From assembly GCF_019711375.1 (NCBI RefSeq), contig NZ_CP081295.1, forward strand, positions 1,364,001-1,428,000: a stretch of DNA of 64,000 bases, in the 5' to 3' direction. Source of the stretch: Qipengyuania aurantiaca. Lineage in GTDB: Bacteria > Pseudomonadota > Alphaproteobacteria > Sphingomonadales > Sphingomonadaceae. How positions within the stretch are numbered: position 1 is the stretch's first letter; every line of letters begins with the position of its first letter. Below the pieces are notes generated by a model that saw only the letters and a list, made by a program, of their open reading frames with translations, was not told where the DNA came from and made no database searches. A program made the translations under genes and the position numbers. Below, in pieces: positions 1 to 64,000 of this stretch.

Positions 1-365
1 CCCTTTACTTGCAGCGTCGTGGCGTTCAGGCGGCGGATGATCGAGCGATAGGTCTTGCCGCTCTTGGGATCGTAGATCTGGCCGCGCCATTCATCCCCAT
101 CCTCCATGAACCCGGTCAGCACCGGCATGCCGAGCAGCTTGCGATTGCGCAGGCTGGCGTTGCGGTTGTTGACGTCGCGCTGGTCCACGCCCTGCGGCGG
201 GGCGACGAGGAATTTGGTGATCCGTCCGCACAGGGACTTCCCGCAATCGCCAATCGTGATGACCGCATCGCGTTCCTCGGTCACCCAGCGCCCTTCGACC
301 GGTTGCGCCGCCAGCAAGGGCGATGCAAGCAAGAGGGCGGCAAGGGCGAGGACGGGCTTCTTCAT
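1..365 (-). CDS. DUF2147 family secreted protein (C-terminus cut by window edge)
   Basis: Reading down from the ATG at 365 gives MKKPVLALAALLLASP, a clear signal peptide ending near LAAQ, followed by a beta-rich domain with VEGRWVTEE, a Cys pair around GDCGKSLCG, and GQIYDPKSGKTYRS. The GxIYDPxxGKTY motif is typical of DUF2147, a small periplasmic or outer-membrane-associated family of unknown biochemical role. About 121 residues are visible and the end lies beyond base 1. The gene sits 60 bp downstream of the methyltransferase on the same strand. The family call is confident; no function is claimed. Confidence 0.8.
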   Translation of the reverse strand, partial: MKKPVLALAALLLASPLLAAQPVEGRWVTEERDAVITIGDCGKSLCGRITKFLVAPPQGVDQRDVNNRNASLRNRKLLGMPVLTGFMEDGDEWRGQIYDPKSGKTYRSIIRRLNATTLQVK

Positions 366-425
366 CTCGGTAGTCTCCGAAGGCGGGAGGCGCTTATGGC
401 GTGTGTGGCGCGCGCCCGATGAACC

Positions 426-1481
426 TCAGCCGAAGCCCGCGCCGCGCGGGGCCTGCCGGGGCGTGATCGCCATGACTTTGAACAATTCGCCCATCTCGCC
501 GGTTCCGGTGAGCCGCTTGTAGGCGCGCGCGATCTCGTCCGCATGGGCGGGGCTGCGCTCGCTCAGTGCCTTGGCGCGCAGGCCGAGACCCATGGCATCG
601 AGCCATGCGCCTTGCGTCGCCGTCTCCACCGCCAGCCCCTCGCGCCGGGCGATTTGCGCAAGTTCGGCAAAGTCGACCAGCGCGGTCAGGTCCATTTCGC
701 CCGGCGCGTCGAATACGCCGACCTTCTGATGGGCCTTCACCGCTTGCAGCGTCTCGCCCGTGCGGGGTTCGAGATAGCCATAGTCAATGAACAGCGCCGC
801 GCCGCCCTGCCGGTCGATCCTGCGGGCAATATCCTCGATCACCGCAGCGGCACCGGGGCAGGTTTCGAGGACCGTGCCGACCTCTGCCGCGCGGCGGCCT
901 TCGGGCACGGCGTCGTCCATCGGGTTGGGTCCGGCGGCAAAGACGAAGCGCTCGCCATCGAGGGCGACCATGCGTTCGCGCCAGCCGCGCTCCGTCATCA
1001 CCAGCTGGCGGATCGGCAGCGCGTCGAGGAATTCGTTGGCGACTATATACAGCGGACGGTCGTCGGGGAGCGTGTCGATGCTCTCGTGAAACTGCGCTTC
1101 CGCGACTGCGCCGGCCTGCACTTCGCGCAGCGCGGCAGACCCTTCAACGAGGTGGATGGGTGGTCGCAATCCCTGGCTCGCCATCGCCCTCAGCGCATCG
1201 CGCGCCAGCGTGCCGCGACCGGGGCCAAGCTCGGCGTAGGCTGCGTCGGGCCGCCCCGAGCGGCTCCACAGATCGGCGATCCACAGGCCCACCATCTCGC
1301 CGAACATCTGGCTGATTTCGGGCGCGGTGGTGAAGTCCCCGCCCGCACCCAGCGGATCGCGGCTGGTGTAATAGCGCGCGTTGCTTTCGCCCATGTAGCG
1401 CGACACGGGCATCGGCCCGTGCCGCTCTATGAGCCGTCGGAAGCTGGCGGCGAGTTCGGTGGTCGACCCGCCCTTGCTCAT
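426..1481 (-). CDS. class I SAM-dependent methyltransferase, MidA/NDUFAF7 family
   Basis: A protein of about 351 residues with the COG1565 pattern: an N-terminal GPMPVSRYMGESN segment, then YYTSRDPLGAGGDFTTAPEI, then the SAM-binding ELGPGRGTLARD. The mitochondrial homologue NDUFAF7 methylates an arginine of a complex I subunit; the bacterial role is less certain. The frame stays open upstream to 1586, but that extension lies inside lgt. The ATG at 1481 overlaps the lgt stop as ATGA and gives the usual family N-terminus, so lgt and this gene are probably translationally coupled. Confidence 0.88.
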   Translation of the reverse strand: MSKGGSTTELAASFRRLIERHGPMPVSRYMGESNARYYTSRDPLGAGGDFTTAPEISQMFGEMVGLWIADLWSRSGRPDAAYAELGPGRGTLARDALRAMASQGLRPPIHLVEGSAALREVQAGAVAEAQFHESIDTLPDDRPLYIVANEFLDALPIRQLVMTERGWRERMVALDGERFVFAAGPNPMDDAVPEGRRAAEVGTVLETCPGAAAVIEDIARRIDRQGGAALFIDYGYLEPRTGETLQAVKAHQKVGVFDAPGEMDLTALVDFAELAQIARREGLAVETATQGAWLDAMGLGLRAKALSERSPAHADEIARAYKRLTGTGEMGELFKVMAITPRQAPRGAGFG

Positions 1482-2356
1482 GCCGCCAGAGGCTTCGACG
1501 GGGTCTTCTTGCCCCCGACAGGCGGCTTCATCAGCGCGTAGATCATCACCGCCACGCCCACCGCGATCATCGGCAGGCTCAGCCACTGACCTCGGCTGAG
1601 GCCGGTTTCCGCGACGACATAGGCAAGATGCGCGTCGGGTTCGCGGAAGAACTCGTTGACGAAGCGGCCCAGCCCCATGCCGACGGTAAAGATGCCGACG
1701 AGGAGGCCGGCACGGTAGCGCGCACGGGTCTTCCAGAAGAGCGCGATCAGCAGGACGCCGAGCAGCAGGCCTTCAAGTCCCGCCTGGTAGAGCTGGCTCG
1801 GGTGGCGTGCGAGATCGCCGCCGCCGGGGAAGACCATGGCCCAGGGCACATCCCCTTCGACCGGGCGACCGTAGAGTTCGCCGTTGATGAAGTTGGCGAT
1901 GCGGCCCAGCATGTAGCCGATCGGCACGTTGACTGCGATGTAATCGCACACGCGCAGCCAGTTGAGGCCGCCGCGCCAGGCAACCCAGCTGATCGCCACC
2001 AGCACGCCGATTACCCCGCCATGGAAGCTCATGCCGCCGTTCCACAGCTGGAACAGCTCGACCCCGCCGAACAGTTCGGGCTGGTAGAAAGCGGCATAGC
2101 CGAGCCGGCCGCCGAGGATCACGCCGAGCGTGCAGTAGAAGAAAAGATCGTCCGCATGGCGCTGCGCCAGCGGGGCGCCGGGCGACTTGATCATCTTCGA
2201 CAGGTGCCAATAGGCGAACAGGATGCCGAGCAGGTAGGCGAGCGAATAATAGCGCAGCTGGAAGCTGCCGATCTCGAACAGATAGGGGCGCAGGCCCAGC
2301 TCCGCCCACTGGATCGGTTCCGAAGCAGCCGCAGTGGCGGCCAGTAGTGACAGCAA
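1478..2356 (-). CDS. lgt: prolipoprotein diacylglyceryl transferase Lgt
   Basis: An inner-membrane enzyme that moves diacylglycerol from phosphatidylglycerol to the lipobox cysteine of prolipoproteins, the first step of lipoprotein maturation. The 292-residue protein has about seven hydrophobic segments and the Lgt signature GRIANFINGELYGRP, with HGGVIG upstream and PSQLYQAGLEG downstream. The start is TTG at 2356, preceded by an AAGGGG-type ribosome site. Its substrates in this window would include the lipoproteins at 41720, 42108 and 47802. The stop overlaps the following methyltransferase start. Confidence 0.96.
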   Translation of the reverse strand: MLSLLAATAAASEPIQWAELGLRPYLFEIGSFQLRYYSLAYLLGILFAYWHLSKMIKSPGAPLAQRHADDLFFYCTLGVILGGRLGYAAFYQPELFGGVELFQLWNGGMSFHGGVIGVLVAISWVAWRGGLNWLRVCDYIAVNVPIGYMLGRIANFINGELYGRPVEGDVPWAMVFPGGGDLARHPSQLYQAGLEGLLLGVLLIALFWKTRARYRAGLLVGIFTVGMGLGRFVNEFFREPDAHLAYVVAETGLSRGQWLSLPMIAVGVAVMIYALMKPPVGGKKTPSKPLAA

Positions 2357-2382
2357 GGTCTTATCCCCTTAGAGACATCTCG

Positions 2383-2419
2383 AAAGCCGCATCGGCGCGA
2401 CCCGTTTCGGGGCGGCTTT
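2383..2419 (+). other. hairpin in the divergent lgt / acyl-CoA ligase gap
   Basis: AAAGCCGC (2383-2390) pairs with GCGGCTTT (2412-2419), and a nested CCCG/CGGG hairpin lies at 2401-2411. A second small inverted repeat, AGGC-TTT / AAA-GCCT, follows at 2428-2447. The short T run after the stem could make it a weak terminator or a leader structure for the ligase gene; its role is not established. Confidence 0.25.
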
Positions 2420-2527
2420 TGGCATAGCAGGCCTTTTGGGGAAAGCCTGTCTCGCATCCTTCACCGGTATTTGCCGGGAGCTGCGGATTTGCCCGCGCAC
2501 GCATTATGGAGAGGACCTGACACCACC

Positions 2528-4224
<1,697 letters not shown>

Positions 4225-4228
<4 letters not shown>

Positions 4229-6984
4229 CCGAACCCGTAATCCCCGACCAGCGCGCGATCTTCGACCGGCGCGAAATCGCCTCCCGGATCGAGGCGCTGG
4301 TCGAGGATCAGGGCGCACAATCGCGCCAAGGCGTCGTCGACTTGCTCAAGGCCGCGCTCGAAAGCGGGCGCGCCGAGATGGAGCGGCGGCTGGAGGCGCG
4401 ACCCTCGGCCGGCCACGCGGTGGCGGGCGGCTATTCCTTCCTCGTCGACCAGCTGGTGCGGGTCATCCATGAATATGTGACGCATCACACCTACCCCAAC
4501 GCCAACCGCAGCGCGGGCGAGCGGCTCGCCGTGATGGCGGTGGGCGGATACGGGCGCGCCGAGATGGCGCCGCATTCGGATGTCGACATCGCCTTCCTCG
4601 TCGGCGAACGCCGCAACGCCTGGTGCGAGCAGGTGGTCGAGGCGATGCTCTACCTGATGTGGGACTTGGGGCTGAAGGTCGGCCATTCCACCCGCACGCT
4701 GGACGAGGCGATCCGGCTGGCGAAGGACGATCTCACCATCCGCACCGCGCTCCTTGAAGGGCGGTATGTCTGGGGCGACCGCGATCTCTACGAGGAGGGC
4801 GAACGCCGCTACACGCTGGAGGTCGTGAAGGGGAACGAGCGCGCTTTCCTCATGCAGAAACTGGAAGAGCGGAACAATCGTCACAAGCGGATGGGCGACA
4901 GCCGTTATGTCGTCGAACCCAATGTGAAGGACGGCAAGGGGGGCCTGCGCGACCTGCAGACCCTCTACTGGATCGGCAAGTTCATCCACCGCGTTTCCAG
5001 CGCGTCGGAACTGGTCGGCGCGGGGCTGATGACCGAGGCCGAATACCGCAATTTCCGCCGCGCCGAACGCTTCCTCCTCGCCGTGCGCTGCCACATGCAC
5101 ATCATCACGGGGCGCGCCGAGGACCGGCTTACTTTCGATTTGCAGCGGCAGGTGGCCGAGCGGATGAACTTCGCCGAACGCCCGGGCCGACGCGCGGTCG
5201 AACGCTTCATGCAGTTCTATTTCCTCCAGGCGAAGCGGGTCGGCAGCCTGACCGGCGTCTTCCTCGCCCATATCGAGGACGATCTGGCGAAGAGTTCGGC
5301 GCGAAAGGGATTTTTCGCCGGCTGGCGGCCCAAGGCGCGCGATGTGAAGGGCTACCGGGTGTTCGGCGGGCGAATTGCCGCGCCTTCGGACGACTGGTTC
5401 GCCAAGGACCCGGTGCGCCTCGTCGAGATCTTCCAGATCGCCGAGAGCGAGGAACTGGAAATTCATCCCGAGACCATGCGACAGGCGGCGCGCGATGCGA
5501 AGCTGATCGATAGCGAAGTGCGCGAGGATGCTCGGGCAAACGCGCTCTTCCTCGACCTGCTGTGCGGTCGCAACGATCCCGAAATGGTGCTGCGCTGGAT
5601 GAACGAGACGGGCGTCTTCGGCCGCTTCGTGCCCGATTTCGGCAAGGTCAACGCGCAGATGCAGTTCGACATGTACCACCATTATACGGTGGACGAGCAC
5701 ACGATCCGCGCCATCGGCCTGCTCAACAGGATCGAGAAGGGCGAGCTGAAGGGGGACCACCCGCGCGCGACAAGGCTGATCCACAAGGTGAATTCGCGCA
5801 GGGTCGCTTATGTCGCGGCGCTGCTTCACGACATCGCCAAGGGGCGCGGGGGCGACCATTCGGTGCTGGGGGCGGAGATCGCATACGAATTATGCCCGCG
5901 CTTCGGCCTAAGCGAAAGCGAGACGGAACTCGTCGCCTGGCTGGTGCTCAACCACCTGCTGATGAGCCACACCGCGCAGAAGCGCGATCTCACGGATCCA
6001 AAGACGATCGAGGATTACGTCGGACAGGTGCAGGGGCTCGAGCGCCTGCGCCACCTTGCCATCCTCACCGCGGTCGACATTCGCGCGGTCGGGCCAGGGA
6101 CGTGGAACAGCTGGAAGGGCCAGCTGCTGGGCGAGCTGTACGATGTGTCCTCCGAGCGGCTGCGGCTTGGCCATATGCGCCATGGCCGCAAGGAAAAGGT
6201 CGCGGCCAAACGGGCTCAAGTTGCCGAACTTCTGGGAGAGAAGGCCGCGCTGGTGGAGGAACACGGCGCGAGCTTCGGCGATGCTTACTGGATCGCCGAG
6301 CCGGTCGACATCCTCGCGCTCAACCTTGCGCATTACGCCGCCGCGCGGGAGATGGGCCACGAGCTATCGGTCCATTGCGAATATTACGAAGCGCGCGGGG
6401 CGACGCTGGTCACGGTCATCGCCTCGGACCATCCCGGGCTCTTCTACCGCATAGCAGGCGGCATCCATCTGGCCGGCGGCAACATCATCGACGCGCGCAT
6501 CCACACCTCGCGCACCGGCTGGGCGCTCGACAATTTCCTCGTGCAGGACCCGCATGGCGCGCCTTTCCGCGAAGAACAGCAGTTGGAGCGACTCAAGAAA
6601 AGTATCGCCGATGCGCTGGCCAACCGGATCGATCTCACCCCGAAGCTGGCCCAGCGGCCCTTGCCGCACAGCCGCTCAAAGGCCTTCGATGTCAGCCCGC
6701 GCGTGCTGTTCGACAACAAGGCGTCCAACCGCTTCACTGTGATCGAGGTCAACGCGCGCGATCGCCCGGCGCTGCTCAACCGCCTCGCACGGGTCCTGTT
6801 CGAAGACCGGCTGGTCGTCCATTCCGCCCACATCACCAATTACGGCGAGCGCGCGGTCGATACCTTCTACGTCACCGATCTTACGGGCGGGAAACTGGCC
6901 GGCGGGGAGCGGCAGGACCGCCTCGAAGCGCGACTCATGGACGCGGCAGGTGATGCAATGCAGGCACGCTTGGAAGACGCTTAG
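4225..6984 (+). CDS. glnD: [protein-PII] uridylyltransferase / uridylyl-removing enzyme GlnD
   Basis: A bifunctional nitrogen sensor that uridylylates PII when glutamine is low and removes UMP when it is high. Domains in order: nucleotidyltransferase with GGYGRAEM and the DVD metal triad (about residues 103-125), the central GlnD linker, an HD domain with HDIAKGRGGDHS (about 533), and two C-terminal ACT domains (from about 728 and 837) that bind glutamine. The TTG at 4225 overlaps the ligase stop codon and gives 919 residues, the usual family length. An upstream ATG at 4132 would run through the ligase gene and adds unrelated Arg/Pro-rich sequence. Confidence 0.95.
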
Positions 6985-7071
6985 CATACGTTTGCAGGAA
7001 GATTGTTGCGTCACGACTGCAATTCCGGCATCGAATCGTTCGAGAGAGTTAATCAGAGGAGAGGGTTTCCC

Positions 7072-9798
7072 ATGAGGAAAACTACGCTTTCGTTGCGCAC
7101 GCTTGCCATTCTTGGCGCCGGTTTCACCATGCTTCCGCAAGCCGCCATGGCGCAGGAAGTCGCCGATGAAGGCGACATGATCGACAACGCCGATGTCGAC
7201 GATACCACGCCGGTCATCGTCGTGACCGCGCAGGGTCGCGAGCAGAACCTCGCCGATGTGCCGGTCGCGATCTCGGCCGTGTCGTCGGAAACTCTCGAAA
7301 ACTCCGGCACCAGCGACATTCGCGAACTGAACCAGGTCGCGCCTTCGCTGCTCGTCTCCTCCACCGGTAACGAAGCCAACGGCTCGGCCCGTATCCGCGG
7401 CATCGGTACGGTCGGCGACAACCCCGGCCTCGAAAGCTCGGTCGCGGTCTTCGTCGACGGCGTCTACCGCTCGCGTTCGGGTAACGCGCTGAGCGAGCTA
7501 GGCCCGCTCGACCGCATCGAAATCCTGCGCGGCCCGCAGGGCACGCTCGGCGGTCGCAACTCCTCGGCCGGCATGATCTCGATCTACACCGCCGAACCGG
7601 AATTCGATTTCGGCGGCTATGCCGACTTCACCTACGGCAATTACGATGCCATCCGTATCGAAGGCGGCGTCAACGCTCCGCTAGGCGAAACCCTGGCTGC
7701 CCGTATCGATGGCGTGTGGTTCCAGCGCGACGGTTTCTACAACGATGTCGTCAACGACACCGACGTCAACAACCGCGACCGCTACCTCGTCCGCGCGCAA
7801 GCCCTGTTCGAGCCGAGCGAGGACCTCAGCTTCCGCCTCGTCGGCGATTATTCGAAGAAGGACGAAGCCTGCTGCGCCGCGACCTTCGTGCAGCCCGAGG
7901 TCGCTCCGCTTGCGCGCGTGTCGCCCGGCTTCGATCCCTTCACGCGGCCGGTGGCAGGATCGCCCGCTCTTGCGAGCACCGGCAACCCGATCGTCAATGT
8001 GCTGCTCGGCCTCGGTCAGGATCCGCGCGCCTTCACCCAGTCCACCTATGATCGCGACATCTACGTCACCGAAGGCCGCAGCTATGCCGGCGAAACCGAG
8101 GACTATGGCGTCTCGGGCGAGTTGAACTGGAACCTCGGCGGGGCCAACCTGACCTCGATCACCGGCTACCGCGAATATTTCAACACGCAGGGCTCGGACA
8201 CCGACTACACGCAGGTCGACATCCTCTACCGCGCGCCGGGCGACAACGCGGGCGCACGCGAGTTCAAGACCTTCACCCAGGAACTGCGCCTCAACGGCGA
8301 AGCTTTCGGTGACCGTCTCGACTGGCTCGTCGGCGCCTATTACGCCAACGAAAAGCTCGAAACGCGCGACAATTTGCGCTTCGGCGAGGATTACGGTCGT
8401 TTCGTAAACTGCCGTCTTGTCATCGCCGTCAACCCGGCGCTGCTCGCGCCCGGTGCAGACGACTGCCTTGGTCCGGCACGCGCCTTCCTCGATGGGACCG
8501 TGGGCGATCCGGCATTCGGTCCGGCGACCCCGCTCGTTCTCGCAGGCCTCGACAATCTCGCTCTCGTCAGCGACGTCGGCGGAACCGGTGACCAGTACAA
8601 CCAGACGAGCGAAAACTTCGCCGTCTTCACGCACAATATCATCCACATCACCGACCGCCTCGATCTGACCCTTGGCCTTCGCTACACCAGCGAAACCAAG
8701 GATTTCGACGCGACCTTCTCGAACGACAACGACATCTGCCCGACCAACCGGGCGCTGGTGTCTCCCCTGCTGGCGACGCCGCTGGCGGGTCTTGCGGGCG
8801 GGATCATCGCGCTGTCCTGCCAGGGCAACTCGACCTCGGAGCTCGACGGAGTTTCGATCGCCGACAGCCGTGACGAGGACGAATTCACCGGGACGGCCAT
8901 CCTCAGCTACAAGCCGGTCGACGACCTCATGGTCTATGCGTCCTACTCGCGCGGCTACAAGGCTGGCGGTTTCAACCTCGACCGCTCGGCGCTCGGCAAT
9001 CCGGTCACCTTCAACGTGGCCAACATCGACCCGGCGACGCTGCAGTTCGACGAGGAAACAGTCGACGCCTACGAAATCGGGATGAAGTATTCGAACCGCC
9101 AGTGGAGCCTCGGCCTGACCGCGTTCCGCCAGGAGTTCAGCAATTTCCAGCTGAACACTTTCAACGGTTCGGTCTTCCTCGTGCAGAACATCAACGGTTG
9201 CGACACCGACCTGAACGGCGGTGACCGCGATGCGAGCGCCACCACCGGCGCATGCGATGCGGGCGATGTGACGCCGGGCGTGGTTTCGGAAGGCTTCGAG
9301 TTCGAAGCCTCGCTGAGCCCGACGCGCAACGTCAACATGACGCTGGGCATCACGCACGCCAATACGCGTTACGCGGACAATCTCGTGGGCAGCGACGAAG
9401 GCGCTCCGCTCGATCCGGCGCTCCGCCTGCTGCCGGGCGACAATCTGTCGAACGCGCCGGCCTGGGTTGGCACGACGTCCTTCACCTGGACGCCGGATAT
9501 CGGCGGTTCGGGCATGAAGGGCCTGCTCTTCGTCAACGCCCGCATGACCGGCGACTACAACACCGGTTCGGACCTTCTCTACGGCAAGGAGCAGGACAGC
9601 TTCGTGGTCGTAAACGGGCGCATCGGCCTCACCAACATCGCGGACCGTTTCGCGATCGAGGGCTGGGTACAGAACGCGTTCGACACCGACTACACGCAGG
9701 TGGCCTTCAACACGCCGTTCATCGCGCCGCAGCAGACCTACTCGGCCTTCCTCGCCGAGCCGCGGACCTACGGCGTCACGGTGCGCGCCGAGTTCTGA
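7072..9798 (+). CDS. TonB-dependent outer-membrane receptor
   Basis: A 908-residue receptor with signal peptide MRKTTLSLRTLAILGAGFTM ending near AMAQ, a TonB-box-like TPVIVVTAQ, a plug domain (IRELNQVAPSLLV, then RIEILRGPQGTLGGRN) and a 22-strand barrel ending in the typical terminal Phe (VTVRAEF). ATG 7072 follows GAGGAGAGG; an in-frame ATG at 7003 has no signal peptide and is rejected. Predicted extracellular loops contain spaced cysteine pairs (KKDEACCAA; FVNCR...DDCLG; DICPT...LSCQG; NGCDT...GACDAG), suggesting disulfide-braced loops. No transporter or degradation genes lie beside it, so the substrate is unknown. The gene is monocistronic, closed by the terminator at 9813. Confidence 0.93.
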   Translation: MRKTTLSLRTLAILGAGFTMLPQAAMAQEVADEGDMIDNADVDDTTPVIVVTAQGREQNLADVPVAISAVSSETLENSGTSDIRELNQVAPSLLVSSTGNEANGSARIRGIGTVGDNPGLESSVAVFVDGVYRSRSGNALSELGPLDRIEILRGPQGTLGGRNSSAGMISIYTAEPEFDFGGYADFTYGNYDAIRIEGGVNAPLGETLAARIDGVWFQRDGFYNDVVNDTDVNNRDRYLVRAQALFEPSEDLSFRLVGDYSKKDEACCAATFVQPEVAPLARVSPGFDPFTRPVAGSPALASTGNPIVNVLLGLGQDPRAFTQSTYDRDIYVTEGRSYAGETEDYGVSGELNWNLGGANLTSITGYREYFNTQGSDTDYTQVDILYRAPGDNAGAREFKTFTQELRLNGEAFGDRLDWLVGAYYANEKLETRDNLRFGEDYGRFVNCRLVIAVNPALLAPGADDCLGPARAFLDGTVGDPAFGPATPLVLAGLDNLALVSDVGGTGDQYNQTSENFAVFTHNIIHITDRLDLTLGLRYTSETKDFDATFSNDNDICPTNRALVSPLLATPLAGLAGGIIALSCQGNSTSELDGVSIADSRDEDEFTGTAILSYKPVDDLMVYASYSRGYKAGGFNLDRSALGNPVTFNVANIDPATLQFDEETVDAYEIGMKYSNRQWSLGLTAFRQEFSNFQLNTFNGSVFLVQNINGCDTDLNGGDRDASATTGACDAGDVTPGVVSEGFEFEASLSPTRNVNMTLGITHANTRYADNLVGSDEGAPLDPALRLLPGDNLSNAPAWVGTTSFTWTPDIGGSGMKGLLFVNARMTGDYNTGSDLLYGKEQDSFVVVNGRIGLTNIADRFAIEGWVQNAFDTDYTQVAFNTPFIAPQQTYSAFLAEPRTYGVTVRAEF

Positions 9799-9812
9799 TC
9801 GCGCACATCACA

Positions 9813-9855
9813 ACACAAAAGAAAAGGGGCGCCTGCGGGTGCCCCTTTTTTGTGT
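9813..9855. terminator. bidirectional intrinsic terminator
   Basis: AAAAGGGGC (9822-9830) pairs with GCCCCTTTT (9841-9849), extended by flanking ACACAAAA and TTTTGTGT, around the loop GCCTGCGGGT. A T run follows on the plus strand and TTTTCTTTT follows on the minus strand. It lies 15 bp after the TonB receptor stop and 31 bp past the yggS stop, so it serves both convergent genes. Confidence 0.9.
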
Positions 9856-9885
9856 CATCGCTTCGCAGATCGAACGATTCGACGC

Positions 9886-10551
9886 TCAGCTGGGGCGTTC
9901 GCCGAACAGCGCCGTCCCCACGCGGACATGCGTCGCGCCAAGCATGATCGCGGTCTCATAGTCGCCGCTCATGCCCATGCTCCGGCCTTCCAGGCCATGG
10001 TCGCGGGCCAGCTTGTCGAGGAAAGCGAAGAAGGGCGCGGGTTCGATCTCGGCGGGCGGCAGGCACATGAGGCCGGCGAGCGGGATATCGGACTCGCGGG
10101 CCTGCGTGAGCAGCGCGGGCAGGTCGCTCACCGGGCAGCCACCCTTCTGCGGTTCGTCGCCGACATCGACTTGCACGAAACACGGAACGCGGCGGCCGGT
10201 CTTGTCGAAGGCCTTGGCGAGCGCCTTCACGAGGCTCGGACGGTCGAGCGAATGGATGACATCGAACAGCGCGGCGGCCTCCTCGGCCTTGTTCGATTGC
10301 AGCTGGCCAACGAGATGCAATTGCACCGCCGGGTGGGCTTCGCGCAGCGCCGGCCATTTTTCCGCTGCTTCCTGCACGCGGTTCTCGCCGAAATGGCGGT
10401 GGCCCTCGATGAGGAGGGGTTCGATCGTCGCGGCCGTGTGTCGTTTGCTCACGGCCACCAGAGTAATGTCGCCGGGCTCGCGCCGCGCACGCTTGCACGC
10501 CTGCGCGATAGAGCTGCGGACCTGTTCGAGCGGAGAGCCTGCCTTTTCCAT
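9886..10551 (-). CDS. yggS: YggS/PROSC family PLP-binding protein
   Basis: A 221-residue single-domain PLP protein with the alanine-racemase-like barrel. The PLP lysine is in LVAVSKRH, followed by GHRHFGENRVQEA and the C-terminal SMGMSGDYETAIMLGATHVR. The family keeps pyridoxal 5'-phosphate homeostasis and has no confirmed catalytic activity. Its start codon faces the thiE start across about 20 bp, so the two promoters must overlap the genes or each other. No strong ribosome site is visible before the ATG. Confidence 0.92.
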   Translation of the reverse strand: MEKAGSPLEQVRSSIAQACKRARREPGDITLVAVSKRHTAATIEPLLIEGHRHFGENRVQEAAEKWPALREAHPAVQLHLVGQLQSNKAEEAAALFDVIHSLDRPSLVKALAKAFDKTGRRVPCFVQVDVGDEPQKGGCPVSDLPALLTQARESDIPLAGLMCLPPAEIEPAPFFAFLDKLARDHGLEGRSMGMSGDYETAIMLGATHVRVGTALFGERPS

Positions 10552-10573
10552 GGCGGCGCGCTATAGCGCAAGC

Positions 10574-11101
10574 GTGACCAATCGCCAGACCCTTCCCTTG
10601 CTGTGGCTGCTCTCCGACGCGCGCAACGACGCGGGACTGGAGGTGGCGCTGCATGACCTGCCGCAGGGATCAGGCTTCGTCTTCCGGCACTACCACCTGC
10701 CCGAAGCCGCCCGGCGCGAACGGTTCGAGGCGCTGGCCGCCCGTGCGCGCAGCTGCGGCCACGTCGTGATCCTCTCCGGGCCGGGCGACTGGGGTGTGGA
10801 TGGCCACTACGGCCGGCCGGCATGCTGGGGTGCAGGGCTGAAACTCGCAACCGCCCATAATGGCGACGAGATCGAAGCCGCGCTTGCTACCGGGGCAGAC
10901 GGCATATTCCTCTCGCCTGTCTTCCCCACCCGTTCGCATCCGGGCGCAGCAACGCTCGGTGTCATGGGCTTTCGCGTCCTGGCGCAGCAATCGCCGGTCC
11001 CCGTGATCGCATTGGGCGGCATGACCCGAATGCGCGCGGAGGAACTCGACTGGCCGCGTTGGGGGGCGATCGACGGACTCGCTTCGCCGAACGGCGCTTG
11101 A
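10574..11101 (+). CDS. thiE: thiamine phosphate synthase (ThiE/TenI-like)
   Basis: A 175-residue TIM-barrel protein related to thiamine phosphate synthase, which joins the pyrimidine and thiazole precursors of thiamin. Recognisable parts are WLLSDARND near the start, GADGIFLSPVFPTRSHPGA with the SPVF phosphate-site loop, and VIALGGMTRMRAEEL. GTG 10574 is chosen. An ATG at 10550 is also in frame but overlaps the divergent yggS start. It is shorter than E. coli ThiE (about 211), and no other thiamin gene is adjacent, so a TenI-like non-catalytic role remains possible. Confidence 0.78.
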   Translation: MTNRQTLPLLWLLSDARNDAGLEVALHDLPQGSGFVFRHYHLPEAARRERFEALAARARSCGHVVILSGPGDWGVDGHYGRPACWGAGLKLATAHNGDEIEAALATGADGIFLSPVFPTRSHPGAATLGVMGFRVLAQQSPVPVIALGGMTRMRAEELDWPRWGAIDGLASPNGA

Positions 11102-11157
11102 CCTCGGACTCCCCGAAGACTCATACTGACCTCCAGACGGAAGAAGGGAATTATCGA

Positions 11158-13500
11158 ATGGCCACGCGCGCAGGCGCCAAACCCGATTGGCGGGCGGCTT
11201 TTCGCCGCTCGCTGCGGCGCGCGACGCATATGGCAGGGGCGGGCGCGCTCTTCGCCCTCCTGCTGTTCCTTGCGCTTGCTTTGGCCAGCTACACGCAGAC
11301 CGATCCCAGCACCTCCACCGCAGCCTCCGGCAACACCATCGCCAACTGGATGGGCGCAAGCGGGGCCTGGGCGGCCGAGCGTGCCTATTTCGTGTTCGGC
11401 CTGCCCGCGCTGCTCCTCTTGCCGCTGCTCTGGATTTCCGCGCGCCGGCTGTGGACCGGTGTCGAGGATCCCGACGAAGAAGAGACGCCCGGCAAGTGGT
11501 GGAGTCCTTTCGCTCTCCTGATGCTCGCCATGCTGCTGCTGGGAACGGTCGTCTCCCTGTTGTTCGACGAGAACCCCGGCCCCTTCCCGGCTGGCGCGGG
11601 CGGTCTGGCAGGCCTGCTCGGCGCTGGCGGGATCGAGGCGGTCGCGACCCGCTTTGGCGGCGGCTTCTCCGGCTGGGTTCTCGCGGCATTCGGGCTCGTT
11701 GCGCTTGGCGGTGGGCTGGCGCTGGTGACCAAGGTCTTCGCGCTCGACTGGGCGCAATTCTTCACGCTTCCCGAAATCCTCAAGCGCCGCCCGCAGCTGT
11801 CCGATATCGACCTGCCGCTCGCGCCCAGGAAGCAGAAGCGCGCCAAGCGCCCCACGCTGGAAGACGACGACAACGAAGACGAGGACACGCCCGAGCGCCC
11901 TCAGCGTCGCTCGCCCGAGATCGCCGATCCGGTGGCGGCACCCGCTCGTTCGGCCCCGGCCAAGCCCAAGCAGCGCGACATGTTCGCCAATTTCCAGCTG
12001 CCCAGCACCGACCTGCTTGACGACCAACCCGAGCAGAAGGCGGCCAAGCTCGACAAGATCGCGCTCGAGCGCAACGCGCGCCTGCTCGAAAACGTGCTCG
12101 ACGATTTCAACGTGAAGGGCGAGATTACCGCCGTTCGCGCAGGCCCCGTCGTCACCATGTACGAGCTGGAACCCGCGCCCGGCATCAAGGCCAGCCGCGT
12201 CGTCGGCCTTGCCGAAGATATCGCCCGCAACATGAGCGCCATCAGCGCGCGCGTTTCGCCCATTCCGGGCAAGACCGTGATCGGCATCGAATTGCCCAAC
12301 GCCGACCGCCAGATGGTCAGCTACAAGGAACTGGCGACCTCCAGCGCCTTCGTCGACCATGGCGGCAGTCTGCCGATGATCTTGGGCAAGGACATTGCAG
12401 GCGAGCCGATCATTGCCGACCTTGCCGCCATGCCGCATTTGCTCGTTGCCGGCACGACCGGTTCGGGCAAGTCGGTTGGGCTCAACGCGATCCTCCTGTC
12501 GCTGCTCTACCGCTTCACGCCCGAAGAGTGCCGCCTGATCCTGATCGATCCCAAGGTCCTCGAGCTGAAGACCTACGACGACATCCCGCATCTCCTCAGC
12601 CCCGTGGTGACGGAACCGGCCAAGTCGGTCCGTGCGCTCAAATGGGCGGTCGAGGAGATGGAGAAGCGCTATCGCATGATGTCGAGCGTGAACTCGCGCA
12701 ACATCGCGGGCTTCAACGAGAAGGTGAAAAAGGCGATCGAGAAGGGCAAGCCGCTTGGCCGCCGCGTGCAGACGGGTTTCGATCCCGAGACCGGGGAGGA
12801 ATTGTACGAGGAAGAGCAGCTCGATTACGAACCGCTGCCTCTGATCGTCCTCATTGTTGACGAGCTGGCCGACCTGATGGTCACCGTCGGCAAGGAAATC
12901 GAGGTGCTGATCCAGCGCCTGTCGCAAAAGAGCCGCGCGGCGGGCATCCACCTCATCATGGCGACACAGCGGCCCTCGGTCGATGTCATCACCGGCGTCA
13001 TCAAGGCCAACCTCCCCACCCGTATCAGCTTCAAGGTCACGAGCCGCATCGACAGCCGCACGATCCTGGGCGAACAGGGCGCCGAGCAGCTCTTGGGCAA
13101 GGGCGATATGCTCTACAAGCCCAACACCGGCGCCATGGTCCGCGTCCATGGTCCTTTCGTGGCCGACGAGGAAGTCGAGCGCGTGGCCGATCACTGGCGC
13201 GAACAGGGCAAGCCCGATTACGTCGACGCCGTGACCGAGGAACCCGAAGACGGCGGCTTCAATTTCGAGGACGAGTTCACCGCTTCCGACAATCCCGAAG
13301 AGCGCAAGTACCGCCAGGCCTGCCAGATCGTGATCGAGAACCAGAAGGCGTCCGGCAGCTGGCTCCAGCGCCAGATGGGTGTGGGCTACAACACCGCCGC
13401 CAAGTGGATCGAACGCATGGAAAGCGAAGGCCTTGTCGGCCCCGCCAACCACGTCGGCCGCCGCGAGATTTACCGCGACCAGGACGGAAACCCGATTTAA
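11158..13500 (+). CDS. ftsK: DNA translocase FtsK
   Basis: A 780-residue divisome motor that pumps chromosome ends to the dif site and activates XerCD. The N-terminus carries four membrane segments (about residues 25-180), followed by a short acidic/Pro linker, the alpha-beta motor with Walker A GTTGSGKS (about 431) and Walker B LIVLIVDELADLM, and a winged-helix gamma domain ending in GRREIYRDQDGNPI. The linker is short compared with E. coli FtsK, as in many alphaproteobacteria. ATG 11158 follows GAAGGGA; the frame upstream of it carries no family sequence. Confidence 0.96.
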   Translation: MATRAGAKPDWRAAFRRSLRRATHMAGAGALFALLLFLALALASYTQTDPSTSTAASGNTIANWMGASGAWAAERAYFVFGLPALLLLPLLWISARRLWTGVEDPDEEETPGKWWSPFALLMLAMLLLGTVVSLLFDENPGPFPAGAGGLAGLLGAGGIEAVATRFGGGFSGWVLAAFGLVALGGGLALVTKVFALDWAQFFTLPEILKRRPQLSDIDLPLAPRKQKRAKRPTLEDDDNEDEDTPERPQRRSPEIADPVAAPARSAPAKPKQRDMFANFQLPSTDLLDDQPEQKAAKLDKIALERNARLLENVLDDFNVKGEITAVRAGPVVTMYELEPAPGIKASRVVGLAEDIARNMSAISARVSPIPGKTVIGIELPNADRQMVSYKELATSSAFVDHGGSLPMILGKDIAGEPIIADLAAMPHLLVAGTTGSGKSVGLNAILLSLLYRFTPEECRLILIDPKVLELKTYDDIPHLLSPVVTEPAKSVRALKWAVEEMEKRYRMMSSVNSRNIAGFNEKVKKAIEKGKPLGRRVQTGFDPETGEELYEEEQLDYEPLPLIVLIVDELADLMVTVGKEIEVLIQRLSQKSRAAGIHLIMATQRPSVDVITGVIKANLPTRISFKVTSRIDSRTILGEQGAEQLLGKGDMLYKPNTGAMVRVHGPFVADEEVERVADHWREQGKPDYVDAVTEEPEDGGFNFEDEFTASDNPEERKYRQACQIVIENQKASGSWLQRQMGVGYNTAAKWIERMESEGLVGPANHVGRREIYRDQDGNPI

Positions 13501-13509
13501 GGGGCGGGA

Positions 13510-15063
13510 ATGACCGCGACGACGACTGCAGACCTTCCCGCCGACGAAGAGGCCGAACGCGCCGCGCGTTGGGTTTTCTCACCCGTCGGCCGAGCTATCG
13601 CGCCCTTCCGCCGCTACTGGCGCGACCATGTGCGCGCCGGGGTCGATCACAAGGAAGTCGTCGCCAAGATTGCGACCGAGTGTCCGACGACGCCGCGCTA
13701 CATGCTGATGACGATGATGTCGGCAGGCATCGCAATCCTCGGCCTGCTGCTCTCGTCGCCGGCAGTTGTTATCGGGGCCATGCTCCTCTCGCCGCTGATG
13801 AGCCCGATTCTCGGCGTCGGATTCGCGCTCGCCACCGGCAAGCAGAAATGGCTCAAGATCAGCGCCAAGTCGCTTGCGCTGGGCAGCGTGGCCGCGGTGC
13901 TCTTCTCCGCGCTGATCGTGCTGGTTTCGCCCTTGCAGACGGTGACCGAGGAAATCGCAGCCCGCACGCGGCCGAACCTGTTCGACCTGATGGTCGCGCT
14001 CTTCTCCTCCATCGCCGGCTCCTACGCCATGATCCGTGGGCGCGAAGGGAGCATCGTCGGCGTGGCCATCGCGACCGCCTTGATGCCGCCGCTCGCCGTG
14101 GTCGGTTTCGGCCTTGCCACGCTCAACTGGACGGTCTTTTTCGGCGCCTTCGGCCTCTTCTTCACCAACTTCCTGACCATCGCGCTGACCGCCACGATCA
14201 TGGCGCGCCTCTATGGTTTCCGCACCACGCTCTCGAGCCGTCAGGGCTGGTTCCAGAACGTGGGTATCTTCTTCATCTTCACCGCGCTGGCGATCCCGCT
14301 CGGCCTCTCGCTGCGCCAGATCGCGTGGGAAACGAATTCGCAGCGGATCGTCAAGAACGCCATCCAGTCCGAATTCGGCGAGCGAGCGCGGATAAGCGAG
14401 CAGGCGATCGACTGGGACAGCGAACCGCTGGCCATCACAGCGACCGTCTTTACGCCGGATTTCGACACCAGCGCCAACGCCGACATTACGGCCGATCTGA
14501 AGGAAAGGCTGGGCCGCGACGTCACCGTACGGGTGGAACAGTTCCGCGTCGGCGCCAATCCCGGCGCAGCCGAGCAGGCCGAGCTTGCCCGCGCCCGCGC
14601 CGCCGAACAGGCCGCGGCGACCGAGCGGCAGATCGCCGCCATGGTCTCGCGCATGGTCATGGCTGCCGGGGTCGAACGCGGCGAAGTCCTGCTCGATCGC
14701 GACACGCGCCGCGTCAGCGCCACCGCGCGCCCGCTGCCGGGCCTGTCGCTCGAAGGCTATCGCGAGCTTGAAAGGCGTGTGGGGGGCGATACGCCCGGCT
14801 GGACCGTCAACCTGCGTCCGCCTGCGCAACCGCTTCCCGCCATCTCCTTGGGCGAAGACGGGCCCGACGAAGCCGGCGCCGCTGCCGAGGTCACCACGAC
14901 ATGGGCGGCCCGGCGAATCGGCTTGCCGCTTGTCCTGCGCGGACCCGAAGAGCAGACGGCAGCGCTCGCAACGCGCCTCCGCGCTGCGGGGATCGAGATT
15001 GCGCAAGTCGAGAGCGTCGATCAGGACCGGATTGCGATCGGCTGGGCCAGCTTGCCGCAATAA
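13510..15063 (+). CDS. DUF389 domain membrane protein
   Basis: A 517-residue integral membrane protein. The DUF389 signature is GAMLLSPLMSPILGVGFA, with about six hydrophobic segments between residues 60 and 270, and GREGSIVGVAIATALMPPLA inside. The C-terminal half is soluble, with an Ala/Arg/Glu-rich stretch likely to be helical or coiled-coil. The function of the family is unknown. It starts 9 bp after ftsK and may be co-transcribed with it, with GGGGCGGGA as a GC-rich ribosome site. Confidence 0.85.
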   Translation: MTATTTADLPADEEAERAARWVFSPVGRAIAPFRRYWRDHVRAGVDHKEVVAKIATECPTTPRYMLMTMMSAGIAILGLLLSSPAVVIGAMLLSPLMSPILGVGFALATGKQKWLKISAKSLALGSVAAVLFSALIVLVSPLQTVTEEIAARTRPNLFDLMVALFSSIAGSYAMIRGREGSIVGVAIATALMPPLAVVGFGLATLNWTVFFGAFGLFFTNFLTIALTATIMARLYGFRTTLSSRQGWFQNVGIFFIFTALAIPLGLSLRQIAWETNSQRIVKNAIQSEFGERARISEQAIDWDSEPLAITATVFTPDFDTSANADITADLKERLGRDVTVRVEQFRVGANPGAAEQAELARARAAEQAAATERQIAAMVSRMVMAAGVERGEVLLDRDTRRVSATARPLPGLSLEGYRELERRVGGDTPGWTVNLRPPAQPLPAISLGEDGPDEAGAAAEVTTTWAARRIGLPLVLRGPEEQTAALATRLRAAGIEIAQVESVDQDRIAIGWASLPQ

Positions 15064-15142
15064 GCTTGCGCAGCCCCCTGCAGCGCTTGCGAGGCGAAAG
15101 TTTCACTTGTAACGGCCTTCCGCAGAGAAGGAGTTACGCATC

Positions 15143-16261
15143 ATGCGCATCGGTTGTCCCAAGGAAATCAAGAACCACGAATATCGCGTCGGCCTCACGC
15201 CGGAAAGCGCGAAGGAACTGATCAGCCAGGGCAACGAAGTCTGGATCGAAACGCAGGCCGGATGCGGCATCGATGCGACCGACGACCAGTATGTCGCAGC
15301 CGGCGCGAAGATCGTCGATACGCCGGACGAGATCTTCGCCGAGTGCGAGATGGTGGTGAAGGTCAAGGAACCGCAGGAAGTCGAGCGCAAGAAGCTGCGC
15401 GAAGGCCAGATCCTCTACACCTACCTGCACCTTGCGCCCGATGCGCCGCAGACGAAGGATCTCGTCGAGAGCGGCGTGACGGCCATCGCTTATGAGACCG
15501 TCACCGGCCCGCGCGGCCAGTTGCCGCTTCTGAAGCCCATGAGCCAGGTGGCGGGCCGCATGAGCGTGCAGGCCGGCGCGACTGCGCTTGAAAAGGCGCA
15601 TGGCGGTCGCGGCGTCCTGCTCGGCGGCGTGCCGGGCGTGATGCCGGGTAAGGTCGTGGTGATCGGCGGCGGTGTCGTCGGCTTCAACGCGGCGCAGATG
15701 GCCGCAGGACTTGGCGCGGACGTCACCATCCTCGACCGTGATCCCGAAGTGCTGGAAAAGGTCGGCACGCATTTCGAGAGCCGCGCCTCCACGCGGTTCT
15801 CGAACCAGGCGAACCTCTATGACGCCGTGTGCGGCGCAGACCTTGTGATCGGCGCGGTTCTGATCCCGGGCGCGGCGGCGCCCAAGCTCGTCACGCGCGA
15901 AATGCTCAAGGACATGCAGAAGGGCGCCGTGCTCGTCGATGTCGCAATCGACCAGGGCGGCTGCTTCGAGACCTCGCGTCCGACCACCCATGCCGAACCC
16001 ACCTATGTGGTCGACGACATCGTGCATTACTGTGTCGCCAACATGCCGGGCGCTGTGGCGCGCACCAGCACTTATGCGCTTAACAACGTGACCCTGCCGC
16101 ACGCTTTGCGCATCGCGCGCATGGGCTGGAAGGACGCGCTGGCCGCCGATCCGCACCTCGCTGAGGGCCTCAACGTCCACAAGGGCGAGATCACGTACGA
16201 AGCGGTGGCGCGCGAACTGGGTTATGATTATCGCCCGGTGGCGGATGTGCTGGGCGGCTGA
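15143..16261 (+). CDS. ald: alanine dehydrogenase
   Basis: A 372-residue NAD-dependent enzyme that interconverts L-alanine with pyruvate and ammonia. The N-terminus [20 protein letters not shown] is diagnostic. The substrate Lys/His region is seen in YTYLHLAPD, and the Rossmann motif is [38 protein letters not shown] and the C-terminal NVHKGEITY are also conserved. AAGGAG lies 9 nt before the ATG. The length matches the family. It is preceded by a 79-bp gap from the DUF389 gene and is probably its own unit. Confidence 0.97.
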
Positions 16262-16329
16262 ACGCCCGACTTCCCGGCGTCGTAAAGTTTAACGCGCCTT
16301 TTACGTTTGCTGCGCTATAGACGCGCGCG

Positions 16330-18090
16330 ATGGGATGGGACCGTTTCACCCGGCCACTGCATGCCTGCCGGTATGTGGCGGCTTTGTTCGTGCTTTGCGC
16401 GAGCTTTCTTGTCGTCCCGTTTCAGGCTGTTGCCCAGAACACTTTCGCGCCGGGTTCCGTCTGCCACGCCTCGGTATCCAAGGCTGTCGATTACGATGCC
16501 GCGCTTGCAAAGTCGGGCGCATGGACGTGCGAAGGCGAGACCTTCGAATGGGAGGCCGAACGGCACATCATCCGGCATGACCTGACCGGCGCACGCGCTG
16601 ACAGCGATGCGCCGAAATTTGCCGAGTTCGACCGGCAGCAGTTCGAAACCCTCACCGTGATAGTGGAAAACGAGGCGGGCCATCGCGTTCGGCGCAGCTT
16701 CGCCTTCGACGAGATCAATTTCGGCGCCTCGAGCCTCAAGGCAATGGTCGCCCTTCCCGATCCGGGCGGTACGCTCACCTCGGTCGTCATGATCCACGAA
16801 GGCGGCTGGTTTCCCGAAGTCTTCGTCAACGCGAAGCTGGTCGAGAAACCCACCCTTCCGGTGATAGCAGGATGGATCCACATCATGGCGGCGCTGCTGT
16901 GCGGCCTCCTGCTTGCGCCGGTAATCTTCGACCTCGTCTTCTTCCGGGCCCTGCGAGAATCCTTTCCGCTCTACCACGCGCTGTTCTGCCTGATGGCGGT
17001 GGTGCAGACGGCGGCGGTTTCCGGCCTGCTGCCGATGGTGTGGCCCATGTCCTTCGACACCGAGATGACGGTTACCTACCTCAGCCTGGACGTGATGGTC
17101 GCGGCTACTTTCCTGTTCGCCTACCACTTCATCGAGGACGGTCGGCTTCCGCGTCGCTATCGCCGTTGGCTGCTCGTCATGCCGATCGCCGTCATCGCGA
17201 ACGGCGTCGCCACGGTCTTTGCGATCGAATTCTTCGGCGAATGGGTCGACCACTTTTACTTCGGCGTGCTCGTCGGCGTGTTTGCGGCCTATTTCTACCT
17301 GCTGGTTCTGGCGCGCCGTCAGGGGAGCCGGATGGCGCCCTATCTCGGTTTCGGGATCGCGCCGCTGTTCCTCGTCGTGCTGGTGCAGGCGGTGGGCGTG
17401 TATTTCGTACCGGGCCTTTACAATTTCGACGAGACCTGGCCGCAGAACCTTGCCCTCCTGTTCGAGGTGGTGGCGACCGCGCTCGCCGTGGCCGATCGCT
17501 TCATGAGCATCCGGCGCGAGCGCGACCGCGCCGTAACGGCGGCCCGCGACCTCGAGACCCTGAGCGAGCTCGACGATCTCACTGGCCTGCGCAACCGCCG
17601 CGCGCTGGAGGTGCATTATCCCGAGCTTGTCGAGCAGGGTTTCCACGCAATGGCCGTCGTCGACCTCGACCACTTCAAATTGATCAACGACATTCATGGC
17701 CATCCTGTAGGCGACCGCGTGATCCGCAGCGCCGCCTGGGCGCTGAGCCCCGGCGACGACAGCGACCTGGCCGCTTTCCGTATTGGCGGGGAAGAATTCA
17801 TCCTGCTCCTGCGCGGCGAAGATGTTGCCGACCACGCCGAACAGCGCCGCAAGGCCGTGACCGCGCGGATCATGGCCGAAGTCGACGAGCTTCACCGGCC
17901 TGTGACGGCGAGTATGGGCTTCGTCGATTTCGGAGACCTGGAGGAAGGCGAGCGGATCGACTTCCCGACGCTCTACGCACGCGCGGACCAGCTGCTCTAT
18001 GCAGCGAAATGCGCCGGGCGGAACCAGGCCCATTTCGGCAAGCTCGACGACCCGGTCGGCAAACCCGGCAACGTCCGCGCCGCCGCTTAG
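16330..18090 (+). CDS. diguanylate cyclase with 7TMR-DISM sensor
   Basis: A 586-residue protein that likely makes cyclic di-GMP in response to a periplasmic signal. A signal peptide (cleavage after AVAQ) leads into a periplasmic beta domain (about residues 35-175) of the 7TMR-DISM type, seven membrane segments (about 180-395), a short helical linker, then a GGDEF domain with DLDHFKLINDIHG and the active-site GGEEF (about 485). The residues before the active site (GDDSDLAAFRI) lack the Arg of the RxxD inhibitory site, so product inhibition is probably absent. Its stop interlocks with the convergent thioesterase stop. Confidence 0.9.
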   Translation: MGWDRFTRPLHACRYVAALFVLCASFLVVPFQAVAQNTFAPGSVCHASVSKAVDYDAALAKSGAWTCEGETFEWEAERHIIRHDLTGARADSDAPKFAEFDRQQFETLTVIVENEAGHRVRRSFAFDEINFGASSLKAMVALPDPGGTLTSVVMIHEGGWFPEVFVNAKLVEKPTLPVIAGWIHIMAALLCGLLLAPVIFDLVFFRALRESFPLYHALFCLMAVVQTAAVSGLLPMVWPMSFDTEMTVTYLSLDVMVAATFLFAYHFIEDGRLPRRYRRWLLVMPIAVIANGVATVFAIEFFGEWVDHFYFGVLVGVFAAYFYLLVLARRQGSRMAPYLGFGIAPLFLVVLVQAVGVYFVPGLYNFDETWPQNLALLFEVVATALAVADRFMSIRRERDRAVTAARDLETLSELDDLTGLRNRRALEVHYPELVEQGFHAMAVVDLDHFKLINDIHGHPVGDRVIRSAAWALSPGDDSDLAAFRIGGEEFILLLRGEDVADHAEQRRKAVTARIMAEVDELHRPVTASMGFVDFGDLEEGERIDFPTLYARADQLLYAAKCAGRNQAHFGKLDDPVGKPGNVRAAA

Positions 18091-18482
18091 GCGCGAAACG
18101 GCGCGAGCACGTCCTCGCGCACGCGGACCAGCCGCTGGCTTTCCCGGTCGAGCATGGCCCACGTCGTGGCCGCCGAGACGATGACCTTGCCCGCCGCGTT
18201 ACGGAAATCGACCCGCCGGATCGAGGTGGCGCCGCGCGGCTCCCCTTCTATCCATGTTTCGCCGGTGACCGTCTCGCCCTCGGAGACATTGCCGCGATAA
18301 TCGATCTCGTGGCGGGTCACGACCCAGAAGAACCGCTCGGCATCCTCGGGTCGTGCCGTATCTGCCCAATGCGCGGTGGCAAGGTCCTGGATCCAGCGGA
18401 CCCAAACCGTGTTGTTGACGTGCCCGAGCTCGTCGATGTGCTCGTGCTTGGCAGTGAAGTCTTGCGTAAAGCTTGCGCTCAC
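18087..18482 (-). CDS. acyl-CoA thioesterase, 4HBT hot-dog fold
   Basis: A 131-residue hot-dog enzyme. The motif DELGHVNNTVWVRWIQD carries the catalytic Asp and the HVNN turn of 4-hydroxybenzoyl-CoA thioesterase / YbgC relatives. It should hydrolyse an acyl-CoA, but the substrate is unknown. The start is GTG 18482, which overlaps the peptidase stop as GTGA; the frame remains open to 18881 but that part lies inside the peptidase gene. Translation is therefore probably coupled to the upstream S9 peptidase. Confidence 0.85.
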   Translation of the reverse strand: MSASFTQDFTAKHEHIDELGHVNNTVWVRWIQDLATAHWADTARPEDAERFFWVVTRHEIDYRGNVSEGETVTGETWIEGEPRGATSIRRVDFRNAAGKVIVSAATTWAMLDRESQRLVRVREDVLAPFRA

Positions 18483-20629
18483 TCGGTCAGGCCCATCTGC
18501 CACAGGATGAAGGCGTATTCCTCGGCGACTTCGTATATCGAGGCGAAACGGCCCGACTTGCCGCCGTGGCCTGCGCCCATATTGGTCTTGAGCAGCAGTT
18601 CGTGATCGTCGGTCTTCAGCTCGCGCAGCTTGGCGACCCATTTTGCGGGCTCCCAATAGGTAACGCGGGGATCGTTGAGGCCGGCGGTTACCAGCATCGG
18701 CGGATAGTCCTGCGCCACCACCTGATCGTAGGGGCTGTAGGAGAGGATGTAGGCGAAGGCCTGCTTGCTCTCGATCGGGTTGCCCCATTCCGGCCATTCG
18801 CCCGGCGTGAGCGGCAAATCCTTGTCGAGCATGGTGTTGAGCACGTCGACGAAGGGCACATGCGCCACCACCGCCCCCCAAAGCTCGGGGTTAGTGTTGA
18901 GCACGACGCCCATCAGCTCTCCGCCGGCAGACCCGCCGCTGGCGCTGATCTTGCCCTGCGTGGTGTAGCCCTTGGCGATCAGGCCCTTCGCGACATCGAC
19001 GAAATCGTTGAAGGTGTTAGTCCGCTCGTTCAATTTGCCCTGCAGGTACCAGTTGCGGCCCAGATCGTCGCCGCCGCGAATATGCGCGATGGCGAAGGCG
19101 AAGCCGCGATCGACGAGGCTGAGGCGCGTGGTCGAGAAATTGGGCGGATAGGCGAAGCCGTAAGCGCCATAGGCGTAGAGATGGAGTGGACCGCCCGCCG
19201 CGCGGTCCTTGCGGCTAACAATGGAGACCGGGACCATGGTCCCGTCGCGCGCGGCGATCTCGATGCGCTCGACCGTGTAGAGATTCGCGTCGTAGCCGCT
19301 CGGGATCTCCTGCTGCTTGAGCAGTTCCAGTTCGCCGGTCGCGACATGGTAGTCGTAAACCGAATCCGGCGTGACCATGCTTTCATAGGCGAGACGCAGC
19401 TTCTGCGTGTCGTATTCGGGATTGTTCGCAAGGCCGGTCGAAAAGCTCGCCTCGGTGAAGGCAACGGGCTTCACGAGATTGGGGTCGGCGTAGCTGCGCA
19501 GTTGGATCTGGTCCAATCCGCGCAGGCGGCCTTCGGTGACGTAGAAATCCTTGAACAGCTCGAAGTCGGAGAGATAGAATTCGTCCGATCCGGCGATCAG
19601 CGTGGTCCATTCGCCGGGCTTGTCGAGGCTCGCCGTGGCGAGACGGAAGTTCACGTGATCGTCGTTGGTGTGGATGTAGAGCGTGCCGTCGCGCAGATCG
19701 ACATCGTATTCGCGGCCCGTCTGGCGGGGAGCGACGAGGATCTGCTCGCCGGTCGGATCGTCGGCGCGCACGAGGCGCACTTCGCTCGTCTCGCTGTCGC
19801 CGACGGCGATGACCAGCCAGTCTTCTTGCGCCGAGAGGCCGGCGCCGACGCGGAAGCCGTCGTTCTCGGTCTCGCGATAGAGTTCGACATCCTCCGACAC
19901 ACTCGTGCCGAGGACGTGCAGCGTCGCATCGTGGACGCGCCATTGCTCGTTGGCGAGGCCGTAGACCACCGCCTTGTCGTCCATCACCCAGGTGAGGCCG
20001 GTCAGCGTGCCGGGAATCTCGTCGGGCAGCATCTCGCCCGTTTCGAGATCCTTGAACCGCGCGGTGAAACGCTCCGAGCCGTTGGTATCGCTCGAAAAAG
20101 CGAGATAGCGCCCGTTCTTCGACACGGAGAACGCGCCGAGACGAAAGTATTCATGCCCTTCGGCCAGCGCGTTTTCGTCGAGGATCAGCTGGGCCTCGCC
20201 GCCTGCGACCGGGCGGCGGTAGTATTTGCGGTATTCCTGCCCTTCGGAAAATTCGGACCAGTAGAGCCAGTCGCCATCCTTTTGCGGGACGGTGGAATCG
20301 TCCTGCTTCACCCGCGCCTTCATTTCTTCGTAGAGCTCGTCGACCAGCGCCTGCTGCGGCTCCATGCGCGCTTCGAACCAGGCGTTCTCGGCTTTCAGGT
20401 GTTCGAGCACGTCCTCGTCGTCGATGGTCGGATAGCTCTGGTCCTTCATCCAGTGATAGGGATCGGCAATCGTTATTCCGTGGTGCGAATAGGAATGGTC
20501 GCGCTTCTCGGCGATCGGCGGCGAGGTCGGTGCAGTCACGGATGTCCCTTCGGTTTTCTGGGCATGGGATGGCGCGCCAAGCGCCAGCGATGCGGCAGAT
20601 AGGCATGCGGCCAGTCGAATGAAAGTCAC
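18479..20629 (-). CDS. S9 family prolyl oligopeptidase / oligopeptidase B-like, secreted
   Basis: A serine peptidase of about 716 residues. After a signal peptide (FIRLAACLSAASLAL, cleavage near SHAQ) come the S9 N-terminal DPYHWMKDQ segment, a seven-bladed propeller and the hydrolase domain, with nucleophile GGSAGGELMG (about residue 566), GLNDPRV for the acid and GAGHGGKSGR for the histidine. GTG 20629 is preferred over an in-frame GTG at 20653 because AAGAAGGGA lies 6 nt upstream and the signal peptide begins there. The domain order fits PtrB-type oligopeptidase, which cuts after basic residues, but secretion is a departure from E. coli PtrB. Confidence 0.9.
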   Translation of the reverse strand: MTFIRLAACLSAASLALGAPSHAQKTEGTSVTAPTSPPIAEKRDHSYSHHGITIADPYHWMKDQSYPTIDDEDVLEHLKAENAWFEARMEPQQALVDELYEEMKARVKQDDSTVPQKDGDWLYWSEFSEGQEYRKYYRRPVAGGEAQLILDENALAEGHEYFRLGAFSVSKNGRYLAFSSDTNGSERFTARFKDLETGEMLPDEIPGTLTGLTWVMDDKAVVYGLANEQWRVHDATLHVLGTSVSEDVELYRETENDGFRVGAGLSAQEDWLVIAVGDSETSEVRLVRADDPTGEQILVAPRQTGREYDVDLRDGTLYIHTNDDHVNFRLATASLDKPGEWTTLIAGSDEFYLSDFELFKDFYVTEGRLRGLDQIQLRSYADPNLVKPVAFTEASFSTGLANNPEYDTQKLRLAYESMVTPDSVYDYHVATGELELLKQQEIPSGYDANLYTVERIEIAARDGTMVPVSIVSRKDRAAGGPLHLYAYGAYGFAYPPNFSTTRLSLVDRGFAFAIAHIRGGDDLGRNWYLQGKLNERTNTFNDFVDVAKGLIAKGYTTQGKISASGGSAGGELMGVVLNTNPELWGAVVAHVPFVDVLNTMLDKDLPLTPGEWPEWGNPIESKQAFAYILSYSPYDQVVAQDYPPMLVTAGLNDPRVTYWEPAKWVAKLRELKTDDHELLLKTNMGAGHGGKSGRFASIYEVAEEYAFILWQMGLTE

Positions 20630-20774
20630 GGGCGATCCCTTCTTGGGCGGCACAAAGCTGGAAAGAGCGGCCGCAAGCTCCTATTGAGGAGGGGTGATTA
20701 TGCGGGACCCGGCGTCCCGGCAAGCGCCGCATCGCCCAAATGCCGAGCGGCCCCGATGAAAGGATTTTCCGCCC

Positions 20775-22580
20775 ATGCTGATGCAAACCCATGAAGCCCG
20801 TCTCGACGCCCTGCGCACCGAACTCGAAAAGCGCGGGCTCGACGGCTTCGTCATCCCCATTTCCGACGAGCATATGAGCGAATATGTCGGCTCCTATGCC
20901 CAGCGGCTCCACTGGCTGACCGGCTTCGGCGGCAGCGCGGGCAGCGCCGCGGTGCTGAAGGACAAGGCGGCGATGTTCACCGATGGCCGCTACACCGTGC
21001 AAGTGCGCGAGCAGGTCGACGGCAAGCTGTTCGATTACGAGGACGTGCCCGCGACCTCGCCCGCGAAATGGCTGGCCGAGCACGCGGGGAAGGGCGCGAA
21101 AATAGGCTATGACGCCTGGCTCCATGGCGTCGAATGGGCGGAAGAGGCGACCAAGCTTTTCGCCAAGAAGGGCATTGAGCTGGTGCCGGTCGACGGCAAT
21201 CCCATCGATGCGGTCTGGGCCGACCGCCCCGAGCCTTCCAAGGCCGTCGCCGTGCCCCATGACGACAAGTTCGCCGGTCGCTCCAGCGCCGACAAGCGCG
21301 CCGAGATTGCCGACTGGCTGAAGCAGGAAGGCTATGACGCCACCGTCATCACCGCCCTCGATTCGGTGGCGTGGGTGCTGAACATGCGCGGCAAGGACGT
21401 CGACAACACGCCTGTCGCGCTCTCCTACGTGCTCGCCCATGCGGATGGGACCGCGGAGCTCTTCATCGCGCCGGAAAAGGTCACGCCCGAACTCACCCAG
21501 CATTTCGGCAACGCCGTGCGTGTGCGCGACCGTGCCGAGTTCGAACCGGCGCTGGCGGATCTCAAGGGCAAGACCATCGCGGTCGATCCCAAGCACGCGG
21601 TGGCGGGCATCTTTCACGCACTCGAGCAGGGTGGGGCGACGGTTGTGCGCGATGCCGATCCGGCGGTCCTGCCCAAGGCGATCAAGAACCCGGCCGAACA
21701 GCAGGGGCATCGCGATGCGCAGGCGCGCGACGGCGCAGCCATGGTCAAATACCTCCGCTGGATCGAGGAGAACGCTCCTTCCGGCACGATCGACGAACTG
21801 ACTGCAGCGGCCAAACTGCGCGAATTCCGCGGCCTCAGCCCGGACATGAAGGACTCCAGCTTCGACACCATCAGCGCGGCTGCGCACCATGCGGCCCTGC
21901 CGCATTACAAGGTGGACGAGGACAGCAATATCCCGATCCCTCCCTCCAGCATCTATCTGTGCGACAGCGGCGGTCAGTATCCCGACGGCACGACCGACAT
22001 AACGCGCACCGTATGGGTCGGCCCGGGCGAGCCGACGGCCGAGATGATCGACCGCAACACGCGCGTCCTGAAGGGCCATATCGAGCTCGACCTCGCGCGC
22101 TTCCCTGACAAGACCAGCGGCGGCGCGCTCGACGCGCTGGCACGCATGCACCTGTGGCAGGCGGGCGTCGACTATGGTCACGGCACCGGCCACGGCGTCG
22201 GCAGCTATCTCTCGGTCCACGAAGGCCCGCAGCGCATCTCCAAGCCCGGCGGCGCCTTCCCCGGCACCGAAACTCCGCTGCAGGAAGGCATGATCCTTTC
22301 GAACGAGCCGGGCTATTACAAGCCGGGCGAATTCGGCATCCGGATCGAGAACCTCGTGCTGGTGGTCGATGCCAAGATAGAGGGGAGCGAGGGCAAATAC
22401 CTCACCTTCGAAACGCTCACCCACGTCCCGCTCGACCGCAGGCTGGTGGACAAGGACCTCCTCACCGCTCGCGAGATCGAGTGGTGGAACAGCTATCACG
22501 CGAAGACGCGCGAAATCCTCGCACCGCAGCTCGAAGGCGAGGACCTCGCTTGGCTGACACGCGAATGCGCACCGCTCTGA
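20775..22580 (+). CDS. aminopeptidase P family (Xaa-Pro aminopeptidase)
   Basis: A 601-residue M24B metallopeptidase that removes N-terminal residues preceding proline. Three domains are visible: two creatinase-like N-domains (GLDGFVIPISDEHMSEY; FTDGRYTVQV) and the pita-bread catalytic domain with metal ligands in CDSGGQYPDGTTDITR (about residue 395), GHGTGHGVGSYLSVHEGP and SNEPGYYKPGEFGIRIEN. There is no signal peptide, so it is cytoplasmic. A second in-frame ATG lies two codons later; AAAGGA is better placed for the first. Divergent from the S9 peptidase. Confidence 0.95.
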   Translation: MLMQTHEARLDALRTELEKRGLDGFVIPISDEHMSEYVGSYAQRLHWLTGFGGSAGSAAVLKDKAAMFTDGRYTVQVREQVDGKLFDYEDVPATSPAKWLAEHAGKGAKIGYDAWLHGVEWAEEATKLFAKKGIELVPVDGNPIDAVWADRPEPSKAVAVPHDDKFAGRSSADKRAEIADWLKQEGYDATVITALDSVAWVLNMRGKDVDNTPVALSYVLAHADGTAELFIAPEKVTPELTQHFGNAVRVRDRAEFEPALADLKGKTIAVDPKHAVAGIFHALEQGGATVVRDADPAVLPKAIKNPAEQQGHRDAQARDGAAMVKYLRWIEENAPSGTIDELTAAAKLREFRGLSPDMKDSSFDTISAAAHHAALPHYKVDEDSNIPIPPSSIYLCDSGGQYPDGTTDITRTVWVGPGEPTAEMIDRNTRVLKGHIELDLARFPDKTSGGALDALARMHLWQAGVDYGHGTGHGVGSYLSVHEGPQRISKPGGAFPGTETPLQEGMILSNEPGYYKPGEFGIRIENLVLVVDAKIEGSEGKYLTFETLTHVPLDRRLVDKDLLTAREIEWWNSYHAKTREILAPQLEGEDLAWLTRECAPL

Positions 22581-22653
22581 AGCTGGTTGTAGGATACCGC
22601 ATGTTCCCGTAATGTTCCGCCGGCGCGAGTCGTTCAGTGAAGGAGCAAGGCAG

Positions 22654-23049
22654 ATGATCGGATACGTTACGGTAGGCACCAACGACCTCGAGCGGGCAGC
22701 GAAGTTCTATGACGCGATCGCGGCCGAACTCGGGGTCGGGCGGATGATGGAATTCGAGACCTTCATCGCTTGGGGCGACATGGGCGGCGCGCCCGGCATT
22801 GCGGCGACCAAGCCCTTCAATGGCGAGACCGCGACGGTGGGCAACGGCACCATGGTCGCTTTCGAGGCAAAGGACCGCGAACAGGTGCAAAAGCTCCACG
22901 AAATCGCGCTCGCGCATGGCGGCAGCGACGAAGGCGAGCCCGGCCCCCGCGGCGAGCCGGACGCGAACGGCATGGTCTTCTACGCCGCCTATTTCCGCGA
23001 TCCCGATGGCAACAAGCTCAACGCCTTCCTGATGGACAAGGTCGGCTAG
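22654..23049 (+). CDS. VOC family (glyoxalase/bleomycin-resistance fold) protein
   Basis: A 131-residue protein with two beta-alpha-beta-beta-beta modules. MIGYVTVGTNDLERAAKFYD is the usual first strand-helix, and GMVFYAAYFRDPDGNKLNAF the last strand with its metal-ligand Glu replaced by Asn/Ala context, so catalysis is uncertain. ATG 22654 follows GAAGGAG; an upstream ATG at 22612 is rejected. The paralogue at 56952 lies in the formaldehyde cluster and shares the same layout. The substrate is unknown. Confidence 0.85.
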   Translation: MIGYVTVGTNDLERAAKFYDAIAAELGVGRMMEFETFIAWGDMGGAPGIAATKPFNGETATVGNGTMVAFEAKDREQVQKLHEIALAHGGSDEGEPGPRGEPDANGMVFYAAYFRDPDGNKLNAFLMDKVG

Positions 23050-23161
23050 GCCGGAGCGCTTGCGCGCGGATGAACGGCGCGCGTGACTCGCGACACTCCG
23101 TTACAATTCTCTGTGATCGCGGCATAAAGCTGCGACATTGGATCGGTAGAACCGGTTTCAT

Positions 23162-23235
23162 GAGCTGCGGCGGGATGATCCTGTTTTCCCCCTCCCTCCC
23201 GACGGACCGTCGCAGCTCTCCAGACACTTTGGAGA
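23162..23235 (+). promoter_or_regulatory. candidate RNA leader with two competing hairpins before the EF-hand gene
   Basis: GAGCTGCG (23162-23169) pairs with CGCAGCTC (23211-23218) around a C-rich loop that itself holds GACGG/CCGTC. TCTCCA (23217-23222) can instead pair with TGGAGA (23230-23235), which contains the ribosome site GGAGA of the next gene. The two helices share bases 23217-23218, so they compete at their junction. The pairing is read directly; the switching role is inference. Confidence 0.35.
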
Positions 23236-23242
23236 CACCGAG

Positions 23243-23938
23243 ATGAAAAAGACCGTTCTTACCCTTTCCGCCGCCGCACTTGCGCTGACGGGCAGTGTTG
23301 CCCTCGCGCACAATCATGGCGGCAAGCCTTCGCCCGACGCCGATGGCGACGGCGTGATCACCGCGGCGGAAATGACCGCCCACGCCGCCGAAATGTTCAC
23401 GAAGATGGACGCCAATGGCGATGGTGTGGTCAACGCCGAAGACCGCGCTGCGCGTCACATGGCGATGTTTGCCAAGGCCGATACGGATGGCGACGGCGAA
23501 GTCACGCAGGCCGAGATGAAGGCAATGCACGAAGCGCGCATGGAACGCCGTGAAGAACGCCGCGAGGCTCGCGGCGAAAAGCGCGAGGCCCGCATGGCAG
23601 AGCGTTTCGCTAGCGCCGATACCGACAATTCCGGCGGGCTCAGCCAGGACGAGATGCAGGCCATGCACGAAGCGCGCGGCGAGCGCGGTCACCGCGGCCA
23701 TGAAGGTCGCCGCGGCGGCAAGCGCGGGCATCGCGGCGGTGGCATGCACATGCTCCGCTACGCCGATGCGAATGGCGACAAGGCCGTGACCCGCGCCGAG
23801 TTCGACGCCGCGATTGCCCAGCAGTTCGCCAAGACCGACACCAATGGCGACGGTACGGTGACCACGGAAGAAATGGAGGCCCGCCACAAGGTAATGCGCG
23901 CCGAAATGCGTGCGCAGCGTGAAGCGCGCGGCCAGTAA
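23243..23938 (+). CDS. secreted protein with six EF-hand loops
   Basis: A 231-residue protein with signal peptide MKKTVLTLSAAALALTGSVA and cleavage near LAHN. Six 12-residue calcium loops are visible: DADGDGVITAAE (about 32), DANGDGVVNAED (56), DTDGDGEVTQAE (80), DTDNSGGLSQDE (126), DANGDKAVTRAE (175, where Lys occupies a usual ligand position and may weaken binding) and DTNGDGTVTTEE (199). Arg/Glu/His-rich spacers separate them. It probably binds calcium in the periplasm. It lies 45 bp before a two-component system, so it could share transcription with it. The ribosome site GGAGA lies 7 nt before the ATG within a possible hairpin. Confidence 0.88.
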   Translation: MKKTVLTLSAAALALTGSVALAHNHGGKPSPDADGDGVITAAEMTAHAAEMFTKMDANGDGVVNAEDRAARHMAMFAKADTDGDGEVTQAEMKAMHEARMERREERREARGEKREARMAERFASADTDNSGGLSQDEMQAMHEARGERGHRGHEGRRGGKRGHRGGGMHMLRYADANGDKAVTRAEFDAAIAQQFAKTDTNGDGTVTTEEMEARHKVMRAEMRAQREARGQ

Positions 23939-23983
23939 GCCGCTTGCGGTTTGCGACCCGGCAACGGTAGGCGCGGCGAGGCA

Positions 23984-24718
23984 ATGAACGACACCGCGCC
24001 CACCACACTCCTCCTCGTCGATGACGAGCCGAGCCTGCGCGAACCCCTGGCCGAGTATCTCACCGGCCAGGGGTTCGTCGTGCGCGAGGCCGAGAGCGCG
24101 GCGGCTGCGCGCAGCCTGCTCGGCTCCGAAACGCCCGATCTCGTCCTGCTCGATATCATGATGCCGGGCGAGGACGGGCTCTCGCTGTGCCGTCACCTCG
24201 TCGAAGCGCGGCACTTGCCCGTCATCCTGCTCACTGCGAAGGGCGAGGCAATGGATCGCATCATCGGGCTGGAGATCGGCGCCGATGATTATGTCACCAA
24301 GCCCTTCGAACCGCGCGAACTGGTCGCGCGCATCCGCTCGGTCCTGCGCCGGGCCGACCGCGCGGCCGAAGCGCTAGCCGAGGACATGGCCTATCGTTTC
24401 GAGGGCTGGACGCTCGATCCGCTCAAACGCCGCCTGACCGATCCCGAGGGTGCCTTGGTGCCGATCTCGACCGCCGAATTCCGCATGCTGCGCGCCTTTT
24501 GCGATCATCCGCGGCAGGTGCTCGACCGGGACCGGTTGCTCGACATGGTGCAGGGCCGCGAGGCGCAATTGTTCGACCGCGCGGTCGACAACCAGGTCAG
24601 CCGCCTGCGCCGCAAGATCGAGGCCGACAGCCGTGACCCGCACTTCATCCAGACCGTGCGCGGCGGGGGCTACCGTTTCGGGGCCGATGTGACGCGCGTG
24701 CCCACGGACGAAGGATGA
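23984..24718 (+). CDS. OmpR/PhoB-family response regulator
   Basis: A 244-residue regulator. The receiver domain has the acidic pair in LLLVDDEPS, the phospho-acceptor Asp in LVLLDIMMPGEDG (about residue 56) and the Lys of YVTKPFEP. The winged-helix output domain ends with VDNQVSRLRRKIE and TVRGGGYRF. ATG 23984 is used because the in-frame ATG at 23951 adds a non-homologous stretch. The kinase gene starts inside the stop codon (ATGA). The signal is unknown. Confidence 0.93.
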   Translation: MNDTAPTTLLLVDDEPSLREPLAEYLTGQGFVVREAESAAAARSLLGSETPDLVLLDIMMPGEDGLSLCRHLVEARHLPVILLTAKGEAMDRIIGLEIGADDYVTKPFEPRELVARIRSVLRRADRAAEALAEDMAYRFEGWTLDPLKRRLTDPEGALVPISTAEFRMLRAFCDHPRQVLDRDRLLDMVQGREAQLFDRAVDNQVSRLRRKIEADSRDPHFIQTVRGGGYRFGADVTRVPTDEG

Positions 24719-26148
24719 GGCGCTTCATCCCCAAGAGCCTGCTCGGACAGGTCACTCTGGCCATCGCGCTGACGCTCTTCCTCGTGCAGGGCGTCAACGG
24801 CTACCTCGGCTGGCGGATCGAGAAGCAGCGCGTCGAAACGGCGCTCGTCAACACGCTCAGCCTGCGCCTCGTTGCGTCCCAGCGACTGCGCGAGGCAGGG
24901 CCGCTCACCGTGGAATTGCAGCCCGGCCCGCGGCCCGCCCTCGACGAGTCGCGGCGGGAATCGAGACGGGGTCCGCGGCGCGGCGGACGCCGCTTCGCCG
25001 GGACCGACTTCACCCGCGCCGACATTTTCGCGACGCTTGCTGGTGACCGGCCACTGCCAGAACTCGAGCAGCGCCTCGCCGAAACGCTTCGCGACAACGG
25101 TCGTGAATTCGAGGACATCAGGCTCGTCGAGCGTGCGGTCGCTGACGATCCCGTGGCCCAGCGATTCCTCGAGCGGCTCGCCCGGCGGCGTGGTCTCACC
25201 GAGCGCGACCTGCCGCGCACGATCGCGATTGCCGGTGTCCGACAAGATGACGGTTGGGACGTGGTGCGCGCGCCGGTCTACCGCCCGCACGAGCATTTCG
25301 GACCCGTATTCCCTCTGGCGCGCGCAGCCTTGCTGACGCTGCTCCTTTCCTTCGTGCTGTGGCTGGTCCTGCGCCGCATCACCGGCCCGCTCGCCAAGCT
25401 TACCCGCCAGACCGAGGAATTCGCGCGCAATCCGGGCAAGGGCCGCCCCATGGACGAGGCCGGCCCCGAGGATGTGCGGCGGCTCATCGCGGCGCATAAC
25501 GCGATGGAAGCGCGGATTGGTGCGATGCTGGATGAAAAGGACGTCATGCTCGGCGCGATCGGGCACGACCTCAAGACCCCGCTGGCCGCACTGCGCGTAC
25601 GGGTCGAGGGCGTAATCGACGAAGTGGCCCGCGCGCGAATGGTCGACAGTATCGAGGACATTACGCAGACGCTCGACGAGATCCTCGCGCTCGCCCGCGT
25701 GGGCAAATCCGACGCGCCGCCCGAGCGCACCGATCTTGCCGCCCTGGCCGCCGGGGTGGTCGAGGAATTCGAGGACACCGGCGAGAGCGTTGCGCTGGAG
25801 GCCGCGCGGGTAGTGGCGCCGGTCCACCTGACCTGGCTCAAGCGGGGTTTGCGCAACCTCGTCTCCAACGCGCTGCGCTATGGCGGCGATGCGCGGGTGG
25901 TCGTCACGACGGAGGGGTGGGAAGCCGTGCTGCGCGTCGAGGACAACGGCCCAGGCATTCCCGAAGACCGCATCGCCGACATGATGGAGCCCTTCACCCG
26001 CGGCGAGGCGAGCCGCAACCGCGCCACAGGCGGGGCGGGACTCGGCCTCACGCTCGCCCGCGCGGTGGCCGAACAGCACGGCGGAAGGCTCGTCCTCGCC
26101 AACCGCCCCGAAGGTGGTCTCGTCGCGGAACTGCGTCTGCCGCTCTAG
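24715..26148 (+). CDS. sensor histidine kinase (HAMP, HisKA, HATPase)
   Basis: A 477-residue membrane kinase and partner of the response regulator just upstream. TM1 is about residues 10-30, followed by a periplasmic domain rich in Arg and Pro (about 35-195), TM2 (about 200-222), HAMP, the H-box [11 protein letters not shown] (about 283), an N-box with [22 protein letters not shown] and [19 protein letters not shown]. All catalytic boxes are intact. The stop shares a CTAG with the convergent HerA-like gene, leaving no room for a terminator between them. Confidence 0.93.
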
Positions 26149-27671
26149 CGCATCAACCCGCCGACGATATTGCGCACGAAGGCGTTGAGGCCGGTGCGGA
26201 CCGGATCGGCGCGCGATTTCTTGCCCAGCACGGCAGCCACCGCGACCGAACTGAGCGACCCGGCGGCCGCCGTCGCCGCGGCCTTGCCCGCCTTGGTCCA
26301 CATACTTGTCGTCTTGCGCTCGCGCTTACGCACTTCCTCGCGGCCCTTTGCCTCCACCTCGGCTGCGGTGGCGGCGGCATCGGCGGTCTTGGCGGCGAGC
26401 ACTTCCTCCGCGCTCTCGCGGTCGACGGTGTCGTCATACTTGCCGTCGAGATCGCTCACCGAATTGATGATCTTGCGCTCCTTCTCGGTCACCGGGCCGA
26501 GGCGCGAATGTGGCGGCTTGATCAGCGTGCGCTGCACCACGCCGGGCGCGCCATCCTCGTCGAGCGTGGAGACCAGCGCCTCGCCGACCTTGAGCTGGGT
26601 GATCGCCTCTTCGACATCGAGATCGGGATTGATGCGAAAGGTCTCCGCCGCTGCGCGAATCGCCCGCTGGTCGCGCGGGGTGAAGGCGCGCAGCGCGTGC
26701 TGAACACGGTTGCCCAGCTGTCCGGCGATCTTTTCGGGAATGTCGATCGGATTCTGCGTCACGAAGAAAACGCCCACACCCTTGGAGCGGATCAGGCGCA
26801 CGACCTGCTCGACCTTGTCCTCCAGCGCCTCGGGCGCGTCGTCGAAGAGGAGGTGTGCCTCGTCGAAGAAGAACACCAGCTTCGGCTTTTCCGGATCGCC
26901 CACCTCGGGCAGCGTTTCGAACAGTTCGGCGAGCAGCCAGAGCAGGAAGGTGGCGTAAAGCTTGGGGCTGCGCATCAGCTTGTCGGCGGCGAGCACGTTG
27001 ATGATGCCGCGGCCTTGTTCGTCCACGCTAAGAAAATCGTCGATCTCCAGCGCCGGCTCGCCGAAGAACATGTCTGCGCCCTGGCTCTCGAAACTCAGCA
27101 ACTGGCGCTGGATCGCGCCGACGCTGGCCTTCGAAACATTGCCGTATTTGCCCGAGAGGTCCTTGGCGTTCTCATAGGCGAAGGTCAGCATGGCCTGCAG
27201 GTCGCCGAGGTCGAGCAGCAGCAGGTTGTTCTCGTCCGCATAACGGAAGACGATGTTGAGCACGCCTTCCTGCGTTTCGTTGAGGTCCAGCAACCTCGCG
27301 AGGAGCAGCGGGCCCATTTCAGAAATCGTCGTGCGGATCGGGAAGCCTTTTTCGCCGTAAAGGTCCCAGAAGACGGCGGCGTTATCGGAATAGGCATAGT
27401 CGTCCATGCCCAATTCCTTTGCGCGCCCCTCCAGCTTGTCGGCGTGCTTGAACTGCGGTGATCCGGCCATGGAAATGCCGGCAAGATCGCCCTTCACGTC
27501 GGCGACGAACACGGGGACGCCATTCGCGGAAAAGCTCTCCGCGAGGCCCTGCAATGTGACCGTCTTGCCGGTGCCGGTCGCGCCTGCGATCAGCCCGTGG
27601 CGATTGGCCTGGTCCAGCCGCAGGTGCTGGTTCTCGCCATCCGCTCCCAGCCCGAGGAAGATTGTGCTCAT
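26145..27671 (-). CDS. HerA-like ATPase, DUF853 family
   Basis: A 508-residue P-loop ATPase of the HerA/FtsK superfamily, with Walker [15 protein letters not shown] near the N-terminus, [14 protein letters not shown], Walker [17 protein letters not shown], and [18 protein letters not shown] followed by the arginine-finger region. The C-terminus is Ala/Lys/Glu-rich. DUF853 proteins are widespread in proteobacteria, but their substrate is not settled. There is no neighbouring nuclease (NurA), so a HerA-NurA end-resection pair is not supported here. Confidence 0.85.
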
Positions 27672-27790
27672 GCCTTGCCCGTCCCGTGTCTTTCGTGTGT
27701 CGTATTCGAGCCGCGATGTGACCTGTCACGCAGGTTAAGGTCAAGCAATCGCTCGACTTGAGCCGCAAGGACTGTAAATGCTTGGGTTCA

Positions 27791-29599
27791 ATGGCGGGCA
27801 CACCTCCCTTCGTTTTGCTGGACGATGCGCGCAGCAGCGGCGCGGCCGATGCGCTGCTCTATGAAAATCCGCAGCAGGTCTTTGTCGCCCACCGGCCCGA
27901 GGATGTGCGCAGCGTGCTGGCAGAGGCCGAGGCGGCGAGGGCGCAAGGCGGCGAGCTTGCCGGCTATATCGCTTACGAAGCAGGCCTTGCGCTGGAGGAC
28001 CGGCTTGCTTTGCTTGCCGATGCGAAGACGGGTGGGGCGGGGCCGCTGGTCTGGCTCGGCCTGTTCGCCGCGCCGGAGCGGATTGCCGCCGACGCCATGC
28101 CCGCTTGGCTATCCGCACGGGCACAAGGGCCCGGCAGCGTCGGCCCGCTCGAACCGCAGCTTTCGCCGGGCGGCTACGAGCAGGCGTTCGAGCGCCTGCA
28201 GGAAGCGATCCGCGCGGGCGATATCTACCAGGCGAATTTGACCTTCCCGCTGGCGGGCAATTTCACCGGCGACCCGCTGGGTCTCTACGCGGCGCTGCGA
28301 CCGGCGGCGCAGGCGGGCTATGGCGGGGTGATCTTCGACGGCTCGCACTGGCTCTTGAGCCTTTCGCCCGAACTGTTCGTGTCGCTGAAAGGAAGCGAGG
28401 CCAAGGCCAAGCCGATGAAGGGCACGCGCCCGCGCGCTGCCGATGAAGTCCAGGATAAGGCTCTGGCCGAAGAACTGGCCGGATCGGTCAAGGACAAGGC
28501 CGAGAACCTCATGATCGTCGACCTCATGCGCAACGATCTGGCCCGCGTGGCCGAGGCGGGCAGCGTGCGCGTGGACGAACCCTTCGCGATCGAAAGCTAT
28601 CCCACCGTCCACCAGATGGTGAGCGTGGTGCGCGCGCAGCTGCGCGAAGGGATGGGGGCGACCGACCTTGTGCGCGCGCTGTTCCCCTGCGGGTCGATCA
28701 CCGGCGCGCCCAAGATCCGCGCGATGGAGCTGATCGACGAGGTCGAGCGCGAGCCGCGTGGTCCCTACTGCGGGGCCATCGGGCGGATCGGCACGGATGG
28801 CGATGCAGCCTTCAATGTTGCGATCCGCACGCTGCGCCTGACCGAGATCGAGAACGCGCGCGGCAAGGCCGTGCTGGGCGTGGGCGGAGCAATCGTTGCC
28901 GACAGCGAGCCGCGCACCGAATGGCGCGAGGCGCTGCTGAAAGGCTCCTTCGCCAACAAAAGCTCGCCCGAGAACCGCGCGGCGCAATTCGACCTTATCG
29001 AGACGATGCGCTTCACGCCCGAGGAGGGCATCCCGCTGCTCGAAAGCCATCTGGCGCGGATGAAGCAAAGCGCCGCCGAATTGGGCTTCAGCTTCGACCG
29101 CCACGAGGCGCGCAACCAGATGCACGCCTGCTGCTTCGTGCTCGAAGGCCCCAGCCGCGTGCGCCTGCTCGCCAGCCGCAGCGGCGCGGTGGCACTGGAA
29201 GCGGGTCCGATGCCCGAGGCCTGGGGCGAGCCGGCGCAATGCATCGTCCTCCCGCTCCCCGTCGATCCGGGCGACTGGCGCCTGCGCCACAAGACCAGCG
29301 ACCGCGGCTTTTACGAGGACGGCCAGCGCGTCGCCCACCGTGCCGGGGCGCAAGAGGCGCTGTTCGTGCGCGAGGACGGCCTCCTTACCGAAGGCTGCGT
29401 GACCAGTATCTTTGTTGAGCGCGATGGCCTATTGCTCACGCCGCCCGCCACGCTCGGCCTTTTGCCCGGCGTGTATCGCCAGTCGCTCCTCGACGAGGGC
29501 AAGGCGCGCGAGGCCGAACTCAACATTGCCGATCTCGAGGACGGTTTCTTCCTCGGAAACGCGCTGCGCGGCCTGATGAAGGCGAAGCTTGCAAAATAG
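27791..29599 (+). CDS. pabB: fused aminodeoxychorismate synthase component I / aminodeoxychorismate lyase
   Basis: A 602-residue two-domain enzyme of folate synthesis. The N-terminal PabB part (to about residue 380) converts chorismate plus ammonia to aminodeoxychorismate and shows IRAGDIYQANLTFPL, PMKGTRPRA and FPCGSITGAPKIRAMELIDE. The C-terminal part is a class IV aminotransferase-fold lyase (PabC) with the PLP Lys in RHKTSDRGFYED and GLLPGVYRQSLLDEG; it releases 4-aminobenzoate. The fusion puts consecutive steps on one chain. ATG 27791 gives the usual FVLLDDAR start; an upstream start at 27758 is rejected. Confidence 0.92.
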   Translation: MAGTPPFVLLDDARSSGAADALLYENPQQVFVAHRPEDVRSVLAEAEAARAQGGELAGYIAYEAGLALEDRLALLADAKTGGAGPLVWLGLFAAPERIAADAMPAWLSARAQGPGSVGPLEPQLSPGGYEQAFERLQEAIRAGDIYQANLTFPLAGNFTGDPLGLYAALRPAAQAGYGGVIFDGSHWLLSLSPELFVSLKGSEAKAKPMKGTRPRAADEVQDKALAEELAGSVKDKAENLMIVDLMRNDLARVAEAGSVRVDEPFAIESYPTVHQMVSVVRAQLREGMGATDLVRALFPCGSITGAPKIRAMELIDEVEREPRGPYCGAIGRIGTDGDAAFNVAIRTLRLTEIENARGKAVLGVGGAIVADSEPRTEWREALLKGSFANKSSPENRAAQFDLIETMRFTPEEGIPLLESHLARMKQSAAELGFSFDRHEARNQMHACCFVLEGPSRVRLLASRSGAVALEAGPMPEAWGEPAQCIVLPLPVDPGDWRLRHKTSDRGFYEDGQRVAHRAGAQEALFVREDGLLTEGCVTSIFVERDGLLLTPPATLGLLPGVYRQSLLDEGKAREAELNIADLEDGFFLGNALRGLMKAKLAK

Positions 29600-29611
29600 A
29601 AAAATAGAGTT

Positions 29612-29704
29612 CCGTTCGTGCTGAGCTTGTCGAAGCACCGTACTTCCCTATAGCGCTGGTCATGAAAAAGAAGGACGGCCCTTCGACAAGCTCAGGGCGA
29701 ACGG
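29612..29704. repeat. REP-like inverted repeat pair
   Basis: The arm at 29612-29639 (core CTGAGCTTGTCGAAG) is the inverse of the arm at 29677-29704 (core CTTCGACAAGCTCAG), separated by 37 bp. This core is known to me as a very common intergenic repeat in sphingomonad genomes, arranged like REP/BIME pairs. Each arm is also partly self-complementary. It lies between pabB and the RluA-family gene, and may act as a transcript end or a RAYT-mobilised element; no RAYT transposase is in the window. Confidence 0.8.
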
Positions 29705-29712
29705 ATTTCAGA

Positions 29713-30369
29713 ATGCAGCCTCTATCAATCATCTTCGAAGACGGCGAAGCGCTCGTCATCGACAAGCCCGCCGGCCTTTCGGTCGATCGCCCCAAGCGTG
29801 GCGGCCCCTGCCTCGAAGACCATTTCGAACAGCTGAAACTGGGTTTCCAGCGCCCGCCCGCCGCCGTGCACCGGCTCGACACCGACACCAGCGGCTGCCT
29901 GCTGCTGGCGCGCAACCCCAAGGCGCTCAAACGCTTCGCCAAGGCTTTCGAGGACCGGTTGGTCGAGAAGCGCTATCTCGGCGTGCTTGCGGGCATTCCC
30001 GAAGGCGAGGAAGGCACGATCGAACTGTCGCTCTCCAAGATCAGCAGCGCGGGGAAAGGCTGGCGGATGATCGCTGCGAAGAAGGGCAAGCCCTCCGTCA
30101 CCCACTGGCGCAAGCTGATGGATCATGACGGCAAGGCGCTGCTCGAATTCCGGCCCGAAACCGGCCGTACGCACCAGATTCGCATCCATTGCGAGGCTGG
30201 CCTCGGCCTCCCGCTGCTGGGTGACCCAGTCTACGGTGCCGGCAAAGGAGCGCCGCGCACTATGCTTCACGCCGCAGGGTTGATGGTCCCGCGCGAGACC
30301 AAGCCCGCGATCGAGGCCGCCGCGCCACTGCCGCGCGATTTTGCCGCCCTCGGGTTTTCGGATGGGTAG
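29713..30369 (+). CDS. RluA-family 23S rRNA / tRNA pseudouridine synthase
   Basis: A 218-residue enzyme that isomerises uridine in RNA. The catalytic Asp is in VHRLDTDTSGCLLLARN, followed by EKRYLGVLAG and FRPETGRTHQIRIHCE. There is no S4 domain, which fits RluA or TruC-like short members. ATG 29713 is used. An ATG at 29662 is in frame, but the 17 residues it adds (containing GPSTSSGRTDF) are translated from the right arm of the REP-like repeat and are an annotation trap. The target uridine cannot be read. Confidence 0.87.
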   Translation: MQPLSIIFEDGEALVIDKPAGLSVDRPKRGGPCLEDHFEQLKLGFQRPPAAVHRLDTDTSGCLLLARNPKALKRFAKAFEDRLVEKRYLGVLAGIPEGEEGTIELSLSKISSAGKGWRMIAAKKGKPSVTHWRKLMDHDGKALLEFRPETGRTHQIRIHCEAGLGLPLLGDPVYGAGKGAPRTMLHAAGLMVPRETKPAIEAAAPLPRDFAALGFSDG

Positions 30370-30766
30370 AATTGCCGACCGGGCGCTGGAGATAGCCGAG
30401 GAAAAATTCATCGCCTCCTCCGGCCCGGGCGGGCAGAACGTCAACAAGGTCGCCACTGCCGTGCAGCTGCGCGTCGACGTGTTCCAGCTCGGCATGCCCC
30501 CCGATGCCTTCGAACGGCTGAAGGAGATCGCGGGGAGCAAGTTCACCAAGGCGGGCGAGATCGTGCTTACCGCCAACGAATACCGCACGCAGGAACAGAA
30601 TCGCGAAGCGGCGCGCGAACGGCTGGTCGCGCTGCTGGGCGAGGCGCTGACACCGCCGAAGAAACGCAAGAAGAGCCGGGTCAATCGCGTGGGCAAGGTG
30701 AAGCGCCTGAAGGCCAAGAAAGCGCGCGGCGAGGTGAAGGCGACCCGCGGCAAGGTCGATTGGTAG
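30362..30766 (+). CDS. arfB: alternative ribosome-rescue peptidyl-tRNA hydrolase ArfB
   Basis: A 134-residue release-factor-like protein that frees stalled ribosomes. The catalytic GGQ is in SSGPGGQNVNKVATAV near the N-terminus, and the basic C-terminal tail (KKRKKSRVNRVGKVKRLKAKKARG), needed to enter the empty mRNA channel, is present. The length matches ArfB/YaeJ (about 140). Its ATG overlaps the last codons of the RluA-family gene by 8 bp, indicating one operon. Confidence 0.93.
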   Translation: MGRIADRALEIAEEKFIASSGPGGQNVNKVATAVQLRVDVFQLGMPPDAFERLKEIAGSKFTKAGEIVLTANEYRTQEQNREAARERLVALLGEALTPPKKRKKSRVNRVGKVKRLKAKKARGEVKATRGKVDW

Positions 30767-30911
30767 CTTTGCGGCGCTCCTCGCGCTTGACTTTTCCCCG
30801 TGAATCACCCAATGGGCGCGCCACACGGCGGTGCAGCTCGCGCCGCCCTTATTATTTCGGCCACGCCCGCCAATGGGTCCGGCCCATCAGAAAGATCTTT
30901 AGGAACACGCC

Positions 30912-31079
30912 ATGGCGAAGCCCGCAACCGTCAAGATCAAGCTCGTCTCGACCGCCGACACGGGCTTCTACTACGTGACGAAGAAGAATCCGCGCAACCA
31001 CACCGAAAAGTTCGTCTTCAAGAAGTACGACCCGGTGGCGCGCAAGCACGTCGAATTCAAGGAAGCCAAGATCAAGTGA
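30912..31079 (+). CDS. rpmG: 50S ribosomal protein L33
   Basis: A 55-residue protein that starts [20 protein letters not shown] and ends with VEFKEAKIK, matching bacterial L33. It lacks the four zinc-binding cysteines, so it is the Zn-independent (C-minus) type. It stands alone after a 145-bp gap; a TTGACT at 30787 is a possible -35 but no convincing -10 follows. After the stop, GCGCCGG (31089) pairs with CCGGCGC (31102-31108) without a T run, so it is at best a weak terminator. Confidence 0.97.
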
Positions 31080-31179
31080 TCTGGCGGGGCGCCGGCTCGC
31101 TCCGGCGCACACCAAGCTGAACGGCGGGAACGCCTTTAGTTCAGTGACAGTTCAATGCTCCGACTATACATCACGGAGC

Positions 31180-31842
31180 ATGAACACCTTGTCTCTCTTC
31201 AAGAATCGACCCGTTGCCTCGGCCCTCGCGCTTGCGCTGGCCGTGGGCGTCCCTGCGTCCTTCTACGCAGCCCCTGCCCCCGTCGAAGCGGCCACCGGCG
31301 ATCTCGACCAGGCGGTCGAGGCCCTGCGTGGCATTTCGACCATGCGCGCCAATTTCGTCCAGACCGATCGTAACGGCCAGGCCGTCTCGGGCGTCATGAC
31401 CCTGAAGCGTCCTGGAAAGATCCGTTTCGAATACGAAAAGGGCGTGCCGCTCCTCGTCGTCTCGAACGGCAAGTCGATGTATATGATCGACTACGAGGTG
31501 AACCAGGTCCAGCGCTGGCCGATCAAGAATTCGCCGCTCGGCGCGCTGCTCGACCCGAGTCGCGACGTCAAAAAATACGGCAAACTCATCCCGACCAGCC
31601 ATTCTGACGTGGTCAGCATCGAGGTGCGCGATCCCAAGCGTCCGGAATTCGGCGTGATCACGCTGATTTTCGCCCGCGATGCCTCGGCTCCGGGCGGGCT
31701 CAGGCTGACCCACTGGGTGGCGCTCGATTCGCAGAATCACCGCACCACCGTGCGCCTTTCGAACAACCGTTATGGCGTGTCGGTGGCTGACAGCGCGTTC
31801 ACCTTCCGTGACCCGCGTCGTTCGTCTCGTCGCCCGGGATAA
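31180..31842 (+). CDS. lolA: outer-membrane lipoprotein carrier LolA
   Basis: A 220-residue periplasmic chaperone that ferries lipoproteins from LolCDE to the outer membrane. A signal peptide (about residues 1-36) precedes LDQAVEALRGISTMRANFVQTD, then GVMTLKRPGKIRFEYEKG and YEVNQVQRWPIKNSPLGALLD, the standard LolA core. ATG 31180 is preferred over an in-frame start at 31144 because it yields a usable signal peptide. The structured RNA candidate lies 90 bp downstream. Confidence 0.9.
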   Translation: MNTLSLFKNRPVASALALALAVGVPASFYAAPAPVEAATGDLDQAVEALRGISTMRANFVQTDRNGQAVSGVMTLKRPGKIRFEYEKGVPLLVVSNGKSMYMIDYEVNQVQRWPIKNSPLGALLDPSRDVKKYGKLIPTSHSDVVSIEVRDPKRPEFGVITLIFARDASAPGGLRLTHWVALDSQNHRTTVRLSNNRYGVSVADSAFTFRDPRRSSRRPG

Positions 31843-31896
31843 ACGGCTCGGCGACGAAGCGTTTCGCGATTGCGATTCGCCGAGGCCGAATGTTCA

Positions 31897-31925
31897 TTGA
31901 GCAGCAATTTAAACGGGCGTAAAAA
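31897..31925 (+). promoter_or_regulatory. candidate sigma-70-type promoter for the small RNA
   Basis: TTGAGC (31897-31902) and TAAAAA (31920-31925) are spaced by 17 bp, each matching the consensus at 4 of 6 positions. A start about 7 nt downstream (31932) would fall just before the first stem of the RNA candidate. The match is modest on its own; the position strengthens it. Confidence 0.45.
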
Positions 31926-31931
31926 TAAAGG

Positions 31932-32055
31932 CATCGAAGCGGTGGGCGGCAATTTCCCCCCTGTTGATTGCTCCGCCCTATAAGCCGCTTCGTCCAAGCG
32001 TGACGAACGCTCACAAGGAACCCTCGAGCCAATGCCCCCGGCTCGAGGGTTTTTT
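31932..32055 (+). ncRNA. candidate trans-acting small RNA, alpha-r8/MmgR (suhB)-like
   Basis: About 124 nt with three hairpins. The first is a long stem: GAAGCGG (31936-31942) with CCGCTTC (31985-31991), GGGCGG (31944-31949) with CCGCCC (31973-31978), and CAAT with ATTG. Its loop carries TTTCCCCCCT (31953-31962). The second is AGCGT/ACGCT (31997-32011). The third is the intrinsic terminator at 32021-32055. From memory, the alphaproteobacterial alpha-r8/MmgR family (Rfam suhB) keeps a single-stranded UUUCCUCCCU core, which this loop matches at 9 of 10 positions. No open reading frame with a start and ribosome site occupies it. The C-rich loop could pair with ribosome sites of target mRNAs. The structure is seen; the family name is inference. 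Confidence 0.6.
32021..32055 (+). terminator. strong intrinsic terminator of the small RNA
   Basis: CCCTCGAGCC (32021-32030) pairs perfectly with GGCTCGAGGG (32040-32049) around a 9-nt loop, followed by TTTTTT. It lies 179 bp beyond the lolA stop and 52 bp before xth, so it ends the small RNA candidate and any lolA read-through. Confidence 0.93.
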
Positions 32056-32106
32056 GTTGTGGGTTGCGGGTGGACCCTCGCGTCCGCGCGCCCTATCTCC
32101 CGCGCC

Positions 32107-32898
<792 letters not shown>

Positions 32899-32939
32899 GC
32901 GAGCCCGCGCCCTCTCCATCGCGCCGGGCGGCGCTTGCG

Positions 32940-33962
32940 GTGGACGCGCTGCGCCACGGCTGGCCGCTGGCGATCGAGGGCGCGCCTTTGTTGCAGCCGG
33001 TCGAGACCGCGTTCTCCGATGTTTCGGGCGAAGCGATGCTGCTATCGACCACCCGCGCCGCCACGCTGAAACTCGCCAACCAGCGCGAAGCCGCCGTGCC
33101 GCGCACGCCCGTGCTGATGCGCGGGGCCGAAACGTTCGACCTGCCCGCCGCGCTGGCGGTGGCCGACCCCGCGCTCGATCTGCAAAGCCCAATGAAGGGG
33201 CCGTTCAAGGCGCTGCCGCTTGAATGGGAGGAACAGGCGCGCGCCGCGCTGGAACTCGCACGGATTGCCGGCATTCTCCCGGCCTTTCTCGTCGATCCGC
33301 AAGGCGCTGGCGAGGCCGCGTATCTCGCCGCGAGCGATGTTGATGCTTTCACCGACCCGCAGCGCCTGCGCATCGCTTCGCGCGCGAAGCTGCCCGTCGC
33401 CGCCGCCGAGGGCGCGCGCATCGTCGCCTTCCGCAGCCCGGACGACACGCGCGAGCACATCGCGCTGGTGATCGGCGAGCAGCGCGCCGATGTCGCCCCG
33501 CTGGTGCGGCTCCATTCCGAGTGCCTCACCGGCGACATCCTCGGCAGCCTCAAATGCGATTGCGGCCCGCAGCTCGACGCGGCGCTGCACGCCATGAGCG
33601 ACGAAGCGGACAAGGGCGGGTGGGGCGTCCTCCTTTATATGCGGCAGGAAGGGCGCGGCATCGGCCTCGTCAACAAGTTGCGCGCCTATCGCTTGCAGGA
33701 TCAGGGTTTCGACACGGTCGATGCGAACACGCGGCTCGGCCTGCCCGACGAGGCGCGCGATTTTCCCACCGCCGCGCGCATGCTCGCCCTTTTGGGCGTG
33801 AAGAAGATCCGCCTGATGACCAACAACCCGGCCAAGGTCGACGCGCTTGTGGCCGAGGGCGTCGACGTATCCGAACGCGTGCCCCACTCGCTGCCCGACA
33901 ACCCGCACAACGCCCGCTATCTCGCCACCAAGCGCGACCGGGCGGGGCACATCCTTCCATGA
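32940..33962 (+). CDS. ribA: GTP cyclohydrolase II with N-terminal extension
   Basis: The first committed enzyme of riboflavin synthesis, opening GTP to a pyrimidine. The C-terminal half has the zinc cysteines in SECLTGDILGSLKCDCGPQ, then YMRQEGRGIGLVNKLRAY, LGLPDEARDF and MTNNPAKVDAL. The N-terminal ~140 residues are a divergent domain, typical of sphingomonad RibA and not the RibB (DHBP synthase) domain. The start is uncertain: GTG 32940 gives 340 residues; the frame is open upstream into xth. The acetyltransferase start overlaps its stop. Confidence 0.9.
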   Translation: MDALRHGWPLAIEGAPLLQPVETAFSDVSGEAMLLSTTRAATLKLANQREAAVPRTPVLMRGAETFDLPAALAVADPALDLQSPMKGPFKALPLEWEEQARAALELARIAGILPAFLVDPQGAGEAAYLAASDVDAFTDPQRLRIASRAKLPVAAAEGARIVAFRSPDDTREHIALVIGEQRADVAPLVRLHSECLTGDILGSLKCDCGPQLDAALHAMSDEADKGGWGVLLYMRQEGRGIGLVNKLRAYRLQDQGFDTVDANTRLGLPDEARDFPTAARMLALLGVKKIRLMTNNPAKVDALVAEGVDVSERVPHSLPDNPHNARYLATKRDRAGHILP

Positions 33963-34459
33963 GCGCGCTGACCATCCGCCCGGAAAGCCCGGCCGACCAC
34001 GCGCAGATCGCGGTCGTCACCGAAGCCGCCTTTGCCGAAGTCGAGCACAGCGACGGGAGCGAAGTCGCCATTGTCGAACGCCTGCGCGCTGAGGGTGATC
34101 TGGCGCTCTCGCTGGTGGCCGAGGACGGCGAGCGGATCGTGGGCCACGTCGCGGTCTCGCCGGTAAAGATTTCGGACGGGACGACGGGCTGGTTTGGCCT
34201 CGGTCCGATCAGCGTGCTGCCGTCCTGCCAGCGCGAAGGGGTGGGGCTGCGCCTCATGCAGCGCGCCATCGCCGATACGCGCAGTCAGGGCGCGCGCGGC
34301 ATCGTGCTGCTGGGCGAACCGGCCTATTACACGCGCTTCGGCTTCGAGCACGACCCGAAGCTCGCCTATCCCGGCCCGCCAGCGGAGTATTTCCAGAGGT
34401 TGGTGCTGGACGGCGATCCGCCCAGCGGGACCGTGACCTACGCGCCTGCCTTCACCTGA
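33959..34459 (+). CDS. GNAT N-acetyltransferase, YhbS-like
   Basis: A 166-residue acetyl-CoA-dependent transferase. SALTIRPESPADHAQI opens the fold, IVGHVAVSPVKI is strand 2-3, LGPISVLPSCQREGVGLRLM holds the acetyl-CoA P-loop (Q/R-x-x-G-x-G), and GIVLLGEPAYYTRFGF is typical of the YhbS group. The substrate is unknown. The start overlaps the ribA stop as ATGA, and its 3' end overlaps the convergent psd gene by 22 bp. Confidence 0.87.
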   Translation: MSALTIRPESPADHAQIAVVTEAAFAEVEHSDGSEVAIVERLRAEGDLALSLVAEDGERIVGHVAVSPVKISDGTTGWFGLGPISVLPSCQREGVGLRLMQRAIADTRSQGARGIVLLGEPAYYTRFGFEHDPKLAYPGPPAEYFQRLVLDGDPPSGTVTYAPAFT

Positions 34460-35298
34460 AGCCGCTTGCCGATCGCCTGTCCCATGCGGACGGCATCGCC
34501 GGCCTTGAGGCTTGCATCCCATTTGACCCTGCCGGGTTCGAACAGCAGCACCACGGTCGAGCCGAGGATGAAACGGCCCATCTCGTCGCCCGCCTTGAAG
34601 GCGTGGTTGTCCGCAGAGAACTCCTCGCGCACCAGCCTGGGGTTGTGCGTTTCGACGAGGCCGTTCCACACGGTCTCGATCCCCGCCACGATCATCGCGC
34701 CGACCATGATGCTCGCGAAGAGGCCATCGGGTCCGTCGAAGAGGCAGGACAATCGCTCGTTGCGGGCGAAGAGGCCGTCGACATTCTCCGCCGTGACCTG
34801 ATTCACCGAGAACAGCTCGCCCGGCACATAGGTCGTGCTGCGCAGCGATCCGGCGGCAGGCATATGGACGCGGTGATAGTCGCGCGGGGAGAGGTAGATG
34901 GTGGCAAAACTGCCGCCCTCGAACCGCTCCGCCGCCTCCGCATCGCCGCCGAGCAGCTGGGTGGCGGTGAAATGCCGACCCTTGGCCTGGAAAATGCGGT
35001 CGTCCTCGATAAGGCCGATCTGGCTGACCGCGCCATCGGCGGGGCTGAGGATATGCGTGGCGCTATCCGCCAGCGGGCGCATTCCGGGCTTCAGTTCGCG
35101 GGTGAAGAAATCGTTGAAACTTTTGAACTCCTCCGCCCCGCGCGCGGCCTCGCTCATGTCCACGTCATAGGCCGCGATAAAGCGCCGGATGAGCGTGTTC
35201 TTGATGAAGGGCACTTCGGAGGAGGCGATCTTGCCCGCCCCGCGCGAGACGGCGTGGTGGGGCAGGGCGTGCTGGAGCCAGATGAAGGGTGAACTCAT
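34438..35298 (-). CDS. psd: phosphatidylserine decarboxylase proenzyme
   Basis: A 286-residue membrane-associated enzyme that makes phosphatidylethanolamine. It cleaves itself at LGST, seen here in FILGSTVVLLFEPG, to form the pyruvoyl group. Other family blocks are FNDFFTRELKPGMRPL, SPADGAVSQIG, LSPRDYHRVHMPAAG and LFARNERL. ATG 35298 is selected; the long N-terminal extension open to 35466 overlaps the next gene and is not conserved sequence. It is downstream of the zinc-finger gene on the same strand. Confidence 0.95.
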   Translation of the reverse strand: MSSPFIWLQHALPHHAVSRGAGKIASSEVPFIKNTLIRRFIAAYDVDMSEAARGAEEFKSFNDFFTRELKPGMRPLADSATHILSPADGAVSQIGLIEDDRIFQAKGRHFTATQLLGGDAEAAERFEGGSFATIYLSPRDYHRVHMPAAGSLRSTTYVPGELFSVNQVTAENVDGLFARNERLSCLFDGPDGLFASIMVGAMIVAGIETVWNGLVETHNPRLVREEFSADNHAFKAGDEMGRFILGSTVVLLFEPGRVKWDASLKAGDAVRMGQAIGKRLQVKAGA

Positions 35299-35326
35299 GG
35301 GAGAGGGCCTTGGACCGAGCCGCGCC

Positions 35327-35590
35327 TCAGCGCAACTGGCTGTCCTTGCTGCCGCGGCGGTTGATGCCCGATTGGCGCGTGGCGGCGTCTCGGCCCGACT
35401 GGCACTGGACGCAGGTCCGCACGCCGGGGAGCGCCTCGCGCCGGCGCTCCGGGATATCTTCGCCACATTCGTCGCAATATTTCGCGCTCTCGCCCCTGGG
35501 CATCCGCGCCCGCGCGGCGCTCACCGCGTCGCTGACCGTATCGTCGATCTGGTCCTGAACGGCGCCGTCGCGCGCCCAACCGCCTGCCAT
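35327..35590 (-). CDS. TraR/DksA-type C4 zinc-finger protein
   Basis: An 87-residue protein with the zinc site CDECGEDIP and CVQCQSG intact, preceded by a short helix (residues about 10-30) containing DDTVSDAV. Full DksA (about 150 residues) has a longer coiled coil that enters the RNA polymerase secondary channel; this short form is TraR-like. It may modulate transcription or simply bind nucleic acid. It follows the ribbon-helix-helix and SPFH genes on the same strand. ATG 35590 gives the AGGWARDGAVQDQ start common in the family. Confidence 0.85.
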   Translation of the reverse strand: MAGGWARDGAVQDQIDDTVSDAVSAARARMPRGESAKYCDECGEDIPERRREALPGVRTCVQCQSGRDAATRQSGINRRGSKDSQLR

Positions 35591-35651
35591 GTCATGCTCC
35601 TTCCTTCCCCGAACGGGCAAGGGGCGGGCAGCGTTCCTGCGGGAGGCCGGA

Positions 35652-35846
35652 CTAGTCGGAGCTCGGCGGGCGGCCGCGGCGCGGCGCGGGGGTGTGCTTC
35701 ACCGCGATCCCGCGCGCCTTCAATGCCTCGCGCAGGAGCATCTCGATCTGGGCGTTGGCGCTGCGCAACTCGTCCGCAGCCACGCGCTCGACCGCGGCGT
35801 GGACGGCCGGGTCGAGACGCAAGGCGAAGGCTTTCTTCTGCGGCAT
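35652..35846 (-). CDS. ribbon-helix-helix (Arc/CopG-type) protein
   Basis: A 64-residue protein beginning MPQKKAFALRLDPAVHAAVE, where KAFALRLD is the DNA-contacting beta strand and the two following helices (to about residue 45) complete the RHH fold. The C-terminus is basic and Pro-rich (APRRGRPPSSD). It starts 25 bp after the SPFH gene. Such genes often autoregulate, and the palindrome at 36807 is the obvious candidate operator. No toxin partner is beside it, so I do not call it an antitoxin. Confidence 0.75.
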   Translation of the reverse strand: MPQKKAFALRLDPAVHAAVERVAADELRSANAQIEMLLREALKARGIAVKHTPAPRRGRPPSSD

Positions 35847-35871
35847 GGGAGTATCCCGCGCGGGCTCCGGC

Positions 35872-36783
35872 TCAGTAGAGCGATCCGGCGTTCACCACCG
35901 GATGCGCGTCCTTTTCGCCGCACAGCACGACCATCAGGTTGGAGACCATGGCGGCGCGGCGTTCGTCGTCCATCTCGACGATACCGTCCTGCGACAGCTT
36001 GGTCAGCGCGTCCTCGACCATGCCGACGGCGCCCAGCACGATCTTGGCGCGCGCCGCGATGATGGCATCGGCCTGCTGGCGCTTGAGCATGGCACTGGCG
36101 ATTTCGCTCGCATAGGCAAGGTGGGTGAGACCGGCCTCGTCGACCACGACACCGGCCGCCTTCAGGCGGTCGTTGAGTTCCTCGAGCAGCTCGCGATTGA
36201 CCACGTCGGCGCTGCCGCGGAGTGTCACTTCCTCGCCTTCGAAATCGTCATAGGGATGGCGCGAACCCACCGTCCGCAAGCCCGCCTCGATCTGGATGTT
36301 CACGAACTCCTTGTAATCGTCGACGTCGAAGCTCGCCTGCGCCGTGTCGCGCACGCGCCAGACCACGTTGCAGGCGATCTCTATCGGGTTGCCGCGCAGG
36401 TCGTTGATCTTCACGCGGTCGGAATGGATATTGTGCGCGCGGGCGCTGATCTTGTTCTTGCCCATCCACGGCCAGACCCAGCGCAGGCCCTCGGTACGCT
36501 CCGACCCGCGATATTCGCCGAACAGCGTGATCACCGCGGCCTGGTTCGGCTGGATCATGAAGAAACCGGAGGCGAGGATCAGCACGCCGATAAGCGACAC
36601 CACGAGCATTCCGACGAAGCCGAGTTTCATCGCCTTGGTCGCGCCATCGCCGGGCGCCATACCGGGGAGGATGAAGGCGAGCGCCGCCACCACGATCACG
36701 AGGACAAGCAGCATGACATAGCCGCTGTAGCTGGTCGCCGCGCTTTCGCGGCTTGTCTTCATTCCGGTCAGCTCAACAGACAT
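35872..36783 (-). CDS. SPFH (band 7/prohibitin-like) membrane protein
   Basis: A 303-residue protein. Two membrane segments at about 24-44 and 54-76 precede an SPFH domain with [32 protein letters not shown] and [18 protein letters not shown], then the long helix [21 protein letters not shown] proteins form oligomeric rings or microdomains in the inner membrane and scaffold proteases. Neither a NfeD nor a FtsH-associated partner (HflC) is adjacent; instead it heads a cluster with an RHH and a zinc-finger gene. Confidence 0.9.
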
Positions 36784-36806
36784 TGATCGATCCCCTGTAA
36801 TATAAT

Positions 36807-36818
36807 TATGATATCATA
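36807..36818. promoter_or_regulatory. perfect 12-bp palindrome, candidate operator
   Basis: TATGATATCATA at 36807-36818 is self-complementary and lies in an AT-rich patch (36798-36825) within a GC-rich divergent gap. It is 24 bp upstream of the SPFH start. On the minus strand a TTGACG at 36839-36844 precedes it; on the plus strand a perfect TATAAT lies at 36801-36806. It could regulate SPFH, the VIT gene or both. The palindrome is certain, the role is inference. Confidence 0.55.
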
Positions 36819-36919
36819 CCTATATCGCAGGGCGCTACCGTCAAGCGGACTCGGCTGCGGCTTGTCGGGTCGTGGGTCCGGCCCTAGGTTCAAGTGCTTG
36901 ATTGAAAAAGGTGTTGCGC

Positions 36920-38392
36920 ATGGGAAATCGGATGTACTGGCTGGCAGGAGTGGCACTTTTGGCCGCGCAACCGGCCCTGTCGCAGCAGCAGGCCAATCCG
37001 CAGATCACGGCCTATCAGGGCGGCGTTGATGCGGGCGAAGAGGCCGACACCAGCCGAATCCGGATCACCGCGATGGACATGGCGGTGCGCCTTGCAGGGC
37101 CGACGGCGCAGGTCACGCTCGAAATGGAGCTGGCGACCGACAACCGGCAGGACGACGAAGCGCGCCTGTCGCTGCTCCTGCCCGAAGGTGCGGTGGTGAC
37201 GGGCTACGCGCTGTCGGTCGACGGACGGATGATCCCCGGCTCGCTGCTCGAACAGACGCGGGCGCGCGAAGTCTATGAGGACGAGGTGCGCGGGCGGATC
37301 GATCCCGGTCTCGCCGAAGTTACCGGAAACCGGTTCGACACGCGCATTTACCCCCTCACCAAGGGCAAGCCGCGGCGCATCCGCCTCAGCTTCGTAACCG
37401 CGCTCGATCCCGATCGCGGACTCCACCTGCCACTGCTCGCCACGCAGGACGTCGGGCTGGCGACCGTGCGGATCGAGGCGGCCGGCTATGCGCAGCCGCC
37501 CGAGGCACGGTTCGACGGCGACAGCTTGCGCTTCGAGCGGCAGGGCGACGGCTACACGGCGCGCATCGAACGGCAGGGCTTCCGCCTCGACGAGGGGTTC
37601 TACATCGCCGCCGGACGCCATGCCGGTGCGGTGCTGGCCGTGCACGAGACGGGCGAGGCGTTTCTCGCGTTGACGCTGGACGACTTGCCCGAGGGAAGAG
37701 CGATCCAGCCGGAAGGGCGCTTGCGAATTTACTGGGACCGCTCGCTCTCGCGCCGCGACGATTTGCTCGAACAGGAAATCGCGATGATCGAAGCGCTGGT
37801 CGAGCGGACCCGCCCCTCTGCCATCGATATCGTCAGCTTCGCCTCGGACGAGCCGGTCGTCAACTCGCTCACCGACACACGCGCGCTGCGCGGGGTGCTT
37901 GAGGCGCAGACCTATCGCGGCGCGACCTCCCTTGCCGGTCTGACCGATCTCGAACTGGAGCAAGCGAGCCAGTGCCTCTTGTTCACCGATGGTGAGGCCA
38001 CGGTCGATTTCGCGACCGCATTTACGCCCGACTGCCCGACCGCGCTGGTATCTTCGTCGCGCAGCGCAGACAGCGCGCGGCTCGATGCGCTTGCCGCAGC
38101 GTCTGGCGGAGAGGTGGTTCGGCTGACGGCTGAGAATGCGGACCAGCTGGCCGCGCGGCTATCGCAGGGGATGGCTTCGGTCACGGCCCTGCGCGACGAC
38201 GAGGGCGAAGAGGTATCTTTCCGCCAGCTCGCTGCCTCCGCCGGGGAACTGGCGCTGGTCGCTCCTGCCGGAGCTTCAGCGTTCTGGGATGTGACCTATC
38301 GCAGCGGCGACGGAGCAAGCGCCACGCGCCGCATCGGCCGGCCACGCGGTGATGCCATTGCCTCGGACGGTCCGGGCGCGCTGTGGGCATAG
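36920..38392 (+). CDS. VIT-VWA protein, N-terminal part (frame ended by in-frame TAG)
   Basis: 490 residues: a signal peptide (WLAGVALLAAQPALSQQQ), a VIT (vault/inter-alpha-trypsin) domain at about 35-165 with EQTRAREVYEDEVRGRIDPG and IYPLTKGKPRRIRL, then a VWA-like domain whose MIDAS motif is DRSLS (about 275). Both domains fold on proteins exported to the periplasm or surface. The frame ends GALWA-TAG, but the same frame continues without a shift into 38414-39808, so this is the first part of one gene. ATG 36920 follows AAGG; a TTG at 36902 and ATG at 36932 are alternatives. Confidence 0.82.
   Translation: MGNRMYWLAGVALLAAQPALSQQQANPQITAYQGGVDAGEEADTSRIRITAMDMAVRLAGPTAQVTLEMELATDNRQDDEARLSLLLPEGAVVTGYALSVDGRMIPGSLLEQTRAREVYEDEVRGRIDPGLAEVTGNRFDTRIYPLTKGKPRRIRLSFVTALDPDRGLHLPLLATQDVGLATVRIEAAGYAQPPEARFDGDSLRFERQGDGYTARIERQGFRLDEGFYIAAGRHAGAVLAVHETGEAFLALTLDDLPEGRAIQPEGRLRIYWDRSLSRRDDLLEQEIAMIEALVERTRPSAIDIVSFASDEPVVNSLTDTRALRGVLEAQTYRGATSLAGLTDLELEQASQCLLFTDGEATVDFATAFTPDCPTALVSSSRSADSARLDALAAASGGEVVRLTAENADQLAARLSQGMASVTALRDDEGEEVSFRQLAASAGELALVAPAGASAFWDVTYRSGDGASATRRIGRPRGDAIASDGPGALWA
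38390..38392 (+). other. in-frame amber codon splitting the VIT-VWA gene
   Basis: The sequence GCA TAG CAA CAG GTC reads A-stop-Q-Q-V. Changing the first base of TAG to C restores GALWAQQQVAALAMRPELH, which joins the two halves smoothly with no missing or repeated residues. A single C-to-T change (or read error) explains it. No strong ribosome site precedes the downstream ATG at 38414. Confidence 0.85.
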
Positions 38393-38413
38393 CAACAGGT
38401 CGCCGCCCTCGCC

Positions 38414-39808
38414 ATGCGGCCCGAATTGCACGAGCAGAAGCTCGCCATGGCACGCCGTTACAAGGTCGCGGGTTCGGGGCTGGCCTTTCTCGTACTGGAA
38501 AGCCCCGAGCAATATATCGAGGCCGAGATCGCTGCGCCGGATGCGTTCGGGGCCGAGTGGCAGGCCGAGTATCGCCAGCAGCTCGACGCGCATGTCGAGG
38601 ACCAGAAGCAGCGCGAGGCTGGTCATCGCAACGAGGTTCGCGAGCGGTGGGAAGATCGCGTGGACTGGTGGACTACGGAATTCTTCGCACGCGAGACGCC
38701 TCCGCCAGCCAGGCCTCAGGATGCCGCTGATGAGGCGCAAGGAGGGGTGATCATCGTCACCGGAGCGCGCAGACAAAGCGACAGCTCCTTCGACACGCCG
38801 GCCGCCGTGACGGTGGAAGCGGCCGAGGAGATGCCTGCCGAGCGGCAGAGCAGGCTCACTATGGCGGGCGAGCTGTCCGACCAGCCCTATTTCACCCTGC
38901 TCGACCAAGCGCAGGACCCGCTTGCCGAACTGGACCGGCTGGAAGCGGAGTATGGCGCGCTCCCCGCTTTCTATCTCGATGCGGCCGAGTGTTTCCGCCT
39001 GAAAGGCGACACGCACACCGCGGCGGCGCTGAGCCTGTCGGCGCTCGACACGCCCGATGCCAATGACGAGACGGCGCAGATCGTCGCTTTCCGGCTCGAA
39101 CGCGATGGGCAGTACGACCGCGCCATTGCGCTGCTCGAGCGTTACGCGGCCCGCGCGCCACATCGCCCGCAGCCCAAGCGCCAGCTGGCGCTGGCCTTGG
39201 CGGCGCGCGGGCAGGCGACTGCGGGGGAGGCCGGTCTGGCCGATCTCGAACGTGCCTTCGCCCTGCTCACCGAAGTGGCTCTCAAGCCTTTCGAAGGCGC
39301 CTATGACGGGATCGAGGTCATTGCCCTGATGGAGGCCAACGCGCTCATCCCGCTGATCGAGGAGCGCGGTGGCAGCTGGGTTCTCGACGAAGATCTGGTG
39401 GCGCTGCTCGACACCGACATGCGCGTGGTGATCGAATGGACCGCGCCCGACGCCGATATCGACCTGTGGGTGGACGAGCCCAATGGCGAGCGGGTGATGT
39501 ACAGCTACCGGCTGAGCAGCGGCGGCGGGACGATCTCGAACGACATAACGCAAGGCTTCGGGCCGGAGGAATATCTCGACCGGGTGGCACAGGAAGGCAC
39601 GTACGAAGTGCGCGCGAACGGCTTCCGGGCGGACCGCATCAATCCCAACGGCGCGGGCCATGTGCTGGTGCGGCTGTGGCGCGGCTTCGCGAGGCGTTCG
39701 GCCGAGGCGGCGCTGGTCGATGTCGACGTGACGTTCCAGCGCGGGCCGGATCGCAACCAGAGCGGCAACACGCGGCCTGTCGCCATGATCGAGTTCGGCA
39801 AGGAGTAG
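38414..39808 (+). CDS. VIT-VWA protein, C-terminal part (same frame after the TAG)
   Basis: 464 residues in the same frame as the preceding part. It contains the helical MRPELHEQKLAMARRYKV stretch, a linker with VIIVTGARRQ, a TPR-like helical region (about 155-275) and a DUF2135-type beta domain with VVIEWTAPDADIDLWVDEPNGE (split by a few residues) near 345. On its own it has no signal peptide and begins in mid-domain, so a separately translated product would stay cytoplasmic and probably be useless. It should be read as the 3' portion of the split gene. Confidence 0.8.
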   Translation: MRPELHEQKLAMARRYKVAGSGLAFLVLESPEQYIEAEIAAPDAFGAEWQAEYRQQLDAHVEDQKQREAGHRNEVRERWEDRVDWWTTEFFARETPPPARPQDAADEAQGGVIIVTGARRQSDSSFDTPAAVTVEAAEEMPAERQSRLTMAGELSDQPYFTLLDQAQDPLAELDRLEAEYGALPAFYLDAAECFRLKGDTHTAAALSLSALDTPDANDETAQIVAFRLERDGQYDRAIALLERYAARAPHRPQPKRQLALALAARGQATAGEAGLADLERAFALLTEVALKPFEGAYDGIEVIALMEANALIPLIEERGGSWVLDEDLVALLDTDMRVVIEWTAPDADIDLWVDEPNGERVMYSYRLSSGGGTISNDITQGFGPEEYLDRVAQEGTYEVRANGFRADRINPNGAGHVLVRLWRGFARRSAEAALVDVDVTFQRGPDRNQSGNTRPVAMIEFGKE

Positions 39809-39826
39809 GGCCTCCGGGTCCGGGCC

Positions 39827-41602
39827 TCAGTTCTCCGCGATGCAGCGCAGGAAGCGTTTCCCATAGGCTTCGAGCTTCTTGCCGCCGACCCCACCGACGC
39901 GGCCCATCGCTTCCATGCTGGCAGGGCGGGTCTCGGCCATTTCGCGCAGGGTGCTGTCATGGAAGATGACATAGGGCGGGACCTGCGCCTCGCTGGCGAG
40001 GTCTCGGCGCAGTTCGCGCAAGGCTTCGAACAGCGGATCGCCGACGGGGTTGGCCTCGTCGCTGCCGCGCCGGCCCCGACGCTGGCGTTTGGGCGGGACG
40101 ACGATGGCGACCTCGCGTTCGCCTTTGAGGATTTCGCGCGCGCTACCGCCCAATGCCAGCCCGCCGTGCTCGGTCGGCACGAGATCGCCGCGTGCCTGCA
40201 GCGCCCGGCCGAGCGGCTGGAGCAGGCGCGCCTCCTCGCCCTCGACGATGCCGTAGACGCTCAGCCGGTCATGGCCGCGCTGGCGCACGCGGTCGTCCTC
40301 GGTGCCGGTGAGGACCTTCTGCAAGTGGCCCATGCCGAAGCTCTGGCCGGTGCGATAGACAGCCGAAAGGAGCTTGCGCGCCAGTTCGGTGACTTCGGTG
40401 ACAGCGGGCGCGTCGAGGCAATTGTCGCAATTGCCGCAGGTTTCCGGCGGGTCCTCGCCGAAATGGCGCAGCAGCACGGCGCGGCGGCATTGCGGCGTTT
40501 CGACCAAACCGGCCAGCGCATCCAGCCGGGCGCGCTCGGCGCTGCGGCGGTCCTCGTCCACTTCGGCCAGCCGCGACCGGGCCGTGGCGAAATCGCCCGC
40601 GCCCCAGTACATCGTGGCGGCGGAAGGATCGCCGTCCCGGCCTGCGCGGCCCGTCTCCTGGTAATAAGCCTCGATCGACTTGGGCACGCCGACATGGGCG
40701 ACGAAGCGCACATCGGGCTTGTCGATGCCCATGCCGAAAGCCACCGTTGCCACGATCACCATGTCCTCGCTCGCGACGAAGGCGGCCTGGTTGGCGGCGC
40801 GCGTCTCGGGGTCGAGACCGGCGTGATAGGGCAGCACTTTCCGACCCGTCTCGCGCGCCAGCTTATCGGCGAGGTCCTCCACTTTGCGGCGGGTCTGGGC
40901 GTAAACGATGCCGGGCCCCGGGCGCTCCGCCATGAGGTTCGCAATCTGGCGCACCGGGTTGTCGCGGTGGCGGATGGCGTAGCGGATGTTGGGCCGGTCG
41001 AAGCCCGCCAGCACCAGCCCGTCCTCCGGAATGCCCAGCTGCGCGAGCACATCGCCCCTCGTCTGCCGGTCCGCTGTCGCGGTCAGCGCGAGGCGTGGGA
41101 CCTCGGGAAAGGCGTCCATCAGCGGGCGCAGCATCCGGTAGTCGGGCCGGAAATCGTGGCCCCATTCCGACACGCAATGCGCTTCGTCCACGGCGAACAG
41201 CGCAATCGGCGAGGAGGCGAGGAAATCGCGGAAAGCCGGCTGGCTCGCGCGTTCCGGCGCGACGTAAAGCAGGTCGAGTTCGCCCGCACGATAGGCGTCC
41301 TGCGTCTCGCGCCAGTCGGCATCGGCGCTGGTCAGGGTGGCGGCGCGAATGCCGTTTGCCCGCGCGCTCCTGAGCTGGTCGTGCATCAGCGCGATCAGCG
41401 GACTGATGACGATGCAGCATCCTTGCAACATGGTGGCCGGAAGCTGGTAGGTCAGCGACTTGCCCGCCCCCGTCGGCATCACGGCAAGGCTCGAATGCCC
41501 CGCCAGCGTGCGCTCGATCACCTTGGCCTGCCGCCCGCGGAAATCGTCGAAGCCGAAGGTGGCGCGCAGGGCCTCGCGGGCGTGATCCAGACTGGCGACC
41601 AT
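39827..41602 (-). CDS. recQ: ATP-dependent DNA helicase RecQ
   Basis: A 591-residue 3'-5' helicase. The helicase motifs are VMPTGAGKSLTYQLPA (I), DEAHCVSEWGHDFRPDY (II, DEAH with the aromatic-rich loop), LTATADRQTR (III) and ATVAFGMGIDKPDVRFVAH (V); the zinc domain cysteines are in CRRAVLLRHFGED and CGNCDNC. An HRDC domain ends the protein (SMEAMGRVGGVGGKKLEAYG). The start ATG 41602 is preferred to 41620. It converges with the split VIT gene. Confidence 0.95.
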   Translation of the reverse strand: MVASLDHAREALRATFGFDDFRGRQAKVIERTLAGHSSLAVMPTGAGKSLTYQLPATMLQGCCIVISPLIALMHDQLRSARANGIRAATLTSADADWRETQDAYRAGELDLLYVAPERASQPAFRDFLASSPIALFAVDEAHCVSEWGHDFRPDYRMLRPLMDAFPEVPRLALTATADRQTRGDVLAQLGIPEDGLVLAGFDRPNIRYAIRHRDNPVRQIANLMAERPGPGIVYAQTRRKVEDLADKLARETGRKVLPYHAGLDPETRAANQAAFVASEDMVIVATVAFGMGIDKPDVRFVAHVGVPKSIEAYYQETGRAGRDGDPSAATMYWGAGDFATARSRLAEVDEDRRSAERARLDALAGLVETPQCRRAVLLRHFGEDPPETCGNCDNCLDAPAVTEVTELARKLLSAVYRTGQSFGMGHLQKVLTGTEDDRVRQRGHDRLSVYGIVEGEEARLLQPLGRALQARGDLVPTEHGGLALGGSAREILKGEREVAIVVPPKRQRRGRRGSDEANPVGDPLFEALRELRRDLASEAQVPPYVIFHDSTLREMAETRPASMEAMGRVGGVGGKKLEAYGKRFLRCIAEN

Positions 41603-41719
41603 TCGCCCCTGTTGCCACACGGCGCGCTGCGCGCAACCGCTGGCTTCGCATTTTCCCTTGGCGAAGTGGCGAACAAGCGATTAACCACCCCGCCACAAAG
41701 TTTTTTCAAGGAGACATCC

Positions 41720-42007
41720 ATGAAGTTCCGTATCGCTGCCGTTGCAGCCACCAGCCTTGCCCTTGCCGCCTGCGGCAGCGCGGACGACGCTTCGACCGAA
41801 GCCGAAGCCGAGACCGTCGAAGTCGCCGCCGACGAAGCGATGACCCCGATCGAGGAAGAGCCGGTCGCCGATCCGGCCGCCTCTCTCGAACCGGCCGAAA
41901 CCGCGCCTAGCGCTGCCGAAGCCGCCTCGGTCGAGGAGGCCGGCGACAGCGCCGCCGCCACCGCCGAAGCGGCGATGGACGCGATGGGCGAAGATCCGGC
42001 CGAATAA
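41720..42007 (+). CDS. small acidic lipoprotein, unknown function
   Basis: A 95-residue protein that starts MKFRIAAVAATSLALAACGS, with lipobox LAAC, then about 70 residues of Ala/Glu/Asp-rich low-complexity sequence without Cys or aromatic residues. It is probably disordered and tethered to the membrane. AAGGAG lies 8 nt before the ATG. It resembles in style the lipoproteins at 42108 and 47802. No function is recognised. It is closed by the terminator at 42026. Confidence 0.75.
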   Translation: MKFRIAAVAATSLALAACGSADDASTEAEAETVEVAADEAMTPIEEEPVADPAASLEPAETAPSAAEAASVEEAGDSAAATAEAAMDAMGEDPAE

Positions 42008-42025
42008 GCGGATCCGAAATAAGGG

Positions 42026-42062
42026 GGGCGGGCGGGAGTTAAGGGCTCCGCCCGCCCTTTTC
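42026..42062 (+). terminator. intrinsic terminator after the small lipoprotein
   Basis: GGGCGGGCGG-AG (42026-42038, one bulged G) pairs with CTCCGCCCGCCC (42046-42057), followed by TTTT. The loop is TTAAGGG. It separates the 41720 gene from the downstream lipoprotein and acyl-CoA operon. Confidence 0.85.
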
Positions 42063-42107
42063 CGTAGCGGCTTTGTCGCAAACCTTTCTGGGAGATAGCA
42101 TCGCGCC

Positions 42108-42320
42108 ATGAAGCGACTCGTCCTGCTGCCCGCGCTGGCCCCGGCTTTTGTCCTCGCCGCCTGCAATTCCTCGACCGAAGGCGCCGATCCCGGTGCCGTG
42201 ACGCAGGAAGAAGCCGAAGCGCTGGAGGACGCCGCCTCCATGCTCGACGAGCAGCGCCTGCCCGAGGAAACATCCGCGCCCGAAACAGAGCCGACACCGC
42301 AAGGGGGAGAGACCGAGTGA
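42108..42320 (+). CDS. small lipoprotein heading the acyl-CoA operon
   Basis: A 70-residue protein: MKRLVLLPALAPAFVLAACNS with lipobox LAAC, then an acidic Glu/Pro-rich tail. Its TGA overlaps the GTG of the acyl-CoA dehydrogenase by 4 bp (GTGA), so the two are likely translationally coupled. No known function. The link between a membrane-anchored acidic peptide and beta-oxidation genes may only reflect operon expression. Confidence 0.72.
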   Translation: MKRLVLLPALAPAFVLAACNSSTEGADPGAVTQEEAEALEDAASMLDEQRLPEETSAPETEPTPQGGETE

Positions 42321-43498
42321 GCACGCCCAATCCCGGAATGGACCAGGACACTTTCGACCAGTTCCTCGACCAGCTCGAACGCTACGTCCGCGAACGGCTG
42401 ATCCCGGCCGAAAAGCAGGTGATCGAGGAGGACAAGGTCCCCGATGACATCCTTGCCGAGATGAAGGACATGGGGCTTTTCGGCCTGACCGTTCCCGAAG
42501 AATACGGCGGCGCGGGGCTCAACATCACGCAATATGCCAAGGTCGTGCAGACCATGGCCTATGCCGCGCCCGCCTATCGTTCGATCTTCTCGATCAATGT
42601 CGGCATGTTCAATTCCGCGATCAAGAACGGCGGGACCGAGGCGCAGAAGGCCGAGTGGTGGCCGCGCATCGCAGGCGGCGAGATCGCCTGCTTCGGCCTC
42701 ACCGAGCCGGGCAGCGGAAGCGACAGCGCGGCCATGCAGACCTTCGCGAAGCCCGATCCGGACGGGAACGGCTGGATCCTCAACGGCACCAAGCGCTACA
42801 TCACCAACGCGCCGCATGCCGACGTCGCCCTGATCATGGCGCGCACCGAAAAGGATGCGCTGCCCAAGAACGCGCATGTCAGCGCCTTCATCGTGCCGAT
42901 GGATACGCCGGGTGTATCGACCGGAAGCCCGGACAAGAAGATGGGCCAGTCGGGCAGCCATATCTCCGACGTCATGCTCGACGATGTGCATGTGCCGGGC
43001 GAGGCGCTGCTCGGCGGCGAGACGGGGCAGGGCTTCCGCTTTGCGATGATGAGCCTCGACAACGGCCGTATTTCGGTCGGCGCGGCGAGCGCGGGCTATG
43101 CGCGGCGCGCACTCGACAGCGCGATCAAATATGCGAACGAGCGGCAGGCCTTCGGCGAACCGATCGCCAATTTCCAGCTGATCCAGCAGATGCTCGCCGA
43201 AAGCTGGACCGAGATTTACGCCGCCGAGGCGATGATGGCCGATGTCACCGCCCGCGTCGATCGCGGCGAGGACACGGTGAAGCACGCCGCCGCCTTCAAG
43301 GTGTTTGCATCCGAAATGTGCGGCCGCGTGGTCGACCGCGTGGTGCAGATCTATGGCGGCGCGGGCTATCTGGCCGAATATGATGCTGAGCGCTTCTTCC
43401 GCGATGCGCGCATCTACCGCATCTACGAAGGCACGACGCAGATCCTGCAATTGCAGATCGCCAAGCGGATGCTGCGCGAATACGCGGCGGGTGTCTGA
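42317..43498 (+). CDS. acyl-CoA dehydrogenase
   Basis: A 393-residue FAD flavoenzyme that oxidises an acyl-CoA to the 2,3-enoyl-CoA. The signatures are ACFGLTEPGSGSDSAAMQT and QIYGGAGYLAEYDAERFFRDARI, with catalytic-base Glu in RIYEGTTQILQLQIAKRML. GTG 42317 follows GGGGGAG. It begins a three-gene unit with a CoA transferase and a thiolase; the substrate may be branched or side-chain acyl-CoA, but chain length is not readable. Confidence 0.93.
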   Translation: MSTPNPGMDQDTFDQFLDQLERYVRERLIPAEKQVIEEDKVPDDILAEMKDMGLFGLTVPEEYGGAGLNITQYAKVVQTMAYAAPAYRSIFSINVGMFNSAIKNGGTEAQKAEWWPRIAGGEIACFGLTEPGSGSDSAAMQTFAKPDPDGNGWILNGTKRYITNAPHADVALIMARTEKDALPKNAHVSAFIVPMDTPGVSTGSPDKKMGQSGSHISDVMLDDVHVPGEALLGGETGQGFRFAMMSLDNGRISVGAASAGYARRALDSAIKYANERQAFGEPIANFQLIQQMLAESWTEIYAAEAMMADVTARVDRGEDTVKHAAAFKVFASEMCGRVVDRVVQIYGGAGYLAEYDAERFFRDARIYRIYEGTTQILQLQIAKRMLREYAAGV

Positions 43499-43501
43499 GG
43501 G

Positions 43502-44725
43502 GTGTACACGCTCCTCGAAGACCTGAGCATCATCGAAGCTTCCAGCTTCGTCGCTTCGCCCACGGCCGGGCTTTATTGCGCGCAGATGGGCGCGGAGGTG
43601 ATCCGCGTCGATCACAAGGAAGGCGGTCTCGATTACGACCGCTACATGCTGACCAAGGAAGGGCGTTCGCTCAGCTGGGAGAACCTCAACCGGGCGAAGA
43701 AATCGGTCGCGCTGGATTTGCGCAGCGGCGAGGGGCGCGAGCTGCTGGTGGAATTGTCGGCCAGGACCGGCAACCTCATCACGAATCTGCCGGAAAAGAG
43801 TTTCCTTTCGCATCAGGCGGTGGCGGCAAACTGCCCCGACCTCGTCAGCATGCGCATCATGGGCTGGCATGACGGGCGGCAGGCGATGGACTTCACGGTC
43901 AACGCGGCGAGCGGCTATCCACTCATGTGCGGTCCGGAGGATTGGGACGAGGCGACCGCGCCGCCGGTCAACCAGGTCCTGCCCGCATGGGATTTCATCA
44001 CCGGCGCCTATTGCGCCTTCGCGCTCATCGCTGCGATCCGCCATCGCGACCACACGGGCGAGGGCAGCGAACTGCGCGTGCCGCTGGGCGATGTCGCCAT
44101 CGGTACGGTCGCCAACAGCGGAGCGATGGCCGAAATGCTCTATCGCGGCGGGGACAGGGAGCGGCTGGGCAACGCGATCTGGGGCGCGTTCGGACGCGAT
44201 TTTCGGACCAAGGACGGGGTGCGCTTCATGGTGGCTGCCCTGACCGCTAAGCAGTGGAAAGGCCTCGTCGACGCTTTCGGTGTGGAGCAGGCCATTGCGA
44301 AGCTCGAGGCTGAAACCGGAGTGCTGTTTGCCGATGGCGACGACCCGCGTTTCAAGCATCGCCACGCGCTTTTCGCCATCTTCCAGAACGTGGCGTCGAG
44401 CCACGACTGGGAGGCGCTCGAGACGCGGATGGCGGAGGAAGGCTGCACCTTCGAACGCTATCGCACCATGCACGAGGCGGCGAACGATCCGGTGCTGGTA
44501 GCAGAAAACCCGCTGTTTACGCGCACGAGCGCTAACCCCTCCGGCTTCGAATATCCGGCCACGCGCAGCTTCGCCAATATTCCGGGACGCGAGGCCGGTG
44601 GTCCGGCCCCTGCACCTTATCTCGGGCAGCATACGGAGGAAGTGCTCTCGGAGCGCCTCGGCCTTTCATCGGGCGCAATTGGCACACTCGTTGACCGCGA
44701 TATCGCCCGCCTTTCCGACGCTTGA
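43502..44725 (+). CDS. CaiB/BaiF-type CoA transferase (class III)
   Basis: A 407-residue family III CoA transferase / alpha-methylacyl-CoA racemase relative. LLEDLSIIEASSFVASPTAGLYCAQMGAEVIRVDH is the usual N-terminal block (residues 3-36 in outline), with RAKKSVALDLRSGEGRELL and AFALIAAIRHRDHTGEGSELRV following. The expected catalytic Asp lies in a region I cannot position safely. GTG 43502 starts 3 bp after the dehydrogenase stop. It may transfer CoA between acids or racemise a 2-methylacyl-CoA for oxidation. Confidence 0.88.
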   Translation: MYTLLEDLSIIEASSFVASPTAGLYCAQMGAEVIRVDHKEGGLDYDRYMLTKEGRSLSWENLNRAKKSVALDLRSGEGRELLVELSARTGNLITNLPEKSFLSHQAVAANCPDLVSMRIMGWHDGRQAMDFTVNAASGYPLMCGPEDWDEATAPPVNQVLPAWDFITGAYCAFALIAAIRHRDHTGEGSELRVPLGDVAIGTVANSGAMAEMLYRGGDRERLGNAIWGAFGRDFRTKDGVRFMVAALTAKQWKGLVDAFGVEQAIAKLEAETGVLFADGDDPRFKHRHALFAIFQNVASSHDWEALETRMAEEGCTFERYRTMHEAANDPVLVAENPLFTRTSANPSGFEYPATRSFANIPGREAGGPAPAPYLGQHTEEVLSERLGLSSGAIGTLVDRDIARLSDA

Positions 44726-44743
44726 TTTCTTAGGGACTGATCC

Positions 44744-45976
44744 ATGACCGAATTACGCCGCGTCGCCATCTGCAAGCCGCTCCGCACACCAGTCGGCAAA
44801 TTCCTCGGAAGCCTCGCTCCTTTGGAGGCGGGTGAGCTCGGGGCGGTCATCATCAAGGCGCTGGTCGAGCGTTCGGGCGTGGACCCGATGCGCGTCGACG
44901 ATGTCGTCTTCAGCCAGGGCTATGGCAGCGGCGAGGCTCCCGCCATCGGGCGCTGGAGCTGGCTCGCCGCAGGCTATCCCATCGAAGTGCCAGGCTTCCA
45001 GCTCGACCGGCGTTGCGGCTCGGGCCTGCAGGCGGTCGCCACGGCGGCGATGATGGTGCAAACCGGCGTCGCCGACTGCGTGCTGGCGGGCGGCGTCGAG
45101 AGCATGTCCAATGTCGAGCATTACACCACCAAGGCCCGCCACGGCGCGCGGCTGGGCGACATGGTCCTGTGGGATCGCCTCACGCGCGGGCGCCTGATGA
45201 GCCAGCCCATCGAGCGTTTCGGCGTGATCACCGGCATGATCGAGACGGCCGAGAACCTCGCCAAGGATTACGACATCAGCCGCGAGGCCTCGGACGAATT
45301 CGCCGTCCGTTCGCACCAGAACGCGGCGCAGGCCTGGGCCGAGGGCAAGTTCGACGAGCAGCTCGTGCCGGTCGAAATTCCCCAACGCCGGGGGGATCCA
45401 GTGGTGTTCGCCAAGGACGAGGGCTTCCGCGAGGATGCGAGCATGGAAGTGCTTTCCGCCCTTCGCGCAATCGACCTGAAGCGCGATCCGGACGCCATCG
45501 TCACCGCCGGCAACGCCAGCCAGCAGAACGATGCGGCCGCCGCCTGCCTTGTGGTGGCGGAAGACAAGGTCGAGGAACTGGGCCTCGAACCGATCCTGTG
45601 GTTCCATTCGTGGAGCGCGGCGGGCTGCGACCCGAGCCGCATGGGCATCGGTCCGGTGCCGGCGGTCGAGCGCCTGTTCGCCAAGAACGGCCTTGGCTGG
45701 GACGACATCGGCCTCATTGAATTGAATGAAGCCTTCGCACCTCAGGCGCTCGCCGTGATGAAGGGCTGGGGGTTCGCCGAACGCGACAGCCGCCGCGAGA
45801 TCGTCAACGTCAACGGCTCGGGCATCTCGCTCGGTCATCCCATCGGGGCGACCGGCATCCGCATCCTTGCCGACATGGCGCACGAGATGCAGCGGCGCGA
45901 GGTGCGCTATGGCCTTGAAACCATGTGCATCGGCGGCGGACAGGGCATGGCCGCCGTGTTCGAACGCGCGGCCTAG
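44744..45976 (+). CDS. acetyl-CoA C-acyltransferase (thiolase)
   Basis: A 410-residue thiolase that cleaves 3-ketoacyl-CoA (or joins two acetyl-CoA). The nucleophilic Cys is in DRRCGSGLQAVATA, and NVNGSGISLGHPIGATG and MCIGGGQGMAAVFE carry the other active-site residues. AGGGA precedes ATG 44744. It closes the operon with the dehydrogenase and CoA transferase. Its stop interlocks with the convergent ppk2 stop (CTAG). Confidence 0.94.
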   Translation: MTELRRVAICKPLRTPVGKFLGSLAPLEAGELGAVIIKALVERSGVDPMRVDDVVFSQGYGSGEAPAIGRWSWLAAGYPIEVPGFQLDRRCGSGLQAVATAAMMVQTGVADCVLAGGVESMSNVEHYTTKARHGARLGDMVLWDRLTRGRLMSQPIERFGVITGMIETAENLAKDYDISREASDEFAVRSHQNAAQAWAEGKFDEQLVPVEIPQRRGDPVVFAKDEGFREDASMEVLSALRAIDLKRDPDAIVTAGNASQQNDAAAACLVVAEDKVEELGLEPILWFHSWSAAGCDPSRMGIGPVPAVERLFAKNGLGWDDIGLIELNEAFAPQALAVMKGWGFAERDSRREIVNVNGSGISLGHPIGATGIRILADMAHEMQRREVRYGLETMCIGGGQGMAAVFERAA

Positions 45977-46752
45977 TCTGCCGGGTAATCCGCAATCGGC
46001 TCGAGCACGCCGTAAGTCTCGGCCAGCGGTTCATGGTCGAGCTCGGGAAAATCGAGCTCGGGCGCGTCGCATTGCGTATCGGGCAGCCGGTCCAGCAAAT
46101 CGCGCACCAATGTCAGCCGCCCCCGCTTCTGGTCGTTGAAGTCGACCAGCGTCCACGGTGCCCATTCGGTGTGTGTGCGCGCCAGCATCTCTTCGCGCGC
46201 CTTGGTGTAGGCGTCGTATTTGTCGCGCGCGGCGAGATCGATAGGGGAGAGCTTCCAGCGCTTCAGAGGATCCTCCAGCCGCTCGCGCAGCCGCTCTTCC
46301 TGTTTCTCTTGATCCGCGCCGAGCCAGTATTTGAACAGCAGGATACCATCGTCCACCAGCATCTTCTCGAAGGTCGGGACCTGTTCGAGGAACTGCTCGA
46401 CCTGGCTCTCGCTGGCGAAGCCCATCACATTCTCCACGCCAGCGCGGTTGTACCAGCTGCGGTCGAACAGCACGATCTCGCCCGTCGTGGGCAGATGCGG
46501 GACGTAGCGCTGGAAATACCACTGGCCTTGCTCGTCTTCGGTCGGCTTGCCCAGCGCGACGACATGGCATTGGCGCGGGTTGAGCTTTTCGGAGACCGCC
46601 CGGATCGCGCCGCCCTTGCCCGCCGTGTCGCGCCCCTCGAAGATCACCACGATCCGCTGGCCCGTCACCCGCGCCCAGCGCGCCATCGCCACCAGCTCCT
46701 CGCGCATGGGTTCGAGGACGGCTTCGTATTCCTTGCGTTTCACCTGGTGCAT
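45973..46752 (-). CDS. ppk2: polyphosphate kinase 2
   Basis: A 259-residue kinase that uses polyphosphate to phosphorylate nucleotides. Walker A is FEGRDTAGKGGAIR, followed by the basic lid and Walker B LFDRSWYNRAGVENVMGF; KYWLGADQEKQEERL and SPIDLAARDKYDAYTKARE are also family blocks. The length fits the one-domain class I enzymes that favour NDP. GGGGAG lies directly against the ATG, an unusually short ribosome-site spacing. Confidence 0.93.
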   Translation of the reverse strand: MHQVKRKEYEAVLEPMREELVAMARWARVTGQRIVVIFEGRDTAGKGGAIRAVSEKLNPRQCHVVALGKPTEDEQGQWYFQRYVPHLPTTGEIVLFDRSWYNRAGVENVMGFASESQVEQFLEQVPTFEKMLVDDGILLFKYWLGADQEKQEERLRERLEDPLKRWKLSPIDLAARDKYDAYTKAREEMLARTHTEWAPWTLVDFNDQKRGRLTLVRDLLDRLPDTQCDAPELDFPELDHEPLAETYGVLEPIADYPAD

Positions 46753-46795
46753 CTCCCCATTTGTAAGCGCCGGACAAAGCGCCTAAATAGCCGGC

Positions 46796-47737
46796 ATGGC
46801 TACTCTTGCAGACCCCGCCCACGACTTTACCCTCTTGCCCGAAATGCCGGCGGATGTCTTCACCGCCCCGCTGAAAAAGCCAAGCCACGTCGGCGACGAC
46901 TGGCTGGAGCCCAAGCAGACCGTCTACGACAGCGAAGACGACGCGATCTGGGACGATCTGTTCAAGCGCCAGATGGAAATGCTGCCCGGCCGCGCGGCGA
47001 CCGCGTTCATGGAAGGCACCGAAAAGCTCGACCTGGGGCGCGGCGGTGTGCCGGAATTCGGCAAGCTGTCCGAGGAGTTGGACAAGCTGACCGGCTGGAG
47101 CGTGGTGCCCGTGCCCATGCTGATCCCCGATCACGTGTTCTTCTGGCACCTCGCTAACCGCCGCTTCCCGGCGGGCAATTTCATTCGCACGCGCGAAACC
47201 TTCGACTACATTCAGGAACCCGACGTGTTCCACGATGTCTTCGGCCACGTGCCGATGCTGACCGACCCGGTCTATGCCGATTACATGCAGGAATACGGCA
47301 AGGCCGGCTGGAAGGCGATGCGCTACAACCGCCTGAAGGCGCTGGGCTCGCTCTATTGGTACACGGTCGAATTCGGCCTGATCGAGGAAAAGCCGGGCGA
47401 TATCCGCGCCTATGGGGCGGGCATCCTCTCCGGGCCGACCGAGGTGGTCTATTCGGTCGAGGCGGAAAGCCCCAACCGGATCATGCTCAACGTCGACCGC
47501 GTGATGCGCACCGATTACGTGATCAGCGACCTGCAGCCGACCTATTTCGTCATTCCCAGCTTCGAGGATCTCTACCGCCAGACGGTGGAGCGCGATTTCG
47601 ACAAGCTCTACAAGAGCCTCGGCCCCGGCTTCACCTATGCCAATACGGCGGTGATCGACGTCGATTACGTCGTCAATCGCGGCACGCTGGAATACACGCT
47701 GCGCGGCGGACGCGGATCGGGCGCCAAACCGGTCTGA
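46796..47737 (+). CDS. phhA: phenylalanine 4-monooxygenase
   Basis: A 313-residue aromatic amino acid hydroxylase that turns phenylalanine into tyrosine with tetrahydropterin, iron and O2. The iron ligands are in PDVFHDVFGHVPMLTDP (HxxxH, about residue 145) and the Glu in WYTVEFGLIEE. IPDHVFFWHLANRRFPA is a substrate-loop block. There is no regulatory ACT domain, as is usual in bacteria. No pterin dehydratase gene lies nearby. The gene is followed by a terminator. Confidence 0.95.
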   Translation: MATLADPAHDFTLLPEMPADVFTAPLKKPSHVGDDWLEPKQTVYDSEDDAIWDDLFKRQMEMLPGRAATAFMEGTEKLDLGRGGVPEFGKLSEELDKLTGWSVVPVPMLIPDHVFFWHLANRRFPAGNFIRTRETFDYIQEPDVFHDVFGHVPMLTDPVYADYMQEYGKAGWKAMRYNRLKALGSLYWYTVEFGLIEEKPGDIRAYGAGILSGPTEVVYSVEAESPNRIMLNVDRVMRTDYVISDLQPTYFVIPSFEDLYRQTVERDFDKLYKSLGPGFTYANTAVIDVDYVVNRGTLEYTLRGGRGSGAKPV

Positions 47738-47743
47738 CGCACG

Positions 47744-47774
47744 AAAAACGGCCCCGGATCGCTCCGGGGCCGCC
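47744..47774. terminator. bidirectional terminator between phhA and the minus-strand lipoprotein
   Basis: CGGCCCCGGA (47749-47758) pairs perfectly with TCCGGGGCCG (47763-47772) around TCGC. The plus strand has only CCTTTGG after it; the minus strand has TTTTT (47748-47744), so it is stronger for the gene at 47802. Confidence 0.88.
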
Positions 47775-47801
47775 TTTGGTTCTAGCTGTGAAGCGCCGGA
47801 C

Positions 47802-48050
47802 TTAGCCGTCGATTTCGTCAGCCTGTTCTTCCATCGTTTCTTCCATGGCGTCGGTTTCGTCGTCCATGGCGTCAGCCTGCTCGTCGGTGATTTCACCCGA
47901 GGCTTCCATGTCGTTGACCATCGCGTCGCGGTCATCTTCCATCTGCTCGATATTGTCTTCCGCTTCGTTCTCGGCGGCGCTGTCGCACGCTGCGAGACCC
48001 AAGCTCATGGCTGCTGCCGATGCGACGAGCGTAGCTTTGGTGAATTTCAT
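47802..48050 (-). CDS. small acidic lipoprotein, Glu/Asp/Met-rich
   Basis: An 82-residue protein starting MKFTKATLVASAAAMSLGLA with lipobox LAAC followed by DSAAENEAEDNIEQ. The rest is Asp/Glu/Met-rich with a repeating pattern (EEQAD, DEQAD, DDETDAM, EETME), probably helical. ATG 48050 is preferred to the upstream start at 48155. The role is unknown; the high negative charge would suit cation binding or protection against stress. The downstream terminator at 47744 is strong on this strand. Confidence 0.72.
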   Translation of the reverse strand: MKFTKATLVASAAAMSLGLAACDSAAENEAEDNIEQMEDDRDAMVNDMEASGEITDEQADAMDDETDAMEETMEEQADEIDG

Positions 48051-48126
48051 TATTACTTCCCCTTGGTTGCGGGAATCCGGGCTCCTAGACCCGATCCCTG
48101 ATATGAATGGATAATGCGTGGCGAAA

Positions 48127-48381
48127 TTAAGGCAAGGCCTTCTGGCGCACGACATTATAGAGGGCGATCAACGCGATACCGCCGAGCATTGCCCAAAGCA
48201 GCGTGCTTCCGCGGATGGCGCCGAGGAAAACACCGCCCGAAGTGGCCATCCCTACGCCGAGCGAGCCGACGATACCGGCCACGACATTGCGCAGAATTCC
48301 GCGCCCTTCCTCGATTTGCAGGGCGATTGTCGCCAGCCAGCCGAGCAGCGCGCCGGTAACAATCAGAATAATCAGGCCCAT
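48127..48381 (-). CDS. GlsB/YeaQ/YmgE-type small membrane protein
   Basis: An 84-residue protein with three hydrophobic segments: MGLIILIVTGALLGWLATIA, a middle GIVGSLGVGMATSGGVFL and a C-terminal LLWAMLGGIALIALYNVV. This is the transglycosylase-associated / GlsB-type pattern of stress-induced inner-membrane proteins of unknown action. ATG 48381 has AGGA 7 nt upstream; a TTG at 48387 is an alternative start. Confidence 0.87.
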   Translation of the reverse strand: MGLIILIVTGALLGWLATIALQIEEGRGILRNVVAGIVGSLGVGMATSGGVFLGAIRGSTLLWAMLGGIALIALYNVVRQKALP

Positions 48382-48473
48382 TTGCAAATCCTTGCGTGTC
48401 GCATGTGCAGACCCAATTCGTTTGTGGGCGGAAGGTTCCGCAAATGCGACGAACCGCCGAACGCGGTTTCGCG

Positions 48474-49268
48474 TCAGAGGAGGGTCAGCAGCGCCACGCC
48501 GAGGATGACGCGGTATATCACGAAGACCAGCATCGACGCCTTCTTGAGGAAGTTCATCAGGAACATCATCGTGGCGAGCGCGGTGAAGAAGGTGAGGATG
48601 CCGGACACCAGCGCATCCTGCTGCATCTGCGCGGTGGCTTCGGAAAGGTCGAAGGCGGCGAGCAGCCCGGCCCCGAACACTGCCGGGATCGCCAGCAGGA
48701 AGGAGAAGCGCGCCGATTCCACACGGCCATAGCCGAGCGCGCGCGCGGCCGTCATCGTCGCGCCCGAACGGCTGGTGCCCGGGATCAGCGCCATGGCCTG
48801 CGCGATGCCGACGAGGATCGCGTCCTTGAGGCTCATGTCCTCATAAGCCTTGGTCTGCTTGCCGAACTTGTCGGCGAGCCCCAGCAGGATGCCGAAAACG
48901 ATCAGGTTGATCGCGACGAGGTCGGTCGAGCGGAAGCCCTCGAGATAGCCGCCCAGCTTGATGAACAGGCCGGCGAGCACGGCGGGGATGGTGCCGATGG
49001 CGATGAACCAGAACAGGCGACGCTGCTCGTCGTCCTTGCCGAGGCCCACGCTGGCAAAACCGCCGCGCGCAAGGCCCATCACGTCCTTCCTGAAATAGAG
49101 GATGATCGCCAGCAGCGAGCCGACATGGACGGCCACGTCGATCAGGGGTCCCTGATCGGGAAAGTCGGTAAGCTTGGGAATCAGAATGAGGTGGCCAGAC
49201 GAGGAAATCGGAAGGAATTCCGTAATGCCCTGGACGATCGCGATGAGGAGTTCTTGCAGGAAGGTCAT
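48474..49268 (-). CDS. uppP: undecaprenyl-diphosphate phosphatase UppP/BacA
   Basis: A 264-residue membrane phosphatase that recycles the undecaprenyl carrier for cell-wall synthesis. The active-site motifs are IVQGITEFLPISSSGHL near the N-terminus and IPGTSRSGATMTAARALG in the second half, both intact. About eight membrane segments are present. Loss or excess changes bacitracin sensitivity in other species. A run of palindromes lies upstream of its start. Confidence 0.96.
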   Translation of the reverse strand: MTFLQELLIAIVQGITEFLPISSSGHLILIPKLTDFPDQGPLIDVAVHVGSLLAIILYFRKDVMGLARGGFASVGLGKDDEQRRLFWFIAIGTIPAVLAGLFIKLGGYLEGFRSTDLVAINLIVFGILLGLADKFGKQTKAYEDMSLKDAILVGIAQAMALIPGTSRSGATMTAARALGYGRVESARFSFLLAIPAVFGAGLLAAFDLSEATAQMQQDALVSGILTFFTALATMMFLMNFLKKASMLVFVIYRVILGVALLTLL

Positions 49269-49328
49269 GGGGCGGGGGGATTGTCACAAGGCTGCCCCAA
49301 GTCAAACCATTTGTTTCGCAATCCGCGA

Positions 49329-49424
49329 CCGGACCGATCCCGGTCCGGCAAGCGCGACTGCGCGCCCGCAGCGGGTGCAGCTTGCTGCACATCGAGCGAG
49401 GACGAACCCGCGGACGCGGGTTCG
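49329..49424. repeat. run of three perfect palindromes upstream of uppP
   Basis: CCGGACC...GGTCCGG (49329-49348), GTGCAGC-TT-GCTGCAC (49375-49390) and CGAACCCGCG-GA-CGCGGGTTCG (49403-49424) stand in a row. The last is a 10-bp perfect arm with a 2-bp centre. Together with the following terminator hairpin, this 230-bp gap is almost entirely inverted repeats. Possible roles are operators, a structured leader for uppP, or a repeat element. The function is unknown. Confidence 0.55.
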
Positions 49425-49442
49425 CAATCAGAAGCCGCAAAC

Positions 49443-49472
49443 AAAAACCCCGCCGACCTGGGGCCGGCGGGG
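49443..49472 (-). terminator. intrinsic terminator of the M13 peptidase gene
   Basis: CCCCGCCG (49448-49455) pairs with CGGCGGGG (49465-49472). Read on the minus strand the stem is followed by TTTTTGT (49447-49441). It lies 27 bp past the peptidase stop at 49499. Confidence 0.85.
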
Positions 49473-49498
49473 TTCTCTTCTCTCTCGTGGAGATCGTG

Positions 49499-51631
49499 TT
49501 ACCAGATGGTGATGCGCTCTTCGGGCGGCAGGTAGAGGTCGTCGTCCGGCGTAACGCCGAACGCGTCGTACCAGGCGTCCATGTTGCGCACGATGCCGTT
49601 CACGCGGAATTCTTCCGGGCTGTGCGGATCGGTGGTCAGGCGCTGGCGAGCGGCCGCCTCGCGCTGCTGCGAACGCCACACCTGTGCCCAGGCAAGGAAG
49701 AAGCGCTGGTCGCCGGTCAGGCCATCGATCACCGTGTCTTCCTTGCCGTTCAGCGAGAGCTTGTAGGCGCGGTAGGCAAGGCTGAGGCCGCCGAGGTCAC
49801 CGATATTCTCGCCCAGCGTCAGGCGGCCATTGACGCAGGTCTCGCCGTTATCGAGCGGGCAGTAGCTATTGTACTGTTCGACCAGCGCATCGCCCAGCTT
49901 GTCGAATGCCTTGCGGTCGGCATCGGTCCACCAGTTGCGCAGTGCGCCCGTGCCGTCCGACTTCGAACCTTGGTCGTCGAACCCGTGGCCCATTTCATGG
50001 CCGATGACACCGCCGATACCGCCATAGTTCACGGCCGGGTCGGCGCTGATGCCGAAGAAGGGCTGCTGCAGGATCGCAGCGGGGAAGACGATCTCGTTCT
50101 TGGTCGGATTGTAGTAGGCGTTGACCGTCTGCGGCAGCATGTACCACTCGGTGCGGTCGATCGGACCGCCGAGCTTGGACAGCATGTCCGCCCAGCTCCA
50201 TTCGGCCGCCGCCATGCGGTTGGCGATCGGCGCACCCGCAGTGATCGCGAGGCCTTCGTATGTCTCGAGATTGTCGCGGTAGCCGATCTTGGGATCGAAG
50301 GCGTCGAGCTTGGCGACGGCCTGCTCCTTCGTCGCTTCGCCCATCCAGTCGAGTTCGTCGATCGATTGCGCCATTGCCTTGCGCAAGTTCGCGACCAGTT
50401 CGTCCATCGCGGCCTTGTTCTCGGGCGGGAAGTATTCGGCGACATAGGACTTGCCGAGAAGTTCGCCGAGCAGGCCCTCGGTCTCGCCGATCGCCCGTTT
50501 CCAGCGCGGGCGCTGTTCGGGCGTGCCGTTGAGCGTGGTGCCGTAGAAGGCGAACTGGGCGTCGTCGAAACGCTTGGGAAGGACCGCGGCGTTGGAGGAC
50601 AGGAAGCCCTTGGCGGTCCACGCCTGCAACACGTCCATCGGCGTGTCGAGGATCAGTTGCATTGCGACGGGCATGCCGCCGCCGATCTTGGCCAAAGTGT
50701 CGGCATCGAGGCCGAGTTCCTCGGCGCGTTCGGGGCTGGGCGGCAGGTCGGTGACGATGAAGCGGTCGATATCCTTGAAGCCGCTGGCGGTCAGCATGGC
50801 TGCAAGCGGGAAGCCGCCGGCCTTCGCGTTCAGCTCTTCGGGCGTCAGCGCGTTGTAGGTGAGATCGTCGTTGCGGCGCGTTGCGCGGTCCCAGGCGACC
50901 TTACGAGCCAGCGAATCTTCGAAATCGTAAACTTGCTGCGCCATGCCGGAGGCATCGGCATAGCCCGCCTCGCCAAGCAGGAAGGCGAGGTAGTCGCGAT
51001 ACTTCGACTGGATGTCCTTACCCTTCTCGCTTTCGTCGAGGTAGTAGTCGCGATCGGGCAGACCGAGGCCGCCCGATCCGGCGTGCACCGAATAGCGGGT
51101 CGGCTCCTTCGCATCCACTTCGACATAGGCGAAGAGTGGCGAAGAATAGCCCGGGCTGCCCCAGATTTCCGCCAGCGCGGCGAGCGTATCGGCGTCCTGG
51201 ATCGCGGTGAGATAGGGCTGCGCGGGCGCAAGGCCGGCGGCTTCGATCGCGGCTGTGTCGAGGTAGGCGGTATAGGCTTCGACGATGCGTTTCTCGTCCG
51301 CGCTCAGCGTGGCCGGATCCTTGGAGGTCAGCTGGTCGACCAGCGCCTTCACGTCCGCGGTCGATTTCTCGCGCAGCAGGTTGAAAGCGCCGAAACGGCT
51401 GAATTCGGCCGGGAGCGGATTGGCGTCGAGCCATTTCTGGTTGGCGTAAGCGAAAAAGTCGTCACCCGGATCGACGTCGGTCGAAAGTGTGGCGGGATCG
51501 AAACCCCATTCGCCGAAGCTCATGGTCGGTGTCGGCACTTCCTCGGTGCTGGCGGTGTCTTCGGCCATGGCGGGCGCGCTCAGCGCGAGGGCCAGCGCCG
51601 ATGCGCCAAGGGCAAGAATTCTGGATTTCAT
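49499..51631 (-). CDS. M13 family zinc metallopeptidase (neprilysin-like), secreted
   Basis: A 710-residue peptidase with signal peptide (MKSRILALGASALALALSAP, cleavage near AMAE). The zinc motif is GHEMGHGFDDQG (about residue 542), with the third ligand in ENIGDLGGL (about 605); NAYYNPTKNEIVFPAAILQ is the substrate-strand block. Typical bacterial members cleave small peptides in the periplasm. An intact N-terminal PepM13 domain precedes the catalytic part. The gene ends at a terminator. Confidence 0.95.
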   Translation of the reverse strand: MKSRILALGASALALALSAPAMAEDTASTEEVPTPTMSFGEWGFDPATLSTDVDPGDDFFAYANQKWLDANPLPAEFSRFGAFNLLREKSTADVKALVDQLTSKDPATLSADEKRIVEAYTAYLDTAAIEAAGLAPAQPYLTAIQDADTLAALAEIWGSPGYSSPLFAYVEVDAKEPTRYSVHAGSGGLGLPDRDYYLDESEKGKDIQSKYRDYLAFLLGEAGYADASGMAQQVYDFEDSLARKVAWDRATRRNDDLTYNALTPEELNAKAGGFPLAAMLTASGFKDIDRFIVTDLPPSPERAEELGLDADTLAKIGGGMPVAMQLILDTPMDVLQAWTAKGFLSSNAAVLPKRFDDAQFAFYGTTLNGTPEQRPRWKRAIGETEGLLGELLGKSYVAEYFPPENKAAMDELVANLRKAMAQSIDELDWMGEATKEQAVAKLDAFDPKIGYRDNLETYEGLAITAGAPIANRMAAAEWSWADMLSKLGGPIDRTEWYMLPQTVNAYYNPTKNEIVFPAAILQQPFFGISADPAVNYGGIGGVIGHEMGHGFDDQGSKSDGTGALRNWWTDADRKAFDKLGDALVEQYNSYCPLDNGETCVNGRLTLGENIGDLGGLSLAYRAYKLSLNGKEDTVIDGLTGDQRFFLAWAQVWRSQQREAAARQRLTTDPHSPEEFRVNGIVRNMDAWYDAFGVTPDDDLYLPPEERITIW

Positions 51632-51762
51632 GTGGTAACTCTCCGGTCAGTCCCGGTCTCGCGCGCTCCCCATGGCGCGCAAACGACCTCGGCATCCTGA
51701 CTAGCACCATCGGCGGCGTGGAGTCGCCGTTTGTCGAAGCGCTTGACGGCTTGGTCGATGGA

Positions 51763-53574
51763 TCAGGCGGGCGCGTGGCCGAATTGCAGCTGGGCGAGGC
51801 GCGCGTAGAGGCCTCCGTTACCCGCCAGCTGGTCGTGCGTGCCCTGTTCGAGCAGCTGGCCATCCTCCATCACCACGATCCGGTCCGCCGCGCGCACGGT
51901 AGCGAGGCGGTGGGCGATGACCAGCGTGGTGCGGTTTTCCATCAGCCGGTCGAGCGCGTCCTGCACGAGGCGTTCGCTTTCGGCGTCGAGCGCGCTGGTC
52001 GCTTCGTCGAGCAGCAGGATCGGGGCGTCGCGCAGCAGGGCACGGGCAATCGCCACGCGCTGGCGCTGGCCGCCCGATAGCTGGGTGCCGTTTTCGCCGA
52101 GGTAGGTGTCGAGACCCTGCGGCAAATTTTCGAGGAATTCGGCGGCGTTGGCGGCGCGGGCGGCGGCCCAGATCTCCTCCTCGCTCGCGTCCCAATTGCC
52201 GTAGCGCAGATTGTCGCGCGCGCTGGCAGAGAAGAGCACGCCTTCCTGCGGCACAAAGGCAATCCGCTTGCGCACCTCGGCCGGATCGGCCTTGGTCAGC
52301 GGAATGCCGTCGAGGCGGATCGTGCCCGCCTGCGGGTCGTAGAACCGCTCGGACAGCTGGAAGATCGTGGACTTGCCCGCGCCCGAGGGGCCGACAATGG
52401 CCACCGTCTCGCCCGGTTCGACCTCGAGAGTGAAGTCGGTCAGGGCAGGGACTTCGGTCCGGGTCGGATAGCGGAAGGTCACATTGCGGAAGGATAGGCT
52501 GCCGCGCGGCGGGCTGGGCAGGTCTTGTGGCTTTGCCGGTGCCGCGATGTCGGGCTTTTCATCCAGCAATTCGGACAGGCGGCTGGCTGCGCCCGCGGCG
52601 CGCAGCAGGTCGCCATAGACCTCGGTCAGCGCGCCGAACGCGCCGGCCACCAGCGCGGCGGCGAAGACGAAGGAGATGATCGTGCCATAGGTAATGCTGC
52701 CCTCGCTGGCGGCTTCCGCGCCGCGCCACACGAGAACGGTGATCCCGCCAAAGACGAACAGGATGATGCAGGCGGTGAGCGCGGCGCGCAGCACGATGCG
52801 GCGCTTGGCGACGCTGAAGGTGCGCTCGACCGTATCGCCGAAGCGGGCCTCTTCGCGGCCCTCCTGGTTGAAGCCCTGCACGATTTTCATCGCCGACAGC
52901 ACTTCGGTCACGCTCGCCCCGATGTCGGCGACGCGGTCCTGGCTGGTGCGGCTGACTGTGCGCAGGCGCCTCCCGAACAGCGTGATCGGAATGACGATCG
53001 CCGGGATGATAAGCAGCATGCCCATGGTCAGGCCGGGGATGAGGTAGAACAGGTAGGCGGTCCCGCCGATGGCGACGAGGAGGTTGCGCAGGGCGACCGA
53101 AACGGTGGTGCCGACGGTCGTCTCGATGATCGCCGTGTCCGAGGTCATACGGCTGGAGATTTCCTTGGGGCTGTTGATCTCGAAGAAGCCGGGCGCAAGC
53201 CGCAGCAGGTTCGCCTGCACGCGCTTGCGCACATCGGCGACCACGCGTTCGCCCAGCCAGCTGACGAAGTAGAACCGCATCGCCGTGCCCAGCGCCAGCA
53301 CGGTCACGATCATCAGCAGGATCCGGAACCAGAAGGCGAGCTGAGATCCGTCGCCGCCCATGCCTTCATCAACGGCGTAGCGCAGGAAATAGGGGATCGA
53401 GAGCGTCGACATCGCGGTGATGACCAATGCAACGACGGCAAGCCCCACATGGCCGGGATATTTGCGCAATTCGTCGAACACCATGCGCAGCGGCCTGAGG
53501 CTGCGCTTTTCGCGCTCGCCCTTGCGGCGGAAGATGCCCCGCTTCGGTTTGGGAATACTGCCCGTCTCGTCCAT
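51763..53574 (-). CDS. ABC transporter, fused permease and ATPase (MsbA-like exporter)
   Basis: A 603-residue half-transporter. Six membrane segments (about 35-320) precede the ATPase with Walker A VGPSGAGKSTIF (about 391), the signature LSGGQRQRVAIARALL and Walker B ILLLDEATSALDAE, and an H-loop in VIAHRLATV. It acts as a homodimer; the exported molecule could be lipid, drug or peptide. The N-terminus (IPKPKRGIFRRKGEREKRSLRP) is strongly basic. It is divergent from phaZ across about 190 bp. Confidence 0.92.
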   Translation of the reverse strand: MDETGSIPKPKRGIFRRKGEREKRSLRPLRMVFDELRKYPGHVGLAVVALVITAMSTLSIPYFLRYAVDEGMGGDGSQLAFWFRILLMIVTVLALGTAMRFYFVSWLGERVVADVRKRVQANLLRLAPGFFEINSPKEISSRMTSDTAIIETTVGTTVSVALRNLLVAIGGTAYLFYLIPGLTMGMLLIIPAIVIPITLFGRRLRTVSRTSQDRVADIGASVTEVLSAMKIVQGFNQEGREEARFGDTVERTFSVAKRRIVLRAALTACIILFVFGGITVLVWRGAEAASEGSITYGTIISFVFAAALVAGAFGALTEVYGDLLRAAGAASRLSELLDEKPDIAAPAKPQDLPSPPRGSLSFRNVTFRYPTRTEVPALTDFTLEVEPGETVAIVGPSGAGKSTIFQLSERFYDPQAGTIRLDGIPLTKADPAEVRKRIAFVPQEGVLFSASARDNLRYGNWDASEEEIWAAARAANAAEFLENLPQGLDTYLGENGTQLSGGQRQRVAIARALLRDAPILLLDEATSALDAESERLVQDALDRLMENRTTLVIAHRLATVRAADRIVVMEDGQLLEQGTHDQLAGNGGLYARLAQLQFGHAPA

Positions 53575-53658
53575 TACCGCTCACCTAGTGCGGCGCGAGA
53601 CCAAAATCCACCGGGCAAAATCCACAGGCTAGGGACCTTACCGGCACTTTTACCCCGT

Positions 53659-53673
53659 TTGTGCATTGCACAA
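53659..53673. promoter_or_regulatory. perfect palindrome upstream of phaZ, candidate PhaR-type operator
   Basis: TTGTGCA-T-TGCACAA at 53659-53673 has two 7-bp arms around one base, 92 bp before the phaZ ATG in the divergent gap with the ABC gene. Alphaproteobacterial PhaR, the PHA-responsive repressor of phasin and PHA genes, is known to bind TGC/GCA-rich palindromes; this fits that style. The palindrome is seen directly; the factor is inference. Confidence 0.5.
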
Positions 53674-53764
53674 TGAGGTTTGGCACGGCACACTCGCTCT
53701 CTTTTCAACACGAGCACAGCCCGTAGCCAGAAACACAACAGGCGGGTCGCAGGGGACGCTTCGA

Positions 53765-54985
53765 ATGCTGTATCACGCCTACGAATTGCAACGCAGCTGG
53801 CTGTCGAGCGCCAGCACCTGGGCCTCGATCGGGGCGGAAATGCTGTCCAATCCGGCGCTGCCGTTCGGTTATATGGGCATGGGCCCGGTGGCCGCCAGCG
53901 CGCTCGACGTGTTTGCCCACGCCACGGCGACCTATGGCAAGCCCGCCTGGGGGATCGAGACGGTCGAGGCGGGCGGCACACGCCATCCGGTGGTCGAGGC
54001 GACCGTGGTCAACCGGCCCTTCGGCGACCTCAAGCGCTTCCGCCGCGAGGGTCTGCTCGAAGATGCGCCGCGCCTCCTGATCGTGGCGCCGATGAGCGGC
54101 CACTACGCCACGCTCCTGCGCGGCACGGTCGAGCGAATGCTCGAGAAGTACACCGTCTACGTCACCGACTGGGCCGACGCGCGCAACGTGCCGCTGCACG
54201 AGGGCCATTTCGACCTCGACGACTACATGGATTACGTCATCGCGTTTCTCGAGCATATTGGGCCCGGAGCGAACGTCATGGCGGTGTGCCAGCCCAGCGT
54301 GCCGGTCTTCGCCGCGACCGCGATCATGAACCGCGACAGCCACGAATGCGCGCCGAAAACGCTGACCATGATGGGCGGCCCGATCGACACGCGCTGCTCG
54401 CCCACCAGCGTCAACGATCTCGCCATGGACCGCCCGATCGAGTGGTTCCGCCAGAACGTCATCGCCACCGTGCCGATGCAGTATCGCGGCGCCGGGCGGC
54501 GGGTCTATCCCGGTTTCATGCAGCTTGCCGGCTTCATGAGCATGAACCTCGGCAACCACATCATGAGCCATTACGAGATGTTCAAACACCTCACCGTGGG
54601 CGACGAGGCGAGCGCACAGGCGACCAAGGATTTTTACGACGAATACCGCAGCGTCTGCGACATGACCGCCGAATTCTACCTGCAGACGATACAGGAAGTC
54701 TTCCAGGACCACGCGATCCCCAACGGCACCTTCATGCATCGCGGCAAGCGTATCGATCTGGGCGACATCACCGAGACGGCGCTGCTCGCCATCGAAGGTG
54801 AGCGCGACGATATCTCAGGGCTGGGCCAGACCCGCGCCGCGCTGGAGCTGACGCCGAACCTCGATGCGTCGAAGAAGCGCTACTACATGGCCGAGGGCGC
54901 CGGGCATTACGGCATCTTCAACGGCAGCAAATGGCGCGGTAAGATTGCGCCGGTGGTGGAGGAATTCATCGCCGCGCATGGGTGA
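53765..54985 (+). CDS. phaZ: intracellular polyhydroxyalkanoate depolymerase
   Basis: A 406-residue alpha/beta hydrolase family member that mobilises stored PHA. The usual N-terminus MLYHAYELQRSWLSSAS is followed by LLIVAPMSGHYATLLRGTV, YVTDWADARNVPLHEG and NVMAVCQPSVPV, where Cys takes the nucleophile place, then GPIDTRCSPT and AEGAGHYGIFNGSKW with the catalytic His. The Cys nucleophile in place of Ser is characteristic of this intracellular type. ATG 53765 has GGGGA upstream; an ATG at 53666 is rejected. No PHA synthase gene is in the window. Confidence 0.94.
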   Translation: MLYHAYELQRSWLSSASTWASIGAEMLSNPALPFGYMGMGPVAASALDVFAHATATYGKPAWGIETVEAGGTRHPVVEATVVNRPFGDLKRFRREGLLEDAPRLLIVAPMSGHYATLLRGTVERMLEKYTVYVTDWADARNVPLHEGHFDLDDYMDYVIAFLEHIGPGANVMAVCQPSVPVFAATAIMNRDSHECAPKTLTMMGGPIDTRCSPTSVNDLAMDRPIEWFRQNVIATVPMQYRGAGRRVYPGFMQLAGFMSMNLGNHIMSHYEMFKHLTVGDEASAQATKDFYDEYRSVCDMTAEFYLQTIQEVFQDHAIPNGTFMHRGKRIDLGDITETALLAIEGERDDISGLGQTRAALELTPNLDASKKRYYMAEGAGHYGIFNGSKWRGKIAPVVEEFIAAHG

Positions 54986-54991
54986 GGGGTG

Positions 54992-55516
54992 ATGTCGAAA
55001 ACGGACTATACTTCGATTGGGGCAGCCCATCGGAATGAAGCAGAAAAGAATTTTAAGCGAGCCGTCGCCACCGGGGCTGCTTTGTTGTTAGCCCATTCGC
55101 TAGATATCCAGCCAGCAGAAATGGATGCGGCGGGGTTAAAACTAAAAATTGAAGATGCAGCGATACTATATGGAGCGATCGCCATGGTGTTTGTTCACTA
55201 TGCGTCGCAAGCGTTGCGCCATGCGGAAACGGCTACAGCGCTATTTCCTCTTCGAATCGACGCCATGAAGATTCGAAATACCTTGAAAATTTATAAGAAG
55301 GTATATCTCAGTGAAAAACGAAATAGAGGTAAGCCTGTAAACTACAAGAATATCAAATCGAGCGCGCGATGGGGGCTAAACTTTTCAGCATTCCTGCTGC
55401 TCCCGTATTATATAGGGGTAACCGTTATCACGGTGGTTTCGATCCCCTTCTCCATTTTCGATATTTACAAAATGCTTAAGGTGCTCGGACCTCAATTTCT
55501 CGAAATTTTCATTTAG
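54992..55516 (+). CDS. AT-rich orphan gene, predicted membrane protein
   Basis: 174 residues with no family I recognise. A hydrophobic segment lies at about 22-38 (AVATGAALLLAHSLDI), another at about 60-75 (YGAIAMVFVHYAS) and a strongly hydrophobic stretch near the C-terminus (LNFSAFLLLPYYIGVTVITVVSIPF in outline, about 130-155). The basic middle has many Lys and Arg. Base composition is clearly more AT-rich than its neighbours, with AAA/ATA/TTA codons rarely used elsewhere in the window. It follows phaZ by 6 bp and is probably transferred or a phage/island remnant. Confidence 0.6.
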   Translation: MSKTDYTSIGAAHRNEAEKNFKRAVATGAALLLAHSLDIQPAEMDAAGLKLKIEDAAILYGAIAMVFVHYASQALRHAETATALFPLRIDAMKIRNTLKIYKKVYLSEKRNRGKPVNYKNIKSSARWGLNFSAFLLLPYYIGVTVITVVSIPFSIFDIYKMLKVLGPQFLEIFI

Positions 55517-55602
55517 GAATCTCAAAGCCTCTGCGCCTGTCCGCATAGGTTTCAATACATGAATGTCGAGATTGGGTGAGTTGGTATGTCTAACAGATAA
55601 TG

Positions 55603-56442
55603 CTACCCCAACCGCTCCCCGTGCCAGGCAACATGCTCGGCCATGAAGGTCGAGATGAAGTAGTAAGAGTGGTCATAACCCTCCTGCATCCGGATTTCGG
55701 CGGGGATGCCGGCCTTGGCGCAGGCCATGGAGAGGAGGCCGGTCTTGAGTTGCTCCTCGAGGAAATTGTCCGCCGTGCCCTGGTCGACAAGCAGGTGGTC
55801 CACCCGCGCGCCGTTTTCGATCAGCGCGACCGCGTCGTATTCGTCCCACGCCTCGCGGTCCTCTCCCAGATAGCGTGACAGTGCTTTCTCGCCCCAGGGC
55901 ACTTTGCTCGGCGCGACGATGGGGGCGAAGGCGCTGACCGAGCGGAAGCGGTCCGGATTGCGCAGGGCGATGGTCAGCGCGCCGTGGCCGCCCATCGAAT
56001 GGCCGGTGATGCCTTGGCGCGCCATGTCGGCGGGGAAATTCGCTTCGATGAGCGCGGGAAGTTCGTCCTCGATATAGCTGCGCATGCGGTAGTGCTGCGC
56101 CCACGGTTCCTGCATCGCATCGACATAAAAGCCTGCGCCCTTGCCGAAGTCGTATTCGTCATCGGCATCCGGCACGGTCTCGCCGCGCGGGGAGGTGTCG
56201 GGCGCGACGAAAATCACGCCATGTTCGGCGCATGCCCGCCGGTATTCGCCCTTCTCGGTGACATTGGCGTGCGTGCAGGTGAGGCCCGACAGATACCACA
56301 GCACCGGCAGCTTCGCGCCCGCATCGTGCGGCGGGACATAGACCGAGAAGGTCATCTCCGTCCCCGTCGCCTCCGAGTGGTGCGAAAGGACGAACTGGTC
56401 GCCTCCGAAGGCCTTGTTCTGCGAGAGATAATCGAGCGTCAT
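55603..56442 (-). CDS. fghA: S-formylglutathione hydrolase
   Basis: A 279-residue serine esterase that splits S-formylglutathione into glutathione and formate, the second step of formaldehyde detoxification. WYLSGLTCTHANVTEKG, DTSPRGETVPDADDEYDFG and the nucleophile GHSMGGHGALTIALR mark it, with the His in EGYDHSYYFISTF. The start overlaps the ProXp gene stop as ATGA. It shares its strand and operon with adhC, the enzyme of the preceding step. Confidence 0.96.
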   Translation of the reverse strand: MTLDYLSQNKAFGGDQFVLSHHSEATGTEMTFSVYVPPHDAGAKLPVLWYLSGLTCTHANVTEKGEYRRACAEHGVIFVAPDTSPRGETVPDADDEYDFGKGAGFYVDAMQEPWAQHYRMRSYIEDELPALIEANFPADMARQGITGHSMGGHGALTIALRNPDRFRSVSAFAPIVAPSKVPWGEKALSRYLGEDREAWDEYDAVALIENGARVDHLLVDQGTADNFLEEQLKTGLLSMACAKAGIPAEIRMQEGYDHSYYFISTFMAEHVAWHGERLG

Positions 56443-56948
56443 CTGGTATCCTGTGCGGGTATGTCTGCGATCCGCGGCGCATGACCCCAATGTGCGATCA
56501 GCCGCAAGCAGTCCGCGCCGGACAGGCCGATGGTCGCGGTGTTGCGAAGCGGGTGGACGTTGATCCACTCCGCTTCGGCGAGGCTCCGGTCCAAAACCAC
56601 CGTTATGCTCCCCGGCTCGGCGTGGATTGCGCCCAGCGGAGTCACCGATCCGGGAGTGAGGCCAAGCAGGCGTTCCATGTCATCGGGCTTGCCGAAGCTC
56701 ACCCTCTTGCACCCGATGGCCGCAGGCAGGGCCTTGAGGTCGACGCGCATTTCGGCCGGCACCGTGACAAGCCAGAAGGCGCCGCCAGCGTCCTTGAGGA
56801 AAAGGTTCTTGGTGTGCTCGCCGGGGATCGCCTCCTTCACCCCGCGGCTTTCCTCCACGGTGAAAACGGCCTCGTGCTTATGATGTTCGAAGGGGATCGC
56901 GAGGGCCTCCAGGTCCGCCCGCAATCCCTCTTCGCCGCGTCTCGTCAA
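56439..56948 (-). CDS. YbaK/ProXp-ala-type tRNA-editing deacylase
   Basis: A 169-residue free-standing editing domain. VFTVEESRGVKEAIPGEHTKN (in outline) and KNLFLKDAGGAFWLV are the ProXp/INS-like core with the catalytic-lysine region, and GSVTPLGAIHA the substrate pocket. The family removes alanine mischarged on tRNA-Pro. It lies between fghA and the VOC gene in one minus-strand operon, only 3 bp after the VOC stop, so it is probably co-expressed with formaldehyde genes by position rather than pathway. Confidence 0.88.
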   Translation of the reverse strand: MTRRGEEGLRADLEALAIPFEHHKHEAVFTVEESRGVKEAIPGEHTKNLFLKDAGGAFWLVTVPAEMRVDLKALPAAIGCKRVSFGKPDDMERLLGLTPGSVTPLGAIHAEPGSITVVLDRSLAEAEWINVHPLRNTATIGLSGADCLRLIAHWGHAPRIADIPAQDTR

Positions 56949-56951
56949 GGC

Positions 56952-57332
56952 TCAGCCCGGACGGTGCATCGCGCAGACCTTGTTACCGGCCGGATCGCGC
57001 AGATAGGCGAGGTAAAGCTTCATGCCGGCGCCTTCGCGCAGGCCCGGCGGGTCTTCGATGGGCGTGCCGCCATTGGCCGCTCCGGCTTCGTGCCAGGCGT
57101 CGGCCATTTCCTCGCTCGAAGCGGCAAAGCCGATGGTCGAGCCGTTGCCGCAGCTCGCCGGCTGCCCGTCGATCGGCTTGGTGATGAGGAAGATGCCGCC
57201 GTTGTGCATATAGATCACGCGGCCCTTGGGATCGATCTGCCCCTCGCGCCCGCCCAGTGCCTTGAAGCAGGCGTCGTAGAACTTCTTCGAGGCCTCGATA
57301 TCGTCGGCCCCCAGCATGACATGGCTGAACAT
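56952..57332 (-). CDS. VOC family protein in the formaldehyde cluster
   Basis: A 126-residue protein with MFSHVMLGADDIEASKKFYD, GSTIGFAASSEEMADAWHEAG and KLYLAYLRDPAGNKVCAM. It is a VOC single module that would dimerise; paralogous to the gene at 22654. Adjacent to adhC, it may assist glutathione chemistry, but this is only context. AAGGAGAG precedes the ATG. Confidence 0.85.
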   Translation of the reverse strand: MFSHVMLGADDIEASKKFYDACFKALGGREGQIDPKGRVIYMHNGGIFLITKPIDGQPASCGNGSTIGFAASSEEMADAWHEAGAANGGTPIEDPPGLREGAGMKLYLAYLRDPAGNKVCAMHRPG

Positions 57333-57356
57333 GTGTCTCTCTCCTTGATGTGAAAC

Positions 57357-58466
57357 TTAGTCGAACACCACGACCGAGCGGATGCTTTCGCCCGCGTGCA
57401 TTAGGTCGAAGCCCTTGTTGATCTCTTCGAGCTTGAGCACGTGGGTGATCATCGGGTCGATCTGGATCTTGCCATCCATGTACCAGTCGACGATTTTGGG
57501 GACGTCGGTGCGGCCCTTGGCGCCGCCGAAGGCCGTGCCGCGCCAGTTGCGGCCGGTTACCAGCTGGAAGGGGCGCGTTTCGATGGTCTTGCCCGCTTCC
57601 GCCACGCCGATGATGATCGAGGTGCCCCAGCCCTTGTGGCAGCATTCCAGGGCTTGGCGCATCACATCGGTGTTGCCGGTGCAGTCGAAGCTGTAATCGG
57701 CCCCGCCGTCGAGCATTTCGACAATGGTGGCGACCACGTCCTTCTCGTCCTTGGGATTGATGAAGTCGGTCATGCCGAAATGTTCGGCATAGCTCCTCTT
57801 GTCCGGATTGATGTCGACGCCGACGATGCGGTCCGCGCCCGCCATGCGCGCGCCCTGGATCACGTTGAGGCCGATGCCGCCAAGGCCGAAGATTACGACA
57901 TTGTCGCCCGGTTTCACTTGCGCCGTGTTCACCACTGCGCCGACGCCCGTGGTGACGCCGCAGCCGATGTAGCAGCTGGTGTGAAACGGGGCGTCCTCGC
58001 GGATTTTCGCGACCGCGATTTCCGGCAGGACGGTGAAGTTCGAAAAGGTGGAGCAGCCCATGTAGTGGTAGATCGGCTTGCCCTGGTAGCTGAACCGCGT
58101 GGTCCCGTCGGGCATCAGCCCCTTTCCCTGCGTTTCGCGGATCGCGCTGCACAGGTTGGTCTTGCCCGAGAGGCACATTTTGCACTGGCGGCATTCGGGC
58201 GTGTAGAGCGGGATGACATGGTCACCCGGCTTGACGCTGGTCACGCCCTTGCCCACCTCGCGCACAATCCCTGCACCTTCATGGCCCAGAACGCTGGGGA
58301 ACAGCCCCTCGCTGTCAAGTCCGTCGAGCGTATAGGCGTCGGTGTGGCAGATGCCGGTCGCCTTGATCTCGACCAGCACTTCGCCCTCTTTCGGGCCTTC
58401 GAGATCGAGTTCCACGATCTCCAGCGGTTTCTTGGCTTCGAAGGCGACGGCGGCTCTGGTTTTCAT
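57357..58466 (-). CDS. adhC: S-(hydroxymethyl)glutathione dehydrogenase (class III alcohol dehydrogenase)
   Basis: A 369-residue zinc enzyme that oxidises S-(hydroxymethyl)glutathione to S-formylglutathione with NAD. Catalytic zinc residues are in [12 protein letters not shown] and GHEGAGIV; the structural zinc in [15 protein letters not shown]. Class III markers and [21 protein letters not shown] (Rossmann, in outline) and [11 protein letters not shown] are intact. GAGGAG precedes the ATG at 58466. It heads the operon adhC-VOC-ProXp-fghA. Confidence 0.97.
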
Positions 58467-58561
58467 TTGAAACGATTCTCCTCTTCGCGCTTGGCGTAGG
58501 GAAGGCGAGGGGCGCGGGCAAGTTGCTTGCGGTTCAGGCAGGCTCGGCTAGGACGAGCGCC

Positions 58562-58930
58562 ATGTTCACACGCTTCCTCGCTCCGCTCGCTCTCGTGGCC
58601 GTAACCCCTGCCGTGATGGCGCAGGAAGCGGCACCCGCCCCGCAGCTCACCGTCGAACAGTCGGCCACGCTGCGCTGCGCGGCGGCCTTTGCGATCGTAA
58701 GCCACGGGCAGGACAACGGGAACGAGGCGGCGCTCGCATATCCGGCGCTGGGCGAACGCGGGCGCGAATTCTTCGTGCGGGCGGGCGCGCGCCTGATGGA
58801 CGAGCTGGGCCTAGACCGGGAAGGCATTCAGGCGCTGGTTACGGCCGAAGCGCAGCGCCTGTGGGAAGAGGACGCGATTTCCGACGTCATGCCCGCCTGC
58901 CTGCTGCTGCTCGACGCATCGGGCGTCTGA
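58562..58930 (+). CDS. secreted protein of unknown function
   Basis: 122 residues. A signal peptide MFTRFLAPLALVAVTPAVMA precedes a helical domain with a cysteine near the start (ATLRCAAAFAIVSHGQ) and one near the end (SDVMPACLLLLDAS), which may bridge. No family recognised. ATG 58562 is taken instead of 58523 because it begins a proper signal peptide. It is divergent from adhC and precedes another unknown secreted gene. Confidence 0.68.
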   Translation: MFTRFLAPLALVAVTPAVMAQEAAPAPQLTVEQSATLRCAAAFAIVSHGQDNGNEAALAYPALGERGREFFVRAGARLMDELGLDREGIQALVTAEAQRLWEEDAISDVMPACLLLLDASGV

Positions 58931-59003
58931 GCGCCCGTTCAGCCCTGTTTCAGCGGCGCCCCGGTATTGCGGACAGATAGCCGAAACCATTCGGGGTAAG
59001 ACC

Positions 59004-59456
59004 ATGCGTAGATTCCTTCTCACCGCCTTTGCCGGAGCCGCCGTGCTCGCGCCCGCTCCCTTGCTGGCGCAGGACGCCGAAAGCGATGCGCCCCTTGCGC
59101 TGGAGGACCAGGACGCGCCGTTCTCCGGCATGGCCGAGCGGATGCAGGACCCGGAACAGCAGCGCCAGATGGCGCTCATGCTGCGCACGATGAGCGAGGT
59201 GCTGCTCGATATGCCGCTCGCCCCGCTGATGGAGTCCATGCGCGAAATGACGGGTGAGGACACGCCAGAGGTCGATCCCGACACCACGCTGCGTTCGATG
59301 TCGCCGCAGGCAGAGCGTATCCCCGAGGAAATCGAGAAGAACCTGCCGCGCGCGCTCGACGCGATGGGCTCCATGGCCGAAGCGATGGAGAAGATGATGC
59401 CCGCGCTCCAGCAGATGGCGGAGCGGATGAAGGACCTCGACGTCCCCGCCAATTGA
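59004..59456 (+). CDS. Met-rich secreted protein of unknown function
   Basis: 150 residues. A signal peptide (MRRFLLTAFAGAAVLAPAPL, cleavage near LLAQ) is followed by an acidic, largely helical chain with 18 methionines in total, spaced as MxxxM and MM motifs (MALMLRTMSEVLLDMPLAPL; MEKMMPALQQMAERM). Such spacing can bind Cu(I) or build amphipathic helices. No known family. It follows the 58562 gene by 73 bp. Confidence 0.68.
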   Translation: MRRFLLTAFAGAAVLAPAPLLAQDAESDAPLALEDQDAPFSGMAERMQDPEQQRQMALMLRTMSEVLLDMPLAPLMESMREMTGEDTPEVDPDTTLRSMSPQAERIPEEIEKNLPRALDAMGSMAEAMEKMMPALQQMAERMKDLDVPAN

Positions 59457-59535
59457 TATCGCGCGTAAAAATCTGACACGGCGCAGCGCCCCCGTGTGGA
59501 TTTTGCCGCGCGGGTGAGGCATGGGGTGCTGACCT

Positions 59536-60207
59536 ATGTGGCAGCTCCACCAATTCCCTTTGTGTCCCTTCAGCCGGAAACTGCGCCTTCTCCTCGGCGA
59601 GAAGTCGGTGGCCTACGAGCTGGTGCGCGAGAACCCGTGGGACGGGCGCGACGCCTTCTGGCAATTGAACCCGGCGGGCAAGACGCCGGTGCTGCACGAT
59701 CCCGCGCGCCGCGTGACTTTGTGCGACAGCCAGGCGATCTGCGAATTCATGGAAGAGACGGTGGAGCGTAACCCGATGATCTCGGGCAACGCCATGCAGC
59801 GCGCGGAAATCCGCCGCCTCGTCGCGCTGTTCGACGAGAATTTCTACGCCGACGTGACCGAGCCTGCGCTGCACGAGAAGATGAAGAAGCGGATCATCAC
59901 CAGGCAGCCGCCCGACGGGCAGGTGCTGCGCCAGATGGGCCGGATGCTGCACGGCCACCTCGACTATATCGACTGGCTGGTCGACACGCGGCAATGGCTC
60001 GCAGGGCCGCAACTGAGCCTCGCCGACCTCACCTGCGCGGCGCATCTCTCGGTGGTCGATTACCTCGGCGCGGTCGACTGGCGCGGGCACGAGCAGGCGC
60101 AGGGCTGGTACATGGTCATGAAAAGCCGCCCCAGCTTCCGCCCGCTGCTGAGCGAGAAGATGGACGGCCTGCCCCCGCCGCGGGAATATGCTTCGCTGGA
60201 TTTGTGA
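59536..60207 (+). CDS. glutathione S-transferase family protein
   Basis: A 223-residue protein with a thioredoxin-like N-domain (MWQLHQFPLCPFSRKLRLLL, where the SR/C position holds the active site, then NPAGKTPVLHD and SQAICEFME for glutathione) and an all-helical C-domain (LVALFDENFYADVTEP; SLADLTCAAHLSVVDYLG). It may conjugate or reduce small molecules with glutathione. Downstream in the same area are glutathione-dependent formaldehyde genes, though on the opposite strand. Confidence 0.88.
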   Translation: MWQLHQFPLCPFSRKLRLLLGEKSVAYELVRENPWDGRDAFWQLNPAGKTPVLHDPARRVTLCDSQAICEFMEETVERNPMISGNAMQRAEIRRLVALFDENFYADVTEPALHEKMKKRIITRQPPDGQVLRQMGRMLHGHLDYIDWLVDTRQWLAGPQLSLADLTCAAHLSVVDYLGAVDWRGHEQAQGWYMVMKSRPSFRPLLSEKMDGLPPPREYASLDL

Positions 60208-60226
60208 GAATCTTAGCGGCCCTTAA

Positions 60227-60655
60227 TCAGTGCCTGTAATCTTCAAACTCCCACCTTGCCCAATTGTTAATTTTTCCGGCAATTTCATTCCAGTCTTTGC
60301 CAGTGGCATGGCGTAGTCGCTTGCGCACAAACTCTTCGATTTGCTCGGCGTTGAACCGCCTAGTGATTATGAGATTCTGGCCACTAAAGACCGGATAGCT
60401 TTCGGTTTCGTTCTCCAGAAATTCAGGTGAGCAGACGTCAAATTCAAACGCATCTGCTCCGTTTTCGCCGCGAACACCGATCTCGGCTCTAAGCGTATGA
60501 CAAAAGCATCCCCCAATTGGCTGGAGTTCTTCAAGCAACTCGCCGCTGTTGCCGAACAGTGTCTTCAGCTCCGCATGTTTTGCGTCGGATTCTGAATGTG
60601 GTCCAGCGCTGGTTTCTTCGCTCTCCGTCTGGAATATCCGTCGGAACAATCCCAA
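60227..60655 (-). CDS. Imm8-type immunity protein, orphan
   Basis: 142 residues. The core GENGADAFEFDVCSPEFLEN, the NLIITRRFNAEQIEEFV segment and the C-terminal DWNEIAGKINNWARWEFED match the Imm8 pattern as I know it: a soluble alpha/beta antidote of contact-dependent or polymorphic toxins, usually found beside the toxin gene. Here no toxin is adjacent. Base composition is more AT-rich than mutM and the GST gene around it, suggesting transfer. It could be a solitary antidote against a neighbour's toxin or an islet remnant. Confidence 0.72.
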   Translation of the reverse strand: MGLFRRIFQTESEETSAGPHSESDAKHAELKTLFGNSGELLEELQPIGGCFCHTLRAEIGVRGENGADAFEFDVCSPEFLENETESYPVFSGQNLIITRRFNAEQIEEFVRKRLRHATGKDWNEIAGKINNWARWEFEDYRH

Positions 60656-60709
60656 TCTCCATTTACATTGGCGCTAAATAAATAGCAGCGACGCCACAAG
60701 GCACAAAGC

Positions 60710-61525
60710 CTACCTCTGACAAACCGGACAAAACCACGTGCTTCTGCCGCCCTGCACGATCCGGCGGATCGTGCCGCCGTCCTCGTGGTGGCAGGGCTCG
60801 CCCTCGCGGCCGTAGACGTGGAAGCGGGTTGCGAAATAGCCTAGCTCGCCGTCGGGCTGGGCGAAATCGCGCAAGGTGCTGCCGCCGTCGCGGATGGAGC
60901 GCTCCAGCACGTCCTTGATCGCGGGGACGAGGCGGCGCAGCTGCGGCATGGTCACCTTGCCGCCCGCCTTTCGCGGGTGGATACCCGCGTGCCACAGCGC
61001 CTCGCAGACATAGATATTGCCGAGACCCGCTACGATGGTCTGGTCGAGCAGCAGCAGCTTGATCGCTTGTTTGCGGCCGCGCGTCGCCTCGCGCAGGTGT
61101 TCGGGGGTGAGACCGTCGCCCAGCGGCTCCGGCCCCAGCGCGGCGAAGGGTTTCCATGTCACCAGCTCGCCGCTCGTCATCAAATCGACCGAGCCGAAGC
61201 GGCGCGGGTCGTTCAAGGCGAAGCGGTGGCCCGCAGTCTCGATCACGAGATGGTCGTGCTTCTCGTCTTCCGCCGGATCGATCCGCCAGCGCCCGCTCAT
61301 GCCGAGGTGGAACACCAACGCATGGTCGCGGCTGGTGTGGATGAGGCCGTATTTCGCCCGGCGCGAGAGATGTGTGACGCTCGCGCCAGTCAACGCCTGC
61401 ACCAGATCGGGCGGGAAGGGGCGGCGCATGTCGGGACGGTTGACGGTCACCCGCGTGATCGTCTCGCCTTCGAGGAAGCGCGCAAGGCCGCGCACCGTTG
61501 TTTCGACTTCGGGAAGCTCTGGCAT
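60710..61525 (-). CDS. mutM: formamidopyrimidine-DNA glycosylase Fpg/MutM
   Basis: A 271-residue repair enzyme that removes 8-oxoguanine and cuts the strand. The N-terminal MPELPEVETTVRGL gives the catalytic Pro and Glu; PRRFGSVDLM, GLGNIYVCEALWHAGIHP (H2TH) and the C-terminal zinc finger (EPCHHEDGG...FCPVCQR) are intact. It faces ubiE across about 55 bp, a pairing common in alphaproteobacteria. Confidence 0.97.
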   Translation of the reverse strand: MPELPEVETTVRGLARFLEGETITRVTVNRPDMRRPFPPDLVQALTGASVTHLSRRAKYGLIHTSRDHALVFHLGMSGRWRIDPAEDEKHDHLVIETAGHRFALNDPRRFGSVDLMTSGELVTWKPFAALGPEPLGDGLTPEHLREATRGRKQAIKLLLLDQTIVAGLGNIYVCEALWHAGIHPRKAGGKVTMPQLRRLVPAIKDVLERSIRDGGSTLRDFAQPDGELGYFATRFHVYGREGEPCHHEDGGTIRRIVQGGRSTWFCPVCQR

Positions 61526-61581
61526 GAAAACCCCTCTAACACCCTTTGCGCCCCGCTCAATTCCCCCTAAGGCCCATTGCC

Positions 61582-62313
61582 ATGAGTGACACCGTTTCCT
61601 TCGGCTACGAAGACATCGATGCGAGCGAAAAGACCGGCCGCGTGGGCGAGATCTTTTCCAGCGTTGCCGCCAAGTACGACATCATGAACGACGCGATGAG
61701 CGGCGGGATGCACCGGCTGTGGAAGGACCGCTTCGTGCGCCGCGTAAAGCCGCAGCCCGGCGAGCAGATCCTCGACATGGCGGGCGGCACGGGCGACATC
61801 GCCTTTCGCATGGCGGAGAAGGGCGCGAGCGTCACCGTGTCCGACATCAATCAGGACATGCTCGACGTCGGCATTGAACGCGCGATGGAGCGCGGTATCG
61901 ATGGCCTCGTGTGGTCCCGCCAGAACGCCGAGGAACTGGCTTTCAGCAGCCGCACTTTCGATGCCTACACCATCGTTTTCGGCATCCGCAACGTGACCTT
62001 CATCGACAAGGCCCTCAAGGAGGCGTACCGCGTGCTGAAGTTCGGCGGGCGCTTCTACTGCATGGAGTTCAGCCAAACCGACTGGCCCGGCTTCAAGGAA
62101 GTCTACGACCTCTATTCGCACCAGCTCATGCCCAAGATCGGCAAGGCCATCGCCAATGACGAGGAAAGCTATCGCTACCTCGCCGAATCGATCCGCCGCT
62201 TCCCAAGGCCGCCCGAATTCGAGGCGATGATCCGCAAGGCGGGTTTCGAGAACACGCGGGTCGAGAAGATCCTCGGCGGCGCGGTCAACATCCATTCGGG
62301 GTGGAAAGTCTAG
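61582..62313 (+). CDS. ubiE: ubiquinone/menaquinone C-methyltransferase UbiE
   Basis: A 243-residue SAM enzyme that methylates the benzoquinone ring of ubiquinone precursors. VAAKYDIMNDAMSGGMHRLW, LDMAGGTGDIAFRMAE (SAM motif I), FGIRNVTFIDKALKEAYRVL and the C-terminal LGGAVNIHSGWK are the UbiE/COQ5 signatures. ATG 61582 gives the family start. ubiB follows after 3 bp. Confidence 0.96.
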   Translation: MSDTVSFGYEDIDASEKTGRVGEIFSSVAAKYDIMNDAMSGGMHRLWKDRFVRRVKPQPGEQILDMAGGTGDIAFRMAEKGASVTVSDINQDMLDVGIERAMERGIDGLVWSRQNAEELAFSSRTFDAYTIVFGIRNVTFIDKALKEAYRVLKFGGRFYCMEFSQTDWPGFKEVYDLYSHQLMPKIGKAIANDEESYRYLAESIRRFPRPPEFEAMIRKAGFENTRVEKILGGAVNIHSGWKV

Positions 62314-62316
62314 AGC

Positions 62317-63873
62317 GTGGCACGCCCCGCAACGCATATCTGGCGGCTCCTGAAATGGGGCCGCACGCTGGCGAAGCATGGCGCGCTGCGCGGGATCGAG
62401 CGCGATCCCAACACGCCGCCCCCGGTCAAGCGGCTGGCGCGTATCGCCCGCTTCGGCACGGTGCAGCCGAAGGAGCCGGACTATGCCGGTGCCTTCCGCG
62501 ACATCGGCCCCGCCGCGATCAAGCTCGGCCAGACGCTGGCGACGCGGCCCGATCTCGTGGGCGAAGACGCGGCGCGCAATCTCCTCAAGCTGCAGGACGA
62601 CCTGCCGCCGGTCGGCTTCGAACAGATCAAGCAGAGCATCGAGGCGAGCTTCGAGCAGCCGCTCGAAAGCCTTTATGCCGAATTCGACCCCGTGCCGGTG
62701 GGCGCGGCCTCCATCGCGCAGGTCCACCGCGCGGTGACGACCGAGGGCCGGCAGGTCGCGGTCAAGGTCCTGCGCCCCGGTGTGCGCGAGCAGTTCGCGC
62801 GCGATATCGACACCTATGAATGGGCCGCCGCCCATGTCGAGGCGATGGGCGGCGAGGCCGCGCGCCTGCGCCCGCGGCTCGTGATCGCGAACTTCAAGCG
62901 CTGGACCAACCGTGAACTCGACCTGCGCCGCGAAGCCGCGAGCGCTTCCGAACTGGCCGAGCACATGGTCGGCACCGAGAAATACGAGATCCCCAGCATC
63001 GACTGGGACCGCACCAATGGCCGGGTGATGACCGTCGACTGGATCGACGGGATCAAGATCAGCAACACCGAGGCGCTGATCGCCGCGGGCCACGATATGG
63101 ACGAGCTGGCAAGCCGCCTCGTCCTCGCCTTCCTCAAGCAAGCCATCGCCGCCGGCTTCTTCCACGCCGACATGCATCAGGGGAACCTGTTCGTGAAACC
63201 GGACGGGACCATTGCCGCGATCGATTTCGGCATCATGGGCCGGATCGACCGCCGCGCGCGCATGTGGCTGGCGGAAATCCTCTACGGCCTGACGACGGGC
63301 AATTACCGCCGCGTCGCCGAAATCCATTTCGAGGCGCAATACGTGCCGAGCTATCACAATGTCGACGAGTTCGCGACGGCGCTGCGCGCGGTGGGCGAAC
63401 CGATGCGCGGCAAGCCGGTGAGTGAGCTCAGCGTCGGCCAGATGCTCGACGGGCTTTTCGCCATCACCCGCGATTTCGACATGCAGACCCAGCCGCATCT
63501 GCTGCTCCTGCAAAAGACCATGGTGATGGTCGAAGGCATCGCCACCCAGCTCAATCCCAAGATCAATATGTGGGACGTCTCTGCGCCCTATGTGCGCAGC
63601 TGGATCCGCGACGAACTGGGCCCGGAAGCCGCGATTGCCGACCGCATCCGGACCGATACCGAAACGCTGCTGCGCATTCCCGACCTCGTCCGCCGGATCG
63701 AGGACCGCTTCCCGCCCAAGGGCGGCGCGCCCGAACCGCCGCCGCTACCCGAGGTGGAGCTGATTATCGGCCCGAACGCCCGGAAAAACCGCCCATGGCT
63801 GCGCTATCTAGCCGTCTTCGGAGCGGGCGGTCTCGCCGCTTGGGCCGCGCTTACGCAGGGTCTGCTGGGGTAG
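62317..63873 (+). CDS. ubiB: ubiquinone biosynthesis ATPase-like UbiB
   Basis: A 518-residue ABC1/ADCK-family protein, an atypical kinase-fold ATPase needed for ubiquinone assembly. GPAAIKLGQTLATRPDLVG (the KxGQ helix), VPVGAASIAQVHRAV with the A-rich loop in place of a P-loop, VKVLRPGV, and FHADMHQGNLFVKPDG, AIDFGIMGRI mark the family. A C-terminal membrane anchor (WLRYLAVFGAGGLAAWAAL) is present. The start is GTG 62317. The end overlaps the convergent partial gene by 23 bp. Confidence 0.95.
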   Translation: MARPATHIWRLLKWGRTLAKHGALRGIERDPNTPPPVKRLARIARFGTVQPKEPDYAGAFRDIGPAAIKLGQTLATRPDLVGEDAARNLLKLQDDLPPVGFEQIKQSIEASFEQPLESLYAEFDPVPVGAASIAQVHRAVTTEGRQVAVKVLRPGVREQFARDIDTYEWAAAHVEAMGGEAARLRPRLVIANFKRWTNRELDLRREAASASELAEHMVGTEKYEIPSIDWDRTNGRVMTVDWIDGIKISNTEALIAAGHDMDELASRLVLAFLKQAIAAGFFHADMHQGNLFVKPDGTIAAIDFGIMGRIDRRARMWLAEILYGLTTGNYRRVAEIHFEAQYVPSYHNVDEFATALRAVGEPMRGKPVSELSVGQMLDGLFAITRDFDMQTQPHLLLLQKTMVMVEGIATQLNPKINMWDVSAPYVRSWIRDELGPEAAIADRIRTDTETLLRIPDLVRRIEDRFPPKGGAPEPPPLPEVELIIGPNARKNRPWLRYLAVFGAGGLAAWAALTQGLLG

Positions 63874-64000
63874 CCCGTCCTGGGAAGGTCTTGATTGCCG
63901 CGAGGATGACGAGGACATGCAGCGCCTCGACTGTCATCGGCTGCCACCAGCCCTCGTAATCGCCCACCACAATCAGGTTCACCAACCTGCCGGTAAAGGC
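63851..64000 (-). CDS. partial predicted membrane protein (N-terminus beyond window)
   Basis: The last 49 codons of a minus-strand frame, ending at TAA 63853-63851. The visible part has a hydrophobic helix (MTVEALHVLVILAAIKTF) and the tail PGRATPADPA. It overlaps the end of ubiB by 23 bp. No family can be named from so short a piece, and the call could change when the upstream part is seen. Confidence 0.45.
   Translation of the reverse strand, partial: AFTGRLVNLIVVGDYEGWWQPMTVEALHVLVILAAIKTFPGRATPADPA

Follow-up and report, generated by a model that had tools for sequence, protein, structure and literature searches.

A probable recent nonsense interruption of an exported VIT-VWA protein gene, with an independent break in the sister copy

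Young pseudogenes and nonsense-interrupted bacterial genes are reportedly covered by a review. In the part available to us, a survey of nonsense-interrupted genes makes the case that in-frame stops in genes of low dN/dS are a common feature of bacteria, and that many of these stops last for a short time while purifying selection continues, with read-through as a possibility (PMC7918605). As far as that part goes, the genes it describes resemble the one considered here in having a single in-frame stop within an otherwise intact and recently selected frame, with a sense codon at that position in relatives, and its worked example is likewise an alternation of TAG and CAG; they differ in that here the two copies found in the genus stop at different positions, which suggests no maintained site (PMC7918605). 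The gene in question lies in a window (the whole stretch of DNA that was analysed, 64,000 nucleotides long) and would encode an exported VIT-VWA protein, similar to the inter-alpha-trypsin heavy chains (ITIH), with a C-terminal extension of TPR-like and beta structure. To our knowledge, ITIH chains possess neither a proline-rich hinge nor TPR-like helices nor a C-terminal beta domain. The window protein differs from VIT-VWA proteins of the ITIH heavy-chain type (PDB 6fpy and 6fpz; 9c4f by sequence) in being bacterial and in having all of these elements. Closer in kind are VIT domain-containing proteins of Sphingomonadales (P0014, P0015, P0018, P0042 and P0109), which are of similar length and align at 42-46% identity over 98-100% of the query, but which are intact single chains whereas the window's copy is interrupted. 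Among the titles and abstract openings of the literature on the VIT domain with von Willebrand factor or on DUF2135, no paper on this bacterial family was found.

The interrupted frame occupies positions 36920-39808 of the plus strand, as does every feature of the gene given below, and in its 962 codons there is exactly one internal stop, a TAG at codon 491 (38390-38392), as the initial annotation had claimed. The first open stretch (36920..38389, 490 codons) starts at an ATG preceded by a Shine-Dalgarno-like AAGGTG, and its product has a signal-peptide-like N-terminus by eye, followed by the VIT domain and a VWA fold. The second (38393..39805, 471 codons) continues in the same frame to a terminal TAG at codon 963 (39806..39808); mapped from a relative's structure model, it comprises the rest of the ITIH-like module, a long helix, the proline-rich hinge, TPR-like helices and the C-terminal beta domain. 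Both halves look coding. GC3 is 0.80 in the first and 0.81 in the second, compared with 0.77-0.86 in seven neighbouring genes, and the codon-usage scores of 0.25 and 0.27 are slightly below the 0.29-0.47 of those neighbours; the two other frames of the second half score -0.10 and -0.54. Single-chain relatives align with both halves. The first in-frame ATG after the stop (38414..38416) has at best a 4-base Shine-Dalgarno-like word before it and is a poor candidate for a restart, and no export signal could be seen by eye in the second half. The expectations of normal codon use throughout and of a downstream half without a good ribosome site are borne out by these observations, and those of one signal peptide for the whole chain and of no export signal in the downstream half agree with inspection by eye. 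Antisense to 36920-39805 runs one frame with only 2 stops, and there are antisense ORFs of 357 and 461 aa; open antisense frames over the gene are most likely an effect of high G+C content.

Membership in the VIT-VWA (ITIH-like) group rests on a VIT domain above its curated cut-off and on a VWA fold taken from a relative's model. The pair of domains had been proposed from the sequence alone, and the VIT domain (PF08487) is clear at 58.8 bits against a cut-off of 26.5 (residues 50-158, about 37067-37393). The VWA domain, in contrast, is not matched in the window protein by any Pfam VWA model at E up to 1, but follows the VIT domain as a fold in the structure model of an intact relative, L006, from which it was mapped by hand onto the window at about 37700-38176. 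Residues 42-556 of that model match inter-alpha-inhibitor heavy chain 1. The C-terminal beta domain, mapped from the same model, spans about 39419-39805, and the label "DUF2135-type" given to it is one we would use with caution: DUF2135 (PF09906) is matched neither in the window (E up to 1) nor in L006 (E up to 10), the one match being in a distant relative, P0063 (28 bits, cut-off 22). TPR matches in the window protein fall below cut-off. The first half reaches only 20.3 bits against the marine sortase target protein model (TIGR03788, cut-off 551.65), and matches to three other NCBIfam models with a VIT region (TIGR04286, TIGR04477 and TIGR02921) are all far below their cut-offs. The window's stop corresponds to residue 492 of L006, within the ITIH-like part and inside a helix (485-499) in a confident region of the model (pLDDT over 90); it sits two residues after an invariant tryptophan, in a conserved motif.

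The most informative comparison is with Erythrobacter sp. SD-21 (L005), whose locus is collinear over five neighbours at 94-98% protein identity, and whose VIT gene is 83-86% identical; genome G032 of the genome searches was taken to be this strain. At window codon 491 SD-21 has a glutamine codon, and it carries a lone TAG of its own at codon 112, a position at which the window in turn encodes glutamine. The SD-21 stop would leave a stub of 111 residues. In an uncultured Altererythrobacter MAG (L006, identical to G099 over all 1006 residues), the gene is a single open frame flanked by the same neighbours. The comparison of the codon in relatives that the initial annotation had proposed was extended to 139 aligned database proteins of more than 850 residues, from which shorter proteins, P0070 and the window's own record were left out; these are called reading frames, and the set is biased toward uninterrupted ones. 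At the window's stop the relatives have A (96), S (25), Q (3), V, R and others, and at the SD-21 stop it holds Q in 80 of 139. None of the aligned relatives ends at the window's stop position, and two separate proteins with this same break were seen in none of the relatives examined. The two stops found in the genus are independent of each other. The proline-rich hinge (window about 38690-38830) varies in length, that of SD-21 being 33 residues longer.

On the direct observations of the stop, of the sense codon in relatives, of the second, independent stop and of flanks without the gene elsewhere, we consider it quite probable that the window holds a real and recent nonsense interruption of a dispensable gene for an exported protein, of which the sister copy was broken independently. 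A recent change would have created the TAG from a sense codon, which in the sister strain encodes glutamine. Translation would end at codon 491, giving a chain without the end of the VIT-VWA module and without the whole C-terminal half, and any restart further on would yield a second half that stays unexported. The product is then presumably non-functional and its loss tolerated. A recent nonsense mutation was among the options raised at the outset, and it is the one favoured by the glutamine codon in the sister, the single-chain relatives and the intact remainder of the frame. An in-frame stop where relatives have a sense codon, in a frame otherwise intact, is also what is expected of a recently nonsense-interrupted gene. 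It looks like an ordinary gene being lost and not a new way of reading the code, and the locus should be annotated as one interrupted gene instead of two proteins. The interpretation offered by the initial annotation is, as a whole, partly supported.

Selection on the gene bears on the age of the breaks. A comparison of the window with SD-21 gives a dN/dS of 0.18 across 960 codons (dN 0.068, dS 0.37; NG86); the value is 0.17 in codons 113-490, 0.20 in codons 492-962, and 0.04-0.15 in five neighbouring genes. The VIT gene is less constrained than its neighbours, yet its dN/dS is well below 1, and both breaks therefore look recent. With L006 as outgroup, 26 of the 118 amino-acid differences are derived in the window, 29 in SD-21 and 63 are unclear; after the window's stop the corresponding numbers are 12, 11 and 28, with no window excess. 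Ten differences fall at columns at least 80% conserved in the 139 relatives (3 window-specific, 6 SD-21-specific, 1 at which both depart). Among the window-specific ones, 1 lies before the stop and 2 after, one of them being a cysteine at residue 691 (38990-38992) where tryptophan is conserved in 92% of the 139 relatives; this change may mark the onset of decay downstream of the stop. By a first-order estimate, a neutral branch of such length would be expected to carry about 15 nonsense changes, and since no second stop is seen, unconstrained time should be less than about 20% of each branch. A frame clean apart from its TAG, a low dN/dS and the lack of any excess of changes after the stop count against a loss, although a dN/dS of 0.20 and the absence of such an excess are expected if the stop is very young. 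The alternatives are that the breaks arose recently or that the product retains some slight importance. Finding both copies at so early a stage would be a mild coincidence, except if broken copies do not survive for long before they are deleted. A mutation cluster was considered for three G-C to A-T differences that fall within 7 bp around the stop, and was rejected, 8-bp stretches with at least 3 differences being common (159 of 1673).

Within the genus the gene was found in 2 of 60 genomes searched (the window's and G032), in both cases interrupted and at different places, and in four further genus genomes the matches were short and confined to 26-63 residues of the proline-rich part. Outside the genus, all 10 near-full-length copies are without an in-frame stop: six are among 119 genomes (G099, G183, G138, G190, G122 and G109), and four more come from a set of 147 (G278, G273, G241 and G208), in which G122 recurs. 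In G241 and in G208 the match falls into two pieces, both within a single open frame. These searches scored the best 5-6 candidates per genome, and some copies may be missed; the G164 copy, cut by a contig end, was left out of the count. Short matches were dropped in seven genomes of the 119-genome set (G091, G093, G094, G106, G151, G160 and G198) and in seven of the 147-genome set (G031, G151, G160, G214, G247, G258 and G284), at E values of 1e-7 to 1e-3, most of them confined to the proline-rich part or to the VIT region. The G160 match (residues 615-717), which contains 2 TAG codons, is such a proline-rich match and not a copy of the gene. With breaks distributed at random, the contrast of 10 of 10 intact copies outside with 0 of 2 inside the genus would arise by chance 1 time in 66, by a post hoc hand calculation. 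It is mildly unusual that both genus copies are broken independently while other members are without the gene, and a dispensable gene, absent from most members searched and broken separately in its two remaining copies, would be consistent with this distribution.

Leaky amber read-through would account for the clean frame in another way: the TAG would be read, probably as glutamine by a near-cognate tRNA, to yield a little full-length protein, so that dose is lowered and not abolished. We judge this unlikely. It draws on the otherwise intact frame, on the low dN/dS in both halves, on a sister copy in the same state with one lone TAG, and on the argument, in the available part of the survey cited above, that low-dN/dS in-frame stops are common in bacteria (PMC7918605). 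Against this, among the tRNA genes seen (44 for the window's genome and 43 for SD-21) ARAGORN found none with a CUA anticodon. The tRNA-Tyr gene of the window's genome, which the gene order of SD-21 places in a stretch beyond the sequence covered, is not among the 44; in neither genome was a tRNA-Ile or a tRNA-Ala with anticodon TGC listed. A suppressor tRNA, which the initial annotation had suggested looking for, is on this count rejected. The gene for release factor 1, prfA, is present in both genomes, and TAG ends 2 of 8 neighbouring genes checked and therefore works as a normal stop here. The stop sites of the two strains differ, no particular site being kept, and the SD-21 stop leaves 111 residues. 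Nor do two TAG codons point to an amber-specific process: TAG makes up 0.64-0.69 of single-change new stops in this sequence, by the rates tried, and is the likeliest new stop, so that both would be TAG by chance in about 41-48% of cases (the square of that share), which makes this a weak coincidence; an origin of both from glutamine CAG is less expected, at 6-22% (the square of 0.24-0.47). Programmed read-through or reassignment at codon 491 is unlikely because the stop is not conserved (Q in SD-21; A, S, V, R, Q and others in the 139 relatives), and neither a CUA tRNA nor a missing release factor 1 was seen. The idea that amber read-through provides a regulated short and long form is not supported, the stop lying inside a folded module at an unconserved site, with no CUA tRNA among those seen and with an SD-21 stub of 111 residues. 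It is very unlikely, in our estimate, that low-level amber read-through keeps the dose of a costly envelope protein very low, in which case any glutamine position would serve and the site would be unconserved. If read-through were nonetheless true, the gene would offer a testable case of a stop codon lowering dose. The window's gene fits the brief persistence described in the available part of the survey (PMC7918605), and none of the present results demonstrates read-through.

The remaining alternatives concern the sequence itself and the shortened product. A single-base read or assembly error, with the gene intact in the living strain, seems quite unlikely; it retains some standing because the first-half search found no second sequence of the species (of 28 matches, none exceeded 46% apart from the window's own record, at 100%), and the frame is otherwise intact. 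The search for a close intact copy in 5.8 billion proteins gave, among the 120 of 186 matches listed, none above 48% identity along most of the chain, and one at 56% but over 30% of the chain; both searches scored roughly 8000 candidates sharing most words. An error is less needed now that an independent break in the sister makes real loss plausible (that stop being likewise unverified by reads), and the genome is assembled as one contig of 2.83 Mb with 99.99% completeness. Assembly errors are, moreover, more often indels. It also appears highly improbable that the truncated first product is functional as an exported VIT-VWA protein without its C-terminal half, the stop being tolerated or even a useful shortening. 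Both VIT and VWA do precede the stop, but the stop interrupts a helix of the ITIH-like module next to an invariant motif, 139 of the 241 columns conserved at 80% or more belong to the C-terminal half, and the SD-21 stop cannot yield such a product. A split into two working proteins was rejected: no aligned relative ends there, the break would cut a helix in two, and no export signal is visible in the second half.

Recent nonsense interruption of a dispensable gene also accords with the locus in other genus members. The gene is flanked by two minus-strand genes, which from their sequence we take to be a band-7-type gene on the left (35872..36783) and a RecQ-type helicase gene on the right (39827..41620); both are conserved flanks. 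RecQ is present in 30 of 30 genus genomes searched. In 20 of the 29 others the band-7 gene directly adjoins recQ, with about 55-77 bp between aligned ends, and in 9 it was not found beside recQ within the examined stretch, with a weak, incomplete match at a greater distance in one of these. The recQ-locus stretches of the 29 genomes contain no match to either half of the VIT gene. Because the same two genes flank it in L006, the VIT gene is most simply read as an old one that would have been lost in most of the genus, although its transfer together with the flanks is also conceivable. The locus would then offer a small natural series of gene loss, from intact in a relative to interrupted to gone. 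Upstream of the band-7 gene, at window 36795-36830, lies an AT-rich block with the palindrome ATGATATCAT, which is common to L060, L061, L062 and L085, genus members without the VIT gene, and which looks like a promoter or operator of the band-7 gene.
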